Positions 1 through 53,886 of a stretch of DNA of 53,886 nt are shown piece after piece. The stretch lies in contig JAUNSU010000015.1 in the NCBI GenBank assembly GCA_030539035.1, positions 1 through 53,886 on the forward strand, written 5' to 3'. The position numbers and the translations under genes were made by a program. Each line of letters opens with the position of its first letter. The first letter of the stretch is position 1. Source of the DNA: Planctomycetia bacterium. Its GTDB lineage: Bacteria; Planctomycetota; Planctomycetia; Pirellulales; Thermoguttaceae. The notes under the pieces are model-generated. The model was not told the origin of the DNA. It did no database searches and saw nothing but the letters and a program-made list of their open reading frames with translations.

Positions 1-143
1 TGCTCTGCGTGCTGAATAATATCTTGAGGGATTTTTTCTTTTTCGCAAGAACAGCCGGAACAAATGATGAATGGAATGAGCAGGCAGCTCATCAAAAGTA
101 AAATCCTTTTGGATTTAACAGGAAACGGTTTGTTTGTATTCAT
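1..143 (-). CDS. Lipoprotein, N-terminal part only (cut by window edge)
   Basis: Reading leftwards from the ATG at 143, 47 codons stay open to the window edge. The product starts MNTNKPFPVKSKRIL, so it has a basic start, then a hydrophobic stretch (about residues 14-30) and a Cys-rich lipobox-like end (ICSGC, Cys at 27, 31 and 33), followed by a charged segment. This is the layout of a signal peptidase II lipoprotein, so the mature protein is probably anchored to a membrane. No clear Shine-Dalgarno sequence precedes the ATG. The function cannot be told because the rest lies outside the window. An overlapping frame on the plus strand (64-393) has no protein-like features and was rejected in its favour. 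Confidence 0.6.
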   Translation of the reverse strand, partial: MNTNKPFPVKSKRILLLMSCLLIPFIICSGCSCEKEKIPQDIIQHAE

Positions 144-389
144 TGAACCAAAAAAGAAAAAGGGTGAAATTATAATCTGCAAAAAATTTATCATTTTCTT
201 GCAATCCAATATTGTTCAGTATACTCAAAATTCGGTAAAATTTCCAGTATTTTCTGAATATTTTAACCATAAAACCGGGGAAAACATCCTCTTTTTTGTT
301 TTCCTGTTCAGGGGAACAGGTTTGATTGTGCGATCTTTATATCAGATGGAAAGGATTTGTCAAGAAAAAGGGTGGACACGGTTTGTCCT

Positions 390-1577
390 TTAATACATTA
401 TTTTCAGGCGGGCAAAACCGGCAGCGCCGGGTTTAAATTCCGAATGAAGGTTCAAATCACTGTTGTTGACCTTTAAATGCCGATCAAAAACCACTCCTCC
501 TTCCAGCGCCCAATTCAAATCTGTGAGTGATTTTCTTTCGATTCCGCCGAAAATGCGGACATCATAGTAAGAAAAGGTTGTATTTTTGGAATAGGCAATA
601 TTGTTTTTGGTCTGAACATTCCATTTATCGGTTTCGTATTCCCCTGCGAGGTAGATCCAGTAGGGAGCATCGGATCGGGAATGAGTATGAATGCAATCCG
701 GTAATTTCCACGCGATTTTCGGACGGGGAAATAAAAGTTCCAGCATGAGATCATCGCTCGGCTTCAAAAGCAGACCGGCGATGGGGACAAGATGAAAATC
801 GCTCACATCGTTGTAGGAAAGGCCAAGAACCAGTCGAGAACGATCTCCCAACCGCCAAATTGCGGATCCGTATCCAATGATTCGCAGTGCTTCCGACGTA
901 TTCGCATGGAAATCCGAAGACCAGAGAACATCAAGATTAAAGTCCATAAGCAGGGAATCATTGACGGGAACAAGATATTCCATCGACAGGCCCGTCGAAA
1001 TGAGTGAGAGTTTATCATCGAAATAATTTTGCAGTTTATTGGGAATATGGAATTCCGTCCATTGACAAACCGGGGACAAAAGCATGGGAGTATCGAGAGA
1101 AGGACAGGGAAATCCGAATGTCGCCGCCCCTTCGATTTGATACATCCCGGACCGGACATCCCGTTTGTCGGCAAGATAAGAAAAATCGACAGCTGCTCCT
1201 TGAAAGAAGGAGTTCCGGAACGGACGGGGCTCCAGCATAAAGTGTGAAAGCCGGCTCTCCGAGGTGATGGGAGAATCATTCTCCAAGCTCCACCGCTCGT
1301 CGACTCCCCCTTTTCCTGTTGGAGGAACGGTATTATAAGTAAATACGGCGGCTGTTTCCGGGATTACCGTCTCTTTTCCGACAGGCGGCACCGGATTGGA
1401 GGTTTTGGGCTTGGAATATCCTAAAAAACCATAATTTCGAGGGGGCGTATAGGTCGGACTTTGATAGAAGGAAGATCCCCCTTCCGCGAATACGGATCCG
1501 CTCAGAATCAGAAAAAGACTCAGTCCCAGGATGAATGGGAAAAAGCGTCTTTCTTTTAAAGGAATCTTTTCGGACAT
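390..1577 (-). CDS. Secreted beta-barrel envelope protein (DUF6268-like)
   Basis: The 395-residue product begins with a signal peptide (basic start, hydrophobic core to about residue 29, likely cleavage after VFA at 31). A Pro-rich stretch follows, then a long region of alternating hydrophobic and polar residues typical of outer-membrane beta strands. It ends in an aromatic residue (LKIMY), as outer-membrane barrels usually do. The neighbour at 1667-3034 shares the layout and a conserved segment (here LLLKPSDDLMLELLFP, there VIWKPNDTNVWRLVFP), so the two are paralogues. The family assignment to DUF6268 is from memory of planctomycete proteins. Role unknown, perhaps an outer-membrane structural protein or pore. 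Confidence 0.6.
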   Translation of the reverse strand: MSEKIPLKERRFFPFILGLSLFLILSGSVFAEGGSSFYQSPTYTPPRNYGFLGYSKPKTSNPVPPVGKETVIPETAAVFTYNTVPPTGKGGVDERWSLENDSPITSESRLSHFMLEPRPFRNSFFQGAAVDFSYLADKRDVRSGMYQIEGAATFGFPCPSLDTPMLLSPVCQWTEFHIPNKLQNYFDDKLSLISTGLSMEYLVPVNDSLLMDFNLDVLWSSDFHANTSEALRIIGYGSAIWRLGDRSRLVLGLSYNDVSDFHLVPIAGLLLKPSDDLMLELLFPRPKIAWKLPDCIHTHSRSDAPYWIYLAGEYETDKWNVQTKNNIAYSKNTTFSYYDVRIFGGIERKSLTDLNWALEGGVVFDRHLKVNNSDLNLHSEFKPGAAGFARLKIMY

Positions 1578-1666
1578 TTTCGATCTGCGGGATGGGGTTA
1601 AATTTTACCAGGGATCCGAACAGGAACCGGATCCTTTTTTTTATCAGCGGGAAACAAATCATTCTT

Positions 1667-3034
1667 CTAATAATTCAGGCCCACTTTGAGATAAACGCTT
1701 GTTTTCGGCTTATAAAGGGTCGTTCCGTAAGCATACAGTTCGCGGCCGAAAGCGCCTCCGACTTCAAAATTTCCGGTAAATCCGGTGCGGGTCTGGAAAG
1801 AGGCGCCAACTCCGACTCGATAATCATTATAATCGATATTGAATGATTCCCGCGGCTGTTCAACATACCATCGCCCCCCGCCGATATTTCCCTGAATATG
1901 TCCCCACCAATCGGTTTCGTTGACCTTTCCCAAATGCCGGGAAAGCCGGGGATCCGGAAAAACGAGCCGCCAAACGTTGGTGTCGTTCGGTTTCCAGATC
2001 ACTCCGCCGGAGGGAAGGAGTTTGTAATGATTGCGATTGTAGTAGATCGCTCCCAATGTTGCCGCAAAACGGCCGTCTCCGGTAATACCCAGGGTCCCCA
2101 TCGCTCGCCCGCGAAGATAAAAACTTTTTGAGGCGACCTTTTTGAATGAGGAGGCAAGTCCAAGTCTGATCCAGGCCTCTACTCCGAAATCTCTTGTAAA
2201 CTGGGAATCAATTCCAAAGTCGACTCCGGCGTCGAAGGTTTGCTTGGGCATCGCGATTGCGCCGGGCAAACCTTGTGCGGGATCATTCCAGAGTTCCAAA
2301 GAAAAATTCGGGGCGATGAAGAACGATCCGCCAGTTCCGCCTTCTGTCGATGGGGGTAAAAGCGAACAGGGAATCATGAAACGGGAATAGAGATCAAACT
2401 CATGGAGTCCAAGTCCGGAATCTTTAGATCCTTTGGGGATAAAAGTATATTCCGCGGAGATCTTACTGCAAAATCGCACAAACTTGTTGACAGGTTCCGT
2501 GTATCCGGTCGGACAGGTGTTTCCTGTCGTTGTGGGATTCATTGCGATCGATCCTGTCGTTCCTGTTGAGGTTGTGATCGGAGGAGCAACAGAAGACGCC
2601 GGAGGGGTGTAAATAGGACTTCCGCCCGCTCCCTGAATCACCGGAGCCGTCGAAGCCGCTGTATTGGCCTGAGCGATAAAGGTTGGACTGTTCTGATAAA
2701 CCGTATTCCAGTAGTTCGACGATTGACCTCGTATGATCGCCGGAGAATAGACCTCTTCCGAAAGATAAAGACCAAGATCCGAATAGGCGTATCCCGCCTC
2801 GGTATCCGATATTTTATTGAAAAGCAGGATATTGGGATCATTTTCTTCCGTTCCTGATATTTCTTCTTCTCCCATTGTACATGATATTGGGAAAATAAGG
2901 AAAAATATAAAAAACGACAGAGGAAGTCCGCACCGAATCCAGAAATTCAGTGTTTCCCTATTCTTTCGGATTATTCCGGAAAAATTTTTTGAAAGAAAAG
3001 ATCCGATTTTATTTTGAAAATCGATATCACGCAT
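1667..3034 (-). CDS. Secreted beta-barrel envelope protein, paralogue of the preceding one
   Basis: The 455-residue product has a basic N-terminus and a hydrophobic segment at about residues 35-50 ending in PISC, which could be a signal peptide or a poor lipobox (Pro at -3 is unusual). The middle (about 110-165) is rich in Thr, Ala, Pro and Gly and looks disordered. The C-terminal 270 residues alternate like a beta barrel and end in YLKVGLNY. The ATG at 3034 is supported by a GAGG 8 bases upstream. The gene lies 90 bases from its paralogue at 390-1577, in the same direction and probably co-transcribed. Role unknown. Confidence 0.6.
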   Translation of the reverse strand: MRDIDFQNKIGSFLSKNFSGIIRKNRETLNFWIRCGLPLSFFIFFLIFPISCTMGEEEISGTEENDPNILLFNKISDTEAGYAYSDLGLYLSEEVYSPAIIRGQSSNYWNTVYQNSPTFIAQANTAASTAPVIQGAGGSPIYTPPASSVAPPITTSTGTTGSIAMNPTTTGNTCPTGYTEPVNKFVRFCSKISAEYTFIPKGSKDSGLGLHEFDLYSRFMIPCSLLPPSTEGGTGGSFFIAPNFSLELWNDPAQGLPGAIAMPKQTFDAGVDFGIDSQFTRDFGVEAWIRLGLASSFKKVASKSFYLRGRAMGTLGITGDGRFAATLGAIYYNRNHYKLLPSGGVIWKPNDTNVWRLVFPDPRLSRHLGKVNETDWWGHIQGNIGGGRWYVEQPRESFNIDYNDYRVGVGASFQTRTGFTGNFEVGGAFGRELYAYGTTLYKPKTSVYLKVGLNY

Positions 3035-3064
3035 AAATTAACCTCAAATATCCTGCTTGTCCTG

Positions 3065-3092
3065 TTGGAACAGAGTAAAAATATGGTATAAT
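3065..3092 (+). promoter_or_regulatory. Sigma70-type promoter for birA
   Basis: TTGGAA at 3065-3070 and TATAAT at 3087-3092 are separated by 16 bases. The promoter lies about 120 bases upstream of the biotin ligase start. A palindrome GTTAATGATTAAC at 3144-3156 lies between promoter and gene and could be an operator. Confidence 0.5.
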
Positions 3093-3215
3093 AGGTAATA
3101 TGTAAAAACTTCGTGATCTTCTTTTTTAAACAGAAAATCATAAGTTAATGATTAACGTTTTTCATTAAGGGTGTCAAGATCATTTTTCGATTTTTTCAGG
3201 GACGGTTTGTTTTTC

Positions 3216-3821
3216 ATGTTAAAGGATATTCACTGTTCGAAGATTTTCGAGCTTGGCGTCAAAAAGATATTTCAGTTTGCGGAAATTTCTTCCACGAACG
3301 ATTGGGCCAAAGAATTTCTCCATCGGGAAGACGCGTTTCATGATTTGCCTGCTCTTGTTCTTGCGGATCGGCAAACATCCGGACGGGGACAGGGGAATCA
3401 TCAATGGTGGTCGCCCGAGGGAATGCTTCCCTTTTCTTTTATTACGACCTGGGAACATTTTCATCTGGATCGGCGGGAATCTTCGACTCTTTCTCTTTTT
3501 ATAGCGGAAGTTGTCTCTAAAACCGTTGCTTCTTTTTTAAATGAAAAAAGGATCTCCGTTCCGGTTCGCACGGTTCCCCCCAACGATGTTTTTGCAGACA
3601 ATAAAAAGATCGCGGGCATCCTGATCGAATCCCCGACCCCGCATACTTTGATTATTGGTATTGGAATCAACCTGAACAATTCCGCGCTCAACGCTCCGGA
3701 TCCCTTAAAAAATCAACTGACGACGATTCGGGATCTGGTCGGCGAAGAGGTCGATCCTTTTGATTTTTTATTCCGATTCTTCACTTTTCCGGATCTCCTG
3801 GTCCCTTTTAAGGAATTCTGA
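3216..3821 (+). CDS. birA: Biotin--[acetyl-CoA-carboxylase] ligase, C-terminal domain missing
   Basis: This enzyme makes biotinyl-AMP and transfers biotin to a lysine of the carboxylase carrier protein. The catalytic motifs are all visible: SSTNDWAK near the start, GRGQGNHQWWSP (the biotin/ATP loop), KKIAGILIES and IGIGINLNN. The ATG at 3216 is chosen; an in-frame GTG at 3171 would add 15 residues with no family resemblance. The protein stops at about 201 residues, right after the catalytic domain. The SH3-like C-terminal domain of most BirA proteins is absent. After the stop the same frame reads SSDIAEKWAIFHF, which resembles the helix that normally follows, so an older longer gene may have been cut by a nonsense mutation. 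There is no N-terminal DNA-binding domain, so it is not a repressor. Confidence 0.8.
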   Translation: MLKDIHCSKIFELGVKKIFQFAEISSTNDWAKEFLHREDAFHDLPALVLADRQTSGRGQGNHQWWSPEGMLPFSFITTWEHFHLDRRESSTLSLFIAEVVSKTVASFLNEKRISVPVRTVPPNDVFADNKKIAGILIESPTPHTLIIGIGINLNNSALNAPDPLKNQLTTIRDLVGEEVDPFDFLFRFFTFPDLLVPFKEF

Positions 3822-3967
3822 AGTTCGGATATTGCCGAAAAATGGGCGATATTTCATTTTGAGCCCTTTTCAATGAGATCAATCGCAATTATACTTAGGG
3901 TATTATTTTGTCTTTTTGTTTTTTTCGGATGAATTTGTTCCCTTGAACGGATTGGAGAATGGAATTG

Positions 3968-4654
3968 ATGAGAATAGAATACACTTTAACATGCGAATGC
4001 GGAAAAACGTACCCTGTGAATGTTTCTCTTGCCGGACAGGAAATTGACTGCTCCTGCGGTAAAAAGATCATTATTCCTACCATGATAAAAATGAAGAAAC
4101 TTCCGCTTTGGGAAGAACCGGAAGCAGCTTCCGTTTCTCCTGTTCCTCAAAAAACGGTAAAAAAGGGAAAACTTCACGGTGGACGGCTCGGACTGTTTAT
4201 TATCGGATTGATCATCGCGCTTTTGAGCGGGTGGTTTCTTTACTCGCTCCTCAAGTTTCCGCCAAACCCGGTGCAGGTCTTTTCCAAACGGATCATGTAT
4301 GCCAGCGGAGAAAAATATGTCCATCGCAATTCCTCGCCGGTCTCTCAGGAAGATTACGAATTTTATCTGTTCCATGATCCTTACCGGAATCTGGATTACG
4401 TGATCGAAGACGGTTTAATCGACGCCTGGGCTCCTTTCCCGGCCTATACGTATTTCGACAGTGTCCGGAACGGATTGACCATGAGCGATAATTTTTACGA
4501 TAATTTCGAAGAGATCAAATATCAGCACAGAATCATGGTTGCCGTTGCGATTATTGTGATCGTGATCGGCTTGGTCCTTGCCGTTCTTCCCTGGATCATT
4601 CCTGAAAAGAAGACCGTTGTCGGAACCATGCGCGGAACAGAGTGGAAAGTGTAA
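3968..4654 (+). CDS. Zinc-ribbon membrane protein of unknown function
   Basis: The 228-residue product opens with a small zinc-ribbon-like module: C9-x-C11-G and C28-x-C30-G are two CxCGK knuckles about 17 residues apart. A basic linker, a transmembrane helix (about 74-94), an extracytoplasmic stretch of roughly 95 residues rich in Tyr, Asp and Phe, and a second transmembrane helix (about 189-212) follow. The N-terminal ribbon and short C-terminus should both be cytoplasmic. The ATG at 3968 is preferred over the in-frame ATG at 3959 because GGAG at 3954-3957 is 10 bases from the former and only one or two from the latter. I recognise no family. Zinc-ribbon plus two-helix proteins are frequent in planctomycetes, but that says nothing about function. 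Confidence 0.65.
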   Translation: MRIEYTLTCECGKTYPVNVSLAGQEIDCSCGKKIIIPTMIKMKKLPLWEEPEAASVSPVPQKTVKKGKLHGGRLGLFIIGLIIALLSGWFLYSLLKFPPNPVQVFSKRIMYASGEKYVHRNSSPVSQEDYEFYLFHDPYRNLDYVIEDGLIDAWAPFPAYTYFDSVRNGLTMSDNFYDNFEEIKYQHRIMVAVAIIVIVIGLVLAVLPWIIPEKKTVVGTMRGTEWKV

Positions 4655-4698
4655 TTGTTTATGGGCTGCATTTGTCCTGTTGATCCTTGGTATTTTTT

Positions 4699-4834
4699 AC
4701 TCAAACTGTAAATAACCAATGTTGAAACTACGGATTTCACGGATCCTTTTTTGGTAAAAACACGTTTTCATCAAAAATATCAGGCCCCGAATCTTATGTT
4801 GATTTCATCCGTGTTTATCCGGGCATCCGCGGCT
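4699..4834 (+). repeat. Dispersed intergenic repeat, copy A
   Basis: The stretch starting ACTCAAACTGTAAATAACC and ending in a run of CCGTG/CCGCGG-like motifs matches the reverse complement of 23811-23958 almost throughout. Shared blocks include TTTTTTGGTAAAAACACG, TTTTCATCAAAAATATCAG and GATTTCATCCGTGTTTATCC. Copy A lacks about 10 bases of the CACGGAT-rich part present in copy B. It lies between two host genes and carries no reading frame. Confidence 0.85.
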
Positions 4835-4872
4835 TGAAAAACAACTCCAAAGGAGAACGGACAGAAAAGATT

Positions 4873-5430
4873 ATGAAAAAATTTTTTATTGCCGACACGC
4901 ATTTTAATCATGAAAACATAATATCTTATTGCGATCGTCCCTTTGCCAATGCCGAAGAGATGAATGAAACACTGATTCGCAACTGGAATTCTGTGGTCAG
5001 CCGACAGGACATGGTCTATTTTTTGGGGGATTTTGCCTGTCACTCAAAAAAAGAGAGTATTATCGAAGTCGTCGCGAAGCTGAAAGGGCGGAAACTGTTG
5101 ATCATGGGTAATCATGATCGCCGGTATAAAGCGTCCTGGTGGCTGAAAAAGTCCGGATTTGAAGAGGTTTCCCGTTTTCCGATTCTTGTGGAAGAGACCC
5201 TGATTCTCTCTCATGAGCCGATCTTTATGAGTGAATCCATGCCTTATGTCAACGTTTTCGGACACGTACACAACAACGATTTATACAAGGATATTTCCCG
5301 GCATGGGTTTTGTGTTTCCGTAGAACGGATCAATTATACACCCATTGAATTGTCCGAGATCAAAAACCGTTTGGCCAATTTCCGGGGAAATCCCGATGCG
5401 GACGGGGCAGACATTCCCGAACGAGAATAG
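4873..5430 (+). CDS. Calcineurin-like metallophosphoesterase
   Basis: The 185-residue product carries the full set of metal-binding motifs: ADTHFNHENI (D8, H10), LGDFA, MGNHDRR, SHEP and FGHVHNND. The segment ISYCDRPFANAEEMNETLI is typical of a small single-domain subfamily found in bacteria and phages. The enzyme should hydrolyse a phosphate ester with two metal ions in the cytoplasm; the substrate is not known. The ATG at 4873 is chosen because the protein then starts directly at the first beta strand. A TTG at 4834 with an AAAGGAGA just inside would add 13 residues. The gene follows repeat copy A and converges on the frameshifted nuclease gene at 5457-6549, a small accessory patch. Confidence 0.8.
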   Translation: MKKFFIADTHFNHENIISYCDRPFANAEEMNETLIRNWNSVVSRQDMVYFLGDFACHSKKESIIEVVAKLKGRKLLIMGNHDRRYKASWWLKKSGFEEVSRFPILVEETLILSHEPIFMSESMPYVNVFGHVHNNDLYKDISRHGFCVSVERINYTPIELSEIKNRLANFRGNPDADGADIPERE

Positions 5431-5456
5431 AAAACAGATAATATAAAAACGGCTGA

Positions 5457-6549
5457 TTATTGATCAGTCGGCTCGTTTAATTCTTTTTCCAGTTCTTCAA
5501 TGGTCGGGAGGCTGTTCTGGTATTCTTCACTCAAAATACGGGAAATCTCAAAGGAGGAAACACCAATCGGACTGGAGATATTTTGGAGTGCATACTCGAC
5601 AACAACATCGTTTTTATCCTTGCAGATCAGAATTCCTATTGTTGCCTTGTCCTCCGGCGATTTCAATTGACCATCTACCGCCGCAATATAGAAATTGAGT
5701 TGGCCGGCGTATTCCGGCTGAAATTTCACCGTCTTTAATTCAACGACTACATAGCAATGAAGTTTTATATGGTAAAACATCAGGTCAATGTAAAAGTCGT
5801 CGCCATTGACGTTCAAATGAACTTGTTTGCCATAGAAGGTAAAGCCAGCTCCCAATTCCAGTAAAAAACGTGTAATATTATCGGCAAGAGCACCTTCAAA
5901 CTCTTTTTCATTGTATCGTTCCGTGAGCGCCGCGAAGTCGAAAATATAAGGATCTTTCGTAATCTGCTGGGCAAGATCGCTCTGAACAGCAGGAAGTGTA
6001 TTACGAAAATTACTGATAGCTTTGCCTGCTCGATGGAATAAATCCAATTCGATTTGATGAACGAGAACAGTACGGCTCCATCCGTTTTCTATCGTTTTAT
6101 GGACATAAAAAAGAGCTTCCGCAACCGTGTTGCATTTCGAGATAATTTCAACCTGATGTCGCCATGTAATCTGGAAAAGAACAGGATCGGGCCCGGAAAA
6201 ATTATCTTCTCCAATTACTGCACCAGCTTGGTGCAGTAATTCAGAATCTCCTGTATAGAAGAGATTGAATTTCTTACAGTACCAAAGATTGCGTTCGGAA
6301 AACCCCTTCATTTCTGGAAATTCTTTTGTTAAATCCGAACTTAAACGCGGCAGAATGTTTGCTCCCCAACTCGCGTTTTTCTGAAGTCGTACTAATTCGG
6401 CTCCAATATTCCAGTAAAGGGCCAGAAGCTCTTCGTTCACCTTAACAAGGGCTTTGATGCGGCTTTTGCCGTATACGCAATTTGAGTTCGCCCAGCCAAT
6501 TTTTATAATCAACGGTAATTACGGGATTCTTATCTTCTTTTTTTGTCAT
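5457..6549 (-). pseudogene. PDDEXK nuclease of the DUF1016/YhcG family, frameshifted near its start
   Basis: From 6512 leftwards the frame encodes the family core: an N-terminal DUF1016 domain (NEELLALYWNIGAELV, PEMKGFSERNLWYCKKF) and a C-terminal nuclease domain with the motif D-x13-ELK (FYIDLMFYHIK then VVVELK). The true start lies in another frame: ATG at 6549 gives MTKKEDKNPVITVDYKNW then LGELKLRIR, which is how family members begin. Removing one base from the TTTT run at 6464-6467 joins them as RIRQSRIKALVKVN and gives one protein of about 363 residues. It is therefore either a recent one-base insertion or a sequence error. Family members are tied to plasmids and accessory DNA; their biological role is poorly known. 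A palindromic repeat lies inside the gene at 6193-6253. Confidence 0.8.
6193..6253 (-). repeat. Palindromic repeat inside the nuclease gene, copy 1
   Basis: AATTACTGCACCA and TGGTGCAGTAATT (6213-6241) are perfect 13-base arms around GCT. About 60 bases around it match 6585-6644 in direct orientation. In the nuclease frame it encodes SELLHQAGAVIGEDNFSG, a segment that replaces the variable loop between the two DUF1016 motifs. Confidence 0.8.
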
Positions 6550-6584
6550 TCTGCTCTTGAAATAAACGATAGTTCTGGTTTTTA

Positions 6585-6644
6585 CCGAAAAAATAATCTT
6601 CTGAATTACCGCACCAGCTTGGTGCAGAAATTCAGAAGAACAGT
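6585..6644 (-). repeat. Palindromic repeat upstream of the nuclease gene, copy 2
   Basis: The palindrome runs from CTTCTGAATT (6598-6607) to AATTCAGAAG (6629-6638) around the core GCACCAGCTTGGTGC, with three unpaired bases per side. It lies about 35 bases before the inferred ATG of the nuclease and resembles copy 1 over about 60 bases. In RNA it would form a strong hairpin in the leader. Confidence 0.75.
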
Positions 6645-6710
6645 ATCTATTACAGGGTTTCCCGTGAGATTTGCAAGACAGGTATAAGATCCGGATCATT
6701 GTCCGGGGAA

Positions 6711-6746
6711 ATAAAAAAGGAACGCAAGAGCGCGTTCCTTTTTTAT
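6711..6746 (-). terminator. Rho-independent terminator of the pyrophosphatase gene
   Basis: AAAAAAGGAACGC (6713-6725) pairs perfectly with GCGTTCCTTTTTT (6732-6744) across a six-base loop. On the minus strand the stem ends in a T run. It lies about 45 bases after the pyrophosphatase stop codon. Confidence 0.85.
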
Positions 6747-6788
6747 TTGGGCATCGGATCTTAAAGATCACGAAGCATCGTCGGAAAA

Positions 6789-9662
6789 TCAGAAGATTCC
6801 GAGAGCATCAAGGCTGTACTTGACGATCAAGCCGGCGGCAACGACGGAGACCATACTCATCAATTTGATAAGAATGTTCAAAGAAGGACCAGTGGTGTCT
6901 TTGAAGGGGTCGCCGACGGTATCACCGACAACGGTCGCCTTATGGACATCGGATTTCTTTCCGCCGAGTTGTCCGGTTTCGATGTACTTTTTCGCATTAT
7001 CCCAGGCGCCGCCCGCGTTGGCCATGTAAACAGCAACGCAGAAACCGCAGGTCAAGGTTCCGACCAAAAGGCCGATAACCCCGGTAACGCCAAGAAGAAG
7101 ACCGACGATAACCGGCATGATCAGACCGAGAAGGGACGGAAGAACCATTTCCTTCTGAGCGGCCTTTGTCGAAATCGCGACCGGCTTTCTGTAGTCCGGC
7201 TTGACCTTGTAATCCATGATACCGGGATTTTCGCGGAATTGGCGGCGAACTTCTTCAACCATACCGGAAGCAGCCCGTCCGACGGCCATCATGGTCATCG
7301 CGCCAAAGACGAAGACGCTCATGGCGCCAAGGAAGATTCCGACAAGGACTTTCGGATTCAAAAGGTTGCAGGAATAGTAGTTCATCCAGTCCATCATGTT
7401 GGCGGAGTGAACCTTAACCATATCCGGTCTGTTGGGATCTTCATCCTTGGTCGGAATGAAGGGAATCACTTGGGCGTTTTCTTCGCTGATCCATTGCGCA
7501 CCTTTTTTGGTATCAAGAGATTTCCAGGCGTCGTTGGATTTTTTCCACGTAGTTTTTGCACCGCGATAGATCAGATTACCGTCTTCCGGATTGTTCGCCT
7601 GGCTCGGCATTACCAAATAGGTCTGCGGGAACCATTGACGACCCTTTGCGGATGCGGCATTACGAGCGGATTCGGTGGCCGCTTTTCCATCGTATTTCAC
7701 GACGAACTGATTGGAGACTTTATAGAATCCGGGCTTGTTGGAATCGACTTTTTCAAGGGATTGAACAACGGTATCACCCCAGCGTTCGAACCCGACGCGG
7801 ACTTCTTCGATGTAAGCGGCGAGCAGGGCAAGAGCGGTAAGAGCGGCCGATCCGATCGCGAATCCTTTTCCGGTCGCGGCGGTCGTGTTTCCAAGAGAGT
7901 CGAGAGCATCGGTTCGTTCACGAACTTCCGAAGGCAATTCGGACATTTCGGCGTTTCCGCCGGCGTTGTCGGCGATCGGACCGTAAGCATCCGTTGCCAA
8001 AGTAACGCCGAGAGTCGAAAGCATTCCGACAGCGGCAATACCGACACCGTAAAGACCGACACTGAAGATCTTGACGTTGGAGAAATCGAAGTTGGTTGCG
8101 AATCCAAAGGAGAGCAGGGTCGCGATGCCAACGATTACAACAGGAGCCCAGGTGCTGAACATACCTTCAGCAATACCGGCGATGATAACGGTAGCCGGAC
8201 CGGTTTTACCCTGGTTGGCGATCGCCTGAGTCGGTTTGTATTCGTAAGAGGTCCGGTATTCGGTCCATTTTCCGATGAGCCATCCGGCGACAAGACCGGT
8301 TACCACGGACAGACCAACCCATTTGTAATCCGGAACCATGTAATAAGCGATCGCGATCGAAAGAATCGCGATGAAAACGGAGGGAAGATTGACGCCCTTT
8401 CCAAGAGCTTTCAGAAGGGTTCCCTGATCCGCGTTTTCTTCGGTTCGAACGAGGAAAATTCCAAGGATTGAGAGGATGATTCCGACGGCGGCAAGAAGGA
8501 TGGGGAGGAACAGAGCATTCAACTGCTGCGCGATGGTTCCGCCCATTGCCGAATAAGCGGCAACCCCGAGGGCCGCGGTCGAAAGAATCGATCCGCAATA
8601 AGATTCGTAAAGGTCGGCGCCCATACCGGCGACATCGCCGACATTATCACCAACGTTGTCCGCGATGGTTGCGGGATTTCGTTTGTCGTCTTCCGGAATA
8701 CCGGCTTCAACCTTACCGACGAGGTCGGCTCCGACGTCTGCCGCTTTCGTATAGATACCGCCGCCGACACGGGCGAAGAGGGCTTGCGAAGAAGCACCCA
8801 TCCCGAAGCAGAGCATTACAACGGTAATTTCAACGAGATCCATTTCCCATCCGAATTGCGGGAAAACCCAATAAAGTGCTCCGAACCAGAGGACGATATC
8901 CAAAAGACCAAGACCGACAACGGTAAGACCCATTACCGCCCCGGAGCGGAAAGCAACCTGAAGACCCTGATTCAAGGACTTCATGGCGCCGGCGGCTGTT
9001 CGGGAGGAAGCCCAGGTCGCGGTTTTCATTCCGCACCATCCGGCAAGACCGGAGAAGAAACCGCCGGTGAGGAAAGCGAACGGAACGATCTTGTTCTGAA
9101 CGCCAAGTCCCCAAGCCAAATAGGCGAGGAAGATGCAGATCACAACAAAGAAGAAACCGACGATTTTGTACTGCTGCCAAAGATAGGCGTCCGCGCCTTC
9201 ACGAACGGCGGAAGCGATGGCAACCATTTCTTCGTTGCCTTCATCAGCCTTCATCATGGTGCAATAGAACTTGCGGGCAAAGCAAAGAGCGGCGATCGAT
9301 CCCAAAAGGGCAAGGCCCCAGAAAAGACCGTATTTTCCGCAGAACTGGACCCGATCATTGGCGTCCTTCTTGTTGGAACAAGAATCACAAGCGGAAGCGC
9401 TTTTCGCGTCTTTTTTGGCTTCCGCTTTGACTTCGGCTTTTTTCTCATCTTTGTTGTCAGGAGCCGGAGCATTTTCGGCTTTTTTCTCTTCCTTGGCGGC
9501 GGGAGCTGCCGCATCTTTTTTCGGGGCATCTGTTTTTGCCGCGGCAGCCGGAGCGGCCGACTTCTCTTGGGCAAAACTGTCCGAAGACAACGCAAGTCCG
9601 AACCCGAGGACCAGGACGGCCGCGGTCAATCGGAGCGTTTTCAGAAAGTTCGTTCTCATCAT
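6789..9662 (-). CDS. hppA: Membrane-bound ion-pumping pyrophosphatase with N-terminal extension and large inserted loop
   Basis: This integral membrane pump couples pyrophosphate hydrolysis to export of H+ or Na+. Signatures: [18 protein letters not shown] (309-326), [20 protein letters not shown] (335-354), [14 protein letters not shown] (591-604) and [17 protein letters not shown] (913-929). Ala595 and Gly598 in the third motif are the pair seen in K+-dependent enzymes (K+-independent ones have Lys and Thr). Na+ transport is possible but not shown. Two oddities: residues 1-32 look like a cleavable signal peptide (end FAQ) followed by about 70 Ala/Lys/Glu-rich residues and a CDSC pair, and residues about 623-762 form a hydrophilic insert absent from the usual protein of about 700 residues. 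Start ATG at 9662 (MMR). A good promoter lies about 150 bases upstream. Confidence 0.95.
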
Positions 9663-9811
9663 CCTATTCTTCTCCTCTGTTTTGGAAAATATGATTGTAC
9701 AGGATGAACCGGAGCATCAACACTCTAAAGATTAACCCCGGCTCGTTATTCACCGATCGAAAGAGAAAGGCTCAATACAATTGGGCCTTATTGATCCAGT
9801 GTAAATTTACT

Positions 9812-9841
9812 CTATTATCACTTTTAAGAAAAAGTTGTCAA
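9812..9841 (-). promoter_or_regulatory. Sigma70-type promoter for hppA
   Basis: On the minus strand TTGACA (9836-9841) is followed after 18 bases by TAATAG (9812-9817). It gives a leader of about 150 bases before the pyrophosphatase ATG. An imperfect hairpin (GGCTCAA / TTGGGCC, about 9769-9787) lies within that leader. Confidence 0.6.
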
Positions 9842-9946
9842 GAAGCTCGGAATTTGATTCCGCCCAAATTTCCCGTTCAAAAGCATTTTTATCAAAATAT
9901 TTCCGAATATTTCCGATAAAAATACTTTATTTCTCTAAAGGGAAAC

Positions 9947-11206
9947 TTAGGGAAGGAACTGTCCGTTCGGCCGATAAACCTTTCGATTTTCATTTTCCGG
10001 ACGGCGCTTTTGCGGAAGATCTTCCTTGCGGACCGACCCGGAGACCAGCCGGACAGGATTCGAGGATCCGCTTGAGGTTTCCAGTTCTTCAAATCCGTCG
10101 TTTACAAGCAGATTTTCGCCCGGAATCTGTTGGTTTCCGTATTCCGCACCGATGTTGGCATCGGACTTCTCAGGATATCCGGCCTGGGCGGTATATTGTT
10201 CCCCTTCTCCCGATACAGGCCGCATTTCCTCTTGCGTTCCTTGAGGATATTGAAGCGGAGAATAGTACGGATTCGTGGGAGTTTGCGCCATCATGGACGA
10301 ATCATTGTATTGATAATAATCATTGTTTTCATTTATCATTGGTTTTCGGCCGGTCAAGAGTTGAGCCAAAGTGAAGGAATGCGGCTGCCGGACCGTCGAA
10401 TTTTGCGAACTCTTTTCCGTTTCCTTTTTCGCGAGAGAGAATTCCATCCGGCGAAGCATCTGAAGATAATCGGACCGCTTCTGAACCTGCGCCCGATTCT
10501 CCGCCATCTTGTTCAGATTAGCCTGATACTGATCGGCAGTCGTATATTGACCGGCTGGATATTGAATTCTTTCCCCGTTTTGCGGATAAGCGGAAGCGGT
10601 ATTTCTTTGGGAGCTTTTCGGAAGATCGTTGACAAATTCCCGATTCGGCCGATACGTTTCCGCTGCTCTTTGCGTGTTGGGGGCCTGCTGCGCGGCCTGC
10701 GCCATCTGCGCCGTTTGCACCATCTGATTGGTCCGATATTGAATCGCGGCCATTTCCCGCTGAAGATTGTAATACTCCGCTCTTTGTCTTTTCAGAATAT
10801 CTTCCTGCATCGCGATTTCCTGCTGCAAAAAGCGATATCGGGCTTCCGCAAGAGAATCTCCCCGTTGAGGATTTTTCAATTTGGGATTCCCCAAATGGTA
10901 ATTCCCGGGCTGGAATCTTCCCTGTTTTTTATGATATTGGTTCATCTGCCATTGGATCAGTTCCGGGGAGTATTGTCCGGTTAAAAAGGTACTCCAAACG
11001 GCTCCGGCGGAAGGCGAGGAATACAAATTTCCATTTCGGGGCGCGCTGGGGGCAAAGGCGAATCGCATCCCTTCCGAACGGGAAACCGGCCGAGGATACT
11101 CCGGCCGATAATTTCCCTGAGCCCGAAGATCGGCAATCGATCCCAATAAAAATATTCCCAAAAGGGAAGCAAAAAGGATATTCCGTAAAGCGTCTGTTTT
11201 CTTCAT
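9947..11206 (-). CDS. Secreted Gln/Tyr/Asn-rich protein with a coiled coil, unknown function
   Basis: The 419-residue product starts with a clear signal peptide (MKKTDALRN, hydrophobic core, end LRAQG near residue 31). A short coiled coil follows at about residues 120-170 (Leu/Gln/Glu-rich, with repeated QMAQ-like units near its end). A second Lys/Arg/Glu helix lies near 230-255. The remainder is low in hydrophobic residues and rich in Gln, Asn, Tyr, Pro and Ser, so it is probably disordered. I recognise no domain. It lies upstream of hppA in the same direction, 284 bases away and beyond hppA's own promoter, so the two need not be functionally linked. It may be a periplasmic or surface protein. 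Confidence 0.55.
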   Translation of the reverse strand: MKKTDALRNILFASLLGIFLLGSIADLRAQGNYRPEYPRPVSRSEGMRFAFAPSAPRNGNLYSSPSAGAVWSTFLTGQYSPELIQWQMNQYHKKQGRFQPGNYHLGNPKLKNPQRGDSLAEARYRFLQQEIAMQEDILKRQRAEYYNLQREMAAIQYRTNQMVQTAQMAQAAQQAPNTQRAAETYRPNREFVNDLPKSSQRNTASAYPQNGERIQYPAGQYTTADQYQANLNKMAENRAQVQKRSDYLQMLRRMEFSLAKKETEKSSQNSTVRQPHSFTLAQLLTGRKPMINENNDYYQYNDSSMMAQTPTNPYYSPLQYPQGTQEEMRPVSGEGEQYTAQAGYPEKSDANIGAEYGNQQIPGENLLVNDGFEELETSSGSSNPVRLVSGSVRKEDLPQKRRPENENRKVYRPNGQFLP

Positions 11207-11276
11207 CGCAGTATCTCTGATCCTGTATTTAAATAAAGGTACTCTGCACCTGTCCCATTTTTCAATCGTCGATGAA

Positions 11277-11852
11277 TCATCGATTCATTCCATTCAGTCC
11301 TTTGTTCATGCGAAGCCAAGTCCAAAGAAGGATCTCTCCGTCCTGAATTTGCAGATCCGGATCGCCCTGCACCGGAAGGGCATAAACAAAAACGATTCCT
11401 GTATTGACCTCGGCGACATAAAGAAAGGATTTGGAGACATTGTTCATCTCCCGGGCCCCGATCTTTCGAACGTCGACATCTCCGGTGATCATAATAAACT
11501 GGGGATTGGCGGGAAGAGCGATTTTCAGATTCTGAACCGCATGTTCCAGGTCTTTTCGTATTTCTCGCGAATACATTTTTCGGAACGAGGCCTCATCTCT
11601 TGCGAGAACGGCGGCGCTCAGTCGGCCGGATTGCGATTCCAGATAGTATACGGCTTCCGAATTTCCGGAATAATATCCGGTTGACAGAATACTTCCCGCG
11701 GTACTGTTCGACGCCGATGCGTGAAGATCCGGCATTTGCGCCGAATTCGCGGATCTTTTGCCCGTGTAATATCCCAATAATACCGTTAAGATCCCGATCG
11801 CAGCAAGGATTGTCAATCCAAGTCCCGATCTTTTCCAATCAATTTTTAACAT
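11277..11852 (-). CDS. Single-pass membrane protein of unknown function
   Basis: The 191-residue product has a short basic start (MLKIDWKRSG), one transmembrane helix at about residues 9-30, a Ser/Ala/Asn-rich linker, and a soluble domain that should lie outside the cytoplasm. That domain has alternating helices and strands (YYLESQSGRLSAAVLARDEA, QFIMITGDVDVRKIG, VYALPVQGD) and ends WTWLRMNKGLNGMNR. I have seen similar short proteins in planctomycetes but know no function. The ATG at 11852 is preferred to one at 11903 because it starts directly before the membrane helix and follows a GGGGAUAAG stretch. Upstream of the secreted coiled-coil protein, same direction, 70 bases apart; likely co-transcribed. 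Confidence 0.55.
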   Translation of the reverse strand: MLKIDWKRSGLGLTILAAIGILTVLLGYYTGKRSANSAQMPDLHASASNSTAGSILSTGYYSGNSEAVYYLESQSGRLSAAVLARDEASFRKMYSREIRKDLEHAVQNLKIALPANPQFIMITGDVDVRKIGAREMNNVSKSFLYVAEVNTGIVFVYALPVQGDPDLQIQDGEILLWTWLRMNKGLNGMNR

Positions 11853-12120
11853 AATACTTATCCCCGGTTTACAAAAACAAACTGTTTCATAAATCATGCT
11901 CAACGGGAAGGATATCCAATTTTTCCTTTTGCGTCCAGAGCAATTTTCCGTTTTTTTTCTTTCTTTGAAAAAAACGCTTGCAATTTTCGAGAAAAAAGAA
12001 GATAATGAATTGGAAAGATGAACGATGTCTTTCTGTATTGTGTATTTTATGTAATTTCCATTGTTCTTGAGAAGATTCAGATTTTCGAAAGATCCGTTTC
12101 TTGAAAAGAAAGTGAAAAGT

Positions 12121-12684
12121 ATGGGCGAAATCCATCATTATCCTCCAGCTCTTTTATTGATTGCGGCCTTCAGCGCTTATCCGGAATACCTTGAAGAGGG
12201 AAAAAAAAGGGCGGTCGCCGAATTCGGACCGCTTTATCGGGAAAGCGAACTGTTCCGGTTCGATGAATTCACCGATTATTATGATGAAGTAATGGGAAAA
12301 GTCCTTTACAAGCAGCTTTGGACTTTTTCGCAACTGATCGATCCCGGGCGATTGGCGTCGATCAAAGTGCAAACGAACGGTTGGGAAGAGGAAGCCGCCG
12401 CATCATTTACCGGCGATCCGTCGATTGTCCGGCCTTTGAATCTGGATCCCGGCTATATTGATCTCGGAAAGCTCGTTCTTGCATCGACAAAAGATCACGC
12501 GCACCGGGTCTATCTGGATCAGGGAATCTTCGGCGAGATCACTTTGATGTATAAACAGAAGCATTGGGTTGCGCTTCCCTGGAGCTATCCCGACTATCAG
12601 AGCGAAGGATATACCCGTTTTTTAACGGAAAATCGCGAATATCTGCATCAGAGAAAAAAAGAGGAGAACCAAAGGGAATCCTGA
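12121..12684 (+). CDS. DUF4416 family protein
   Basis: The 187-residue product (MGEIHHYPPALLLIAAFS...) matches the DUF4416 pattern as I know it: an N-terminal PALLLIAAF strand, a middle with FDEFTDYYDEVMG, then DPGYIDLGKLVLASTKDHAH and RVYL-GIFGEITLMY, and a C-terminal WSYPDYQS. The family occurs widely in Planctomycetes, Deltaproteobacteria and other anaerobes and has no assigned function. There are no membrane segments or signal peptide, so it is cytoplasmic. The ATG at 12121 is chosen; an upstream in-frame start at 12061 adds 20 residues lacking family resemblance. It converges on the TIM-barrel gene at 12728. Confidence 0.75.
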   Translation: MGEIHHYPPALLLIAAFSAYPEYLEEGKKRAVAEFGPLYRESELFRFDEFTDYYDEVMGKVLYKQLWTFSQLIDPGRLASIKVQTNGWEEEAAASFTGDPSIVRPLNLDPGYIDLGKLVLASTKDHAHRVYLDQGIFGEITLMYKQKHWVALPWSYPDYQSEGYTRFLTENREYLHQRKKEENQRES

Positions 12685-12727
12685 TCGATTCCCTCGGCTT
12701 GAATTATATCTTGAACAGAATCCGTAA

Positions 12728-14524
12728 TTATTTGCGGAAGACTTTGTAATCGACCGGTCCGATCGTTGTTCCGCGATATTGGTAAGGATCCTCGCGATAG
12801 TTGCTGATAATTTCCGTTCCATTTGAAAAAACGGTTCGGAATACATTCTGATCGATCTCCTCATGAATATCCATGAATTCAGTCTGCAAGGATTTGAGCT
12901 TTTCAAATTCTTCATATCCCTGTTTGATCTTTTTAACGGATTCGATCAATTCGGCATCAGTTCCGCAAACGATATCGGATTCTCCGAAGAGACGTTGCCC
13001 GGAATGGCGGAATTTTGCGTAGAAGTAGAACATGGGCCGTCCCCCGAACTCAATGAGTTTAAGACGATAGAACGGTTCTTCCAGCGTGTAATTCCAGACA
13101 ACGCGGAACGGCGTGCAAAGAACGAATCCATTGTAAACGATATTCCAGATCGGAACCATCCGGTCGGTGAACCGGTTCAGCTTTTTGGGATCGCCGAACG
13201 AATTGCAAAGAGAGTAGTCGAGATCGGAAATACACCAATCGTATCCCCCTTCGCTGGCAAGGCCGCCGAACGTCTTTTGTGCGTCGGCAAAGATCCTGTT
13301 CGTCCAGAGCGCATATCCTTTCTTATTAAGAGGATGATCTTTCGACCAGCAGTTTCTCGGATTAACGGTCGAAAAGACGTCGATGTAGTGCAATCCGCGA
13401 AATCCGAGATCGCTCAGCTTTTCAAAATCGCTCTTGATGAACCGTTCGTACATGCACTTCGGACAGGTCTGATACATATTTCCGCCGCCGTAGGTCGTTT
13501 TCGTAATAGGAGATCCGTCCTTGTCCCGCAGGAGATAATTTTCATCCCAAAGGCCGCCGATTCGGGAAGAACTGTAAGCGTCGGAATTATTTGTATGAGC
13601 AACGATTTGATATCCTTCTTTTTGGGCTTTTTGAATTGCTTCCCGCAATTTCTTTTCGCCTCCCAACCGCGGATCAGGAGGAAAGATCTGGGGATATCGG
13701 CCATCATGTCCGCCGATATTCCATCCGACCAGACAGAATTCCGCTTTAGAGATCCCCTGTTTTTTAAATTCCTCGACGATATCCATAAAGCGATCGAAAG
13801 TGATCACGGTCTTCATGGGCGGTTCTGTTTCCGCGGTCTGTTCGGGAACCGGGGAAGGAACCGGTTTCCAGCCCATTCGAACGCGGATCTCCATGGATCC
13901 GGCGGCATATTCCAGTTCCGGGCGTTTTTTCATTCGCTCTTTAATCGGAACGACAACCCCGCGATCGATCTGATATTGACGATAGACTCGGCCCATATCC
14001 GAATAGCTCGCGTGTTCCCGATTCAGTACATGAAATTCGATCTTCAGATCTTCATAAGGAGTGATTCCGTTGAAAACAAATTTGGGAAAGATCTTCCATT
14101 CCCCCTTTTTAACGGTGATATGCTGTTCCGATTCATAAGCGAGTCCGGAAAGGATTACGCACATTGCACCTTTCGGCGTATTGACTCCGAACATTGGCAT
14201 TACGACATTTTTATTGGCGAAATTGCCGTCGGTGATCGTTTTTTTGAAGGTTCCATACATTCCGTTGGAGAAGACGAAGAAGCCTTTATCGCCCGATTTT
14301 GCGGTCGACCACGGATGATAGATCGCAATGGATTCGGTTCCTTCGGGGATCTCGTTCGCGGGCAAGATCAATTGCTGAACGGAATCTTTTATGATCAAGG
14401 GAAGGAATCGTGTTTTTGTTTGTCCGTCTTTACCCTGAAAAACGGCTTCAACGGATATCGGATCTGCGTTTGCCGCAGAGATCAAGGTAAAAAGAACGAT
14501 CAGGGAAAGAACAATGCGCTTCAT
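12728..14524 (-). CDS. Secreted TIM-barrel protein, probable glycoside hydrolase (DUF5696-like)
   Basis: The 598-residue product has a signal peptide ending ANA|D near residue 20. An N-terminal beta-rich domain (about 22-190) is followed by a barrel-like part with strand-loop motifs such as FCLVGWNIGGHDGRYPQIFP (about 267-286), YQIVAHTNNSD, LHYIDVFSTVNPRNC and SEGGYDW. Asp/Glu residues at the strand ends (the D in YIDVF, the E in SEGGYDW) fit a retaining or inverting hydrolase, but I cannot assign the catalytic pair. The overall look is that of DUF5696 or GH101-related proteins. It lies 70 bases downstream of a secreted SGNH hydrolase in the same direction, so the two probably act together on an external glycan. 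Confidence 0.6.
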   Translation of the reverse strand: MKRIVLSLIVLFTLISAANADPISVEAVFQGKDGQTKTRFLPLIIKDSVQQLILPANEIPEGTESIAIYHPWSTAKSGDKGFFVFSNGMYGTFKKTITDGNFANKNVVMPMFGVNTPKGAMCVILSGLAYESEQHITVKKGEWKIFPKFVFNGITPYEDLKIEFHVLNREHASYSDMGRVYRQYQIDRGVVVPIKERMKKRPELEYAAGSMEIRVRMGWKPVPSPVPEQTAETEPPMKTVITFDRFMDIVEEFKKQGISKAEFCLVGWNIGGHDGRYPQIFPPDPRLGGEKKLREAIQKAQKEGYQIVAHTNNSDAYSSSRIGGLWDENYLLRDKDGSPITKTTYGGGNMYQTCPKCMYERFIKSDFEKLSDLGFRGLHYIDVFSTVNPRNCWSKDHPLNKKGYALWTNRIFADAQKTFGGLASEGGYDWCISDLDYSLCNSFGDPKKLNRFTDRMVPIWNIVYNGFVLCTPFRVVWNYTLEEPFYRLKLIEFGGRPMFYFYAKFRHSGQRLFGESDIVCGTDAELIESVKKIKQGYEEFEKLKSLQTEFMDIHEEIDQNVFRTVFSNGTEIISNYREDPYQYRGTTIGPVDYKVFRK

Positions 14525-14592
14525 GAAATGCTTCCTTTATCTTGTTTAATGGATCCGCTTCAAAAAAAACGGGTAAATGTCAATCATTCGAA

Positions 14593-15846
14593 TCAGGGAA
14601 CGAGATCGCCGTCCAGAAGGATTTTCGCGGCCCGATACCGGATTCCTTCATAGTATTTCGGATTGATGTTCGGATCCTGATTCGGACGGTCCGGCGCTTT
14701 GGAATCCAGTTCGACAATCACAGTATGAACTTTATTCGGATCCAGATTCTCCGCAACCGGGAAAGCGTAAAGACGATTCCACCAGGGAGCGTGATAGCGG
14801 GAGATCGGTCCGGATTTTTTCCCGTCCACCGTGATCCAAAGAGCCGCTCCATCACTTGAAGGGATATCATACAACTTCGCGTGATCGCCGCGGAATTGAA
14901 ATTCGATTCGACTGCCCGGCGTTTCAGAAATCCAGATCTGATCAAGCCATCGGGCATAATTCGAATAGCGTTCTCCCTTTTTGAGAACCCGCCAGTTCCC
15001 TTTGAGCATATTCGGCTCGATGGGGACCATTTTCGCGTTTTCCAGATTATTTCGGATAAAGATCTTCGTCAATTTCGAGGAATGATCGACTGCGGGGATC
15101 GATTTCATCGCCGCAAAAGCACGTGCAACATCGAGCGTATACAGAGCGGATCCGGACGCGATCGGATGGGTTCCGTCGGTCGAAAAGAGGACGATTCCTT
15201 CCGGCGCTTTCGGTGCCTTGAAGATCAGCTTTCCTTCGTCGAGCATTTTCACGACCCTTTGTCCGAAGCTGATCGACGGGATATCATAAAAGTCGGCGAT
15301 CTGTTCCATTGCGTTGGCCGTTTGAGGATATTCTCCTTTTCTGTGCGTATCGACGGTTCCCGATATGATCGTATAGCAGAAGACAATATCGGTTCGGGGA
15401 TTGGCCTTCCAGGTTTTTCGGATGATCCCTTCAAAATTTTTCCAGATCTTTTCCGGGGAGAGGCCTCCATCGTTGACCGCGAATTCGATAAAGAGAAGAT
15501 CGGGCTTATAATTGAGAACATCGCGCTGGAACCGATAGACGCCGATATCGCTGCCGGTTGCCCCGATCGCCGCGTGAATTTCGTGAACCTTTGCGTTCGG
15601 CCAATTTTTCTGCATCCATTCGGTCGTTTGTTTCCGCCATCCGTCTCCGGTTTCCGTAATGGATCCGCCCAAGTAGGCAACGTTGACGGTTTCTCCTTTT
15701 TCCAGCTTGATCAGAGCATTTCCAATTCCGCCGCGAACGGTGTAATCACTCGATTTGCGCGGTTTGTAAACAGGCTTTCCCTCTTCTCCCCAAAGAAGGG
15801 AAGGAATGATCAGGAACAACACGATCAGCGATTTTTTCAAAAACAT
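14593..15846 (-). CDS. Secreted SGNH/GDSL hydrolase (probable carbohydrate esterase)
   Basis: The 417-residue product has a signal peptide (MFLKKSLIV... ending WG|EEG near residue 20). The SGNH blocks are in order: YLGGSITE with Ser62 as nucleophile (block I), AAIGATGSDIGVYRFQ (block II), LLFIEFAVND (block III, Asn) and STDGTHPIASG with the Asp-x-x-His pair (block V). The C-terminal 160 residues form a beta-rich domain that may bind substrate. Such enzymes remove acyl groups from sugars. The ATG at 15846 is chosen because GGAG lies 9 bases upstream and it starts directly at the signal peptide. Upstream in-frame starts at 15858 and 15915 add only non-signal residues. First gene of the pair with the TIM-barrel protein. 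Confidence 0.8.
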   Translation of the reverse strand: MFLKKSLIVLFLIIPSLLWGEEGKPVYKPRKSSDYTVRGGIGNALIKLEKGETVNVAYLGGSITETGDGWRKQTTEWMQKNWPNAKVHEIHAAIGATGSDIGVYRFQRDVLNYKPDLLFIEFAVNDGGLSPEKIWKNFEGIIRKTWKANPRTDIVFCYTIISGTVDTHRKGEYPQTANAMEQIADFYDIPSISFGQRVVKMLDEGKLIFKAPKAPEGIVLFSTDGTHPIASGSALYTLDVARAFAAMKSIPAVDHSSKLTKIFIRNNLENAKMVPIEPNMLKGNWRVLKKGERYSNYARWLDQIWISETPGSRIEFQFRGDHAKLYDIPSSDGAALWITVDGKKSGPISRYHAPWWNRLYAFPVAENLDPNKVHTVIVELDSKAPDRPNQDPNINPKYYEGIRYRAAKILLDGDLVP

Positions 15847-15936
15847 TGTATTCTCCATTCGCGCGGTATCGTTGGGTAAACAACTCTCCAATCCTATTAT
15901 TTTATCAAATTTCAAACGCGTTGTACAGAGGACGTA

Positions 15937-15964
15937 TTGTCCGGGCCCATAAATAATTTATAAT
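15937..15964 (+). promoter_or_regulatory. Sigma70-type promoter for ogt-apbE
   Basis: TTGTCC (15937-15942) and TATAAT (15959-15964) are 16 bases apart, 20 bases upstream of the ogt ATG. AAAGGAG follows directly as the ribosome-binding site. Confidence 0.6.
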
Positions 15965-15984
15965 GGGGGAAAGGAGAAAATTTT

Positions 15985-16506
15985 ATGGATCATATCATGA
16001 TTTACCGGCGTATGCGGATTGGCCTTGTTGGAGTAAAAACAGAAAACGGATCGGTTGTCGAGATCGAGCTGCCCATGCCCGGCGATCAGCAGCAGAAATC
16101 CGCGTCCGATCTTTTATGCGATGCCTGCTGTCCGGCATCTGCTTCAAAAGCTCGGAAAGGGGATCTTGTCGAAAGAACATTTCGGGAGCTGGAAGAATAT
16201 TTTTCCGGGAAACGGGAAACATTCGATATTCCGGTCGTTCCCAAGGGAACTCCTTTCATGCAGAGGGTCTGGAAAGAATTGCTCAAAATCCCCTATGGAT
16301 CGACCTTATCGTATAAGGATATTGCGATAAAGGTCGGATCTCCCAAGGGATTCCGCGCCGTTGGAGGGGCCGTTCATCGAAATCCGGTTCCCATACTGAT
16401 CCCTTGCCATCGGATCATCGGGGCCAACGGATCTCTGGTCGGATTTGCAAACGGACTGGATCTTAAACGACTCCTGCTGGATTTGGAAAAAAAACATGCC
16501 CGATAA
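15985..16506 (+). CDS. ogt: Methylated-DNA--protein-cysteine methyltransferase
   Basis: This suicide repair enzyme takes the methyl group from O6-methylguanine (and O4-methylthymine) onto its own cysteine. The 173-residue product carries the active-site motif IPCHRIIG with Cys141, the helix-turn-helix segment IPYGSTLSYKDIAIKVG (102-118) and the arginine-finger region GFRAVGGAVHRNP (122-134). The N-terminal 85 residues are the small variable domain, with a CDACC cluster of unknown meaning at 45-49. The ATG has a strong AAAGGAG 8 bases upstream. The next gene, apbE, overlaps its end by 11 bases, so the two are translated from one message. Confidence 0.93.
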   Translation: MDHIMIYRRMRIGLVGVKTENGSVVEIELPMPGDQQQKSASDLLCDACCPASASKARKGDLVERTFRELEEYFSGKRETFDIPVVPKGTPFMQRVWKELLKIPYGSTLSYKDIAIKVGSPKGFRAVGGAVHRNPVPILIPCHRIIGANGSLVGFANGLDLKRLLLDLEKKHAR

Positions 16507-17503
16507 AAATCATTCGCCCGGCCCATTGACGGTCTTCAGAAGGGCCGCAATGGCCTCCGATTTTGAAATTTCCTTAAACGAAGAAGATTCCGATCTTTTT
16601 GCCGAATCTGCTCTCAATGCTTTGGATGAAGTCGATCGGCTGGAAGAGATGCTTACTTATTTTCGATCTTCGAGCTGGATCAGCCGGATCAATGCTCTTG
16701 CTTCCGAGATGAATGTAAAAGTGCCCGAAGAGCTTTTTCAATACCTGAAAGAGTGCAAAGATCTTTTTCGGGAAACGGAGGGAGCGTTCGATATTGCCTG
16801 TACTCCATTGTGGGATCTTTGGGGCTTTGCGCGGCATGAACGCAATATTCCGACGGATCGCGAAATTCAGGAAACGCTGGAAAAGTGCGGATCGGATCAT
16901 TTGATCCTTAAAGAAGAGGATCTGTCTGTTGCCTTTGATCGGGAAGGATTGCGGATCAACATGGGAGGGATCGGAAAAGGAATCGCTCTGGATCGCGCTT
17001 CTTGCATTATGGATCGGGACGATGCGAAAAATTATCTTCTGCAAGGCGGCAAGAGCAGTGCGATTGCCCGAGGAGGACGCAAAAACGACTGGATCCGTTC
17101 TGATCATTTTGGTTCGAAAGGATCGGACGCGTTGAAGCGGATCTGCTGGAGTATTGGAATCGCCGATCCTCTTCATCCGGATCAGCGGCTTGGGGAACTC
17201 GCTTTACAGGATCGGGCACTTTCCACTTCCGGGTCGCAATTTCAGTTTTTCAGATATAAAGGAAAGAGATACGCGCATATTCTGGATCCGCGAACAGGCC
17301 AGCCTGTATCAGGAATCCATTCGACGATTGTTCTTGCTCCGACAGCCCGGCTGGCAGACGCGCTTTCGACCGCTTTTTATGTTCTCGGACCGGATCGAAC
17401 GGAAGATTACTGCCGGAATCATTCAGATACATCCGCTGTTTTTTTACTGGAATCGAAAAAAGCTCCTTACATTGAGATCAAAACGGTCAATATCGATCTT
17501 TGA
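16496..17503 (+). CDS. apbE: FAD:protein FMN transferase
   Basis: ApbE attaches FMN covalently to a threonine of redox proteins such as RnfG/RnfD or NqrC/NqrB, using FAD and Mg2+. Seen here: MASDFEISL, AFDIACTPLWDLWGF, MGGIGKGIALDRA (the FAD-binding loop), GGKSSAIARGG, LSTSGSQFQFF, AHILDPRTGQPV and ADALSTAFYVLG with the metal-binding Asp. There is no signal peptide, so the protein would be cytoplasmic, unlike the lipoprotein form of many Gram-negatives. The ATG at 16496 overlaps ogt by 11 bases; an upstream in-frame start at 16445 is embedded deep in ogt and is unlikely. No Rnf or Nqr genes are in the window, so the target is unknown. Confidence 0.9.
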   Translation: MPDKNHSPGPLTVFRRAAMASDFEISLNEEDSDLFAESALNALDEVDRLEEMLTYFRSSSWISRINALASEMNVKVPEELFQYLKECKDLFRETEGAFDIACTPLWDLWGFARHERNIPTDREIQETLEKCGSDHLILKEEDLSVAFDREGLRINMGGIGKGIALDRASCIMDRDDAKNYLLQGGKSSAIARGGRKNDWIRSDHFGSKGSDALKRICWSIGIADPLHPDQRLGELALQDRALSTSGSQFQFFRYKGKRYAHILDPRTGQPVSGIHSTIVLAPTARLADALSTAFYVLGPDRTEDYCRNHSDTSAVFLLESKKAPYIEIKTVNIDL

Positions 17504-17508
17504 ATAAA

Positions 17509-17542
17509 AAACGGACGATGCGGTTCATTGCATCGTCCGTTT
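17509..17542. terminator. Bidirectional terminator between apbE and the receiver gene
   Basis: AAACGGACGATGC (17509-17521) pairs perfectly with GCATCGTCCGTTT (17530-17542) with an 8-base loop. It lies between converging genes, so it can end transcription from both sides. Confidence 0.8.
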
Positions 17543-17573
17543 AAAAGATCGGTAAAGATCTCAAAATCCGATC

Positions 17574-17960
17574 TTATTTGATCAAACGTTCCACTTCATA
17601 CTTCAGCTGTTCGAAGCGAAGCGGTTTGTTCAGGAAAGCGTCGGCTTTGATCCAGGCGCGTTCGGCTTTGGAATTGAGGGAGAAATTCAGTCCGATCTCT
17701 CCGTTCACGGCGCTTACCAGAATGATCGGGAAATCGGGCGTCTGCTTTTTGATGTGGTAAGCGAGAGTAAAACCACTGTCCGGACGTTCCATGCGAAGAT
17801 CAACGACGGCCAGATCAAAAGCGTCTTTGGCCATTAATTCTTCAGCCTGCTTCTCCGAATCGGCTTGGGTAACCGCATATCCGGCCGCCTCAAGTAAAGG
17901 ACAAAATTCCTGACGGAAATCAGGATCATCATCAACAAAAAGAATTCGGTTCTTGCTCAT
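17574..17960 (-). CDS. Stand-alone response-regulator receiver domain
   Basis: The 128-residue product is a CheY-like receiver with no output domain. Acid pocket D10-D12 (FVDDDPD), phosphorylation site Asp54 (AVVDLRM), Ser83 (LVSAV) and Lys112 (LNKPLRF) are all present, so it should be phosphorylated by a histidine kinase. There is an extra stretch (about 84-106) between Ser83 and Lys112. The gene begins 91 bases after the hydA stop codon in the same direction, with a hairpin between them. No kinase gene lies nearby. It may relay a signal tied to the hydrogenase genes, but adjacency is the only evidence. Confidence 0.85.
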   Translation of the reverse strand: MSKNRILFVDDDPDFRQEFCPLLEAAGYAVTQADSEKQAEELMAKDAFDLAVVDLRMERPDSGFTLAYHIKKQTPDFPIILVSAVNGEIGLNFSLNSKAERAWIKADAFLNKPLRFEQLKYEVERLIK

Positions 17961-17989
17961 TTTGTATTATATCTTTCTTTCAAAAGGGC

Positions 17990-18014
17990 TCCGCGGCATT
18001 CAGAATCCCGCGGA
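17990..18014 (-). terminator. Possible terminator after hydA
   Basis: TCCGCGG (17990-17996) and CCGCGGA (18008-18014) form a 7-base GC-rich stem with an 11-base loop, read on the minus strand before GCCCTTTTG. The T run is short, so termination may be partial and allow some read-through into the receiver gene. Confidence 0.45.
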
Positions 18015-18051
18015 TCTTATTCTACAATCGTTTAAAACGGTTTACGGAAAA

Positions 18052-19776
18052 TCAGACCAGCGGTTTTCTCTGATCGTAATTCGTGTGCAGGAGTTCGTGC
18101 GATTTGTGTCCGTTCGGTTCGCCCAGATATTCCGAATAAAGCCGGTTGACTTCTTCGTTTTTGTGGGAGACGCGGAGTTCGTCCGCAGCGTCGATATTGT
18201 AAAGCGACTGCATACGGGCCTTGACCAGATCACGGTTCGTTCCGTAAGGCTGTCCGCCGCCGCCGACACATCCGCCGGGACAGGTCATCACTTCAATGAA
18301 CTGAATATCTTTTCGCTCGCCGGATTTGATCTGTTCGAGCAGTTTGCGCGCATTGCCAAGTCCATTGACAACGGCAACACCGACATTCAGACCGTTAATA
18401 TCAAGATGGGCTTCTTTCGCACCGTCGATTCCGCGAACGGCTTCGATCTTGAGTTCGGCCAGTTCCTTTCCGGTGAGAAGGAAGAAAGCGCTTCGAACAG
18501 CCGCTTCCATTACTCCTCCGGAGGCGCCGAAGAGTTTACCGGCGGAACTTCGTTCTCCGAACGGAGAATCGGCCGGCTCCGGAGACAAATTCTTAAGATC
18601 CAGTCCATACATGCGAATCAGCTGGGCAAGTTCGCGCGTGGTGAGAACGGCATCGACATCTTTGTATCCGTCCCGTCCCATCTCCGGACGATCCGCTTCG
18701 AACTTCTTCGCGGTGCAGGGCATGATCGATACGCTGAAGATCTTTTTCGGGTCCAGATTGTTCTTTTCCGCGTAAAAAGTTTTGATCACAGCGCCGAGCA
18801 TCTGCTGCGGGCTCTTGCAGGTGGAAAGATTCGGCATGAATTCCGGGTAAAATGTTTCCACGAACTTGATCCATCCGGGAGAGCAGCTTGTGAACATCGG
18901 AAGAACGCCGCCGGTCTTGATTCGATTGACCAGTTCGGTTCCTTCTTCCATAATGGTAAGGTCGGCACTGAAGCTGGTATCGAAAACTTTGGCGAATCCG
19001 AGTTTGCGCATTGCGGCGTGCATTACGCCCATCGCATCGGTTCCGGCGGGAATTCCGAACTCTTCACCGATGGAGACGGAGACCGCCGGCGCGTGCTGAA
19101 CGACAACGTGCAGATCCGAATTCTTAAGGGCGTCGATCACTTTTTGAACCTGGCTGTTCGCAACCAAAGCACCGGTCGGGCAGGCGGCAACGCATTGTCC
19201 GCAGTTGACGCAGCTGGAGATATTCATTCCTTCGCCGAAAGAAGTACCGACAACGGTTTTCGATCCGCGGTGAATGAAATCAAGACAGGCGACTGTTTGA
19301 ATTTCTTCGCAAACACGAACGCAGCGTCCGCAGAGAATGCACTTTTCGGCATCGCGGACGATCGACGGACTCGATTTGTCGATCGTATGTTCGCTCTTTT
19401 GGCCCGCATAGCGACGGCTCCGAACACCGAGTTCTTCGGCCTGTTCCTGGAGCAGGCAGTTGCCGTTCCGTTCGCAGTAGAAGCAATCGGCGGGATGATC
19501 GGCGAGCAAAAGTTCGATAATGGTTTTGCGGGCCTGGATCACGCGGTCCGAATGAGTTTTGACTTTCATTCCTTCGAAGACGGGGAACGCACAGCTGGGG
19601 ACAAGAGCCCGCTGCCCTTCGACTTCGACTACACACATGCGGCAGGAACCGCTCGGGACAAGTCCCTCGATATTGCAAAAGGTCGGAATTTTGAATCCGG
19701 CCCGGCGAAGTGCCGCGAGAAGCATCTCGTTCGGTTCCGCCTGAACGGTTTGGCCATTCACTTCAATATTAATCAT
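18052..19776 (-). CDS. hydA: [FeFe]-hydrogenase catalytic subunit of an NAD-linked (HydABC-type) complex
   Basis: This subunit forms H2 from protons at the H-cluster. The 574-residue product has an N-terminal plant-type [2Fe-2S] domain (C34, C45, C48, C62), a His-Cys3 [4Fe-4S] site (H94, C98, C101, C107), two [4Fe-4S] sites (C146-C156 and C189-C199) and the H domain. H-cluster motifs: L1 TSCSPGW (296-302), L2 MPCTAKKFE (352-360), L3 EVMTCPGGCVGGGGQP. In L1 the second Cys of the classic TSCCPGW is Ser; Cys320 in LSTCKSP is a further change. The C-terminal small-subunit part is fused, as usual (HELLHTNY near the end). With HydB and HydC just upstream it fits an enzyme that uses NADH plus reduced ferredoxin. 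HydE/F/G maturases are not in the window. Confidence 0.93.
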   Translation of the reverse strand: MINIEVNGQTVQAEPNEMLLAALRRAGFKIPTFCNIEGLVPSGSCRMCVVEVEGQRALVPSCAFPVFEGMKVKTHSDRVIQARKTIIELLLADHPADCFYCERNGNCLLQEQAEELGVRSRRYAGQKSEHTIDKSSPSIVRDAEKCILCGRCVRVCEEIQTVACLDFIHRGSKTVVGTSFGEGMNISSCVNCGQCVAACPTGALVANSQVQKVIDALKNSDLHVVVQHAPAVSVSIGEEFGIPAGTDAMGVMHAAMRKLGFAKVFDTSFSADLTIMEEGTELVNRIKTGGVLPMFTSCSPGWIKFVETFYPEFMPNLSTCKSPQQMLGAVIKTFYAEKNNLDPKKIFSVSIMPCTAKKFEADRPEMGRDGYKDVDAVLTTRELAQLIRMYGLDLKNLSPEPADSPFGERSSAGKLFGASGGVMEAAVRSAFFLLTGKELAELKIEAVRGIDGAKEAHLDINGLNVGVAVVNGLGNARKLLEQIKSGERKDIQFIEVMTCPGGCVGGGGQPYGTNRDLVKARMQSLYNIDAADELRVSHKNEEVNRLYSEYLGEPNGHKSHELLHTNYDQRKPLV

Positions 19777-19880
19777 CGTTAGTTTTCCTTATACTGGTTC
19801 CACCGGGATTTCCGGAAGCGGAAGCTCCGAAAAAACCGGCTGATTATTGATTATACGATTTTGGCCGTTTTTCGCAGAAC

Positions 19881-19902
19881 AAGGATCACCACAGGGATCC
19901 TT
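19881..19902 (-). other. Hairpin in the hydB-hydA spacer
   Basis: AAGGATC (19881-19887) pairs with GATCCTT (19896-19902). The 177-base spacer between hydB and hydA is long compared with the 30 bases between hydC and hydB. A hairpin here could protect an mRNA end or set the ratio of the subunits; no T run follows. Confidence 0.35.
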
Positions 19903-19953
19903 CGGATATTTCCGGATTTGCGGAAAACGGTACTGCCTGATCTCAGGCGCCAA

Positions 19954-21891
19954 TCAAACTTTTTTGATCGCGTCGAAGCGACACGTATCTGCACAAGCTC
20001 CGCAGCCGACGCATTTGTCCGCGTCGATCACAAAAGGACTCTTGATTGTTCCGGAGATGGCTTGAGCGGGGCATCCCTTGGAGCAGAGAGAACATCCCTT
20101 GCATTTGGCCGGATCAATCTCATATTTGATCAGATCTGTACAGGCTTTGGCCGGACATTTGCGATCGTAAACGTGCGCTTCATATTCATGGCGGAACCAG
20201 CGAAGCGTACTGAGTACAGGATTCGGAGCCGTTTGGCCCAATCCGCAGAGGGAGGTGTCGCGAATGACCTCGGCCAGTTTTTCCAGATGAATAATGCTCT
20301 GGAAACGTTCGAGTGTCTGCTGTTCATTCTCGCTCTTGGCCCCTCGGGTAATACGATGAAGGATTTCGAGCATGCGCCGTGTTCCTTCGCGGCAGGGAGT
20401 GCATTTTCCGCAGCTTTCCCGCTGAATAAAGTCCATGAAGAACTTGGCGACATCGACCATGCAGTTGTCTTCATCCATTACGACGAGTCCGCCGGAGCCC
20501 ATCATGGCGCCAACGGTTTTGAGCGATTCATAGTCGATTTCGATATCGACATGGGATTCGGGAATACATCCGCCGGAAGGTCCTCCGATCTGAACGGCTT
20601 TATAGGCTTTTCCTTTGGCGATTCCGCCGCCGATCTCAAAGATCACATGGCGGAGGGTTGTTCCCATCGCGACTTCAACAAGCCCGGTTCGGGATACTTT
20701 TCCGGAAAGGGCGAAGACCTTCGTTCCTTTGCTTCCCCCGGTTCCAACAGCATTGAACCAGTTGGCGCCTTTGGAGAGAATGCCGGGAACGTTGGCGAGC
20801 GATTCGACGTTGTTGATAATCGTCGGATGCTGGAATAAACCTTTGACAGCCGGGAACGGCGGTCGAGGTCGGGGCATTCCGCGTTTTCCTTCGATACTGT
20901 GGATCAGGGCGGTTTCTTCACCGCAGACGAACGCGCCGGCGCCCATCTTGATCACAAATTCGAGAGAAAAGCCGCTTCCAAGGATATTTTCACCGAGCAG
21001 ATTGTTCGCCTTGGCTTCGGCAATCGCGTATCGCAGACGCTGAATGGCGAGAGGATATTCGGCTCGAATATAGACATAAGCTTTTTGAGCGCCGATCGCA
21101 TAGGCGGCAATGGCCATTCCTTCAAGAAGACGATGCGGATCGCCTTCGATTACGGCGCGGTCCATGAATGCACCCGGGTCGCCTTCATCCGCGTTGCAGA
21201 CGAGATAGCGATGAGTATCTTCCGTTCCATGGGCAAATTTCCATTTTTTACCGGTGGGGAATCCGCCCCCTCCTCGTCCGCGAAGACCGCTTTTTTCGAC
21301 TTCTTCGCAAACTTCGATCGGCTTCATTCCGGTAAGAACCTTCTTGAGGGCAACGTATCCGCCGTGGGCGATATATTCTTCGAGCCGACCCGGGTTGATA
21401 ATTCCGCAGTTGGCGAGAACCCAGCGGGTTTGAGAGGCGAAGAAGGGATGTTCGTCGATGTAGAGAGTATCTTTCCAGGCTTCCTGTCCTTCGACCCGAT
21501 ACTGTCCCATCACGTTTTCCTGAAGGACTTCGCCCTTGAAGATGGCGGAAAGAACTTTTTCCACTTTATCTTCGGTCATTTTTTGGAAGGCGATACGGGT
21601 TTTTCCGGGGAGCTGAACATCGACGATCGGTTCGAGAGCGCAGAGGCCGACGCAGCCGACTTCGACGATTTCGGCGTCGATATTATGATCTTTCACGAAT
21701 TTCTTTACCGCTTCAAGGGTAAAGGCGGCGCCTGCACCAAGTCCGCAGGTTCCGGTTCCGACGTAAATGGCGGGCTTCTCCACTTTTTTTCGTTGGAGAA
21801 CGGCCAGCTTTTCATTCCAGGCCGGATCCGCAGATTCGGTTGAATCAAGCGCCCGCGTCAAAAATTCTTTGTCCAAAGGTTTGATTTGCAT
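19954..21891 (-). CDS. hydB: NAD-binding flavoprotein subunit of the [FeFe]-hydrogenase (NuoF-like)
   Basis: This subunit exchanges electrons between NADH, FMN and iron-sulfur clusters. The 645-residue product has an N-terminal thioredoxin-like ferredoxin module (about 40-125; C49, C80, C84 seen), then the 51-kDa NuoF core: GLRGRGGGGFPTGKKW for FMN/NAD and NADEGDPGAFMDR, followed by GAGAFVCGEETALI, the SLBB region, and SCGKCTPCREGTRRM for a [4Fe-4S] cluster. The C-terminus adds a two-cluster ferredoxin (CKGCSLCSKGCPAQ and CVGCGACADTCRF). That domain order is diagnostic of HydB of bifurcating hydrogenases and related formate dehydrogenase or Hnd subunits. It lies 30 bases after hydC in the same operon. 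Confidence 0.92.
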   Translation of the reverse strand: MQIKPLDKEFLTRALDSTESADPAWNEKLAVLQRKKVEKPAIYVGTGTCGLGAGAAFTLEAVKKFVKDHNIDAEIVEVGCVGLCALEPIVDVQLPGKTRIAFQKMTEDKVEKVLSAIFKGEVLQENVMGQYRVEGQEAWKDTLYIDEHPFFASQTRWVLANCGIINPGRLEEYIAHGGYVALKKVLTGMKPIEVCEEVEKSGLRGRGGGGFPTGKKWKFAHGTEDTHRYLVCNADEGDPGAFMDRAVIEGDPHRLLEGMAIAAYAIGAQKAYVYIRAEYPLAIQRLRYAIAEAKANNLLGENILGSGFSLEFVIKMGAGAFVCGEETALIHSIEGKRGMPRPRPPFPAVKGLFQHPTIINNVESLANVPGILSKGANWFNAVGTGGSKGTKVFALSGKVSRTGLVEVAMGTTLRHVIFEIGGGIAKGKAYKAVQIGGPSGGCIPESHVDIEIDYESLKTVGAMMGSGGLVVMDEDNCMVDVAKFFMDFIQRESCGKCTPCREGTRRMLEILHRITRGAKSENEQQTLERFQSIIHLEKLAEVIRDTSLCGLGQTAPNPVLSTLRWFRHEYEAHVYDRKCPAKACTDLIKYEIDPAKCKGCSLCSKGCPAQAISGTIKSPFVIDADKCVGCGACADTCRFDAIKKV

Positions 21892-21921
21892 TTTTTGAGT
21901 CCTTATAAATAAGAGGGGTGC

Positions 21922-22404
21922 TTATTCCGCCGCTTTACGATACGACTTAATGATCTCCGGGATCTTTTGTGTGGTAAGATTCGCATGAAAATTGCCGGAG
22001 ATGTTCATTACGGGCGCCAATCCGCAGGCACCGATACAGGCGACGATTTCAAGGCTGAAGAGACCGTCCCGGGTGGTTTCGCCGGGAGCGACTTTCAGTT
22101 CCCTCTTGAGGGCTTCGAGTACCGCGGCGGATCCTTTAACATGGCAGGCAGTTCCACGGCAGATCTGTATGTGGTATTTACCCTGCGGAGTGAACCGGAA
22201 TTGATTGTAAAATGTTGCGACACCGTAGATCTTGCTCGTCGGCAATTTGAGAAAATCGCCGACCAATACGACCGCTTCACGGGAGAGATAGCCCTGCTTC
22301 TCCTGGATCTCCTGAAGAATGGGGATAAGGGAATCACGGCCGGCGTTTGGATAGTTTTCCAAAATGGCGCGAATGCCCTCTTCGACTGATACTGTTGTGC
22401 TCAT
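21922..22404 (-). CDS. hydC: Thioredoxin-like [2Fe-2S] subunit of the [FeFe]-hydrogenase (NuoE-like)
   Basis: The 160-residue product is a NuoE/HydC homologue. A four-helix N-terminal part (YPNAGRDSLIPILQEIQEKQ, then VATFYNQF) precedes the thioredoxin-like fold that binds one [2Fe-2S] cluster through Cys82, Cys87, Cys123 and Cys127 (ICRGTACHVKG and VACIGACGLAP). It helps pass electrons from the NAD site in HydB to HydA. First gene of the hydCBA operon; a palindrome about 100 bases upstream might be an operator. Confidence 0.92.
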   Translation of the reverse strand: MSTTVSVEEGIRAILENYPNAGRDSLIPILQEIQEKQGYLSREAVVLVGDFLKLPTSKIYGVATFYNQFRFTPQGKYHIQICRGTACHVKGSAAVLEALKRELKVAPGETTRDGLFSLEIVACIGACGLAPVMNISGNFHANLTTQKIPEIIKSYRKAAE

Positions 22405-22506
22405 CGTTGAAATACCACTTAATTCATTTCAGAGTTAACGTTTATAAAAAACCGGCGATCGACTTGGAATCGACGGTATCCGCTGCTTTTCACGCAAAAA
22501 GAAACA

Positions 22507-22524
22507 TTTGAAATATTCTTCAAA
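22507..22524. promoter_or_regulatory. Inverted repeat upstream of hydC, possible operator
   Basis: TTTGAA-ATATTC-TTCAAA is a perfect 6-6-6 inverted repeat about 100 bases before the hydC start. It resembles redox-regulator sites in layout but does not match the Rex consensus well. Confidence 0.35.
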
Positions 22525-22852
22525 CAAGGATTAAAAAAGCACAATTGATCCGGGTTCTTACGGAATCTCTTCCTGATTTGGGTAGGAACCGCCGCAAAAA
22601 ACGCTTTTTCGATGTCCGAGCGAATCATTTCTAATTGAATGAAGAGAAATATCTCTTATCGATACCATTTTAGCGATATCCCGGCAAAAAAACAGAGGGC
22701 CCCCGCATAAACACTGAAAAATTTTCCATATTTCTATTTTTTCTATTTTATCTCGTTTACTCTTTTTGATTTTTCGAGTGCATTCATAAAAGGGATTATT
22801 CATAAAATACCGATTATTCCGCCAAAACGGGGGGAAACGGGGGGGTGGACTA

Positions 22853-22881
22853 TTGACGGTATTTGTTTTTTGTGGTAATAT
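22853..22881 (+). promoter_or_regulatory. Strong sigma70-type promoter in the gene-free stretch
   Basis: TTGACG (22853-22858), 17 bases, TAATAT (22876-22881). G runs (GGGGGG and GGGGGGG) lie just upstream at 22829-22845. The transcript would run 460 bases before the Cys-rich gene, so it either ends earlier as a small RNA or gives a long leader. Confidence 0.6.
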
Positions 22882-23282
22882 TTCGCCCATCTTAGTGAAT
22901 TTAACATCTGAGCGTTCTTCTTGTTTTTATTTTTGAAAAAAGGGGGGGAGACAAGGATTATGTTAAAAAATATAAAACAAGGAAGTAATACGAAATAGTA
23001 AAAACAAAAGGATTGAAAGGTTTGTAAATATCGCCTTTTGCGGCCCTGGTTTCCTCTAAAAAATCGAGAAGAAGTTTTATGGACCAAATAAGGGACCTGA
23101 ATTGCCTTTTTTCTTTTGTTTGATGGATGCTGGTTTCCTTCAGGATGAATTGGTTTGAGTTTTTTACTCGATTCTGCAAGTTTCCAGAAAAGGATTTCCT
23201 TCTCCCCGATTTCGGGGGCCTATAAATAATGCCGTACAACGGTAATTTTTCTGCGAATGTTTTATTTTGCGGAAAGGCCGTT

Positions 23283-23339
23283 TATAATTTGGTAAATCAA
23301 TGTTGATTTACTGTTAACACCATCTTTTTCAAAGGAGAG
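23283..23339 (+). promoter_or_regulatory. Proximal -10 box and ribosome-binding site of the Cys-rich gene
   Basis: TATAAT at 23283-23288 lies 56 bases upstream of the ATG but has no good -35 box. AAAGGAGAG at 23331-23339 is a strong ribosome-binding site that fixes the start at 23344. Confidence 0.5.
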
Positions 23340-23343
23340 AATA

Positions 23344-23679
23344 ATGAAAAAGAGTCTGTTTGTTGCGATGTTGGTTGTTTTGGCCGTTTTCATGGCCCAA
23401 AACCTTTTTGCTTCCGATTGCGCTTCCTGTGCCGATGAAGCTGTTGCCGTTGAAACCGCCGTTGCCGCTCCTTGCGCTCCGAGCTGTGATCCGTGTGTCG
23501 TCAGCTGCTGCACTCCGTGCTGCACAAAGTTCTGCTGCAAGCGCCCCTGCATCGTTCGCTGCTGCAAACCTTGCTGTGTTGTTCCTTGCTATAAACCGTG
23601 CGTAGTTCGCTGCTATCGCCCCTGCTATACCAAGTGCTGCTTCCCAGTTTATCGCGCTCGCCGCGTTTGCTGCTGGTGA
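23344..23679 (+). CDS. Small secreted cysteine-rich repeat protein
   Basis: The 111-residue product has a signal peptide (MKKSLFVAML..., likely cleavage after FAS at 24). The mature part of about 87 residues holds 24 cysteines. From about residue 55 on it consists of roughly six tandem units of about eight residues with the pattern xxxC[C/Y]xPC, for example IVRCCKPC, VVPCYKPC, VVRCYRPC and YTKCCFPV. Basic residues and Tyr/Phe fill the gaps. Outside the cytoplasm this could be a disulfide-linked wall or surface protein, which would suit planctomycete envelope proteins rich in cysteine, or it could bind metal. Both are inference. It has its own promoter elements and a strong terminator, so it is a single-gene unit that may be highly expressed. 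Confidence 0.8.
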   Translation: MKKSLFVAMLVVLAVFMAQNLFASDCASCADEAVAVETAVAAPCAPSCDPCVVSCCTPCCTKFCCKRPCIVRCCKPCCVVPCYKPCVVRCYRPCYTKCCFPVYRARRVCCW

Positions 23680-23728
23680 GATCCCAGATAAAATGATCTC
23701 ACAGACCTTTATGTGAGAACATTTCAAT

Positions 23729-23779
23729 AAAAAAGATCTTTCAGATTTCGGGCCTTTCCGATTCTGAAAGATCTTTTTT
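23729..23779. terminator. Strong bidirectional terminator after the Cys-rich gene
   Basis: AAAAAAGATCTTTCAGA (23729-23745) and TCTGAAAGATCTTTTTT (23763-23779) form a perfect 17-base stem ending in T7. It ends the Cys-rich transcript. Confidence 0.85.
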
Positions 23780-23810
23780 TAGTGCTCATACTGTAAAAAA
23801 ATTTTTGTTT

Positions 23811-23958
23811 GGAACCACGGATGACACGGATAAACACGGATGAAATCATTATAAAATTCGGGGCTGATATTTTTGATGAAAACGTGTTTTTACCAAAAAA
23901 GTATCCGTGAAAATCCGTGAAATCCGTGGTTTCAAAATCGGTTATTTACAGTTTGAGT
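23811..23958 (-). repeat. Dispersed intergenic repeat, copy B (inverted relative to copy A)
   Basis: The sequence is built around CACGGAT-type units (GGATGACACGGATAAACACG, TATCCGTGAAAATCCGTGAA) and matches 4699-4834 in reverse complement. Its outer ends themselves are near inverted repeats (AACCACGGAT and ATCCGTGGTTT), so the whole element can fold back. It lies between a terminator and the end of the helicase gene. Confidence 0.85.
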
Positions 23959-23986
23959 TTAGTGATTAGTGATCAGCGGTTAATCG

Positions 23987-26596
23987 TTAATACAGTAAGG
24001 GGTCTGATAATTCGACATCCACTTGACCAACCCCTGAAAGGAATTCGATCGTTGCGATTTGAGCTTCTTTCGGTCCGCAGATCGCCTTGATAATTCCCAC
24101 CCCGTAATTTTTATGCCGAACGACCATATCCGTTTTATATTCCCGTTTTCCTCCCGACCTGGATTTCAACGGATTGCTCTTTGAGACAAGCTCAACTCCC
24201 AAAGAAACACCGGGCAAAGAATAATCAACCGTCTTTTCGGATTTAGGCTTCTGCTTTTTGGCGGGCAATACCCGATGGGCTCTTCCTTCATCGTCGTATA
24301 CAATATCCGCCTCTTCTTCATAAACGACTTCCTCATCAATTCCTTCATATTCCGCGGGATCCGGGCGTTTTGCTTTCCTTTTTCGAGCGGTTTTTTCAAA
24401 AGGAACCGGTTTTTCTTCCTCCATTTCTTCGTAGACAGTAATTTTTGAAACGGGTTCGAAAAGAACAGGTCCCTCTTCCTGATCGGAATTTTTGCCCGGA
24501 ATATCCTCTTTGTGATAAGAGAACGCTTCCTCGGGAGAAGTGATCTCAAGCAGTTCGGGAGGAAAATCGAATAAAAATCGACTCAAAATGGAAGAATTGA
24601 GCATTCCCCGATATTCCCGGAAACGTGTTCTGCTGATTCGCAATTCCTGTTCCGCACGGGTCATCCCGACAAAAAGAAGTCTTCGTTCTTCTTCCAACTG
24701 GCTTTTATCCTTTGATGAACGTTCATGAGGGAGGATATTTTCTTCCAGAGCGATAATATACACGACGGGAAATTCAAGGCCTTTTGCCGCGTGCAAGGTC
24801 ATCAGGGAGACGCGATCGGAATCGCTTTCCCAGGCATCGACATCGCTTGTAAGCGCGGCGGTTTCCAGAAAACGCCCCAGCCGTTCATATTCCCCGAAGT
24901 AATTTGATTCTTCCGAATTTGTCTGATTTTGTTTTTCTTCATCAAACATCCGGTCGAACTCACGAACTTCGGAAAGAAGTTCCTGAACGTTCGCAAGGCG
25001 CTGTTGTTCCTCTTCCGTTTTTACAACTTGAAGTGCCTGCAGGTATCCTGTTTCTTTGAGTACGATCGAGAGAAGGAGCTCAAGATCGGATACCTTGGCA
25101 AGCTCGCGAAAACGATCGATCAGCTGAACGAAATTTTCCAGTGCGTTGGCCGCTTTCTTCGTGAGAGAAGGAGCGCGGGTCGGAAAGAACTCTTTCTGTT
25201 TGTTCTCGGACTCGGAATCGGCGACTTCGACTTTTTTCCTTTTTCGGAAATCTTGCCGATTACTGCTCAATTTTACCAGATTTCGGGCCGCATCCAGTAA
25301 GGAAAGACCGCGAAGACCTGCGTATTCCTCAATTCGATGGACCGTGATCTTGCCAAGTCCGCGGACCGGCGTATTGATTACCCGATTGAAAGAGACCGTA
25401 TCGTTCGGATTATAAATGAGCTGAAGATAGGCAATAATATCCTTGATCTCTTTCCGGTTGAAAAATTCCAGTCCGCGAATGAGCTGAAAAGGAACTCCGA
25501 ATCGGCGAAGTGCATGCTCCAGATTTCGGGACAATGCGTTCATGCGGTAAAAAATCGCGTAATCCTGGGCCCTTCTTTTTCCCGACTCAATTTCCGAAGC
25601 GATTTCCCGCGCGATACTTTCCGCTTCGGCGTGATGATCTTCACAAACAAGTACCCGAGGACGATGGCCCGCTGCGTTATTCGTAAAGAGATCTTTTTCT
25701 TTCCGGAAAACATTGTGCTTGATCAAAGCAGACGCCGCGGCAAGGATCTCGGGCGTACTCCGATAGTTTTCTTCCAGCCGAATCGTTTTCACATTCTCAA
25801 AATCTTTTTCAAATTCGAGAATATTCCTGATATTTGCTCCGCGCCATCCGTAAATCGACTGATCCGGGTCTCCGGTAACGCAAAGATTCGGATAATCGAC
25901 CGAAAGAGCCCTTGCGATCGCGTATTGAACAAGATTGGTATCCTGGTACTCATCCACTAAAATGTATTGATACCGATGATCGAGATCGGATCGAACATCC
26001 GGATTATTGCCGAGCAGAACGGCAAAATGGACGAGAAGATCGTCAAAATCAACGGCGTTTGCGTTTTTGAGCGCCTTTTGATAGAGAGGATAGATCTTTT
26101 CGACATATTTTCCCAGCGGACTGCCCGGCTGGGCCTGATAATTTTCGGGGAGCATAAGGGCATTTTTCGCCCAGCTGATCGTTGCGGCAACCTTGGCACT
26201 GTCCACTCCATTGGGAAGTTCCTGTTTATCGATCAGGGAATCCAGAATCTGTCTGCTCTCATCCATATCGTATATGGTGAAATTGGAATTCAAGCCGACA
26301 TAAGGAGCGTAAGAGCGGAGGAGAAAAGAACAAAAACGGTGGAAGGTCCCGATCCAGATCTTTTTTCCGGGGATCAGGGCCGCGATTCGGTTTTTCATTT
26401 CCTCGGCGGCTTTGTTGGTAAAGGTAAGAGCGGCGATTCTCCAGGGAGGAACGCCCTGTTCAACAAGCCAGGCGATTCGATGGGTTACCACACGCGTCTT
26501 GCCGCTTCCGGGGCCGGCAAGAACCAGCATGGGACCGTCTTTATGCTGAACCGCCTCTTTTTGCGAATCATTTAAATTTTCTAATAATGGGTTCAT
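23987..26596 (-). CDS. UvrD/PcrA-type DNA helicase
   Basis: This superfamily 1A helicase unwinds DNA 3' to 5' in repair and replication restart. The 869-residue product has all motifs: Q motif NDSQKEAV, Walker A GPGSGKT (28-34), LTFTNKAAEEM, Walker B VDEYQDT (214-220), GDPDQSIYGWRGA (242-254), LEENYRSTPEI, VSLMTLHAAKGLEFPVV and VGMTRAEQEL. A long acidic and Lys-rich linker (about 660-790) separates the helicase from a PcrA-type C-terminal tudor-like domain (VVRHKNYGVGIIKAI). The ATG at 26596 gives the usual N-terminus and follows the antiporter stop as TGAGATG, so translation is probably coupled. Confidence 0.92.
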   Translation of the reverse strand: MNPLLENLNDSQKEAVQHKDGPMLVLAGPGSGKTRVVTHRIAWLVEQGVPPWRIAALTFTNKAAEEMKNRIAALIPGKKIWIGTFHRFCSFLLRSYAPYVGLNSNFTIYDMDESRQILDSLIDKQELPNGVDSAKVAATISWAKNALMLPENYQAQPGSPLGKYVEKIYPLYQKALKNANAVDFDDLLVHFAVLLGNNPDVRSDLDHRYQYILVDEYQDTNLVQYAIARALSVDYPNLCVTGDPDQSIYGWRGANIRNILEFEKDFENVKTIRLEENYRSTPEILAAASALIKHNVFRKEKDLFTNNAAGHRPRVLVCEDHHAEAESIAREIASEIESGKRRAQDYAIFYRMNALSRNLEHALRRFGVPFQLIRGLEFFNRKEIKDIIAYLQLIYNPNDTVSFNRVINTPVRGLGKITVHRIEEYAGLRGLSLLDAARNLVKLSSNRQDFRKRKKVEVADSESENKQKEFFPTRAPSLTKKAANALENFVQLIDRFRELAKVSDLELLLSIVLKETGYLQALQVVKTEEEQQRLANVQELLSEVREFDRMFDEEKQNQTNSEESNYFGEYERLGRFLETAALTSDVDAWESDSDRVSLMTLHAAKGLEFPVVYIIALEENILPHERSSKDKSQLEEERRLLFVGMTRAEQELRISRTRFREYRGMLNSSILSRFLFDFPPELLEITSPEEAFSYHKEDIPGKNSDQEEGPVLFEPVSKITVYEEMEEEKPVPFEKTARKRKAKRPDPAEYEGIDEEVVYEEEADIVYDDEGRAHRVLPAKKQKPKSEKTVDYSLPGVSLGVELVSKSNPLKSRSGGKREYKTDMVVRHKNYGVGIIKAICGPKEAQIATIEFLSGVGQVDVELSDPLLY

Positions 26597-26597
26597 C

Positions 26598-27641
26598 TCA
26601 GGCTGTTTGTCCATGAAGTAAGAGGAAAACAACATATCCCGCATATCCGAGGAGCAAGAGGATCCCTTCGATCCGAGTCAGCTTCTGATCGGTAATGCAG
26701 AGATATCCGCCGATCCCGGCAACAAGAATCATAATGGGAATATCAAAGACAAATGCCTGATGGGAAAGTGCCAATCCGCCGGGAACAAGCAGTGAAGTCA
26801 ATCCCAGTATCCCGAGCAGATTAAAGATATTACTTCCCACCACGTTTCCTATTGCGATATCGGTATTCCCTTTGAATGCGGCAACCGCGCTTACAACCAG
26901 TTCAGGAAGTGATGTTCCAACGGCAAGAACGGTCAAGCTGATCACTAATTTGCTTACACCGACCGCCGTTGCGATTTTTATTGCGCCGTCGATAAACCAT
27001 TCGGATCCAAAGATCAGCATTCCAAGGCCCAACGCAATGCAAACAAGAGAAATCAGGGATTCCTTGAATATATTTTTGGCCGGAGCCGGTTCATCCGGTG
27101 AAGAAGGAAGTGAGATTTTTTTTTCACATAAATTATCGGCGACCGGTTTGTTTTCTTCTTTGCGGACTGTTCGAATTGCCCAGATCATATACAGAACCAG
27201 AAGAACCAGGAAGACTGCTCCTCCCCAGCGTGGGAAAAAGTGTTCACTTGCGGATCCTCCCACGGTAAACCAGCCGATGATCCAGAATAATCCGGAGATC
27301 AGAACCAGAAAAGGAATTTCGTTGCGAATAAGCTGAACGGAAACCGTGATCGGACGGATTACGGCTGCAAATCCAAGAATCAAAAGAATATTGCAGATAT
27401 TGCTTCCCACAATATTTCCTACCGCGATTTCCGGCGATCCTCCTTCGCGAAAACATCCCATCAAGGAAACCGTTAATTCCGGAGCGCTTGTGCAAACGGC
27501 GACAATCGTCAATCCAATAATAAGAGGGGGAATACCAAACAGAAGCGCTCCTCGGGATGCGCCCCGAACAAGGACTTCTCCTCCTCCAAGCATAATGGCT
27601 CCACCGACAAGTATTGCCAACAAGGCAAAAAGAATCTCCAT
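26598..27641 (-). CDS. Calcium/sodium antiporter of the CaCA family (YrbG-like)
   Basis: The 347-residue membrane protein exchanges Ca2+ for Na+ or H+ across the inner membrane. It has two inverted halves of about five helices each, with the alpha-repeat signatures GNIVGSNICNILLILG (75-90) and GNVVGSNIFNLLGILG (about 265-280). Both halves also contain TS-PEL loops (VCTSAPEL, GTSLPEL) with the ion-binding Glu. A hydrophilic loop of about 45 residues joins the halves. The ATG has AAAGGAG 7 bases upstream. The stop codon lies one base before the helicase ATG, so they share a message, although no functional link is known. Confidence 0.9.
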   Translation of the reverse strand: MEILFALLAILVGGAIMLGGGEVLVRGASRGALLFGIPPLIIGLTIVAVCTSAPELTVSLMGCFREGGSPEIAVGNIVGSNICNILLILGFAAVIRPITVSVQLIRNEIPFLVLISGLFWIIGWFTVGGSASEHFFPRWGGAVFLVLLVLYMIWAIRTVRKEENKPVADNLCEKKISLPSSPDEPAPAKNIFKESLISLVCIALGLGMLIFGSEWFIDGAIKIATAVGVSKLVISLTVLAVGTSLPELVVSAVAAFKGNTDIAIGNVVGSNIFNLLGILGLTSLLVPGGLALSHQAFVFDIPIMILVAGIGGYLCITDQKLTRIEGILLLLGYAGYVVFLLLHGQTA

Positions 27642-27854
27642 GATTTACTCCTTTTATACAATGTCCGCGATTTTGATTTTCAAGGGTGAAGATCTTTTTG
27701 AACAGAGAAATATTTTCGAGTGCAGTGAAAAAGATCCCGGCAGAAAATCACAAAAATCCGTTTCCATCCCTTAATATTTTAACCGAGAGAGCCTCTTCCC
27801 GCAAGGGCTGTTAAGAAAATCCTTAAAGGAAAATTAGAGAGATCAGAAGAAAAA

Positions 27855-28736
27855 TTATCGAATAGGAGCTGATTTTGGAGAAGAAATCTTTAATTTTCCG
27901 GTAATGATCAACTCGACCCGACGATTTCGGCGATTGCTTTCCGGATCGATTCCCATAAGGATCGGACAGGCGGATCCGCAGGAACATCGTTCAATCTGAT
28001 TTCGATCCACTCCGGTATTTTCAACGAGGAAGCTGGCGATTTTTCCCGTTTTTTCATAAGAGGGATCCGGGGAATCCATTTGCGGATCTTTTTGCTTGTT
28101 CTTTGGTAAAATGGGAAGATGGGATGGATTTGCAAGATCTGTGTGTCCTTCAAGACGATAAATCCGATCCGGATACCGACGGAGAAGTTCGGAACCTATT
28201 TTGAAAAGACGCCGGCGTCCGGAATCGGAGAGGGTCCATTTTGATTCTTTTTCATTAAACAAAAGATCATCCTGCAATTCAATTACAAGTTCATTCCCAT
28301 TTTTTTGGATGGGCAAAATATGGGGATCATCCAAAGAAAACTCTTCCTGGAGTAAACTGTTGTTCGGAATAATGGTGATGGAAGGGGTTTTGCGCAGAGA
28401 AACGTTCTGGGCTCCCATGATTCGGGCCGATTCCTGATTCTGCTGTTCCAACTCCCTGTTTTTTGCGATTAAATCGGAGTTCTGATTGATCAGTTCCGCA
28501 TTGCGCCGCGCAAGTTCTCCCGTTTTTTCTTCAAGATCTCTTTGAAGGGACGCCTGCTGGAGCAGAAGATCTTCGTTTTGGCGATCCTGATGAGCAACAT
28601 GTTTCTGGGCTTCATTCAAAGCGATCTGCAATTCCGTTTCTTTCTTTTGATCCGCAGTGATCGTTCCCGGCGTGATCTCGCTTGCGCATCCGAAAAAACA
28701 AAAGACTAAAAACAGAATCCAGATATCGGCTTTCAT
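27855..28736 (-). CDS. OmpA-domain lipoprotein with a coiled coil
   Basis: The 293-residue product has a lipoprotein signal (MKADIWILFLVFCFFGCAS, lipid on Cys17). Residues about 30-105 form a coiled coil (QQASLQRDLEEKTGELARR...). The C-terminal half is OmpA/MotB-like, with IYRLEGHTD and NRRNRRVELIITG for peptidoglycan binding. So it probably bridges a membrane and the wall. The loop before the last strand carries an unusual Cys cluster (CSCGSAC). ATG at 28736 is chosen for its AAAGGAGG ribosome-binding site 8 bases upstream; one at 28760 would add 8 residues. If the cell has little peptidoglycan, the partner could differ. Confidence 0.8.
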   Translation of the reverse strand: MKADIWILFLVFCFFGCASEITPGTITADQKKETELQIALNEAQKHVAHQDRQNEDLLLQQASLQRDLEEKTGELARRNAELINQNSDLIAKNRELEQQNQESARIMGAQNVSLRKTPSITIIPNNSLLQEEFSLDDPHILPIQKNGNELVIELQDDLLFNEKESKWTLSDSGRRRLFKIGSELLRRYPDRIYRLEGHTDLANPSHLPILPKNKQKDPQMDSPDPSYEKTGKIASFLVENTGVDRNQIERCSCGSACPILMGIDPESNRRNRRVELIITGKLKISSPKSAPIR

Positions 28737-28821
28737 CACTCTTCCTCCTTTTGGGATCATAAATCATAAAAAAAGGAAGCAGGAAACCCCGAAAATTATT
28801 CCCGGCAAAGAAGATAAGATC

Positions 28822-28857
28822 AAAAAAAACGGCGGAAAATCTTTCGATTTCCGCCGC
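28822..28857 (-). terminator. Terminator of the lipoprotein gene at 28899
   Basis: CGGCGGAAA (28830-28838) and TTTCCGCCG (28848-28856) make a 9-base GC-rich stem. On the minus strand it is followed by eight T. Confidence 0.8.
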
Positions 28858-28898
28858 AGATCGATTCGAAGAAACAAGGAACAAGATCGTCAAGAATA

Positions 28899-29456
28899 TC
28901 ACTGCTGAGTATTCTCAGGCATTCCCACCGCATGAAGATGGTCTTTATCGATATAGATTACCTCGGAGGCATCTTTTTTATCGATGGTGTAGGGGATCGG
29001 CCATCCAACACGGATTACCTGTTCATAATAAACGGTGCATTTATAGTGGACATGATGAACTTGGACCGGTCCGACCAGAGGGAAGAAACGGGGCGGATCC
29101 ACATAATCCGAGATCAATTCCTTTGTGATTTTTACATTATTCCGATATCGGGTTTCCAGAAAGGGAACACCCCCATTGTTCGGTTTGGCTTTTTCGAGCA
29201 AACGAACAACTTCATCATCGGAGGGTTCATCAAGTCCGGCGGGAACCGATTCACTGATCGGAGGAAGGACCGGGACTTGGCTGTATCGATCCTGTTCGAA
29301 GGCCATGTCTTCATAGGCGCCTTGAAAATACGGACTTACCGGAATTGGAATACTCATCCATCCTACACCGGGACCGGGAACTCCAATGCAGCCAACGGAT
29401 ATCGCTAATGATACTCCAATCAATAATGCGGCAAATTTTATACTAATCCTTTTCAT
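28899..29456 (-). CDS. Conserved planctomycete lipoprotein
   Basis: The 185-residue product has a lipoprotein signal ending ISVGC (Cys23). After a Pro-rich linker, the conserved core reads FLETRYRNNVKITKELISDY, VDPPRFFPLVGPVQVHHVHY and KCTVYYEQVIRVGWPIPYT, ending with DKDHLHAVG. I recognise this core as one found across planctomycetes without known function. The His-rich HHVHY segment might bind a metal, which is speculation. It is followed by a strong terminator and stands as a single unit, perhaps sharing a promoter region with the gene at 29743 which runs the other way. Confidence 0.65.
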   Translation of the reverse strand: MKRISIKFAALLIGVSLAISVGCIGVPGPGVGWMSIPIPVSPYFQGAYEDMAFEQDRYSQVPVLPPISESVPAGLDEPSDDEVVRLLEKAKPNNGGVPFLETRYRNNVKITKELISDYVDPPRFFPLVGPVQVHHVHYKCTVYYEQVIRVGWPIPYTIDKKDASEVIYIDKDHLHAVGMPENTQQ

Positions 29457-29696
29457 CTCTGCTCTTCCTTGATCTCTTTTTATCAGGATTCCATCCGTGG
29501 TTCACGGAAACATACGGAAAGGAAAATGTCCTTTTCCGTGCTTTATCTCTTATCGTTCAATTCCATCACAAAACTTGCGACTTTTTCCGATTATAATGCT
29601 TAATCGGCAAATTTTCGTGAAAGATATTACTATTTCTTCTTTTCGAAGACCTCTTTTCTCCCTTTTTTGCTATATTAAATATGATGTCAATTTTTG

Positions 29697-29724
29697 AATA
29701 TTACATTATGAAAATGTAAATATT
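29697..29724. promoter_or_regulatory. AT-rich palindrome before the M16 gene
   Basis: AATATTACATT and AATGTAAATATT form a near-perfect inverted repeat about 20 bases before the start codon. AAAGGATAATTAAA follows as a weak ribosome-binding site. It might be an operator or a leader hairpin. Confidence 0.4.
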
Positions 29725-29742
29725 ATATAAAGGATAATTAAA

Positions 29743-32592
29743 ATGGATATTATTGATAAAATACAGATATTTAGTAAAATCGCTTTTCTTTCATCCAAAG
29801 GAGATTATTTTCATAATCTCAAAAAGAACTTTTTTTACAGTTTACGTATACTACCAAAAATCCTTATATTATGCACTATTCTCATCCTGTCTTTGGAAGT
29901 CTCCTTGATTGCGGAAGAATTTCGTGCTCCCGCACAATCGATCCAGGTCCTTCCCAAAAGCACAAAAAACGAGCCCGCTGAAAAGAAATCGGATAAAAAG
30001 CCGGCGGAAAATAAGTCTCTTTTTGAAAAACCGCTCGAAATTACCCGTAAAGTTGCTCATGAAGATGGAACGGTATTCTATTCCCTGTCGAATGGATTGG
30101 AAGTTCTGATCGCTCCTCAAAAAGGATCGCAGACGGGAACCGTCCAGTATATTTCCAAACGGGCAGGAAGTTTAAATGAACAGGAATGGATCGGATCGGG
30201 GATCAGTACTCTCCTTGAGTATTTTATTGCGAATGGACCAACCGGGCGTTTTTCCCGGGAAGAGATCCGGGCAGATCTGAATCGGCTGGGGGGAGAATTC
30301 CGCTCCTGGACGACTCCCGAGTATTCCGCTTTTGCCCTTGATACTATTTCTGAAAAGATCCCGGAGGCGCTGAATATTCTTACCGATCAGATTCTGAATA
30401 CACAAATTGATCCGGCGGATTTGAACACGGTCAAATTCGTAATGCGGCAGGAATATCTTGGGAAGAAGTCGGATCGGGGATCCGTCGGAAAAGATCTTTT
30501 ATTTCAGACCTGTTATCTGGAACATCCCTATCGGATTCCGGTGAACGGATCCCTTTCCCTTTTTGATCAGATCGGGCCGGACGATCTTCTCCATTTTTAC
30601 AAGACCCGATATACACCGAATCATTTGCTTTTGGGAATAGACGGAGATGTTGATCCGGAAAGAATCATAAAGGATATTATCCGGTTGTATGGTAATATTC
30701 CGCGAGGGAAAGAGATCACGATTCCAATGCAAAAAGAACCGGATCAAATTGCTTCCCGCAAGGTTGCCTGTGAGGTGCCCGGAAAAACTTATGATCTTTA
30801 TATTGCCTGGCCCGCCGTCTCTTTTTCGCATAAGGATTATGCGGCACTTGATCTTTTAAGACAGATCCTGGTTGATGAGAATCGGGGGCGCCTGATCCGT
30901 AAGTTGAAGGAGGATCAGACCCTTCTGATCGAAGCGGACGGATTTCTTACTCGGCCGCAGTCCGTTCAGGGGATCTTTGCGCTCCATGCGGTTGCTCATT
31001 CCGCCCAGCTCGCGGCCGTGCGCCTTGCCCTGGATGATGAAATTGAACTGTTGAAGAAGGAATTGATCAGTACTGCGGAGTTGAATCGGGCCAAAAAGCA
31101 GCTTGAAGCGGCGTATTTTATGGATCTGGCCCGTCCGGGAGCCCGGCTGGACCGGATCATGAAAGATTTTCTTTTTACCGGAAGTCCTTTATTTAATCAG
31201 AACTATCTTCAGCGGATCCGGGCAACAGGAGCGGACGATCTTCGCAAAGCGGCGCAGAAGTATTTGCCTGCGATAAAAAGAAATGAAGTATTGATCTGTC
31301 CGCCGGGCAAAAGTCCTGCTTTCATTACCGGATCGGCAGCGCGCAAAGATGAGGAAGCCCAAATCAATGCTTACAAGTTCAAATCGAATAAATTTACCCT
31401 TCTGATCAAAGACGAAGGAAATGTTCCTTATGTTCTTATCGACTTTTATATTCTGTGCGGGACGCTGTTCGATACGGAAGCCAATGCGGGAAGAAGTGCT
31501 TTATTGGCGGAGATCATCAAAAGAGGGAAGGGGGGCGAGCAGTCGACCCTTTCCGATTTTTTTGATTCGACAGGAGGAAAGTTTTCCATATCCGCGGGAA
31601 GATATACATTGCATATTTCCGCCCTTGTCCTCAAAGAAGATTTTGTTCAGGCGGTTCAAATCCTTACGAGAAATATACTTGATCCGGATTTTTCGGAAGA
31701 TCATTTTCAGAAAGGAAAGAGGAGTATTCTGAATCGGATTCAACATCGGGGTGATTCACTGGCAAGGGAAGCGGAAGATCTTTTCACGGAACAGATCTCG
31801 TCGGAAAGTCCTCTTCATTTTTTACCCAACGGAACGGAAAAATCCATTTCTCAAATAAAGTTGGACGATCTCAAGGAATTTCATCGTTCGATCCTTGTTC
31901 CCGACAATATGATCGTATCGCTTTTTGGCAATATCGATTCCAGTGCGGCGGCTTCTTATTTGGGAAAGACATTTGGAGCGCTCTCTCCGTCCAAAGCGCG
32001 TTCGAATCCATTCAAAGGATCCAATGAACTTATGAAAACGATCAAAAAGGAAAAGAAGGGAAAACGGAAGAACGCGGCCGGAATGATCGGTTGGCCAACG
32101 GTAAGTATTTTTGAGAAGAAAGATTTCGCGGCTCTGATCGTTCTTCAAACCATTTTGGGGGGATACCGCAATACAGGAGGAAAGCTCGGGCGTGATCTTG
32201 CGGATACCGGTTGGGTTTATGATCTGCGGGCGGAACAGATGTTTTCACCTTTGCCCTCCTACTTTTACATTTACTTTGAAACGCTTCCCGAAGATTTAAA
32301 CACTGTATCGGGAAAAGTTCAGCAGATCGTCGAACAAATCAAATCCGGCGGTATTTCTCCGGAGGAAATGGAATGCGCAAAAGAAGAAATTCTTGCCGCG
32401 GAGATCCTTGAAAGCCGCGAGATTCAGAAGGAGGCGCGGAGAGCTTCTCTTGATGAGCTTTACGGAATCGGATACGGAGCCGGAAGTGATTTTCAGAAAC
32501 AGATCCAAAAGGTCAATTTGGACGATCTTTTCCTTGCTGCTCGAAAGTATCTGAAAGATTGCATTTTTATCACGATTTCACCGGAAAAATAG
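29743..32592 (+). CDS. M16 metallopeptidase homologue with a degenerate zinc site
   Basis: The 949-residue product has a long N-terminus with one hydrophobic helix (about 36-56, a signal or anchor), a Lys/Glu linker, then two M16 halves (about 100-530 and 540-949). Family features include SNGLEVLI, AGSLNEQEW, HFYKTRYTPNHLLLGIDGD, and in the second half RSILVPDNMIVSLFGNID. The zinc motif HxxEH that should follow GSGIS is T156-L-L-E159-Y160. Only the Glu is left, and the second half also lacks HxxEH (LLAEIIKRG). It is therefore probably not a peptidase but a binding or scaffold protein outside the cytoplasm, like the inactive partner of PqqL- or mitochondrial-type pairs. No active partner gene is in the window. 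Sequence identity in the rest looks intact, so the loss is likely old and selected. Confidence 0.85.
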   Translation: MDIIDKIQIFSKIAFLSSKGDYFHNLKKNFFYSLRILPKILILCTILILSLEVSLIAEEFRAPAQSIQVLPKSTKNEPAEKKSDKKPAENKSLFEKPLEITRKVAHEDGTVFYSLSNGLEVLIAPQKGSQTGTVQYISKRAGSLNEQEWIGSGISTLLEYFIANGPTGRFSREEIRADLNRLGGEFRSWTTPEYSAFALDTISEKIPEALNILTDQILNTQIDPADLNTVKFVMRQEYLGKKSDRGSVGKDLLFQTCYLEHPYRIPVNGSLSLFDQIGPDDLLHFYKTRYTPNHLLLGIDGDVDPERIIKDIIRLYGNIPRGKEITIPMQKEPDQIASRKVACEVPGKTYDLYIAWPAVSFSHKDYAALDLLRQILVDENRGRLIRKLKEDQTLLIEADGFLTRPQSVQGIFALHAVAHSAQLAAVRLALDDEIELLKKELISTAELNRAKKQLEAAYFMDLARPGARLDRIMKDFLFTGSPLFNQNYLQRIRATGADDLRKAAQKYLPAIKRNEVLICPPGKSPAFITGSAARKDEEAQINAYKFKSNKFTLLIKDEGNVPYVLIDFYILCGTLFDTEANAGRSALLAEIIKRGKGGEQSTLSDFFDSTGGKFSISAGRYTLHISALVLKEDFVQAVQILTRNILDPDFSEDHFQKGKRSILNRIQHRGDSLAREAEDLFTEQISSESPLHFLPNGTEKSISQIKLDDLKEFHRSILVPDNMIVSLFGNIDSSAAASYLGKTFGALSPSKARSNPFKGSNELMKTIKKEKKGKRKNAAGMIGWPTVSIFEKKDFAALIVLQTILGGYRNTGGKLGRDLADTGWVYDLRAEQMFSPLPSYFYIYFETLPEDLNTVSGKVQQIVEQIKSGGISPEEMECAKEEILAAEILESREIQKEARRASLDELYGIGYGAGSDFQKQIQKVNLDDLFLAARKYLKDCIFITISPEK

Positions 32593-32648
32593 GCTGATCA
32601 TGATTCCTGTTTTCCCGAAAGAACGGAGAGTGTGTCCGCTGAAAAAAG

Positions 32649-32668
32649 GATGAACATCCCTGTTCATC
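32649..32668 (+). other. Hairpin between the M16 gene and the phage module
   Basis: GATGAACA (32649-32656) and TGTTCATC (32661-32668) form a perfect stem with loop TCCC between two convergent genes. No T run follows, so it is a weak terminator at best. Confidence 0.4.
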
Positions 32669-32684
32669 ATTGATCGGGTTCCGA

Positions 32685-32852
32685 TTAAAAAAATCCGGCG
32701 AGTTTTCGAAGAGCTTTGTCGAGTTCGTCCTTGCTGACCCTTACGATTCGCCCATCACGAACGATGGGAACTTTCCATTTGACAAGGCGCCGATACGCGG
32801 TTTGGCGGCAGACCCTTAAATAGACGGCGACCTCTTTGATGTTCATATACAT
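32685..32852 (-). CDS. Excisionase-type small HTH protein
   Basis: The 55-residue product (MYMNIKEVAVYLRVCRQTAY...) is a MerR-like winged helix-turn-helix of the excisionase/BldC type: IKEVAVYLRVCRQTAYRRL is the recognition helix region, VPIVRDGRIVRVSKDEL the wing and the final helix. It should bind DNA. The ATG at 32852 follows AAGGAG by 8 bases and overlaps the portal gene by ten bases. Last gene of the packaging module. With no integrase around, it may regulate the module instead of excising it. Confidence 0.75.
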   Translation of the reverse strand: MYMNIKEVAVYLRVCRQTAYRRLVKWKVPIVRDGRIVRVSKDELDKALRKLAGFF

Positions 32853-34309
32853 GATTTTTCTCCTTTTTTCTGTAATTCGTTGTCTTCGAAAGTGGAAAGG
32901 GTATTGGGAAGTGTTTTTTCCAGAATGGAATAAATGTTCTTTTGGGAAAGAAGAACATCGCCCCGATCGGCGGAGGAATTTGCCTGAATAAAGGAAACGA
33001 TTGCCTGAAGAGGATAGTCGTTTTCCAGATAGCTTGTGTCGGGGCAATAGCTGATGCGCTCACCGGCTTCTTTTTCTGAAGCGCCGGCCCAGAGAGCGGC
33101 GAAGATCAGCTGTTCTTCGATTGCCCGTCCTCCTGTCTGATCGATCGCGGCGATTCCGGCGGTTCCGCTTGCGGCGCGAAGTTGGATGGCTTCACTGGAA
33201 GCGTTTGCGCCGGCTCCGTCAAGAAGTTCGCGGATCGAACTGTATTTGAGTGCGTTTTTCATTTCCTCTTTTGCTGATCTCATCTCGGCAAGTCCGGCTC
33301 CGGATGTTTCCAGAAGAGAAACCGATACTGGATGATCGCCGTTTGTTCGAGGCCAAATCGCATCACCCAGATAGAATTCCTGATTCGGTTTATCCGCGTT
33401 GGCGACCGAAAGAGTAGGACTTGCAAAATTCCAGAGAGCTTTTTTGTACAGGGAATCGATCTGATAAATCCCAATGGCGATATGGGCGACATCAAGGAAG
33501 GGAGGTTCCTGCCATTGATCCAATCCCAATTTATTGACATTGCAGACGGTCATCGGGATAAAGGGAAGGCGTTTGTCCCGAAAAGAGGGATAAACAAGAT
33601 CGCCTTTGGGATTTTTAAAATCGAAATCGCGCCAGGAAGCGAGTGCGTCGGGTCCAGAAAAGACGATTTGATAGTATTCAGTTCGGGCATCCAGCGCAAG
33701 GAGCCGGAATTGGCTCTGCGGAACCCATGCTTTTTTGGATCGATCGAAGACGGGAGCGGATTCGTCCAAAAGGATCCAGGAGATCCGGTTTTCGGAATTG
33801 GGTTTTTCCTTTTCGATTTCGCCGTCCAAAATACGAACGGCCGGATATTCGGAGATGATAAAACGGGGACGATGATCCATACTGTTTTCGACGAGATCGA
33901 GTAAAAGCCCGTATCGTCCGTATAAGGTCTGATGAAAATTGAGACGGGCTTTCAGGCCTTTGAGTCCATCTTTATAATGATTTCCGTAAATATCGAGATC
34001 GCGTACTTCTTCAGGGGATTCGGTGTTGTCCCGGGCTCCGAAAGCGATTCGCGCCGGATTGCGCTGCATCAGGCCAACGGAATCGTCGATCACGGGCTTA
34101 AAGATGTTTTCATAAATCGCATATTTTTTTCGGAATTCATATCGTGTCGTGCTTTTGTCCGGACACTCTTCCAATTCTTTTTTTTCTCTTGCGGAAAGAG
34201 GAAGATACCGAAGGGAATTGGAGCTGTTTTTGACCGCGGCGGTTCCGAGATAGCAATCGTGAACGGTATCCCAGAACGGACGTATTCTTTTGTATTCACT
34301 GTTTAACAT
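32843..34309 (-). CDS. Phage portal protein (DUF4055 type)
   Basis: Portals form the dodecameric ring at one capsid vertex through which DNA is packed. The 488-residue product has the DUF4055 look: EYKRIRPFWDTVHDCYLG at the start, YENIFKPVIDDSVGLMQRNP, FHQTLYGRYGLLLDL, IISEYPAVRIL, LPFIPMTVCN and DVAHIAIGIYQIDSLYKKAL, then a helix-rich C-terminus. Length is normal for the family, so the gene is intact. AAGGA lies 8 bases before the ATG, which overlaps the end of the gene upstream by 7 bases. It needs capsid proteins that are not encoded here. Confidence 0.8.
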   Translation of the reverse strand: MLNSEYKRIRPFWDTVHDCYLGTAAVKNSSNSLRYLPLSAREKKELEECPDKSTTRYEFRKKYAIYENIFKPVIDDSVGLMQRNPARIAFGARDNTESPEEVRDLDIYGNHYKDGLKGLKARLNFHQTLYGRYGLLLDLVENSMDHRPRFIISEYPAVRILDGEIEKEKPNSENRISWILLDESAPVFDRSKKAWVPQSQFRLLALDARTEYYQIVFSGPDALASWRDFDFKNPKGDLVYPSFRDKRLPFIPMTVCNVNKLGLDQWQEPPFLDVAHIAIGIYQIDSLYKKALWNFASPTLSVANADKPNQEFYLGDAIWPRTNGDHPVSVSLLETSGAGLAEMRSAKEEMKNALKYSSIRELLDGAGANASSEAIQLRAASGTAGIAAIDQTGGRAIEEQLIFAALWAGASEKEAGERISYCPDTSYLENDYPLQAIVSFIQANSSADRGDVLLSQKNIYSILEKTLPNTLSTFEDNELQKKGEKSCI

Positions 34310-34692
34310 GGTGAAGAATCCTTTTTTGAATGTTTGTTGATTTTATAATGTTTTTCGAAGATCAAAAGACCTTCCATGGACCACTCGATCCGGCAGCGTT
34401 GACAATGTTCGCGAAAGGCTTTAACGATCAGATACCTTTTCCGGTATTCCCCTTTCAGTTCGGGAGCGAGAGATCGTCCTTCCGGTTCTTCTTTTTTGCG
34501 CGAAGGCGATCGTCTTCGCGTGGGGGCAAGTCCGAGATTGAATCGGGTATCCAATACGTATTTCCGATTATATCCATGTTCCTGGATAATTTCGTCAACG
34601 GAATACCCTTCTTCGAGCATATCCCGGATGATCTGTTTTTTACAGTTGGGATTTTTTTCTTTTCTTTTTTGATAATGGAGCATAGTACGCAT
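34303..34692 (-). CDS. Unknown protein in the packaging module, probable HTH
   Basis: The 129-residue product is very basic. A helix-turn-helix-like segment lies at about residues 20-45 (IIRDMLEEGYSVDEIIQEHG then YNRKYVLDTRFNLGL). The linker is Arg/Ser/Glu-rich and the C-terminus has two Cys (HCQRCRIEW) in a helical stretch. The ATG at 34692 follows the terminase stop directly (TGAAATG); a TTG at 34701 is possible but overlaps. No family recognised. Its place between terminase and portal suggests a DNA-binding packaging or regulatory role. Confidence 0.55.
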   Translation of the reverse strand: MRTMLHYQKRKEKNPNCKKQIIRDMLEEGYSVDEIIQEHGYNRKYVLDTRFNLGLAPTRRRSPSRKKEEPEGRSLAPELKGEYRKRYLIVKAFREHCQRCRIEWSMEGLLIFEKHYKINKHSKKDSSPC

Positions 34693-34693
34693 T

Positions 34694-35986
34694 TCATGCA
34701 AACCGAAAACTTCCTATTTCAACAGAACAGACTTTAGAGAGATCGGTAATGGCCCAAACGAGGGCATCCATTCTGTCCGGAGATTCCTCTGAGTCTGTTC
34801 CCGTGTAAGAAATCATTTCTTCCTCAAGTTCCGGAAACTCGCCGACATGGTGCACAAGTCCCTGTTCATAGAGAGCAGCGATCGGCTCTGCGCGAATAAT
34901 TTTTCCGCGCGAAGCATGAACCGATCGAATCGGAAGGGACGCATCCACATTCCGAAGAACCGAGATCACCAGATCTCCTCCCTGATTGACTTCCACGACA
35001 ACCCGATCGGCGTATGATTCCCGGAACGCCTTGACGACTGCCGTTGCCCATTCCTGGGGACTTCCCTGCAAGCTGTAATCTTTGATAATGTAATAGTGTT
35101 CCTGTCCGGATCGATCTTTTCCTTTTCCGGCAACAATGATCCCGGTATAATCGCTTCCGGCGGAATTCGTGATCGCAGGATCGACTCCGACCACGATTCT
35201 TTCCAGATCCGCAGGTGCGTCTCTTACGCGCCAGGTGTCGATCATCGGACCCTGTTTCCAAAGGGCGTTTTCATTGTCTTCCGTCCAGTTGCCGAGAAGA
35301 AAACGGTCCCGGGCCTTGCCTGTAATGCTCCCCAGCGTCTTTTCCAGATATTCCGAACTGATATTCCGCCGATTATCCATGGGATTCATTTGAAGAGAAA
35401 CGTAATCTTCCGGATAGATCAGCGGCGTTTTATTCGGCGCCGTTTTTTCAATAAAGAGCTGATAGGCCCAATGCGACTTGACCGTCGGATTGCAATCGTA
35501 ATAAGATCGGTTGCGCCAGTTGTCCACTTTCATCGCAAGTCGGGTTTTCGCGATCTCGATCGAAGACCAGGGAATTTGGCTTACTTCGTTGAAAAAGATC
35601 AGACCGTATTCCTTGCCGAGGATTTTTTCGACTCGATCCTTGTCGTCAAGACCGCCGAACCAGATCTCCGATCCCGTCTCTGTTCGAAAAACGAGATCCG
35701 ATTTACTGAGCATTTTTTCAAATTTCCCCTGGGGAATTTCAAACCGGATCCGAAGGACTTTGGGAAATGTGTCCATGAGAATCGATTCCCGGACATCCTT
35801 GAGATATCTTCGCAAGATGGCGATTCGGATTCCCGGAAAGGTAAATGCGGCCAGCGCAATATTGGCGCAAAGAACAAAGGTCTTTCCGGATCGGGAACCG
35901 CCGAAGAGCATTACATTTCCGGCTTTGCCGTTCAGAAGGCGCAGGGCCTTGTTTTGAATTTTTGTATATTTGAATTCTTCGGACAT
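34694..35986 (-). CDS. Phage terminase large subunit
   Basis: This ATP-driven motor and nuclease packs and cuts phage DNA. The 430-residue product has Walker A GGSRSGKTFVL (29-39), a Walker B-like LIFFNEVSQIP with Glu, the C-motif region YYDCNPT, and the RNase H-like nuclease domain with VVGVDPAITNS (Asp), VVVEVNQGGD and the terminal ESPDRMDALVWAI (Asp pair). All catalytic residues seem intact. AAAGGAG lies 9 bases before the ATG, 15 bases after the small terminase stop. Confidence 0.9.
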   Translation of the reverse strand: MSEEFKYTKIQNKALRLLNGKAGNVMLFGGSRSGKTFVLCANIALAAFTFPGIRIAILRRYLKDVRESILMDTFPKVLRIRFEIPQGKFEKMLSKSDLVFRTETGSEIWFGGLDDKDRVEKILGKEYGLIFFNEVSQIPWSSIEIAKTRLAMKVDNWRNRSYYDCNPTVKSHWAYQLFIEKTAPNKTPLIYPEDYVSLQMNPMDNRRNISSEYLEKTLGSITGKARDRFLLGNWTEDNENALWKQGPMIDTWRVRDAPADLERIVVGVDPAITNSAGSDYTGIIVAGKGKDRSGQEHYYIIKDYSLQGSPQEWATAVVKAFRESYADRVVVEVNQGGDLVISVLRNVDASLPIRSVHASRGKIIRAEPIAALYEQGLVHHVGEFPELEEEMISYTGTDSEESPDRMDALVWAITDLSKVCSVEIGSFRFA

Positions 35987-36001
35987 AAAGAGGATCTCCT
36001 T

Positions 36002-36448
36002 TCAATGATCACCGGACGGGGCTTGGGATTCGGCTTCATTTATCGAGGATTTCAGGATCATTGCTTCTTCCATGGTGAGAATAATGGGAGAAGAAGAAAC
36101 CGCTTCAATTTCCTTTTTGGGAACATATCCCCTTTTCTTTCCGCGGGTTTCCAGAAAGAACCGGATCAGGCGGGAATCGCCTTCATGGATCTTTTCGAAC
36201 ATCCGGCTTTCGACAAAGTCCAAAGCGGCTTCGTTGCAGAGATCGACTTTCCGCTGAAATTCGGGATCTTGCCGGATCCACTGATCCACGATTTCCGGAG
36301 AAATTCCGGAACTGGAACAGGCGAGAGAGATGATTCCCATCTTGCTTCTCAGTGTTTTCAGAAATTCCGCTTTGTTCAGATTTGGAATTTGAACGGCGTT
36401 TTCTTCCCCGGAAACGGAGACGGGATGATGCTTATTTTTACGGACCAT
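36002..36448 (-). CDS. Phage terminase small subunit-like DNA-binding protein
   Basis: The 148-residue product has an N-terminal helix-turn-helix (LRSKMGIISLACSSSGISPE, IVDQWIRQDPEF) and an oligomerisation part (ALDFVESRMFEKIHEGD, SRLIRFFLETRGKKRGYVPK), the layout of small terminases that recognise the packaging site. It is first in the module and directly upstream of the large terminase. A TATAAT box lies 35 bases upstream. Confidence 0.8.
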   Translation of the reverse strand: MVRKNKHHPVSVSGEENAVQIPNLNKAEFLKTLRSKMGIISLACSSSGISPEIVDQWIRQDPEFQRKVDLCNEAALDFVESRMFEKIHEGDSRLIRFFLETRGKKRGYVPKKEIEAVSSSPIILTMEEAMILKSSINEAESQAPSGDH

Positions 36449-36483
36449 AGATTACCTTTGCTGTTTAATTGAGGATAATGGGA

Positions 36484-36489
36484 ATTATA
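36484..36489 (-). promoter_or_regulatory. -10 box of the packaging module
   Basis: TATAAT on the minus strand lies about 35 bases before the small terminase start. I see no good -35 box at 16-18 bases. Confidence 0.4.
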
Positions 36490-36573
36490 GACAGAAAACG
36501 GTGTTTAGCTGGTTCCAAGTATACAACGTTTTCTTTCATTTCAAAAACAAAAAACGAGTAAGAATTTCACATG

Positions 36574-36590
36574 TGGACAAGAAGTGTCCA
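36574..36590. promoter_or_regulatory. Inverted repeat upstream of the packaging module, possible operator
   Basis: TGGACA (36574-36579), five bases, TGTCCA (36585-36590) lie about 100 bases upstream of the module's -10 box. The surrounding 36449-36759 stretch holds no supported gene. Confidence 0.3.
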
Positions 36591-36712
36591 AGTTCGGCAT
36601 TGTCGAATAAAATCAAAAGAAATCAACGGGAATTTTCGAAGAAGAAATGGTGCTGCCTTTCATTTTAAATCAAAGAAAGGATTCCAGGAAGGCAAAAACA
36701 GATCAAGAAAAG

Positions 36713-36746
36713 AAAAATCCTTCCGATTTTCAACGGAAGGATTTGA
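36713..36746 (-). terminator. Terminator after the second coiled-coil gene
   Basis: AAATCCTTCCG (36715-36725) and CGGAAGGATTT (36734-36744) form a perfect 11-base stem. On the minus strand it is followed by T-rich sequence (GGATTTTTCTTTTC). It ends the coiled-coil operon before the phage module promoter. Confidence 0.8.
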
Positions 36747-36759
36747 TGGAATTCAAAGA

Positions 36760-37617
36760 TTATCTCCAGGGCCAGGAAAAATACATGAATTTTGAAGTTG
36801 CGATATCACCTGCCTGGATGGGGCCTTGCCGATAAGCGGGAAGGATCGAACAGACAGATCGGTTGGCTTCAACGGTTTCGACCATAATCCGGCCGAGATA
36901 AGTGTTCTCGTGATAAACTTCGAGGAAATGGCCGGGTTCAAGGCCGTCGCTTGATCCGATGGAGATCAGGATTTTATTACTGCCGTTTTTCGGAGGTTGT
37001 TCGACGATTCCGCGAACGACGAATTGCGGGATCTTTCCATAAAGTTCCGGATTGGCCTCCAGTCCGAATTTTGCGAGAACTTCTTTTGCGTTGCCGTATT
37101 TCTTCAGAAGATCCTTATTTTCTTCCTCAAAATTTTGAAGGATGGATCCCTGTTCATATTTAAGGGCAACGGTTTTCGCGAGATCGCGCAAATAAGCGCT
37201 GCGCGATACTTGAGAATTTTTCGTATCGCGAGTAAGAAGATCGATCATGCTTCGATACTCATTGATGGAAACATTATTTGCGGAAATGGATTCGATCTGT
37301 TTTTGAAGATCACTTTCGAATTTCAAAAAGGCGACTCGAAGCTGGCTGTTTTTGGTTTCCAGGTCTTTGGTCTGTTTTTGCAGAGCGGCAACAACGGGAG
37401 CATGCGCCTTTTTGTTGTTGTTCAGGACTGCGGTCAAATCCGTTTTTATGGTATTGAGTTCTTGAACATCTTTGTTGATTTCTTCGATTTTTTGTTTACT
37501 GGCGAGAGAATCAAGACGCCAATCTTCATGCTTCGCCAATATTACGAAGGCGAGCGCGAAGAGGACGACACCGAACGCCGCAATAATACCGACAAAAATT
37601 TTCCCGACAAGGTCCAT
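36760..37617 (-). CDS. Coiled-coil membrane protein, paralogue 2
   Basis: The 285-residue product starts with one transmembrane helix (about 5-28), then a coiled coil of about 150 residues (QKIEEINKDVQELNTIKTDL...), and ends in a compact beta domain with ILISIGSSDGLEPGHFLEVY, NTYLGRIMVETV and GPIQAGDIATSK. The C-terminal domain resembles the MreC or secretion-type beta fold in pattern only. It is a paralogue of the product of 37877-38716 (shared IGS/GSDDGL-P, YLG-I, GDxxxSK). The coiled coil and domain should be outside the cytoplasm. I know such proteins in planctomycetes, without a function. Confidence 0.65.
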   Translation of the reverse strand: MDLVGKIFVGIIAAFGVVLFALAFVILAKHEDWRLDSLASKQKIEEINKDVQELNTIKTDLTAVLNNNKKAHAPVVAALQKQTKDLETKNSQLRVAFLKFESDLQKQIESISANNVSINEYRSMIDLLTRDTKNSQVSRSAYLRDLAKTVALKYEQGSILQNFEEENKDLLKKYGNAKEVLAKFGLEANPELYGKIPQFVVRGIVEQPPKNGSNKILISIGSSDGLEPGHFLEVYHENTYLGRIMVETVEANRSVCSILPAYRQGPIQAGDIATSKFMYFSWPWR

Positions 37618-37686
37618 AAAACGAACACTCCACTAAAAATCAAAGGGTCAAATTATCCGCACGGTGATCGAAAGACAATGATTCGA

Positions 37687-37902
37687 TCAGGGTGCGGGAT
37701 AAGACTTAATATCCAAGTAAGCAATGATACAGGCGGCGGTAAGGGCCAACCAGGCTATCAGGAGAATCAAGGTATAAATATCGACGGGCACCTTTTTCTT
37801 GGGTTTTTTGACCTTGGCGACCGGCGGTTTTTTGACCTTGGCCTTTTTTTCCGGCTTTGGCTTTTTTTCTTTTTTCTTATTGTTTATATTTAGAGCGGAC
37901 AA
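37687..37902 (-). CDS. Small Lys/Pro-rich single-pass membrane protein
   Basis: The 71-residue product has about 37 residues that are nearly all Lys, Pro, Val and Glu (KKPKPEKKAKVKKPPV...), then one transmembrane helix (about 42-62) and a short tail. The basic part should be cytoplasmic and could bind nucleic acid or acidic lipids. The start is TTG at 37902 with GGAGGGAG just upstream. It overlaps the end of paralogue 1 by 26 bases, so translation is coupled. It lies between two coiled-coil paralogues in one operon. Confidence 0.65.
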   Translation of the reverse strand: MSALNINNKKKEKKPKPEKKAKVKKPPVAKVKKPKKKVPVDIYTLILLIAWLALTAACIIAYLDIKSYPAP

Positions 37903-38716
37903 GGTCTCCCTCCTTTATTTCTCCCTGCTGATATTGGGAAAGGATTTCGCAAGCAGCCTGGTGAGGTTCCGCTTTTACGACTTCGATTTTGCCGAGATAA
38001 ACAGCACCCCGGGAAACTTCAAGTGTATGCTGGGGTTTTAATCCGTCGTCGGAACCAAGATTGATCAGAACGAGTTTTCGAGGTCCTTCTTTTACTGCCT
38101 TGATCACTCCCTGAAGATCGAAAGGAGGTGTCCGATTGTAAAGTTCGGGAACCGGCTCAAGATCTTTCATGTCGAGAACGATCTTGGCTTTTTCGTAATC
38201 CTGTTTAAGTTCCTGGTTTTTCTTCTGAATATCACCGATTTGAGCGGCTTTTTCGTGCATTTCGCCGATCTGAACGGCAAGATCCCGAAGATAATCGGCC
38301 CGATTTTTCTGCGCGGCCGCCAAATCATTCGATAAGGTGGACACGGTTACCTGAAATTGATTGATCAGGGTATTGTTGGCGGTTAAAACCTCCATCCGTT
38401 TTCGAATATCACTTTCCAGGACACTGTTTTTTTCAAGCAAGGAAGTATTTTCTTCGGTTAATTCCCGAGCCTTCGTCCGGAGCGCGGCAACCGTTTTCTG
38501 ATAGGCGTCTTTTTCCATTTCGATCGTTCGAAGAAGATCGTTTTTTTCCGCCGTCAATCGATCCCGTTCGGCTTCCGCCGGTTTGATCTTTTCTTCCATG
38601 GATTTTGCCGTCTTCTCCCAATTTTTATGGGAAGCGTAAAGCACCACGGAAAACGCAAGATAAACGAGACTCATAATGGCGATGAGAATCACAAATACCC
38701 GGCCAATAAGTTTCAT
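37877..38716 (-). CDS. Coiled-coil membrane protein, paralogue 1
   Basis: The 279-residue product has one transmembrane helix (about 3-28), a coiled coil (about 30-185; AERDRLTAEKNDLLRTIEME...), and a C-terminal beta domain with KLVLINLGSDDGLKPQHTLE, AVYLGKIEVV and GEIKEGDLVRSKYKQ. First gene of the three-gene operon. ATG at 38716 is preferred since GGGAG lies 11 bases upstream and the membrane helix starts directly; an upstream start at 38815 would add 33 unrelated residues. Function unknown; by layout it may join the inner membrane to something outside as a structural rod. Confidence 0.65.
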   Translation of the reverse strand: MKLIGRVFVILIAIMSLVYLAFSVVLYASHKNWEKTAKSMEEKIKPAEAERDRLTAEKNDLLRTIEMEKDAYQKTVAALRTKARELTEENTSLLEKNSVLESDIRKRMEVLTANNTLINQFQVTVSTLSNDLAAAQKNRADYLRDLAVQIGEMHEKAAQIGDIQKKNQELKQDYEKAKIVLDMKDLEPVPELYNRTPPFDLQGVIKAVKEGPRKLVLINLGSDDGLKPQHTLEVSRGAVYLGKIEVVKAEPHQAACEILSQYQQGEIKEGDLVRSKYKQ

Positions 38717-39046
38717 AAAATCCGATCTCCCTAAGGTATATAGGAACCCGTCCTTCTCTCCTTCCGGACGAGAAAAAGGAAAAACGCATCCCCGGCTAAA
38801 AACATTTTCTTTCAAAATCCCGAAAGGACTTTGAACTCTTCATTTCTATCGACTTTCCGTTTATGGGGAGGCAATAAAATTTCTCCCTCCCCGTATATTT
38901 TACCTAAACGGATATGTTGGCCTCAATATATTAGACCAATAATAAGTATAATCGATCTTTCCCATTTCTGCAATGAAAAAATCGGGAAAAAGGGAAAACT
39001 GCGAAAAAAAGAGGGCCGTTTATACCAAATTTTCGGATAAACGCTC

Positions 39047-39973
39047 TTATTTTACTTCATGTTTGGGTCTTTCAATGGTGATCTTGCTTCTCGCGGGAAC
39101 CGATTCCTGGATCCAAACGCTGGATCCGATCACGGAATGATGTCCGACGACGGTATCTCCCCCCAAAATGGTCGCGTTGGCATAAATCACGACATTGTCT
39201 TCAATTGTGGGATGGCGTTTTGCTCCTCGGACGAGGTTCCCTTTGTCGTCTTTGGGGAAGCTGAGGGCGCCCAAGGTAACCCCTTGATATAATTTGACCC
39301 AATTTCCGATTTCACAGGTTTCTCCGATTACGACCCCGGTTCCGTGATCGATGAAGAAGTATTCTCCGATTTTCGCGCCGGGATGGATATCGATCCCCGT
39401 TTGCGAATGGGCCCATTCCGTCATTATTCGCGGAATCAGGGGAACTTCCAGATCGTGAAGCAGATGGGCAAGCCGATAAACGGAGATCGCAACAAGGCAA
39501 GGATAGCAGAAGATCACTTCATCGAACGAAGTACAGGCCGGATCGCCGGAGTAAGCCGCTTCCACATCTTTTGCGAGCATTTCCCGGATATGAGGAATCT
39601 GTTCCAGAAAGGCGAAAGCTTTTGTTCGGCCAAGTTGTTCGAAATCATATCGCTTTTGCGGGGAACAGTCGATCTTGAGTTTGTTCCCATGGCAGAATGC
39701 CCGCGATATCTGGATCGACATCTGCTCAAAAACGCGATCCAGAAGTTCTCCTACATAATATACGACATTATTCAGATCCAATCGATCGCGCCGCAAGTAA
39801 CCCGGGTAAAGAATTTCAAGAAGATCACTGATCATCTCGATAATTTTTCTCTTGTTCGGGAGCGGACACTGATCCAGATGGTGTGTTGACCGGAGTTCAT
39901 TATAGGATCGGATTACGTTGGCCGTTAAATCGGGCAGCTTACTTTTCAGATCGTCGTTAATTTGTAAGTTCAT
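39047..39973 (-). CDS. cysE: Serine O-acetyltransferase (EpsC type)
   Basis: The enzyme makes O-acetylserine from serine and acetyl-CoA, the first step of cysteine synthesis. The 308-residue product has a helical N-terminal domain and the left-handed beta-helix part: [71 protein letters not shown] and VIGSSVWI. The catalytic Asp-His pair is in FIDHGTG. ATG at 39973 is preferred; a TTG at 40024 is possible. Upstream hairpin at 40011-40038 may set expression. Confidence 0.92.
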
Positions 39974-40010
39974 GGGGGATAAAAGCCTGAATTTAATGGA
40001 AATAAAATCT

Positions 40011-40038
40011 GTTCCGGATATCAAATAGTGTCCGGAAC
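40011..40038 (-). terminator. Hairpin between the esterase gene and cysE
   Basis: GTTCCGGA (40011-40018) pairs with TCCGGAAC (40031-40038), 12-base loop, followed on the minus strand by AGATTTTATTT. It could end the esterase transcript or attenuate cysE. Confidence 0.45.
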
Positions 40039-40092
40039 AGGAATAATAAATACAATATAGTGTTTTATGTTCCGTATATTACCGGAATCGGA

Positions 40093-41511
40093 TTACTTTT
40101 GCTGATGGATTTTATTCCAGAGGATTTTCAGTTCATCGAGGGATTTGATTCCGTTTTTGGGATATTTTGCGAGATCATTTCCGAAGACGAGAAGTGCATC
40201 GTCGGGTTCAACGACAACTTTCGATTCATCAGCTTTTTTGATATCCAGTCCGAGGTGTTTCGCCATAAAGGGATACATCGCGTTCCGCATTGCGGCACTG
40301 TATCCGTGTTCTTCATCGAAGTAGGCGAATTCGACTTTGTTTTTCGCGCCGTAGTAATTATAAATTGACTGAATATAAGGAAATTCAACGTTGGGGACAT
40401 TTTTTGTCCAGTCTTTGGTGACCGCGATAATCAGCATGGGGCGGGGAGCGGCCATCGCGGCAATTTCCGCATTGCAGGTCCCTCCGCAAGTAATATGGAA
40501 GGGATTTCCGCTTTCGCAGGGACATCCCCCGTAAAAATGGGCGGAAACCATTACGACCGGAACGGAAACCTTAATACGGGGATCCAGCGCGGTTGCGAGA
40601 AACGTTTGCGTTCCCCCTCCGGATGCTCCGGTGATTCCGATTTTATTTGAGTCGACATTGGGAAGGGAAGAGACGAAATCAAGAACTCGCATGGAATCGA
40701 GTGTTTGGATCGAACCGGAAATGGGATCGCGGTGCGCTTCACGCTTCAAAGGAGATTCCAGATCTTGCCAAGCGAACATGCTGTACGTGAAGCAGACGGC
40801 TCCCATACGGGCAAGGGTCGCACTGCGGATCTGCTGAGTTTCTCCGAATCGGCCTTTTTTTCCATGTCCATGCGGGTTAAGAATGGCCGGGAAAGGTCCT
40901 TTGCCTTCCGTCGGTTCATAAAGGGATCCGCAAAGATACCATCCGGGAAGGATTTCCAAAGCGACATTTCGGACGGAATATCCGTCGTGGATTCTTTTTT
41001 CCGTATAGATGGGAGCTTGATCGCATTTTTTCGGCAAGGGATCCAATTGCAATTTCTCAAGAATGCTTTTTTTCAGGGCGATTTTTCGATTTTCCCAGGA
41101 TTCCCGGTCGGGAAAGAGTTTCTGAAGGCGATCGAGATGGGCTTTTGCTTCGGATTCCGGACGGACATAATACCAGGGTTCGAAGATCCGATAGGTTTTT
41201 TCATCGATTTTTTCGAAGCTGAGATCGACAGGGGCGAGGAAATAGGCAAGGCGCAGCGAAGGATCGGCCCAGAGCTTCCAGGGGGCAACGGGAATTTTTT
41301 CCTCAAGATACGGCTCGACTTTTTTATTCCAGGTAATTGTGATCCCGAGTTCTTTTTGCGTATCCTGAAGGAGAGTCTTCAGCGGAATTCCGTATTTCTC
41401 CTTATTGTTTTTATATTGCTGGAAGGAATAATCTTGAGCGGAAACGATTCCTTCAAACAGGATCAGGAGCGAGAAAACGGCCATTAAGGCAAAGAGAGGG
41501 CGTAATTTCAT
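40093..41511 (-). CDS. Secreted alpha/beta hydrolase, acetyl-xylan-esterase-like
   Basis: The 472-residue product has a signal peptide ending VSA|Q near residue 25. An N-terminal region (about 30-125) resembles the short STN/secretin-like segments of planctomycete proteins. The hydrolase domain follows: FPAILNPHGHGKKG (oxyanion region), MGAVCFTYSMFAWQD, the nucleophile elbow GITGASGGGTQ, PRPMLIIAVTKDW (Asp) and DEEHGYS (His). So a Ser-Asp-His triad is complete. A Cys cluster (GGCPCESGNP, ITCGGTC) before the Asp probably forms disulfides outside. Such enzymes deacetylate plant or algal polysaccharides. Single gene, in line with cysE. Confidence 0.75.
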   Translation of the reverse strand: MKLRPLFALMAVFSLLILFEGIVSAQDYSFQQYKNNKEKYGIPLKTLLQDTQKELGITITWNKKVEPYLEEKIPVAPWKLWADPSLRLAYFLAPVDLSFEKIDEKTYRIFEPWYYVRPESEAKAHLDRLQKLFPDRESWENRKIALKKSILEKLQLDPLPKKCDQAPIYTEKRIHDGYSVRNVALEILPGWYLCGSLYEPTEGKGPFPAILNPHGHGKKGRFGETQQIRSATLARMGAVCFTYSMFAWQDLESPLKREAHRDPISGSIQTLDSMRVLDFVSSLPNVDSNKIGITGASGGGTQTFLATALDPRIKVSVPVVMVSAHFYGGCPCESGNPFHITCGGTCNAEIAAMAAPRPMLIIAVTKDWTKNVPNVEFPYIQSIYNYYGAKNKVEFAYFDEEHGYSAAMRNAMYPFMAKHLGLDIKKADESKVVVEPDDALLVFGNDLAKYPKNGIKSLDELKILWNKIHQQK

Positions 41512-41834
41512 GATTTTTCATTCTCCGTAAGGTTGGTTCCGATGGTTTCCTGCGAGTGGGAACAGACTGTCCGGCTGATTTACCGGCGAACTTTCGGGCG
41601 TCGATCCGGCGGCTTGATCCATTGGATATCTTATTCGCAAAATATTGTCCGTGGAATTCTGCCGATCAGGGGAGCAGGAGAGAGGATCCGATATTCCCCG
41701 ATAAACAATATCATACAAAAAGGGAAATAAAAAGCAACCGGTTTGCCCGGACAAGGAGGAAAAAGGGAGAGATTTTAAGAAAAAAATGGGATCGGGGGAT
41801 GGGGGCCTTGCTCTCTGTGCGATTCGGACGATAA

Positions 41835-41863
41835 TTAAGTTTTCAGCCGTATTTGATTAATAT
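41835..41863 (+). promoter_or_regulatory. Sigma70-type promoter for the leuB-like gene
   Basis: TTAAGT (41835-41840), 17 bases, TAATAT (41858-41863), about 85 bases before the ATG at 41948, which has GAGGAG upstream. The remainder of the 435-base gap (41512-41947) shows nothing I can name. Confidence 0.5.
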
Positions 41864-41947
41864 TGTCGAGAAAGATCTCGAATTTCAGATCGGTTTTTAG
41901 AAGAGCGCAGTGTCCGCGCTGATCAGAATCAATGAGGAGTTTAAGAG

Positions 41948-43018
41948 ATGAACAAGCAGTTGAAAGTTGCCGTAATCGGCGGAGACGGAACCGGTCCCGA
42001 AGTGGTCGCGGAAGGTGTAAAAGTATTGAGCGAAGTTGCAAAACTTGAAAATATCGATCTTCAATTGACCCCTTTTGATATTGGCGGTGAGCGCTATCTG
42101 AAAACCGGAGTGCTTATATCCGATGAGGAAATTGCGGAACTTCGGAATTTCCCTTCGATTCTGCTTGGTGCCGTCGGACATCCGGACGTGAAGCCCGGTG
42201 TTCTGGAACAGGGACTTCTTTTAAGACTTCGATTCGAATTCGATCAGTACATCAATCTTCGTCCGGTCAAACTTTTTCCCGGAGTGGAAACGCCGCTTGC
42301 GAACAAGAAGCCGGAAGATCTTGATTTCGTCGTTGTCCGTGAAAACACCGAAGACATGTACGTTGGAACGGGCGGATGGATGAAGAAGGGAACCCCGGAC
42401 GAAGTGGCGACCCAAGTCGCGATTTATACGCGAAAAGGGTGTGAACGATGTATTCGCTGGGCTTTCGAATATGCTCGTAAACGAAATAATCCCAAGGGAA
42501 AAATGGTGACCCTGGTTGCGAAAACCAACGTTCTTTCCTATGGACATGATCTCTGGTGGAGAACCTTCCAGGAAGTGGGACAGGAATATCCTGATATCAA
42601 ACTCGATTACAATCACGTAGACGCCTGCTGTATGTGGATGGTCAAGAATCCGGAATATTATGATGTGATCGTTACCACGAACATGTTTGGCGATATTATT
42701 ACAGATCTTGCCGGAATTCTGCAAGGCGGAATGGGCGTTGCGGCGGGCGGAAACATCAATCCGGAGCCGGGCGGGACCAGTATGTTCGAACCGATGGGCG
42801 GAAGCGCTCCGAAATACACCGGAATGGGCGTGATCAATCCGATCGCAACGATTTCCGCAACGGCGATGCTCCTTGAGCAGGCCGGATTTGAAACTGCCGG
42901 AGCCCGTGTAATGAAGGCGATTCAAGCGGTTACCGGGACCAAAATGAAGAGTATGGCCGCCGGAAAAATGGGATATTCGACCAGCCAGGTCGGCGATCTC
43001 GTTTGCGAAAATTTGTAA
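41948..43018 (+). CDS. leuB: 3-isopropylmalate dehydrogenase-like enzyme
   Basis: The 356-residue product belongs to the isocitrate/isopropylmalate dehydrogenase family, which oxidises and decarboxylates a 2-hydroxy acid using NAD(P)+ and Mg2+. Seen: VIGGDGTGPEVVAEG, GAVGHPDVKPGVLEQGLLLR, YINLRPVKLFPG, VVRENTEDMYVGTGG, the Lys/Asn pair AKTNVL, Asp motifs VTTNMFGDIITDLAG, and EPMGGSAPKYTG. The REN loop with TEDMYVG fits LeuB better than isocitrate dehydrogenase (serine there). LeuB acts in leucine synthesis, but leuA/C/D are not adjacent; tartrate-type substrates cannot be excluded. Confidence 0.8.
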   Translation: MNKQLKVAVIGGDGTGPEVVAEGVKVLSEVAKLENIDLQLTPFDIGGERYLKTGVLISDEEIAELRNFPSILLGAVGHPDVKPGVLEQGLLLRLRFEFDQYINLRPVKLFPGVETPLANKKPEDLDFVVVRENTEDMYVGTGGWMKKGTPDEVATQVAIYTRKGCERCIRWAFEYARKRNNPKGKMVTLVAKTNVLSYGHDLWWRTFQEVGQEYPDIKLDYNHVDACCMWMVKNPEYYDVIVTTNMFGDIITDLAGILQGGMGVAAGGNINPEPGGTSMFEPMGGSAPKYTGMGVINPIATISATAMLLEQAGFETAGARVMKAIQAVTGTKMKSMAAGKMGYSTSQVGDLVCENL

Positions 43019-43119
43019 TTTTTCAGTTTTGATCTCCCTTTTTAAGTCCCGTCGATCCGAATTTGTTCGGATCGGGACTTGGGGAACGAAGAAGAATCCA
43101 GAATCGGAAGGAGTTTACC

Positions 43120-44325
43120 ATGATGAGTCGGCTTTCCAGTATTGAAGAAGCGATTGAAGACTTCAAACAGGGGAAAATCGTAATAGTAAAAGACGATGAA
43201 GAACGTGAAAACGAAGGCGATTTTATTTGCGCGGCGGAAAAGGTAACTCCGGAACACGTGAATTTTATGCTGAAGCACGGCCGCGGACAGGTCTGTATGC
43301 CGATCCTTCCGGAAACGTGCAAGCGGCTTGGTTTGACGCAAATGGTCAAGGATAACACGGCGCCTCTTCAAACAGCCTTTACGGTGCCGGTGGATCATAC
43401 ATCGGCGCGGACCGGGATTACGGCGCAGGAGAAGGCGAAAACGATTCAGGCGATTGCGGATCCCCGGAGCAAGCCGGGAGATTTTGTCCGGCCGGGCCAT
43501 CTTTTTCCGCTGGAAGCGAAAGAAGGCGGAGTCCTTCGCCGTGCGGGACATACGGAAACTGCCGTTGATCTTGCCCGATTGGCGGGACTTCAGCCCGCTG
43601 GAGTTCTTTGCGAGATCCTTGGCGAAGACGGTAATCGCGCCACCTCTGAAGAACTGATGAGAATCGCGGATCAATACGGACTGAAGATGATCACGGTTGC
43701 CGATCTGATCAAATATCGGCGTGTTCGCGAAAAGATCGTGGATCGAATCGCGTCCGCCAATCTCCCGACGAAATACGGGCCGGCAACGATCTACGCGTAT
43801 TCGATCAAATATGAAGAAGGGAATCCGGTCGCGGTGGTCTTCGGCGATCCCTCGAAAGCGGAAGCGCCGCTGGTTCGTCTTCATTCTTCCTGCTTTACGG
43901 GTGATCTGCTCGGATCCCTGCGGTGCGATTGCGGCGATCAGCTCAATCTCGCAATGCAGATGATCCAAAAAGAAGGGTCCGGCGTTCTCGTTTATCTTCC
44001 GCAGGAAGGACGCGGGATCGGATTGACCGAAAAGATCAAGGCGTATCATCTTCAGGATCTGGGAATGGATACGGTGGAAGCGAATCTTGCGCTCGGACAT
44101 GGAGTTGATCTTCGCGATTACGGGATCGGAATTCAGATCCTTAAAGATCTTGATCTGCACAAGATTCGTCTGATGACCAACAATTCCAAGAAAACAGATG
44201 CCTTTATCTACGGCGGATTCGATCTTGAAGTCGTTTCCCAGGTTCCGATCGTTTGTCCGATGAACGAATACAATCGGCATTATCTGGAAACCAAACGGGA
44301 CAAGATGGGCCATAAAATTCCTTGA
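43120..44325 (+). CDS. ribBA: Bifunctional 3,4-DHBP synthase / GTP cyclohydrolase II
   Basis: Riboflavin synthesis enzyme with two activities. The N-terminal RibB half (about 1-200) shows VKDDEERENEGDFICAAE, FMLKHGRGQVCMP, TSARTGITAQEK and GDFVRPGHLFPL, with RAGHTETAVDLARLAG. The C-terminal RibA half has HSSCFTGDLLGSLRCDCGDQ (zinc Cys), VYLPQEGRGIGL, and LRDYGIGIQIL and TNNSKK. All sites seem intact. ATG at 43120 is supported by GGAAGGAG 8 bases upstream; a second ATG follows at 43123. 100 bases after the leuB-like gene and probably in one transcript. Confidence 0.95.
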   Translation: MMSRLSSIEEAIEDFKQGKIVIVKDDEERENEGDFICAAEKVTPEHVNFMLKHGRGQVCMPILPETCKRLGLTQMVKDNTAPLQTAFTVPVDHTSARTGITAQEKAKTIQAIADPRSKPGDFVRPGHLFPLEAKEGGVLRRAGHTETAVDLARLAGLQPAGVLCEILGEDGNRATSEELMRIADQYGLKMITVADLIKYRRVREKIVDRIASANLPTKYGPATIYAYSIKYEEGNPVAVVFGDPSKAEAPLVRLHSSCFTGDLLGSLRCDCGDQLNLAMQMIQKEGSGVLVYLPQEGRGIGLTEKIKAYHLQDLGMDTVEANLALGHGVDLRDYGIGIQILKDLDLHKIRLMTNNSKKTDAFIYGGFDLEVVSQVPIVCPMNEYNRHYLETKRDKMGHKIP

Positions 44326-44349
44326 TCGCTTATCGAAAAGAATATAGAT

Positions 44350-45669
44350 ATGTCTGATAATAAACCGAATTCGCTCCAAAAGGCCGATCCCAAGCCGATT
44401 CCGGCCTGGAAGCAGACAATTCTGGCGGCGATGACCAATTATATTGACGCGGGATCCATTGTTGCCGGCGCGGCGGGTCTTTCCCTTTGGGAAGAATATC
44501 TTCATCTGAACAATGTTCACCTTGGTCTTTTGGCCGCGTTCAGTTCCAACGCGATTTCCGCGGCGATCGGAGCTCTGATCGGCGGAAAGATCTGTGATAA
44601 GTTCGGGCGCAAATTCGTGTATATGTACGATCTTCTGATCTATATGATCGGGATGAGTTTGATCGTATTCGCGGTCAATTTTCCGATGTTGTTTATCGGA
44701 TATATTATTGTCGGCCTTTCGGTTGGGGCGGGGGTTACCGCATCCTGGACACTGATCGCGGAACAGGCTCCGGCCAAAGACCGCGCCAAACATTGCGGAA
44801 TGGCCCAGGTTGCCTGGGCTCTTGGTCCGGCCGTTGTTCTCGTTCTTTCTGTTCTGCTTGGAAAATATGGTCTTCTTGGGAATCGGATTGTTTTTGCCCA
44901 TCTGATTCTGGTTGCGTTGATTACCTGGCTTCTCCGATTTCGAATGCCGGAATCCGAAGACTGGAAAGAAGCGCGGGAAAGGGAGAAAAAACTGCGTGAA
45001 GAAGGGACCTTGGTCAAAATCACTTGGAGAACTTTTCTTCATGGGATCAATTTTCGAACGATTCTGTTTCTTACCAGTGTCTACGCGATCTGGAATCTTG
45101 CGGCGGGAACGGTCGGATTCTTTATGCCCTATATCTATGAAAAAATCGGCGGAATCACAAATTCCTTGTCCAATTTTCTGATGGCGGGCTATTTTATTAT
45201 CACCGCACTTGCGACTTGTTTTATTTTTATGGCCCTTGGCGATCGGGTCAATCGTCGTTTGCTTTACGGTCTTTTGGGATTTCTTGGTGTATTGGCTTGG
45301 GTCCTTTTGACTGCGGCAAGCGCAATGAACTGTATTTCGGTCGGAGTGCTGGTCGGCTTTATCATTCTGTTCGGGATCAATAATGGATCCTGCCAGCAGC
45401 CGTTTTATCAACTATGGTGCAGTGAGCTTTTCCCGACCCGTTATCGGGCTTTTGCGCAGGGGATCACCTTCTTTACCGCGCGGATTATTCTGGGGATCTG
45501 GAACATCTGCTTTACCTGGATCAATCAGGTTGGCGGGTTCACGACGGCCGCTTCTTTCATGGTCGGATTTACTCTGTTCAGTATGCTCGCCGGAACGATC
45601 TTCGCTCCGAATACATCCGGGAAAACATTGAAAGAAATTGAAAAAGAAAGATATGGATCGGAGCAGTAA
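44350..45669 (+). CDS. MFS transporter (sugar/metabolite porter type)
   Basis: The 439-residue product has 12 predicted membrane helices and the family loop GGKICDKFGRKFVYMYD between helices 2 and 3, with a charged central loop (RFRMPESEDWKEAREREKKL...) between helices 6 and 7. The N-terminal DAGSIVAGAAGLSLWEEYL looks like that of sugar-porter-type members. Direction and substrate cannot be told. It follows ribBA by 24 bases and precedes a secreted protein by 3 bases, so one operon; a link to uptake of the secreted protein's ligand is possible. Confidence 0.8.
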   Translation: MSDNKPNSLQKADPKPIPAWKQTILAAMTNYIDAGSIVAGAAGLSLWEEYLHLNNVHLGLLAAFSSNAISAAIGALIGGKICDKFGRKFVYMYDLLIYMIGMSLIVFAVNFPMLFIGYIIVGLSVGAGVTASWTLIAEQAPAKDRAKHCGMAQVAWALGPAVVLVLSVLLGKYGLLGNRIVFAHLILVALITWLLRFRMPESEDWKEAREREKKLREEGTLVKITWRTFLHGINFRTILFLTSVYAIWNLAAGTVGFFMPYIYEKIGGITNSLSNFLMAGYFIITALATCFIFMALGDRVNRRLLYGLLGFLGVLAWVLLTAASAMNCISVGVLVGFIILFGINNGSCQQPFYQLWCSELFPTRYRAFAQGITFFTARIILGIWNICFTWINQVGGFTTAASFMVGFTLFSMLAGTIFAPNTSGKTLKEIEKERYGSEQ

Positions 45670-45672
45670 ATC

Positions 45673-46485
45673 ATGAAAGATTCGTTGATTCTTTTTGTTC
45701 TTTTTGCGGTTTCCTTATTTTCTCTTTCCGTGAATGGAGCAAGTCCTGAATCATGGAAAGCGAAGGATATTCGCCGTTTTTCGGCGGAAGAGGCTTTTCA
45801 GGGCGTTTGTTCGGATGATCAATACTTTTATGCGATCGAAGATCGATCGGTCGGAAAATATCGAAAGGAGACCGGCGGAAGGATCAGACTCTGGGAAGCC
45901 GCTCCCGAGAGCGGGATTCTTCATCTCAACTCTGCAATGGCCGCCGATGGAAAGATCTATATGGCCCATTCCAATTGGCCCAATACGCCGATGCTCTCTT
46001 CAATCGAAATTCTGGACGCAAAGTCTCTGGAGCATATCGGGAATATCAGCTTTGGAATTCTCTACGGCGGATCCTTGACCTGGATCACGCAACGGAAAGA
46101 TGGGACCCGATTTGCCTGCTTTTGCAATTATACGGATCGGGGAGGAGTTCCCGGCCGCGATTCGAACTGGTCTTTTATCGCTCGGCTCGATCAGAATTTT
46201 CGGCCCGTGGAAAGCTGGGCTTTTCCGAAAGATCTTGTTCAGAAGTTCGATGGATACGGAGCGTCCGGAGGAACTTTTGCCGGAGAGTATCTTTGTGTTT
46301 CCGGACACGCACTGGGTGAGATCTATGTCCTTGAATTCCCGGGGGCGGGTTCTGTTTTAAAATGGAAAGCAACGATCACCGCTCCCTTCAAGGGACAGGC
46401 AATTGACTGGAATGATAAGGATCAAAAATTCTACGCAACCGATCGGACGAAAAAGGAAGTCGTTGTATTCGGCGTTGAGAAATAA
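45673..46485 (+). CDS. Secreted beta-propeller-like protein
   Basis: The 270-residue product has a signal peptide ending NGA|S near 23. The mature part shows repeated strand patterns (GVCSDDQYFYAIED, AMAADGKIYMAHSN, IEILDAKSLEHIGN, FIARLDQNFRPVESW, GQAIDWNDKDQKFYATDRTK), like an NHL or lactonase-type propeller. Planctomycete relatives are often labelled cycloisomerase, without proof. It is 3 bases after the transporter gene, so translated together. Probable role: binding or hydrolysis of a small molecule outside the membrane. Confidence 0.6.
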   Translation: MKDSLILFVLFAVSLFSLSVNGASPESWKAKDIRRFSAEEAFQGVCSDDQYFYAIEDRSVGKYRKETGGRIRLWEAAPESGILHLNSAMAADGKIYMAHSNWPNTPMLSSIEILDAKSLEHIGNISFGILYGGSLTWITQRKDGTRFACFCNYTDRGGVPGRDSNWSFIARLDQNFRPVESWAFPKDLVQKFDGYGASGGTFAGEYLCVSGHALGEIYVLEFPGAGSVLKWKATITAPFKGQAIDWNDKDQKFYATDRTKKEVVVFGVEK

Positions 46486-46512
46486 ATCGTTCCCGATGAG
46501 GATCGAACAATA

Positions 46513-46544
46513 AAGAAGGGCCCATCGCGGGCCCTTTCTTATTA
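46513..46544. terminator. Bidirectional terminator between convergent genes
   Basis: AAGAAGGGCCC and GGGCCCTTTCTT pair with one bulged base around ATCGC, flanked by A/T runs. It lies between the propeller gene (+) and the lipoprotein gene (-). Confidence 0.75.
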
Positions 46545-46600
46545 CATGGACAGATTGTAAAGAACTCTTTTTCCTGCTGAAGGAATGAAGAGCGGAAGAA

Positions 46601-47014
46601 CTATTTTTTGGGACGATCGACTTTAAAATCGAAGGTGTTTGTTTTTCCGTCTACTGTAAAGGTAAGTCCGCATTCCGTACTGTTGAACTTCGGATCGACA
46701 AGATTGATGAAACCGGTAGGCATTCCGTTTTTATCCTGTCCTTTTTCGACTTCGGTGCCGGAGACGAAGACGGAATAGGTCCCTGCTGGGATCCCATCTT
46801 TTTCTTTAAGGGATCCGAGCTGATAAACCCCGGATTCATTCAGATTTCCCCGGGCCTGATAGGTTTCTGTCTGGAAAATAACGGTTCCCTGTTTAAGCGG
46901 TTCGCCGTTGTCGGAAAAAGTAACCTTGCCGCCGAGCGGTTTCATTCCATTTCCGCAGCCGCAGATCACACAAAGTACAAACAGGGAACAAAAAAGAAAA
47001 AGTGTCCGTTTCAT
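46601..47014 (-). CDS. Transthyretin-like lipoprotein
   Basis: The 137-residue product has a lipoprotein signal ending VICGC (Cys20). One carboxypeptidase-regulatory-like (transthyretin) domain follows: LGGKVTFSDNGEPLKQGTVI, NESGVYQLGSLKEKDGIPAG and TYSVFVSG. This domain is very frequent as a stand-alone lipoprotein in planctomycetes. Function unknown. The pattern G-VTF-DG-PL-G is the mark. Confidence 0.8.
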   Translation of the reverse strand: MKRTLFLFCSLFVLCVICGCGNGMKPLGGKVTFSDNGEPLKQGTVIFQTETYQARGNLNESGVYQLGSLKEKDGIPAGTYSVFVSGTEVEKGQDKNGMPTGFINLVDPKFNSTECGLTFTVDGKTNTFDFKVDRPKK

Positions 47015-47150
47015 GGATTCTCCTCTAAATGATATTTAAGGTAAAAGTGTTTTGCGTGTTCCTTTTCCGGGGATCGAACCGATCACTGTCCGAAATATAA
47101 AGATCGGAAAATAACGGGACGATAAACGGTGAAGGGACAAATCAAAACAT

Positions 47151-47519
47151 TCAACGATTTGCCAACTTGTCGAATACATCAACGATATTGTTTCCGAGAA
47201 CAAAAATACGATCCAGACAGGTCATTTTCATCACGCCGACAATCGTATCGTTCATTCCGGAAAACCCAAAGGCGATTTTGCGATTCTTCAGGGAATAATA
47301 GATCTCAATAAAACGTTGAAAGGCAATACTGGAAAGTATTTTTGTTCTGCTGAAATCGATAATGATTCTGCTTCCTTCAGGAACGGAATTTGTCGCATCA
47401 CAGTATTCTTCATACCAGGATGTAATCACCGAGTCGTCTACAAGGACTTCTATTAAGCAGGAAACAAGATAATAATCTTTTCGTTTTTCAATGGCGTTGT
47501 ATTTTAAAAACTCTTGCAT
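47151..47519 (-). CDS. STAS-domain protein (anti-sigma factor antagonist-like)
   Basis: The 122-residue product has the SpoIIAA-like STAS fold: a strand pair with YLVSCLIEVLVDD, RIIIDFSRTKILSSIAFQRF where Ser63 or Ser64 lies at the phosphorylation position, then KIAFGFSGMNDTIVGVMKM and LDRIFVLGNNIVDVFDKL. Such proteins bind anti-sigma factors or kinases. 150 bases downstream of a large Ser/Thr kinase gene in the same direction, which makes it a candidate target. Confidence 0.7.
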   Translation of the reverse strand: MQEFLKYNAIEKRKDYYLVSCLIEVLVDDSVITSWYEEYCDATNSVPEGSRIIIDFSRTKILSSIAFQRFIEIYYSLKNRKIAFGFSGMNDTIVGVMKMTCLDRIFVLGNNIVDVFDKLANR

Positions 47520-47672
47520 GATTGAATTCCTGTTCCTTAAATCAAAAAAGTTTATCCTCGACTGATAATGATTATAATTTGCTTTTTGAAAAATATCAAG
47601 GAAAATTTTATGAATATCTCAAAAAAAGGACAAAAACAGGAAAGAATTCCAAAAAAAAGTTTTTTTTCCCGT

Positions 47673-50612
47673 TCAAAACAGCTGACGAAGGATCTTCAGG
47701 GTATTGCGTTCCCCTTCGGAAGGGAGATTTCCTTCCAGGGGAATGAAAATACTGTTTAGAATATCTTCCTTTGTGCATAAATGAGGAACGGTTTTTTTCA
47801 ATTTATCCGCTGCTGTTTCCGAATACATTTCCAGGGAAAGGGACGTTTGCGAGGAAAGGGGCTCATCTTTATAAAGATCAGGGGGTTGATATTGCCGATA
47901 TCGGCGGTATCCGGAGACATTCAGAAAGATCGTCGAAGCGATGTTCAGCTTGGGAAGTTTCCCGCCGTTGGTATCGGGATAATTGGAGATCGCCGCCAAA
48001 AGAGGAAAATTGTCCAGCTTGATCAGGGAATTCGACAGATTGATCGTAAAAGGAAAGAGCGGTCCCTGTCCTTCTTTTTGTTCATGATAGATCAGCGGAG
48101 ATCGAAAGATCCCGATCACTTCTTTGAGGGATACTTCAAGGAGATCATTTTGTTCCAGAAGGCGGGGTTCTTCATAATTGATCAGACAGCCGATCACATT
48201 AAAGATCGATTTAACCGCGGTAAAGCGGCCTTTGCACTGCTCTTTGCAATGGAGAACGCCCGCTTCTCCGCGAATAAAAGAATTTTCCAGCGTGATTTTG
48301 ATCTCCCCGTTTTCCAGCGCCGGGTAGATCTCCGGTTCGGAAAATTCATTTCGAAAGGGATTGGCGCGGAAAAAGACGACGTTTGTATGCCGGGGCTGAA
48401 AATTGCCGACACGCGTACTGTTCCGAACGGTCAAGCTGGAATTGATCAGAGAAAGAGAACTTCCCTTGACCATTTCGAAAAGAGACCATTCCATTGAGAT
48501 CACTTCAAGGGGCGGAACGGTAAAATCGACGGATACATTCTGAAGGATCAGATCGGATCCGTTCAGAAGAAACAGGCGTTCGCCAATTCCATTGATCTCT
48601 TCATTTGTTTGAAAAATAAGGACGGGATGATATTCCGGCGGTGCGTACAAACGGATCTTTTGATCGATCAGCGCGAGGGGAGAGACTTCAAGCGGACCGT
48701 TGAATCTCAGTTCGATCTGGATTTCCGATTTTTGATTTCCTCCGGCGTTGGCGGATTCCAACGCGGCGGAAAACGCTCCTTGCAGTGAGGAAAAACAGTT
48801 CGGATCATTTCCCTTTCGATCGACAATAAAGGGGAGAGAGGATTCCTGATTCGGTTTGTTCTTTTCTTCCGTGCGCGAAGCGGATTCCGACATGGTTTCC
48901 GCAAGGGACCAATTCACGGATTCCGCGGGATATTCCTCTCCGAAGAAGAGGGCGGTCTTTCGGATCTGATCGGGACTTTTTTCCGTGATTTTCCAATCGG
49001 ACAAAACATCTTTACTGCTTGCGGCAATGATGTCGAATCCGCCGGAAAGACGCTTGGGAGAGGGAGAAGAGACGGAATGGGAGACGATCAATGCTTTTGA
49101 GACGCCGGTGGAAACGATCTCCTTTTTCGGAACGTTCCTGTCTGCGGGAATGATCTTTTCTTCTTTCGATTTATAAAGACTGTCGAGAGTCGGATCGGAA
49201 AGAATTCGAATATGGGCGGGCAGAAAAAACGGCGTTTTTACCAGCGGGATCTCCGGAACAGGCGAGTTTTTATCCTTTTTCTCGTTTTCTATGATCTGAT
49301 TGGGATTTTCCGGTGTATTTTTCGAGGCGGGCAAAAGGGATGGAACGAGATTCCCGTTTCTGCTTTCTCCGAGAAAACGGATCGTCAATACGATTGTAAA
49401 AAGGAGGAAGATCGGAATGATCCAGGGGAGCTGCCGGATCAGGATCTGCCGCTGGGGGACCGCGGGAAGTTCCCAATGTGTTTTTCCGGGGCCTGTCGGG
49501 CGAAGTCCGATCATTTCCGCAGCCTGGATCAGAACTTCAATTAACGCGTTCGGATTCTGAAAGCGGTTTTTCGGATTTTTCGCCATCATCTTTTGAATGA
49601 TCATGGAGACTTCAACGGGAATATCGGGAACGATCTTTCGGATATCCGGGGGTTCATCTCCCTGATGTTTAAGTAATTTTTGGAGAACCGTTCCTTCCGG
49701 GAAAGGGGGTTGTCCGGCAAGCATATAAAAAAACGTGCAGCCGAGCGAATAGATATCACTTCGAACATCGGCATTTCGCGGATCACGGGCCTGTTCCGGC
49801 GAAATATAATCGAACGTTCCCAAGGTAACGCCGCTTGCTGTCAAGTCGTATTCCCCGTCCGTCGGCTTGAGAAGACGGGCAAGACCCATATCGATCAGCT
49901 TGGCATTTCCCCGCGGCGTGATCATAATATTGGAAGGCTTGACATCGCGATGGGTGACCCCGTGCATCGACGCGTGCGCAAGCGCGCTAACCATCTGAAG
50001 AATAAAATTGATCGTTTGCGGAAGCGGAATCGGTCCATGCTCCTGAATATACGATCGGACATTGATCCCTTCCACGTATTCGAAAGCGATGAAAGGAATT
50101 CCCCGTTCCTCACCGCAAAAATAAACTTGCGCAATATGTTCGTGATTCAGACGGGCCGCCGATTTCGCTTCGTTCAAAAATCGGGCAATCGAGCCCTGAT
50201 CCTGTGCGCGCTGCTGGGGAAGGATCTTGATCGCAACTTTACGATCCAGCGCCTGATCGATTCCTTCGTAGACACTTCCCATTCCGCCGCCGCCGATATA
50301 GTTCGTAATTTTGAAGTGCCCCAGCACGGTTCCGATCGGAAGATCACCGGTCGAAGTACGCTGAATCGGCGCATTGCTCTCCGACTTTGGAACGACTGTA
50401 CTCGGAACGGACTCTCCGGACTCGGAATTCAGAAGATCCAGCGGCGGTACCTGCGTAAGAACGGTGGATCCGGAAAAAGAAGAGGCCTGCTGCATCATTT
50501 CCGGAGCAAGTACGAAAGAAGAGGTGCCCGATTCTCCGATCTGCACACTTACCGTACTTCCCACTACAGGTTTTGTCGGCTCTTTCTGTTCTTTTGAAGA
50601 GGATTCACTCAT
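47673..50612 (-). CDS. PknB-like transmembrane Ser/Thr protein kinase
   Basis: The 979-residue product has a disordered start (1-95), a kinase domain (about 100-365) with the Gly loop IGGGGMGSVYEG (106-117), Lys129 (VAIKIL), HRDVKPSN (221-228, catalytic Asp223), DMG in place of DFG (241-243) and SPEQ; then one transmembrane helix (about 390-410). The outer part of about 570 residues begins disordered and continues (from about 640) in repeated short strands (LILQNVSVDFTV, SLSLINSSLTVRNS, INLSNSLIKLD), like a right-handed beta-helix. The kinase appears active. Two copies of a 21-base repeat with -10 boxes precede it. It may act on the STAS protein downstream. Confidence 0.9.
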   Translation of the reverse strand: MSESSSKEQKEPTKPVVGSTVSVQIGESGTSSFVLAPEMMQQASSFSGSTVLTQVPPLDLLNSESGESVPSTVVPKSESNAPIQRTSTGDLPIGTVLGHFKITNYIGGGGMGSVYEGIDQALDRKVAIKILPQQRAQDQGSIARFLNEAKSAARLNHEHIAQVYFCGEERGIPFIAFEYVEGINVRSYIQEHGPIPLPQTINFILQMVSALAHASMHGVTHRDVKPSNIMITPRGNAKLIDMGLARLLKPTDGEYDLTASGVTLGTFDYISPEQARDPRNADVRSDIYSLGCTFFYMLAGQPPFPEGTVLQKLLKHQGDEPPDIRKIVPDIPVEVSMIIQKMMAKNPKNRFQNPNALIEVLIQAAEMIGLRPTGPGKTHWELPAVPQRQILIRQLPWIIPIFLLFTIVLTIRFLGESRNGNLVPSLLPASKNTPENPNQIIENEKKDKNSPVPEIPLVKTPFFLPAHIRILSDPTLDSLYKSKEEKIIPADRNVPKKEIVSTGVSKALIVSHSVSSPSPKRLSGGFDIIAASSKDVLSDWKITEKSPDQIRKTALFFGEEYPAESVNWSLAETMSESASRTEEKNKPNQESSLPFIVDRKGNDPNCFSSLQGAFSAALESANAGGNQKSEIQIELRFNGPLEVSPLALIDQKIRLYAPPEYHPVLIFQTNEEINGIGERLFLLNGSDLILQNVSVDFTVPPLEVISMEWSLFEMVKGSSLSLINSSLTVRNSTRVGNFQPRHTNVVFFRANPFRNEFSEPEIYPALENGEIKITLENSFIRGEAGVLHCKEQCKGRFTAVKSIFNVIGCLINYEEPRLLEQNDLLEVSLKEVIGIFRSPLIYHEQKEGQGPLFPFTINLSNSLIKLDNFPLLAAISNYPDTNGGKLPKLNIASTIFLNVSGYRRYRQYQPPDLYKDEPLSSQTSLSLEMYSETAADKLKKTVPHLCTKEDILNSIFIPLEGNLPSEGERNTLKILRQLF

Positions 50613-50698
50613 CTGAATTATCCGGTTTATCGATTTTCAATGATCCTTAAAATTTTAGCCCATCATGATTACTTACCATTATTACAAGATCTCCCCTT

Positions 50699-50749
50699 TA
50701 TTATATCTTCTGTATTCCATATTATATCTTCTGTATTCCATTCGGACAA
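50699..50749 (-). promoter_or_regulatory. Kinase gene promoter with duplicated -10 region
   Basis: A 21-base unit (TATTATATCTTCTGTATTCCA) occurs twice in tandem at 50699-50719 and 50720-50740. On the minus strand each copy holds TATAAT. The upstream copy has -35 TTGTCC (50744-50749), exactly 17 bases before -10 (50721-50726). The other -10 (50700-50705) has no good -35. Confidence 0.6.
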
Positions 50750-50801
50750 GCCCATTTCCCTTTTTGTGTAAAAACGTTGTTTTTTTCCTTTGCCTGACGG
50801 A

Positions 50802-51803
50802 TTATTGAAGGAATTCGTTCATAATCGCGATGATTTCCTCCGGAGCGTCCTCAACGACGTAATGTCCGGCTTTTTCGATCCGATGTATCTCCGCGGCGGG
50901 GAAAAATTGCAGGAATTTTTTCAGAAATTCGGGCGTAAAGCACCAGTCCTGCATTCCCCAGATCAGAGAGATCGGTTTTTCCTGAAAGAGGACCAGATCC
51001 TGCTGGATCTCTTTAAGCCGCTGATAAGATCGATGTTTTTCGGAAAGCGGAATGTCCTGAACGAAATTATAAACGGCAACGCGATTGGCCCAGGAAGAAT
51101 ACGGAGCGATCAGACCGGCTCGTGTTCCCTTGTCCAGATGAAGAGGGTTTGCGGTTGCCATTCGAAGCGCGGCGAGGGAAAACGCGTTGAGTCCCTGCAG
51201 AAGGAGCCTGTTCAGAAGGGGGATCCGGCAGATCCGGATCCGTAAAGGACAGGCATCGCTTAAAAAAGCGCCGGTATTCATCAGGACAAAACGGGAAAAG
51301 CGTTTTTCGTTCTTTTCTGCAGTCCCCAATCCGATCGCGCCTCCCCAATCATGGGCGACCAAGGTAATATTCTGAAGATTCAGTTTTTTAATGAAAGCGG
51401 TAAGATCGGCGATTCTTCGTTCCAGAGTGTACGGATACTCTTTTTCCGGCGGCTTTTCGGAAAGACCGCATCCAATATGATCGATCGCGATCACGCGGTA
51501 TTTTTCCCGAAAGGCAAGGATCAGCTTTCTCCAGTAAAACGACCATGTGGGATTGCCGTGAACGAACAGAAGAACGGGAAGAGATCCCGATTGGGAAGAG
51601 GATCCCGAGTTTTTGCCCGCAAAATTTCGTTCACTATGCGGTCCTTCATCGATATAGTGCATTGAGTATCCGCCAATACGGAGATAATGGGATTGGAACG
51701 GATAAAGCGGCCGCCAAAGATCTTCCCCCTTTAATGGGACTTCTTTTGCGTTTTCCGTTTTTTTCTCTTTACGGGAAGAGGCTGCATTTTTATTTTTTTT
51801 CAC
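50802..51803 (-). CDS. Alpha/beta hydrolase of the haloalkane dehalogenase type
   Basis: The 333-residue product has HGNPTWSFYWRKL (oxyanion Asn/Trp region), AIDHIGCGLSEKP, the nucleophile elbow VAHDWGGAIGLG with Asp, WGMQDWCF for the second acid and KAGHYVVEDAP for the His. Asp in place of Ser marks dehalogenase or OleB-type enzymes. OleB (beta-lactone decarboxylase of olefin synthesis) is as likely as dehalogenase; no oleC/oleD is near. The start is a GTG at 51803 overlapping the RluD stop (GTGA), so translation is coupled. A basic Lys-rich N-terminus of about 40 residues is extra. Confidence 0.75.
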   Translation of the reverse strand: MKKNKNAASSRKEKKTENAKEVPLKGEDLWRPLYPFQSHYLRIGGYSMHYIDEGPHSERNFAGKNSGSSSQSGSLPVLLFVHGNPTWSFYWRKLILAFREKYRVIAIDHIGCGLSEKPPEKEYPYTLERRIADLTAFIKKLNLQNITLVAHDWGGAIGLGTAEKNEKRFSRFVLMNTGAFLSDACPLRIRICRIPLLNRLLLQGLNAFSLAALRMATANPLHLDKGTRAGLIAPYSSWANRVAVYNFVQDIPLSEKHRSYQRLKEIQQDLVLFQEKPISLIWGMQDWCFTPEFLKKFLQFFPAAEIHRIEKAGHYVVEDAPEEIIAIMNEFLQ

Positions 51804-52888
51804 TTTGCTGTTTTCCTGTCGTCCAACGATCGGTATTTTTTCAAAGCGGCAATGGTCTGTTCCATATCTTTCGGGATGGGGGCTTCCACCGTGATCTGTT
51901 TTCCGGATTCCGGATGGAGAAAGGTGATCTTTCGTGCGTGGAGTGCCTGTCGGTTCAGGAGAATCAAGTCGGCCTGGTCCGCGTTTTCGGGCGATTCGGA
52001 TCGCAGTTCTCTCATCCCCGCGATTTCTCCAAGTGTGATCTCGGCGCGGCCTCCGTAGAGTTTATCGCAAAGAACCGGACAGCCGTAATGCGCCAAATGG
52101 ACCCTAATTTGATGGGTTCGACCCGTCTTGGGTAATGCGCGAATCGTGGAAAAACCGCGAAAACGATCGGCAACTTCAAAAAAGGTCTGTGCCTGCTTGG
52201 CTTCCGGATCATCGGGTGCGATTCGCATCTTTTCCCGATTTTTCGGATGATGACCGATTGGGAGATCGACGATGTCCCTGTCGACGTTGGGAACTCCCAG
52301 TACGATCGCAAAATATTCCTTCTGGATCTTTTTGTTCTCGAAAAGAGCCGCTAAACGCGCATGGGCAATATCGTTCTTCGCGACCAGAATCGCGCCGCTG
52401 GTGTCCCTGTCCAAGCGATGGACGATTCCCGGCCGGCCCGGCCCGCGCACTGTACTCAACTGATTGGCGTATCGGAAGGCAAGGGCTCCGACCATCGTTC
52501 CCGACCAATGCCCGCGTGAAGGATGAACCACCATGTCGGGCGGCTTGTTGACAACGGCAAGATCCTCATCTTCATAGAGAATTTCCAGCGGAATGTCCTC
52601 CGGAACCGGTGATTCCCTTGGAAGCTCCGGAAGTGTAAATTCGACTTTTTGGCCGGGAACAAGCCGATAAGCCGGCTTTCCCCGCTTCCCGTCGACGAAA
52701 ACACCTTCCGATTGAATCGCTTTTCGCAAAAGAACACGACTGTATTCCGGAAAATGATGCACCAGAAAAAGATCCAGACGCCATCCGGCCTGAAAATCGG
52801 CGACGATGCGGACCTCTGTTTGGCCCGGCGTCCGATCTTTCCAGGAAGATCGTTCCGATGCAGATTCTAAAATAATATCTTCATCCAT
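51800..52888 (-). CDS. rluD: RluA/RluD-family pseudouridine synthase
   Basis: It turns uridines of 23S rRNA into pseudouridine. The 362-residue product has an S4 RNA-binding domain (about 34-85; GWRLDLFLVHHFPEYSRVLL), then the catalytic part with LAVVNKPPDMVVHPSRGH, GIVHRLDRDTSGAILVAK (catalytic Asp160), and KTGRTHQIRVHLAH. The S4 domain and motif layout fit RluD rather than RluA. A tail of about 30 residues at the C-terminus is family-typical. Upstream gene queD ends 7 bases away. Confidence 0.9.
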   Translation of the reverse strand: MDEDIILESASERSSWKDRTPGQTEVRIVADFQAGWRLDLFLVHHFPEYSRVLLRKAIQSEGVFVDGKRGKPAYRLVPGQKVEFTLPELPRESPVPEDIPLEILYEDEDLAVVNKPPDMVVHPSRGHWSGTMVGALAFRYANQLSTVRGPGRPGIVHRLDRDTSGAILVAKNDIAHARLAALFENKKIQKEYFAIVLGVPNVDRDIVDLPIGHHPKNREKMRIAPDDPEAKQAQTFFEVADRFRGFSTIRALPKTGRTHQIRVHLAHYGCPVLCDKLYGGRAEITLGEIAGMRELRSESPENADQADLILLNRQALHARKITFLHPESGKQITVEAPIPKDMEQTIAALKKYRSLDDRKTAK

Positions 52889-52894
52889 TACTGT

Positions 52895-53299
52895 TTATTC
52901 ATTGAAATAGATTGCGCAGCATTTTTCCGTTTCCCAAAATTCCACTTTTTGGATATTCAGTCCGAACTCTTTTCCCTGATCGCAGATCAGACGGGCCAAA
53001 AATTCGGCGGTGGGATTCTCTTCGACCAGAAGAACCGGATCGCCGGATCCGATCAGAAGATCGGCAAGTGTATCCTCTTTTTGCAGGATCATTCGATGAT
53101 CCAGATGATCTTCGATCCATGTTCCCATCATGGTTTTCAAGGAAGAAAAATCAAGGACCATTCCCTTTTCGTTAAGGGTGTTCGTGGACAAAGTGATCCG
53201 TACACGGGCATTATGTCCATGCAAGTGTTTGCATTTTCCTTCGTAGTTCAGAAGACGATGTCCGTAGGAAAAAGAAAATTCACGGGAGATGGAATACAT
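52895..53299 (-). CDS. queD: 6-carboxytetrahydropterin synthase / 6-pyruvoyltetrahydropterin synthase
   Basis: The 134-residue product has the zinc ligands His14 (SYGHRL), His27 and His29 (CKHLHGHN), the catalytic Cys23, and the helper motifs LDHRMIL and PTAEFLARLI, ending in VEFWETEKCCAIY with the pterin-anchoring Glu. QueD makes the queuosine precursor from dihydroneopterin triphosphate; PTPS activity is possible. First gene of the queD-rluD-hydrolase run; both early products act on RNA modification. Confidence 0.9.
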   Translation of the reverse strand: MYSISREFSFSYGHRLLNYEGKCKHLHGHNARVRITLSTNTLNEKGMVLDFSSLKTMMGTWIEDHLDHRMILQKEDTLADLLIGSGDPVLLVEENPTAEFLARLICDQGKEFGLNIQKVEFWETEKCCAIYFNE

Positions 53300-53399
53300 G
53301 ATTTATCTGTCCGGATCTGTTTTCGGGATTTTTCTGATCAAATCGGCTTTGCCCTCGATGCTGCAATGGAAAGCCGGACTTGAGCCAAATAGCTCATAA

Positions 53400-53886
53400 T
53401 ACAGGAACATTATATCACAAAACAGGGAAAATTAAAAGGCGGTCTCTATTTCCGTTTTTTAACCGCAGATTTGCGCTGAGAGGATCGGGAACCGGGATTT
53501 TTAAAACGGTTGGAATAGCCAATAAACGTTGGCCGTCAACCGACCGCAAGCCCGTAATGGAGGGAGTGAAGCGAATGGAATGAGGGAATCAACATCGCTC
53601 GGAGGATCGTGGTTCAACCCTTAATCGAATCACAACGTTTTTTAGAGATTTCAACTCTTCGACCACGGCGGCTCCGCCGCCGGGTGCCCGGGACGGGCAC
53701 CATCCCAGCGCTCGGATTCCAACCTTTTTCGGTGTCTCTATTTTTCACCGCTTCCCCGGTTTAATGGAAGATTGTGTTTTTTAAAGACTTTAACCCCATT
53801 ACAGAGACGGCGGCGCCTCGCCGTGCGGGCTGGAAGCCTGCGGTCCCAGGGGCGCCTTCTAATCGCTAATCATTAAACCCCTAAAC
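53400..53886. repeat. Hairpin-rich intergenic repeat at the window end
   Basis: GC-rich hairpins stand out: CGGCGG/CCGCCG at 53666-53679, GGTGCCCG/CGGGCACC at 53683-53701 and ACGGCG/CGCCGT at 53807-53824, followed by GGCTGGAAGCCTGCGGTCCC. Short phrases (GTCTCTATTT...ACCGC) occur twice at about 53442 and 53732. The stretch from 53300 on holds no supported gene. This type of sequence resembles intergenic repeats I have seen in planctomycete genomes. Confidence 0.6.

Follow-up and report, generated by a model that had tools for sequence, protein, structure and literature searches.

A cysteine- and proline-repeat protein of a planctomycete as a possible disulfide-cross-linked component of the cell envelope

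A contig of a Planctomycetia bacterium (GCA_030539035.1, JAUNSU010000015.1; the window is the whole stretch of 53,886 nucleotides that was analysed) contains a short reading frame of unusual composition, which raises the question of whether it is a gene and what a protein so rich in cysteine would do. The open reading frame on the (+) strand, at 23344-23679, encodes 111 residues, consisting of a signal peptide and 88 further residues, with 24 cysteines and 10 prolines. The coordinates and the cysteine count given in an earlier note were exact. The synonymous-codon log-likelihood in frame amounts to +25.8 bits over the 111 codons, which fits the genes of the window, with scores of −13.1 and −8.9 for the other two frames of the (+) strand. 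An antisense frame (23329-23727, (-) strand), an Ala-rich mirror of the Cys codons, scored −39.3 and was ruled out by codon usage. By this measure, the reading frame is a real gene of the (+) strand.

The gene had also been described as well equipped for expression, which agrees with the signals predicted around it (Table 1). A Shine-Dalgarno sequence, AAAGGAG, precedes the ATG by 6 nt, and the downstream region contains a putative terminator whose 17-bp stem is accompanied by a short inner stem and a run of T. The 111-nt region including this terminator folds with −39.6 kcal/mol, compared to −18.0 kcal/mol for shuffled sequences (z = −7.2). As it is located between the Cys-rich gene and a convergent UvrD-like helicase gene, and has an A-rich left side and a T-rich right side, the terminator probably serves both genes. 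In the leader, a TATAAT-like box is followed, ahead of the start codon, by a perfect palindrome, TAAATCAATGTTGATTTA, with an operator or a 5' hairpin as candidate roles. It is present in a single copy genome-wide when up to one mismatch is allowed, and thus gives no sign of a regulon.

Table 1. Position of the gene, its protein segments and its flanking signals in the window.
Feature	Sequence	Coordinates	Strand	Basis
Palindrome in leader, 8+8	TAAATCAA-TG-TTGATTTA	23293..23310	none	sequence and genome search
Shine-Dalgarno	AAAGGAGAG	23331..23339	+	sequence read
Coding sequence, 111 aa, 24 Cys		23344..23679	+	open reading frame, composition, codon usage
Signal peptide	MKKSLFVAMLVVLAVFMAQNLFA	23344..23412	+	by inspection; cleavage site inferred
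Acidic, Ala-rich linker	SDCASCADEAVAVETAVAAP	23413..23472	+	charge calculation
Superunit 1	PCVVSCCTPCCTKFCCKR	23491..23544	+	DNA self-comparison, reference copy
Superunit 2	PCIVRCCKPCCVVPCYK	23545..23595	+	75% identical to superunit 1 over 32 nt
Superunit 3	PCVVRCYRPCYTKCCFPV	23596..23649	+	66% identical to superunit 1 over 32 nt
CX3CX3CX3CX3CC framework, Cys82-Cys99		23587..23640	+	pattern search; minicollagen CRD definition from PMC4863159
Intrinsic terminator, 17-bp stem		23729..23779	none	folding of region

All 24 cysteines belong to the putative mature chain, which has 88 residues if the precursor is cut after Ala23, a site that was read by eye. More than one quarter of this chain is Cys, and it contains neither Gly nor His. 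The calculated net charge is around −4.6 for residues 24-46 and around +10 for residues 47-111. The motif C[CY]x(1-2)PC occurs six times, compared to an average of 0.42 over 5000 shuffles, none of which had more than 4. The four units CCTPC, CCKPC, CYKPC and CYRPC are exact, the two units CCKRPC and CCVVPC contain a one-residue insertion, and the final unit, CCFPV, is degenerate. The "about six octapeptides" proposed in the earlier note therefore hold as a count of motifs but are loose as a period, since the units are spaced by 8-10 residues. The repeat is better described as a C-x3 tetrapeptide, the next cysteine being preceded by a proline or a basic residue, as Cys pairs of the tail are enriched at distance 4 (C-x3-C, 13 observed versus 6.2 expected) and absent at distance 2 (C-x-C, 0 observed versus 6.3 expected by composition). 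Over the whole mature chain, there are four C-x-x-C and no C-x-C. The tail comprises three diverged superunits of 17-18 residues, with a DNA spacing of 54 and 51 nt. Given the DNA identities of 66-75% to the first superunit and the lack of any tandem array detected at the gene by Tandem Repeats Finder, the repeat is preserved in the protein and diverged in the DNA: it is an old protein repeat and not the product of recent slippage. The predicted structure was uninformative (pLDDT 48), with helices that are not credible.

No match to the protein was found in Pfam (up to E = 10), NCBIfam, PHROGs or the sequences of PDB chains, in keeping with the absence of a recognised family in the earlier note. 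The gene is present in a single copy in its own genome. By sequence, no ortholog was found in three congeners, 115 other genomes of the same family and about 280 genomes of the same order; on inspection, the weak matches in family and order were other exported proteins, unrelated frames, or Ser/Ala-rich stretches. Scans of the genome collection, viral contigs and plasmids likewise yielded no ortholog, with weak compositional matches only. When orthologs were sought by position, both neighbours (HndA-like and helicase) were found in the three congeners, where their neighbourhood is rearranged and the adjoining stretches contain no small Cys-rich gene. Searching the genome collection for the octapeptide pattern with basic spacers returned 23 stretches, 22 of which were discarded as apparent out-of-frame readings of other repeats or for want of a plausible start; the remaining one, a Clostridium Cys-rich protein (L091), was judged analogous. 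At the present sampling, it is an orphan gene confined to one species. Lack of conservation in relatives had been named beforehand as an argument against the proposal, and at the level of orthologs none was indeed found; codon usage and the divergence of the repeats in DNA nevertheless identify a real coding gene.

In sequence searches, Cys/Pro repeats of the same kind recur across predicted exported proteins of the bacterial family. The double motif C[CY]xPCxxxC[CY]xPC was detected in 17 of 119 family genomes, at 22 places compared to 2 for the reversed pattern, and most matches fall in Cys-rich proteins bearing a signal peptide. The matched loci comprise proteins with a TIGR03000 domain, a Cys-rich family of 200 residues in genus g33, a lipoprotein-like protein (L039) and large exported proteins from two congeners (L046, L048). 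The C-terminal TIGR03000 domain was assigned by profile for L043 (7e-17) and by resemblance for the other proteins. Like the orphan protein, the TIGR03000 proteins (L040, L042, L043, L044) combine a signal peptide with a C-x3-C/Pro repeat, and L040 also contains CX3CX3CX3CX3CC. Their own repeat (CYxPC/CYxSC) is N-terminal, however, with Ser/Thr/Tyr in the spacers instead of the basic residues (K/R) of the orphan protein, in which the TIGR03000 domain is not matched. Comparison of the orphan protein with the g33 family and the TIGR03000 proteins gave z values of 5-6 that dropped to 1-2 when C and P were fixed in the shuffles (1.5-2.2 for the TIGR03000 proteins); by these scores, the likeness lies in the positions of C and P only. 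A bare tally of C-x3-C in the order was discarded as useless owing to TGC/TGT simple repeats and many matches of the reversed control, single loci alone being informative. In one congener, a large exported protein (L003, G003:C56) has a Cys-rich mature N-terminus (ECATCGGETDVDLGCTTCGAP...) followed by porin-looking sequence.

Planctomycetes have a wall made of protein, a sacculus that contains disulfide bonds (PMC2754498). YTV proteins, which are cysteine-rich and restricted to Planctomycetales, have been recovered in cell-wall preparations (PMC8567305). In a profile search, YTV proteins (PF07639) were found in four of four genomes of the genus and in none of 14 control genomes; in the genome under study, the profile matched 12 stretches elsewhere than at the gene. 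These wall proteins have features near those of the orphan protein: they are exported, Cys-rich and repetitive, are encoded in the same genome, and some of their C-termini contain short CCxPC-type motifs, such as IRCCVPCMPCAAVPCDPC and INCCRPC. In the same genome, the YTV protein ends with IRCCVPCMPCAAVPCDPCKTTGSCM, and those of two congeners end with INCCRPCIPCQR and VRACVPCCKN. The orphan protein is much shorter and lacks the YTV motif. Its membership of the YTV family was rejected, as PF07639 gave no match up to E = 10, and so was homology at the tail, with z values of −0.9 to 2.7 against full shuffles and all scores within the shuffle range. The YTV gene of the same genome (L137, G000:C75, about 1100-3050) is broken by a 100-N assembly gap, with a Cys-Pro-Cys-rich tail at its end; similar tails are found in congeners (L140, L141).

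The earlier note had favoured a secreted, stand-alone Cys-Pro repeat protein, possibly a disulfide-linked surface protein. The first part is supported, the export signal being read by inspection, and the second appears to be the best fit, since YTV proteins are found in every genome of the genus and related Cys/Pro repeats in exported proteins of the family. That the protein is exported to the cell envelope as a structural element cross-linked by disulfides is given a probability of about one half; its location in the wall, its oxidised state and its partners are inferred. The signal peptide would direct Sec transport across the inner membrane, and the basic Cys/Pro C-terminal region (around +10) would then become part of an intermolecular disulfide network. 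With its regular C-x3-C and a proline every 4 or 8 residues, this region could form a chain of tight turns displaying many cystines. The occurrence of YTV proteins in the genus, the disulfide sacculus (PMC2754498) and the polymerisation of minicollagen CRDs (PMC4863159) suggest that this short protein may cross-link or fill the protein wall or the outer surface, with the YTV proteins of the same cell as possible partners. As no ortholog was found in the other genomes searched, it is not an essential, conserved wall component. Apart from YTV proteins and disulfides, little is known of what holds the planctomycete protein wall together, and a small stand-alone Cys-rich protein, together with a recurrent C-x3-C/Pro design, provides defined candidates for cross-linkers.

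Minicollagen cysteine-rich domains (CRDs), from the cnidarian nematocyst capsule, polymerise by disulfide exchange, or reshuffling, through the framework CX3CX3CX3CX3CC (PMC4863159). Exactly the same Cys framework, with prolines in the spacers, is present in the orphan protein, where Cys78-Cys99 reads (Cx3)5-CC, that is, the framework with one further Cx3 ahead. The framework was spotted after the fact; it arises in 0.06% of shuffles if no extra Cys is tolerated in the spacers and in 1.7% if extra Cys are allowed, and it may be a plain consequence of the C-x3 repeat. Since the collagen Gly-X-Y segment is missing from a mature chain devoid of Gly, and no sequence match was found among PDB chains, the likeness to minicollagen is convergent and not homologous. 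A bolder version of the envelope reading, which we regard as decidedly improbable, is that of a bacterial polydisulfide protein that reached the minicollagen framework independently, is exported soluble and then polymerises by disulfide exchange into the protein wall, as one of many fast-evolving Cys/Pro cross-linkers in the bacterial family. The framework offers a mechanism that is testable on a short peptide.

Oxidation of the thiols is not assured, as VKOR was not found in the genus and the [FeFe] hydrogenase cluster adjoining the gene suggests an anaerobic, fermentative host. This cluster of three genes (18052-22404 of the window, (-) strand) resembles an NADP-reducing [FeFe] hydrogenase, with 2Fe-2S thioredoxin-like, NuoF-like and iron hydrogenase subunits. 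In such a probably anaerobic cell lacking a detectable VKOR, thiols could be kept reduced, and 24 cysteines in 88 residues could form an exported metal binder that stores or scavenges Zn, Cu, Cd or similar ions in the periplasm or at the surface, comparable to a metallothionein outside the cytoplasm. Bacterial metallothioneins of the SmtA type are likewise small and very Cys-rich, but they are not known to be exported by Sec and use C-x-C and His ligands, whereas the orphan protein carries a signal peptide and lacks both C-x-C and His. Its mature chain offers just four C-x-x-C, and its spacers are filled by prolines and aromatics. No metallothionein match was obtained in Pfam (up to E = 10) or NCBIfam, and the annotated neighbours include no metal genes. 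The protein is unlikely to be a metallothionein, the metal store considered in the earlier note is not borne out on these grounds, and an exported metal binder in the wider sense is unlikely too. A small, basic, Cys-rich and exported product confined to one species would also suit a bacteriocin-like or signalling peptide that is secreted for an ecological purpose, or a buffer of thiol redox state. Such a role is very unlikely, however, as no immunity, transporter or modification genes adjoin the gene, no relation to phages or PHROGs was found, and the repeat type is common to long exported proteins of the family.

Another proposal concerns ancestry and is compatible with a role in the wall. 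The protein could belong, as a distant and Cys-enriched member, to a family of short exported proteins found in genus g39 (L061-L077), with Cys having taken the Y/V positions of a surface protein with aromatic Pro repeats; its function would be structural and its disulfides late. A profile finds one match per genome in 17 genomes for this family, whose members combine a signal peptide and an acidic linker with a PC-containing core, a variable number of YxPV repeats and usually a terminal W; two members scanned against Pfam gave no match. The orphan protein is of similar length, has its parts arranged in the same order and likewise ends in W. Its mature chain scored 66 against the member L012, compared to a shuffle mean of 30.9 (z 7.0, or 5.7 with C and P fixed). 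The tail alone gave z values of 3.3-5.2 for eight of nine members when the orphan protein was shuffled, but with scores that stay below or close to the highest shuffle scores. The linkers are of low complexity, and the two kinds of protein come from different genera. As the family profile does not find the orphan protein in its own genome (G000) at E ≤ 0.001, homology to the g39 family stays a suggestion, and descent from it is about as unlikely as the metal binder. Order-wide, other exported proteins (L108, L109, L113, L114, L126, L129) contain 41-78 Cys in 229-292 residues, with CCEPACCEP and CCDPCC repeats, and share an N-terminus resembling MKW..GALV.S...SFG.LD.MLG.
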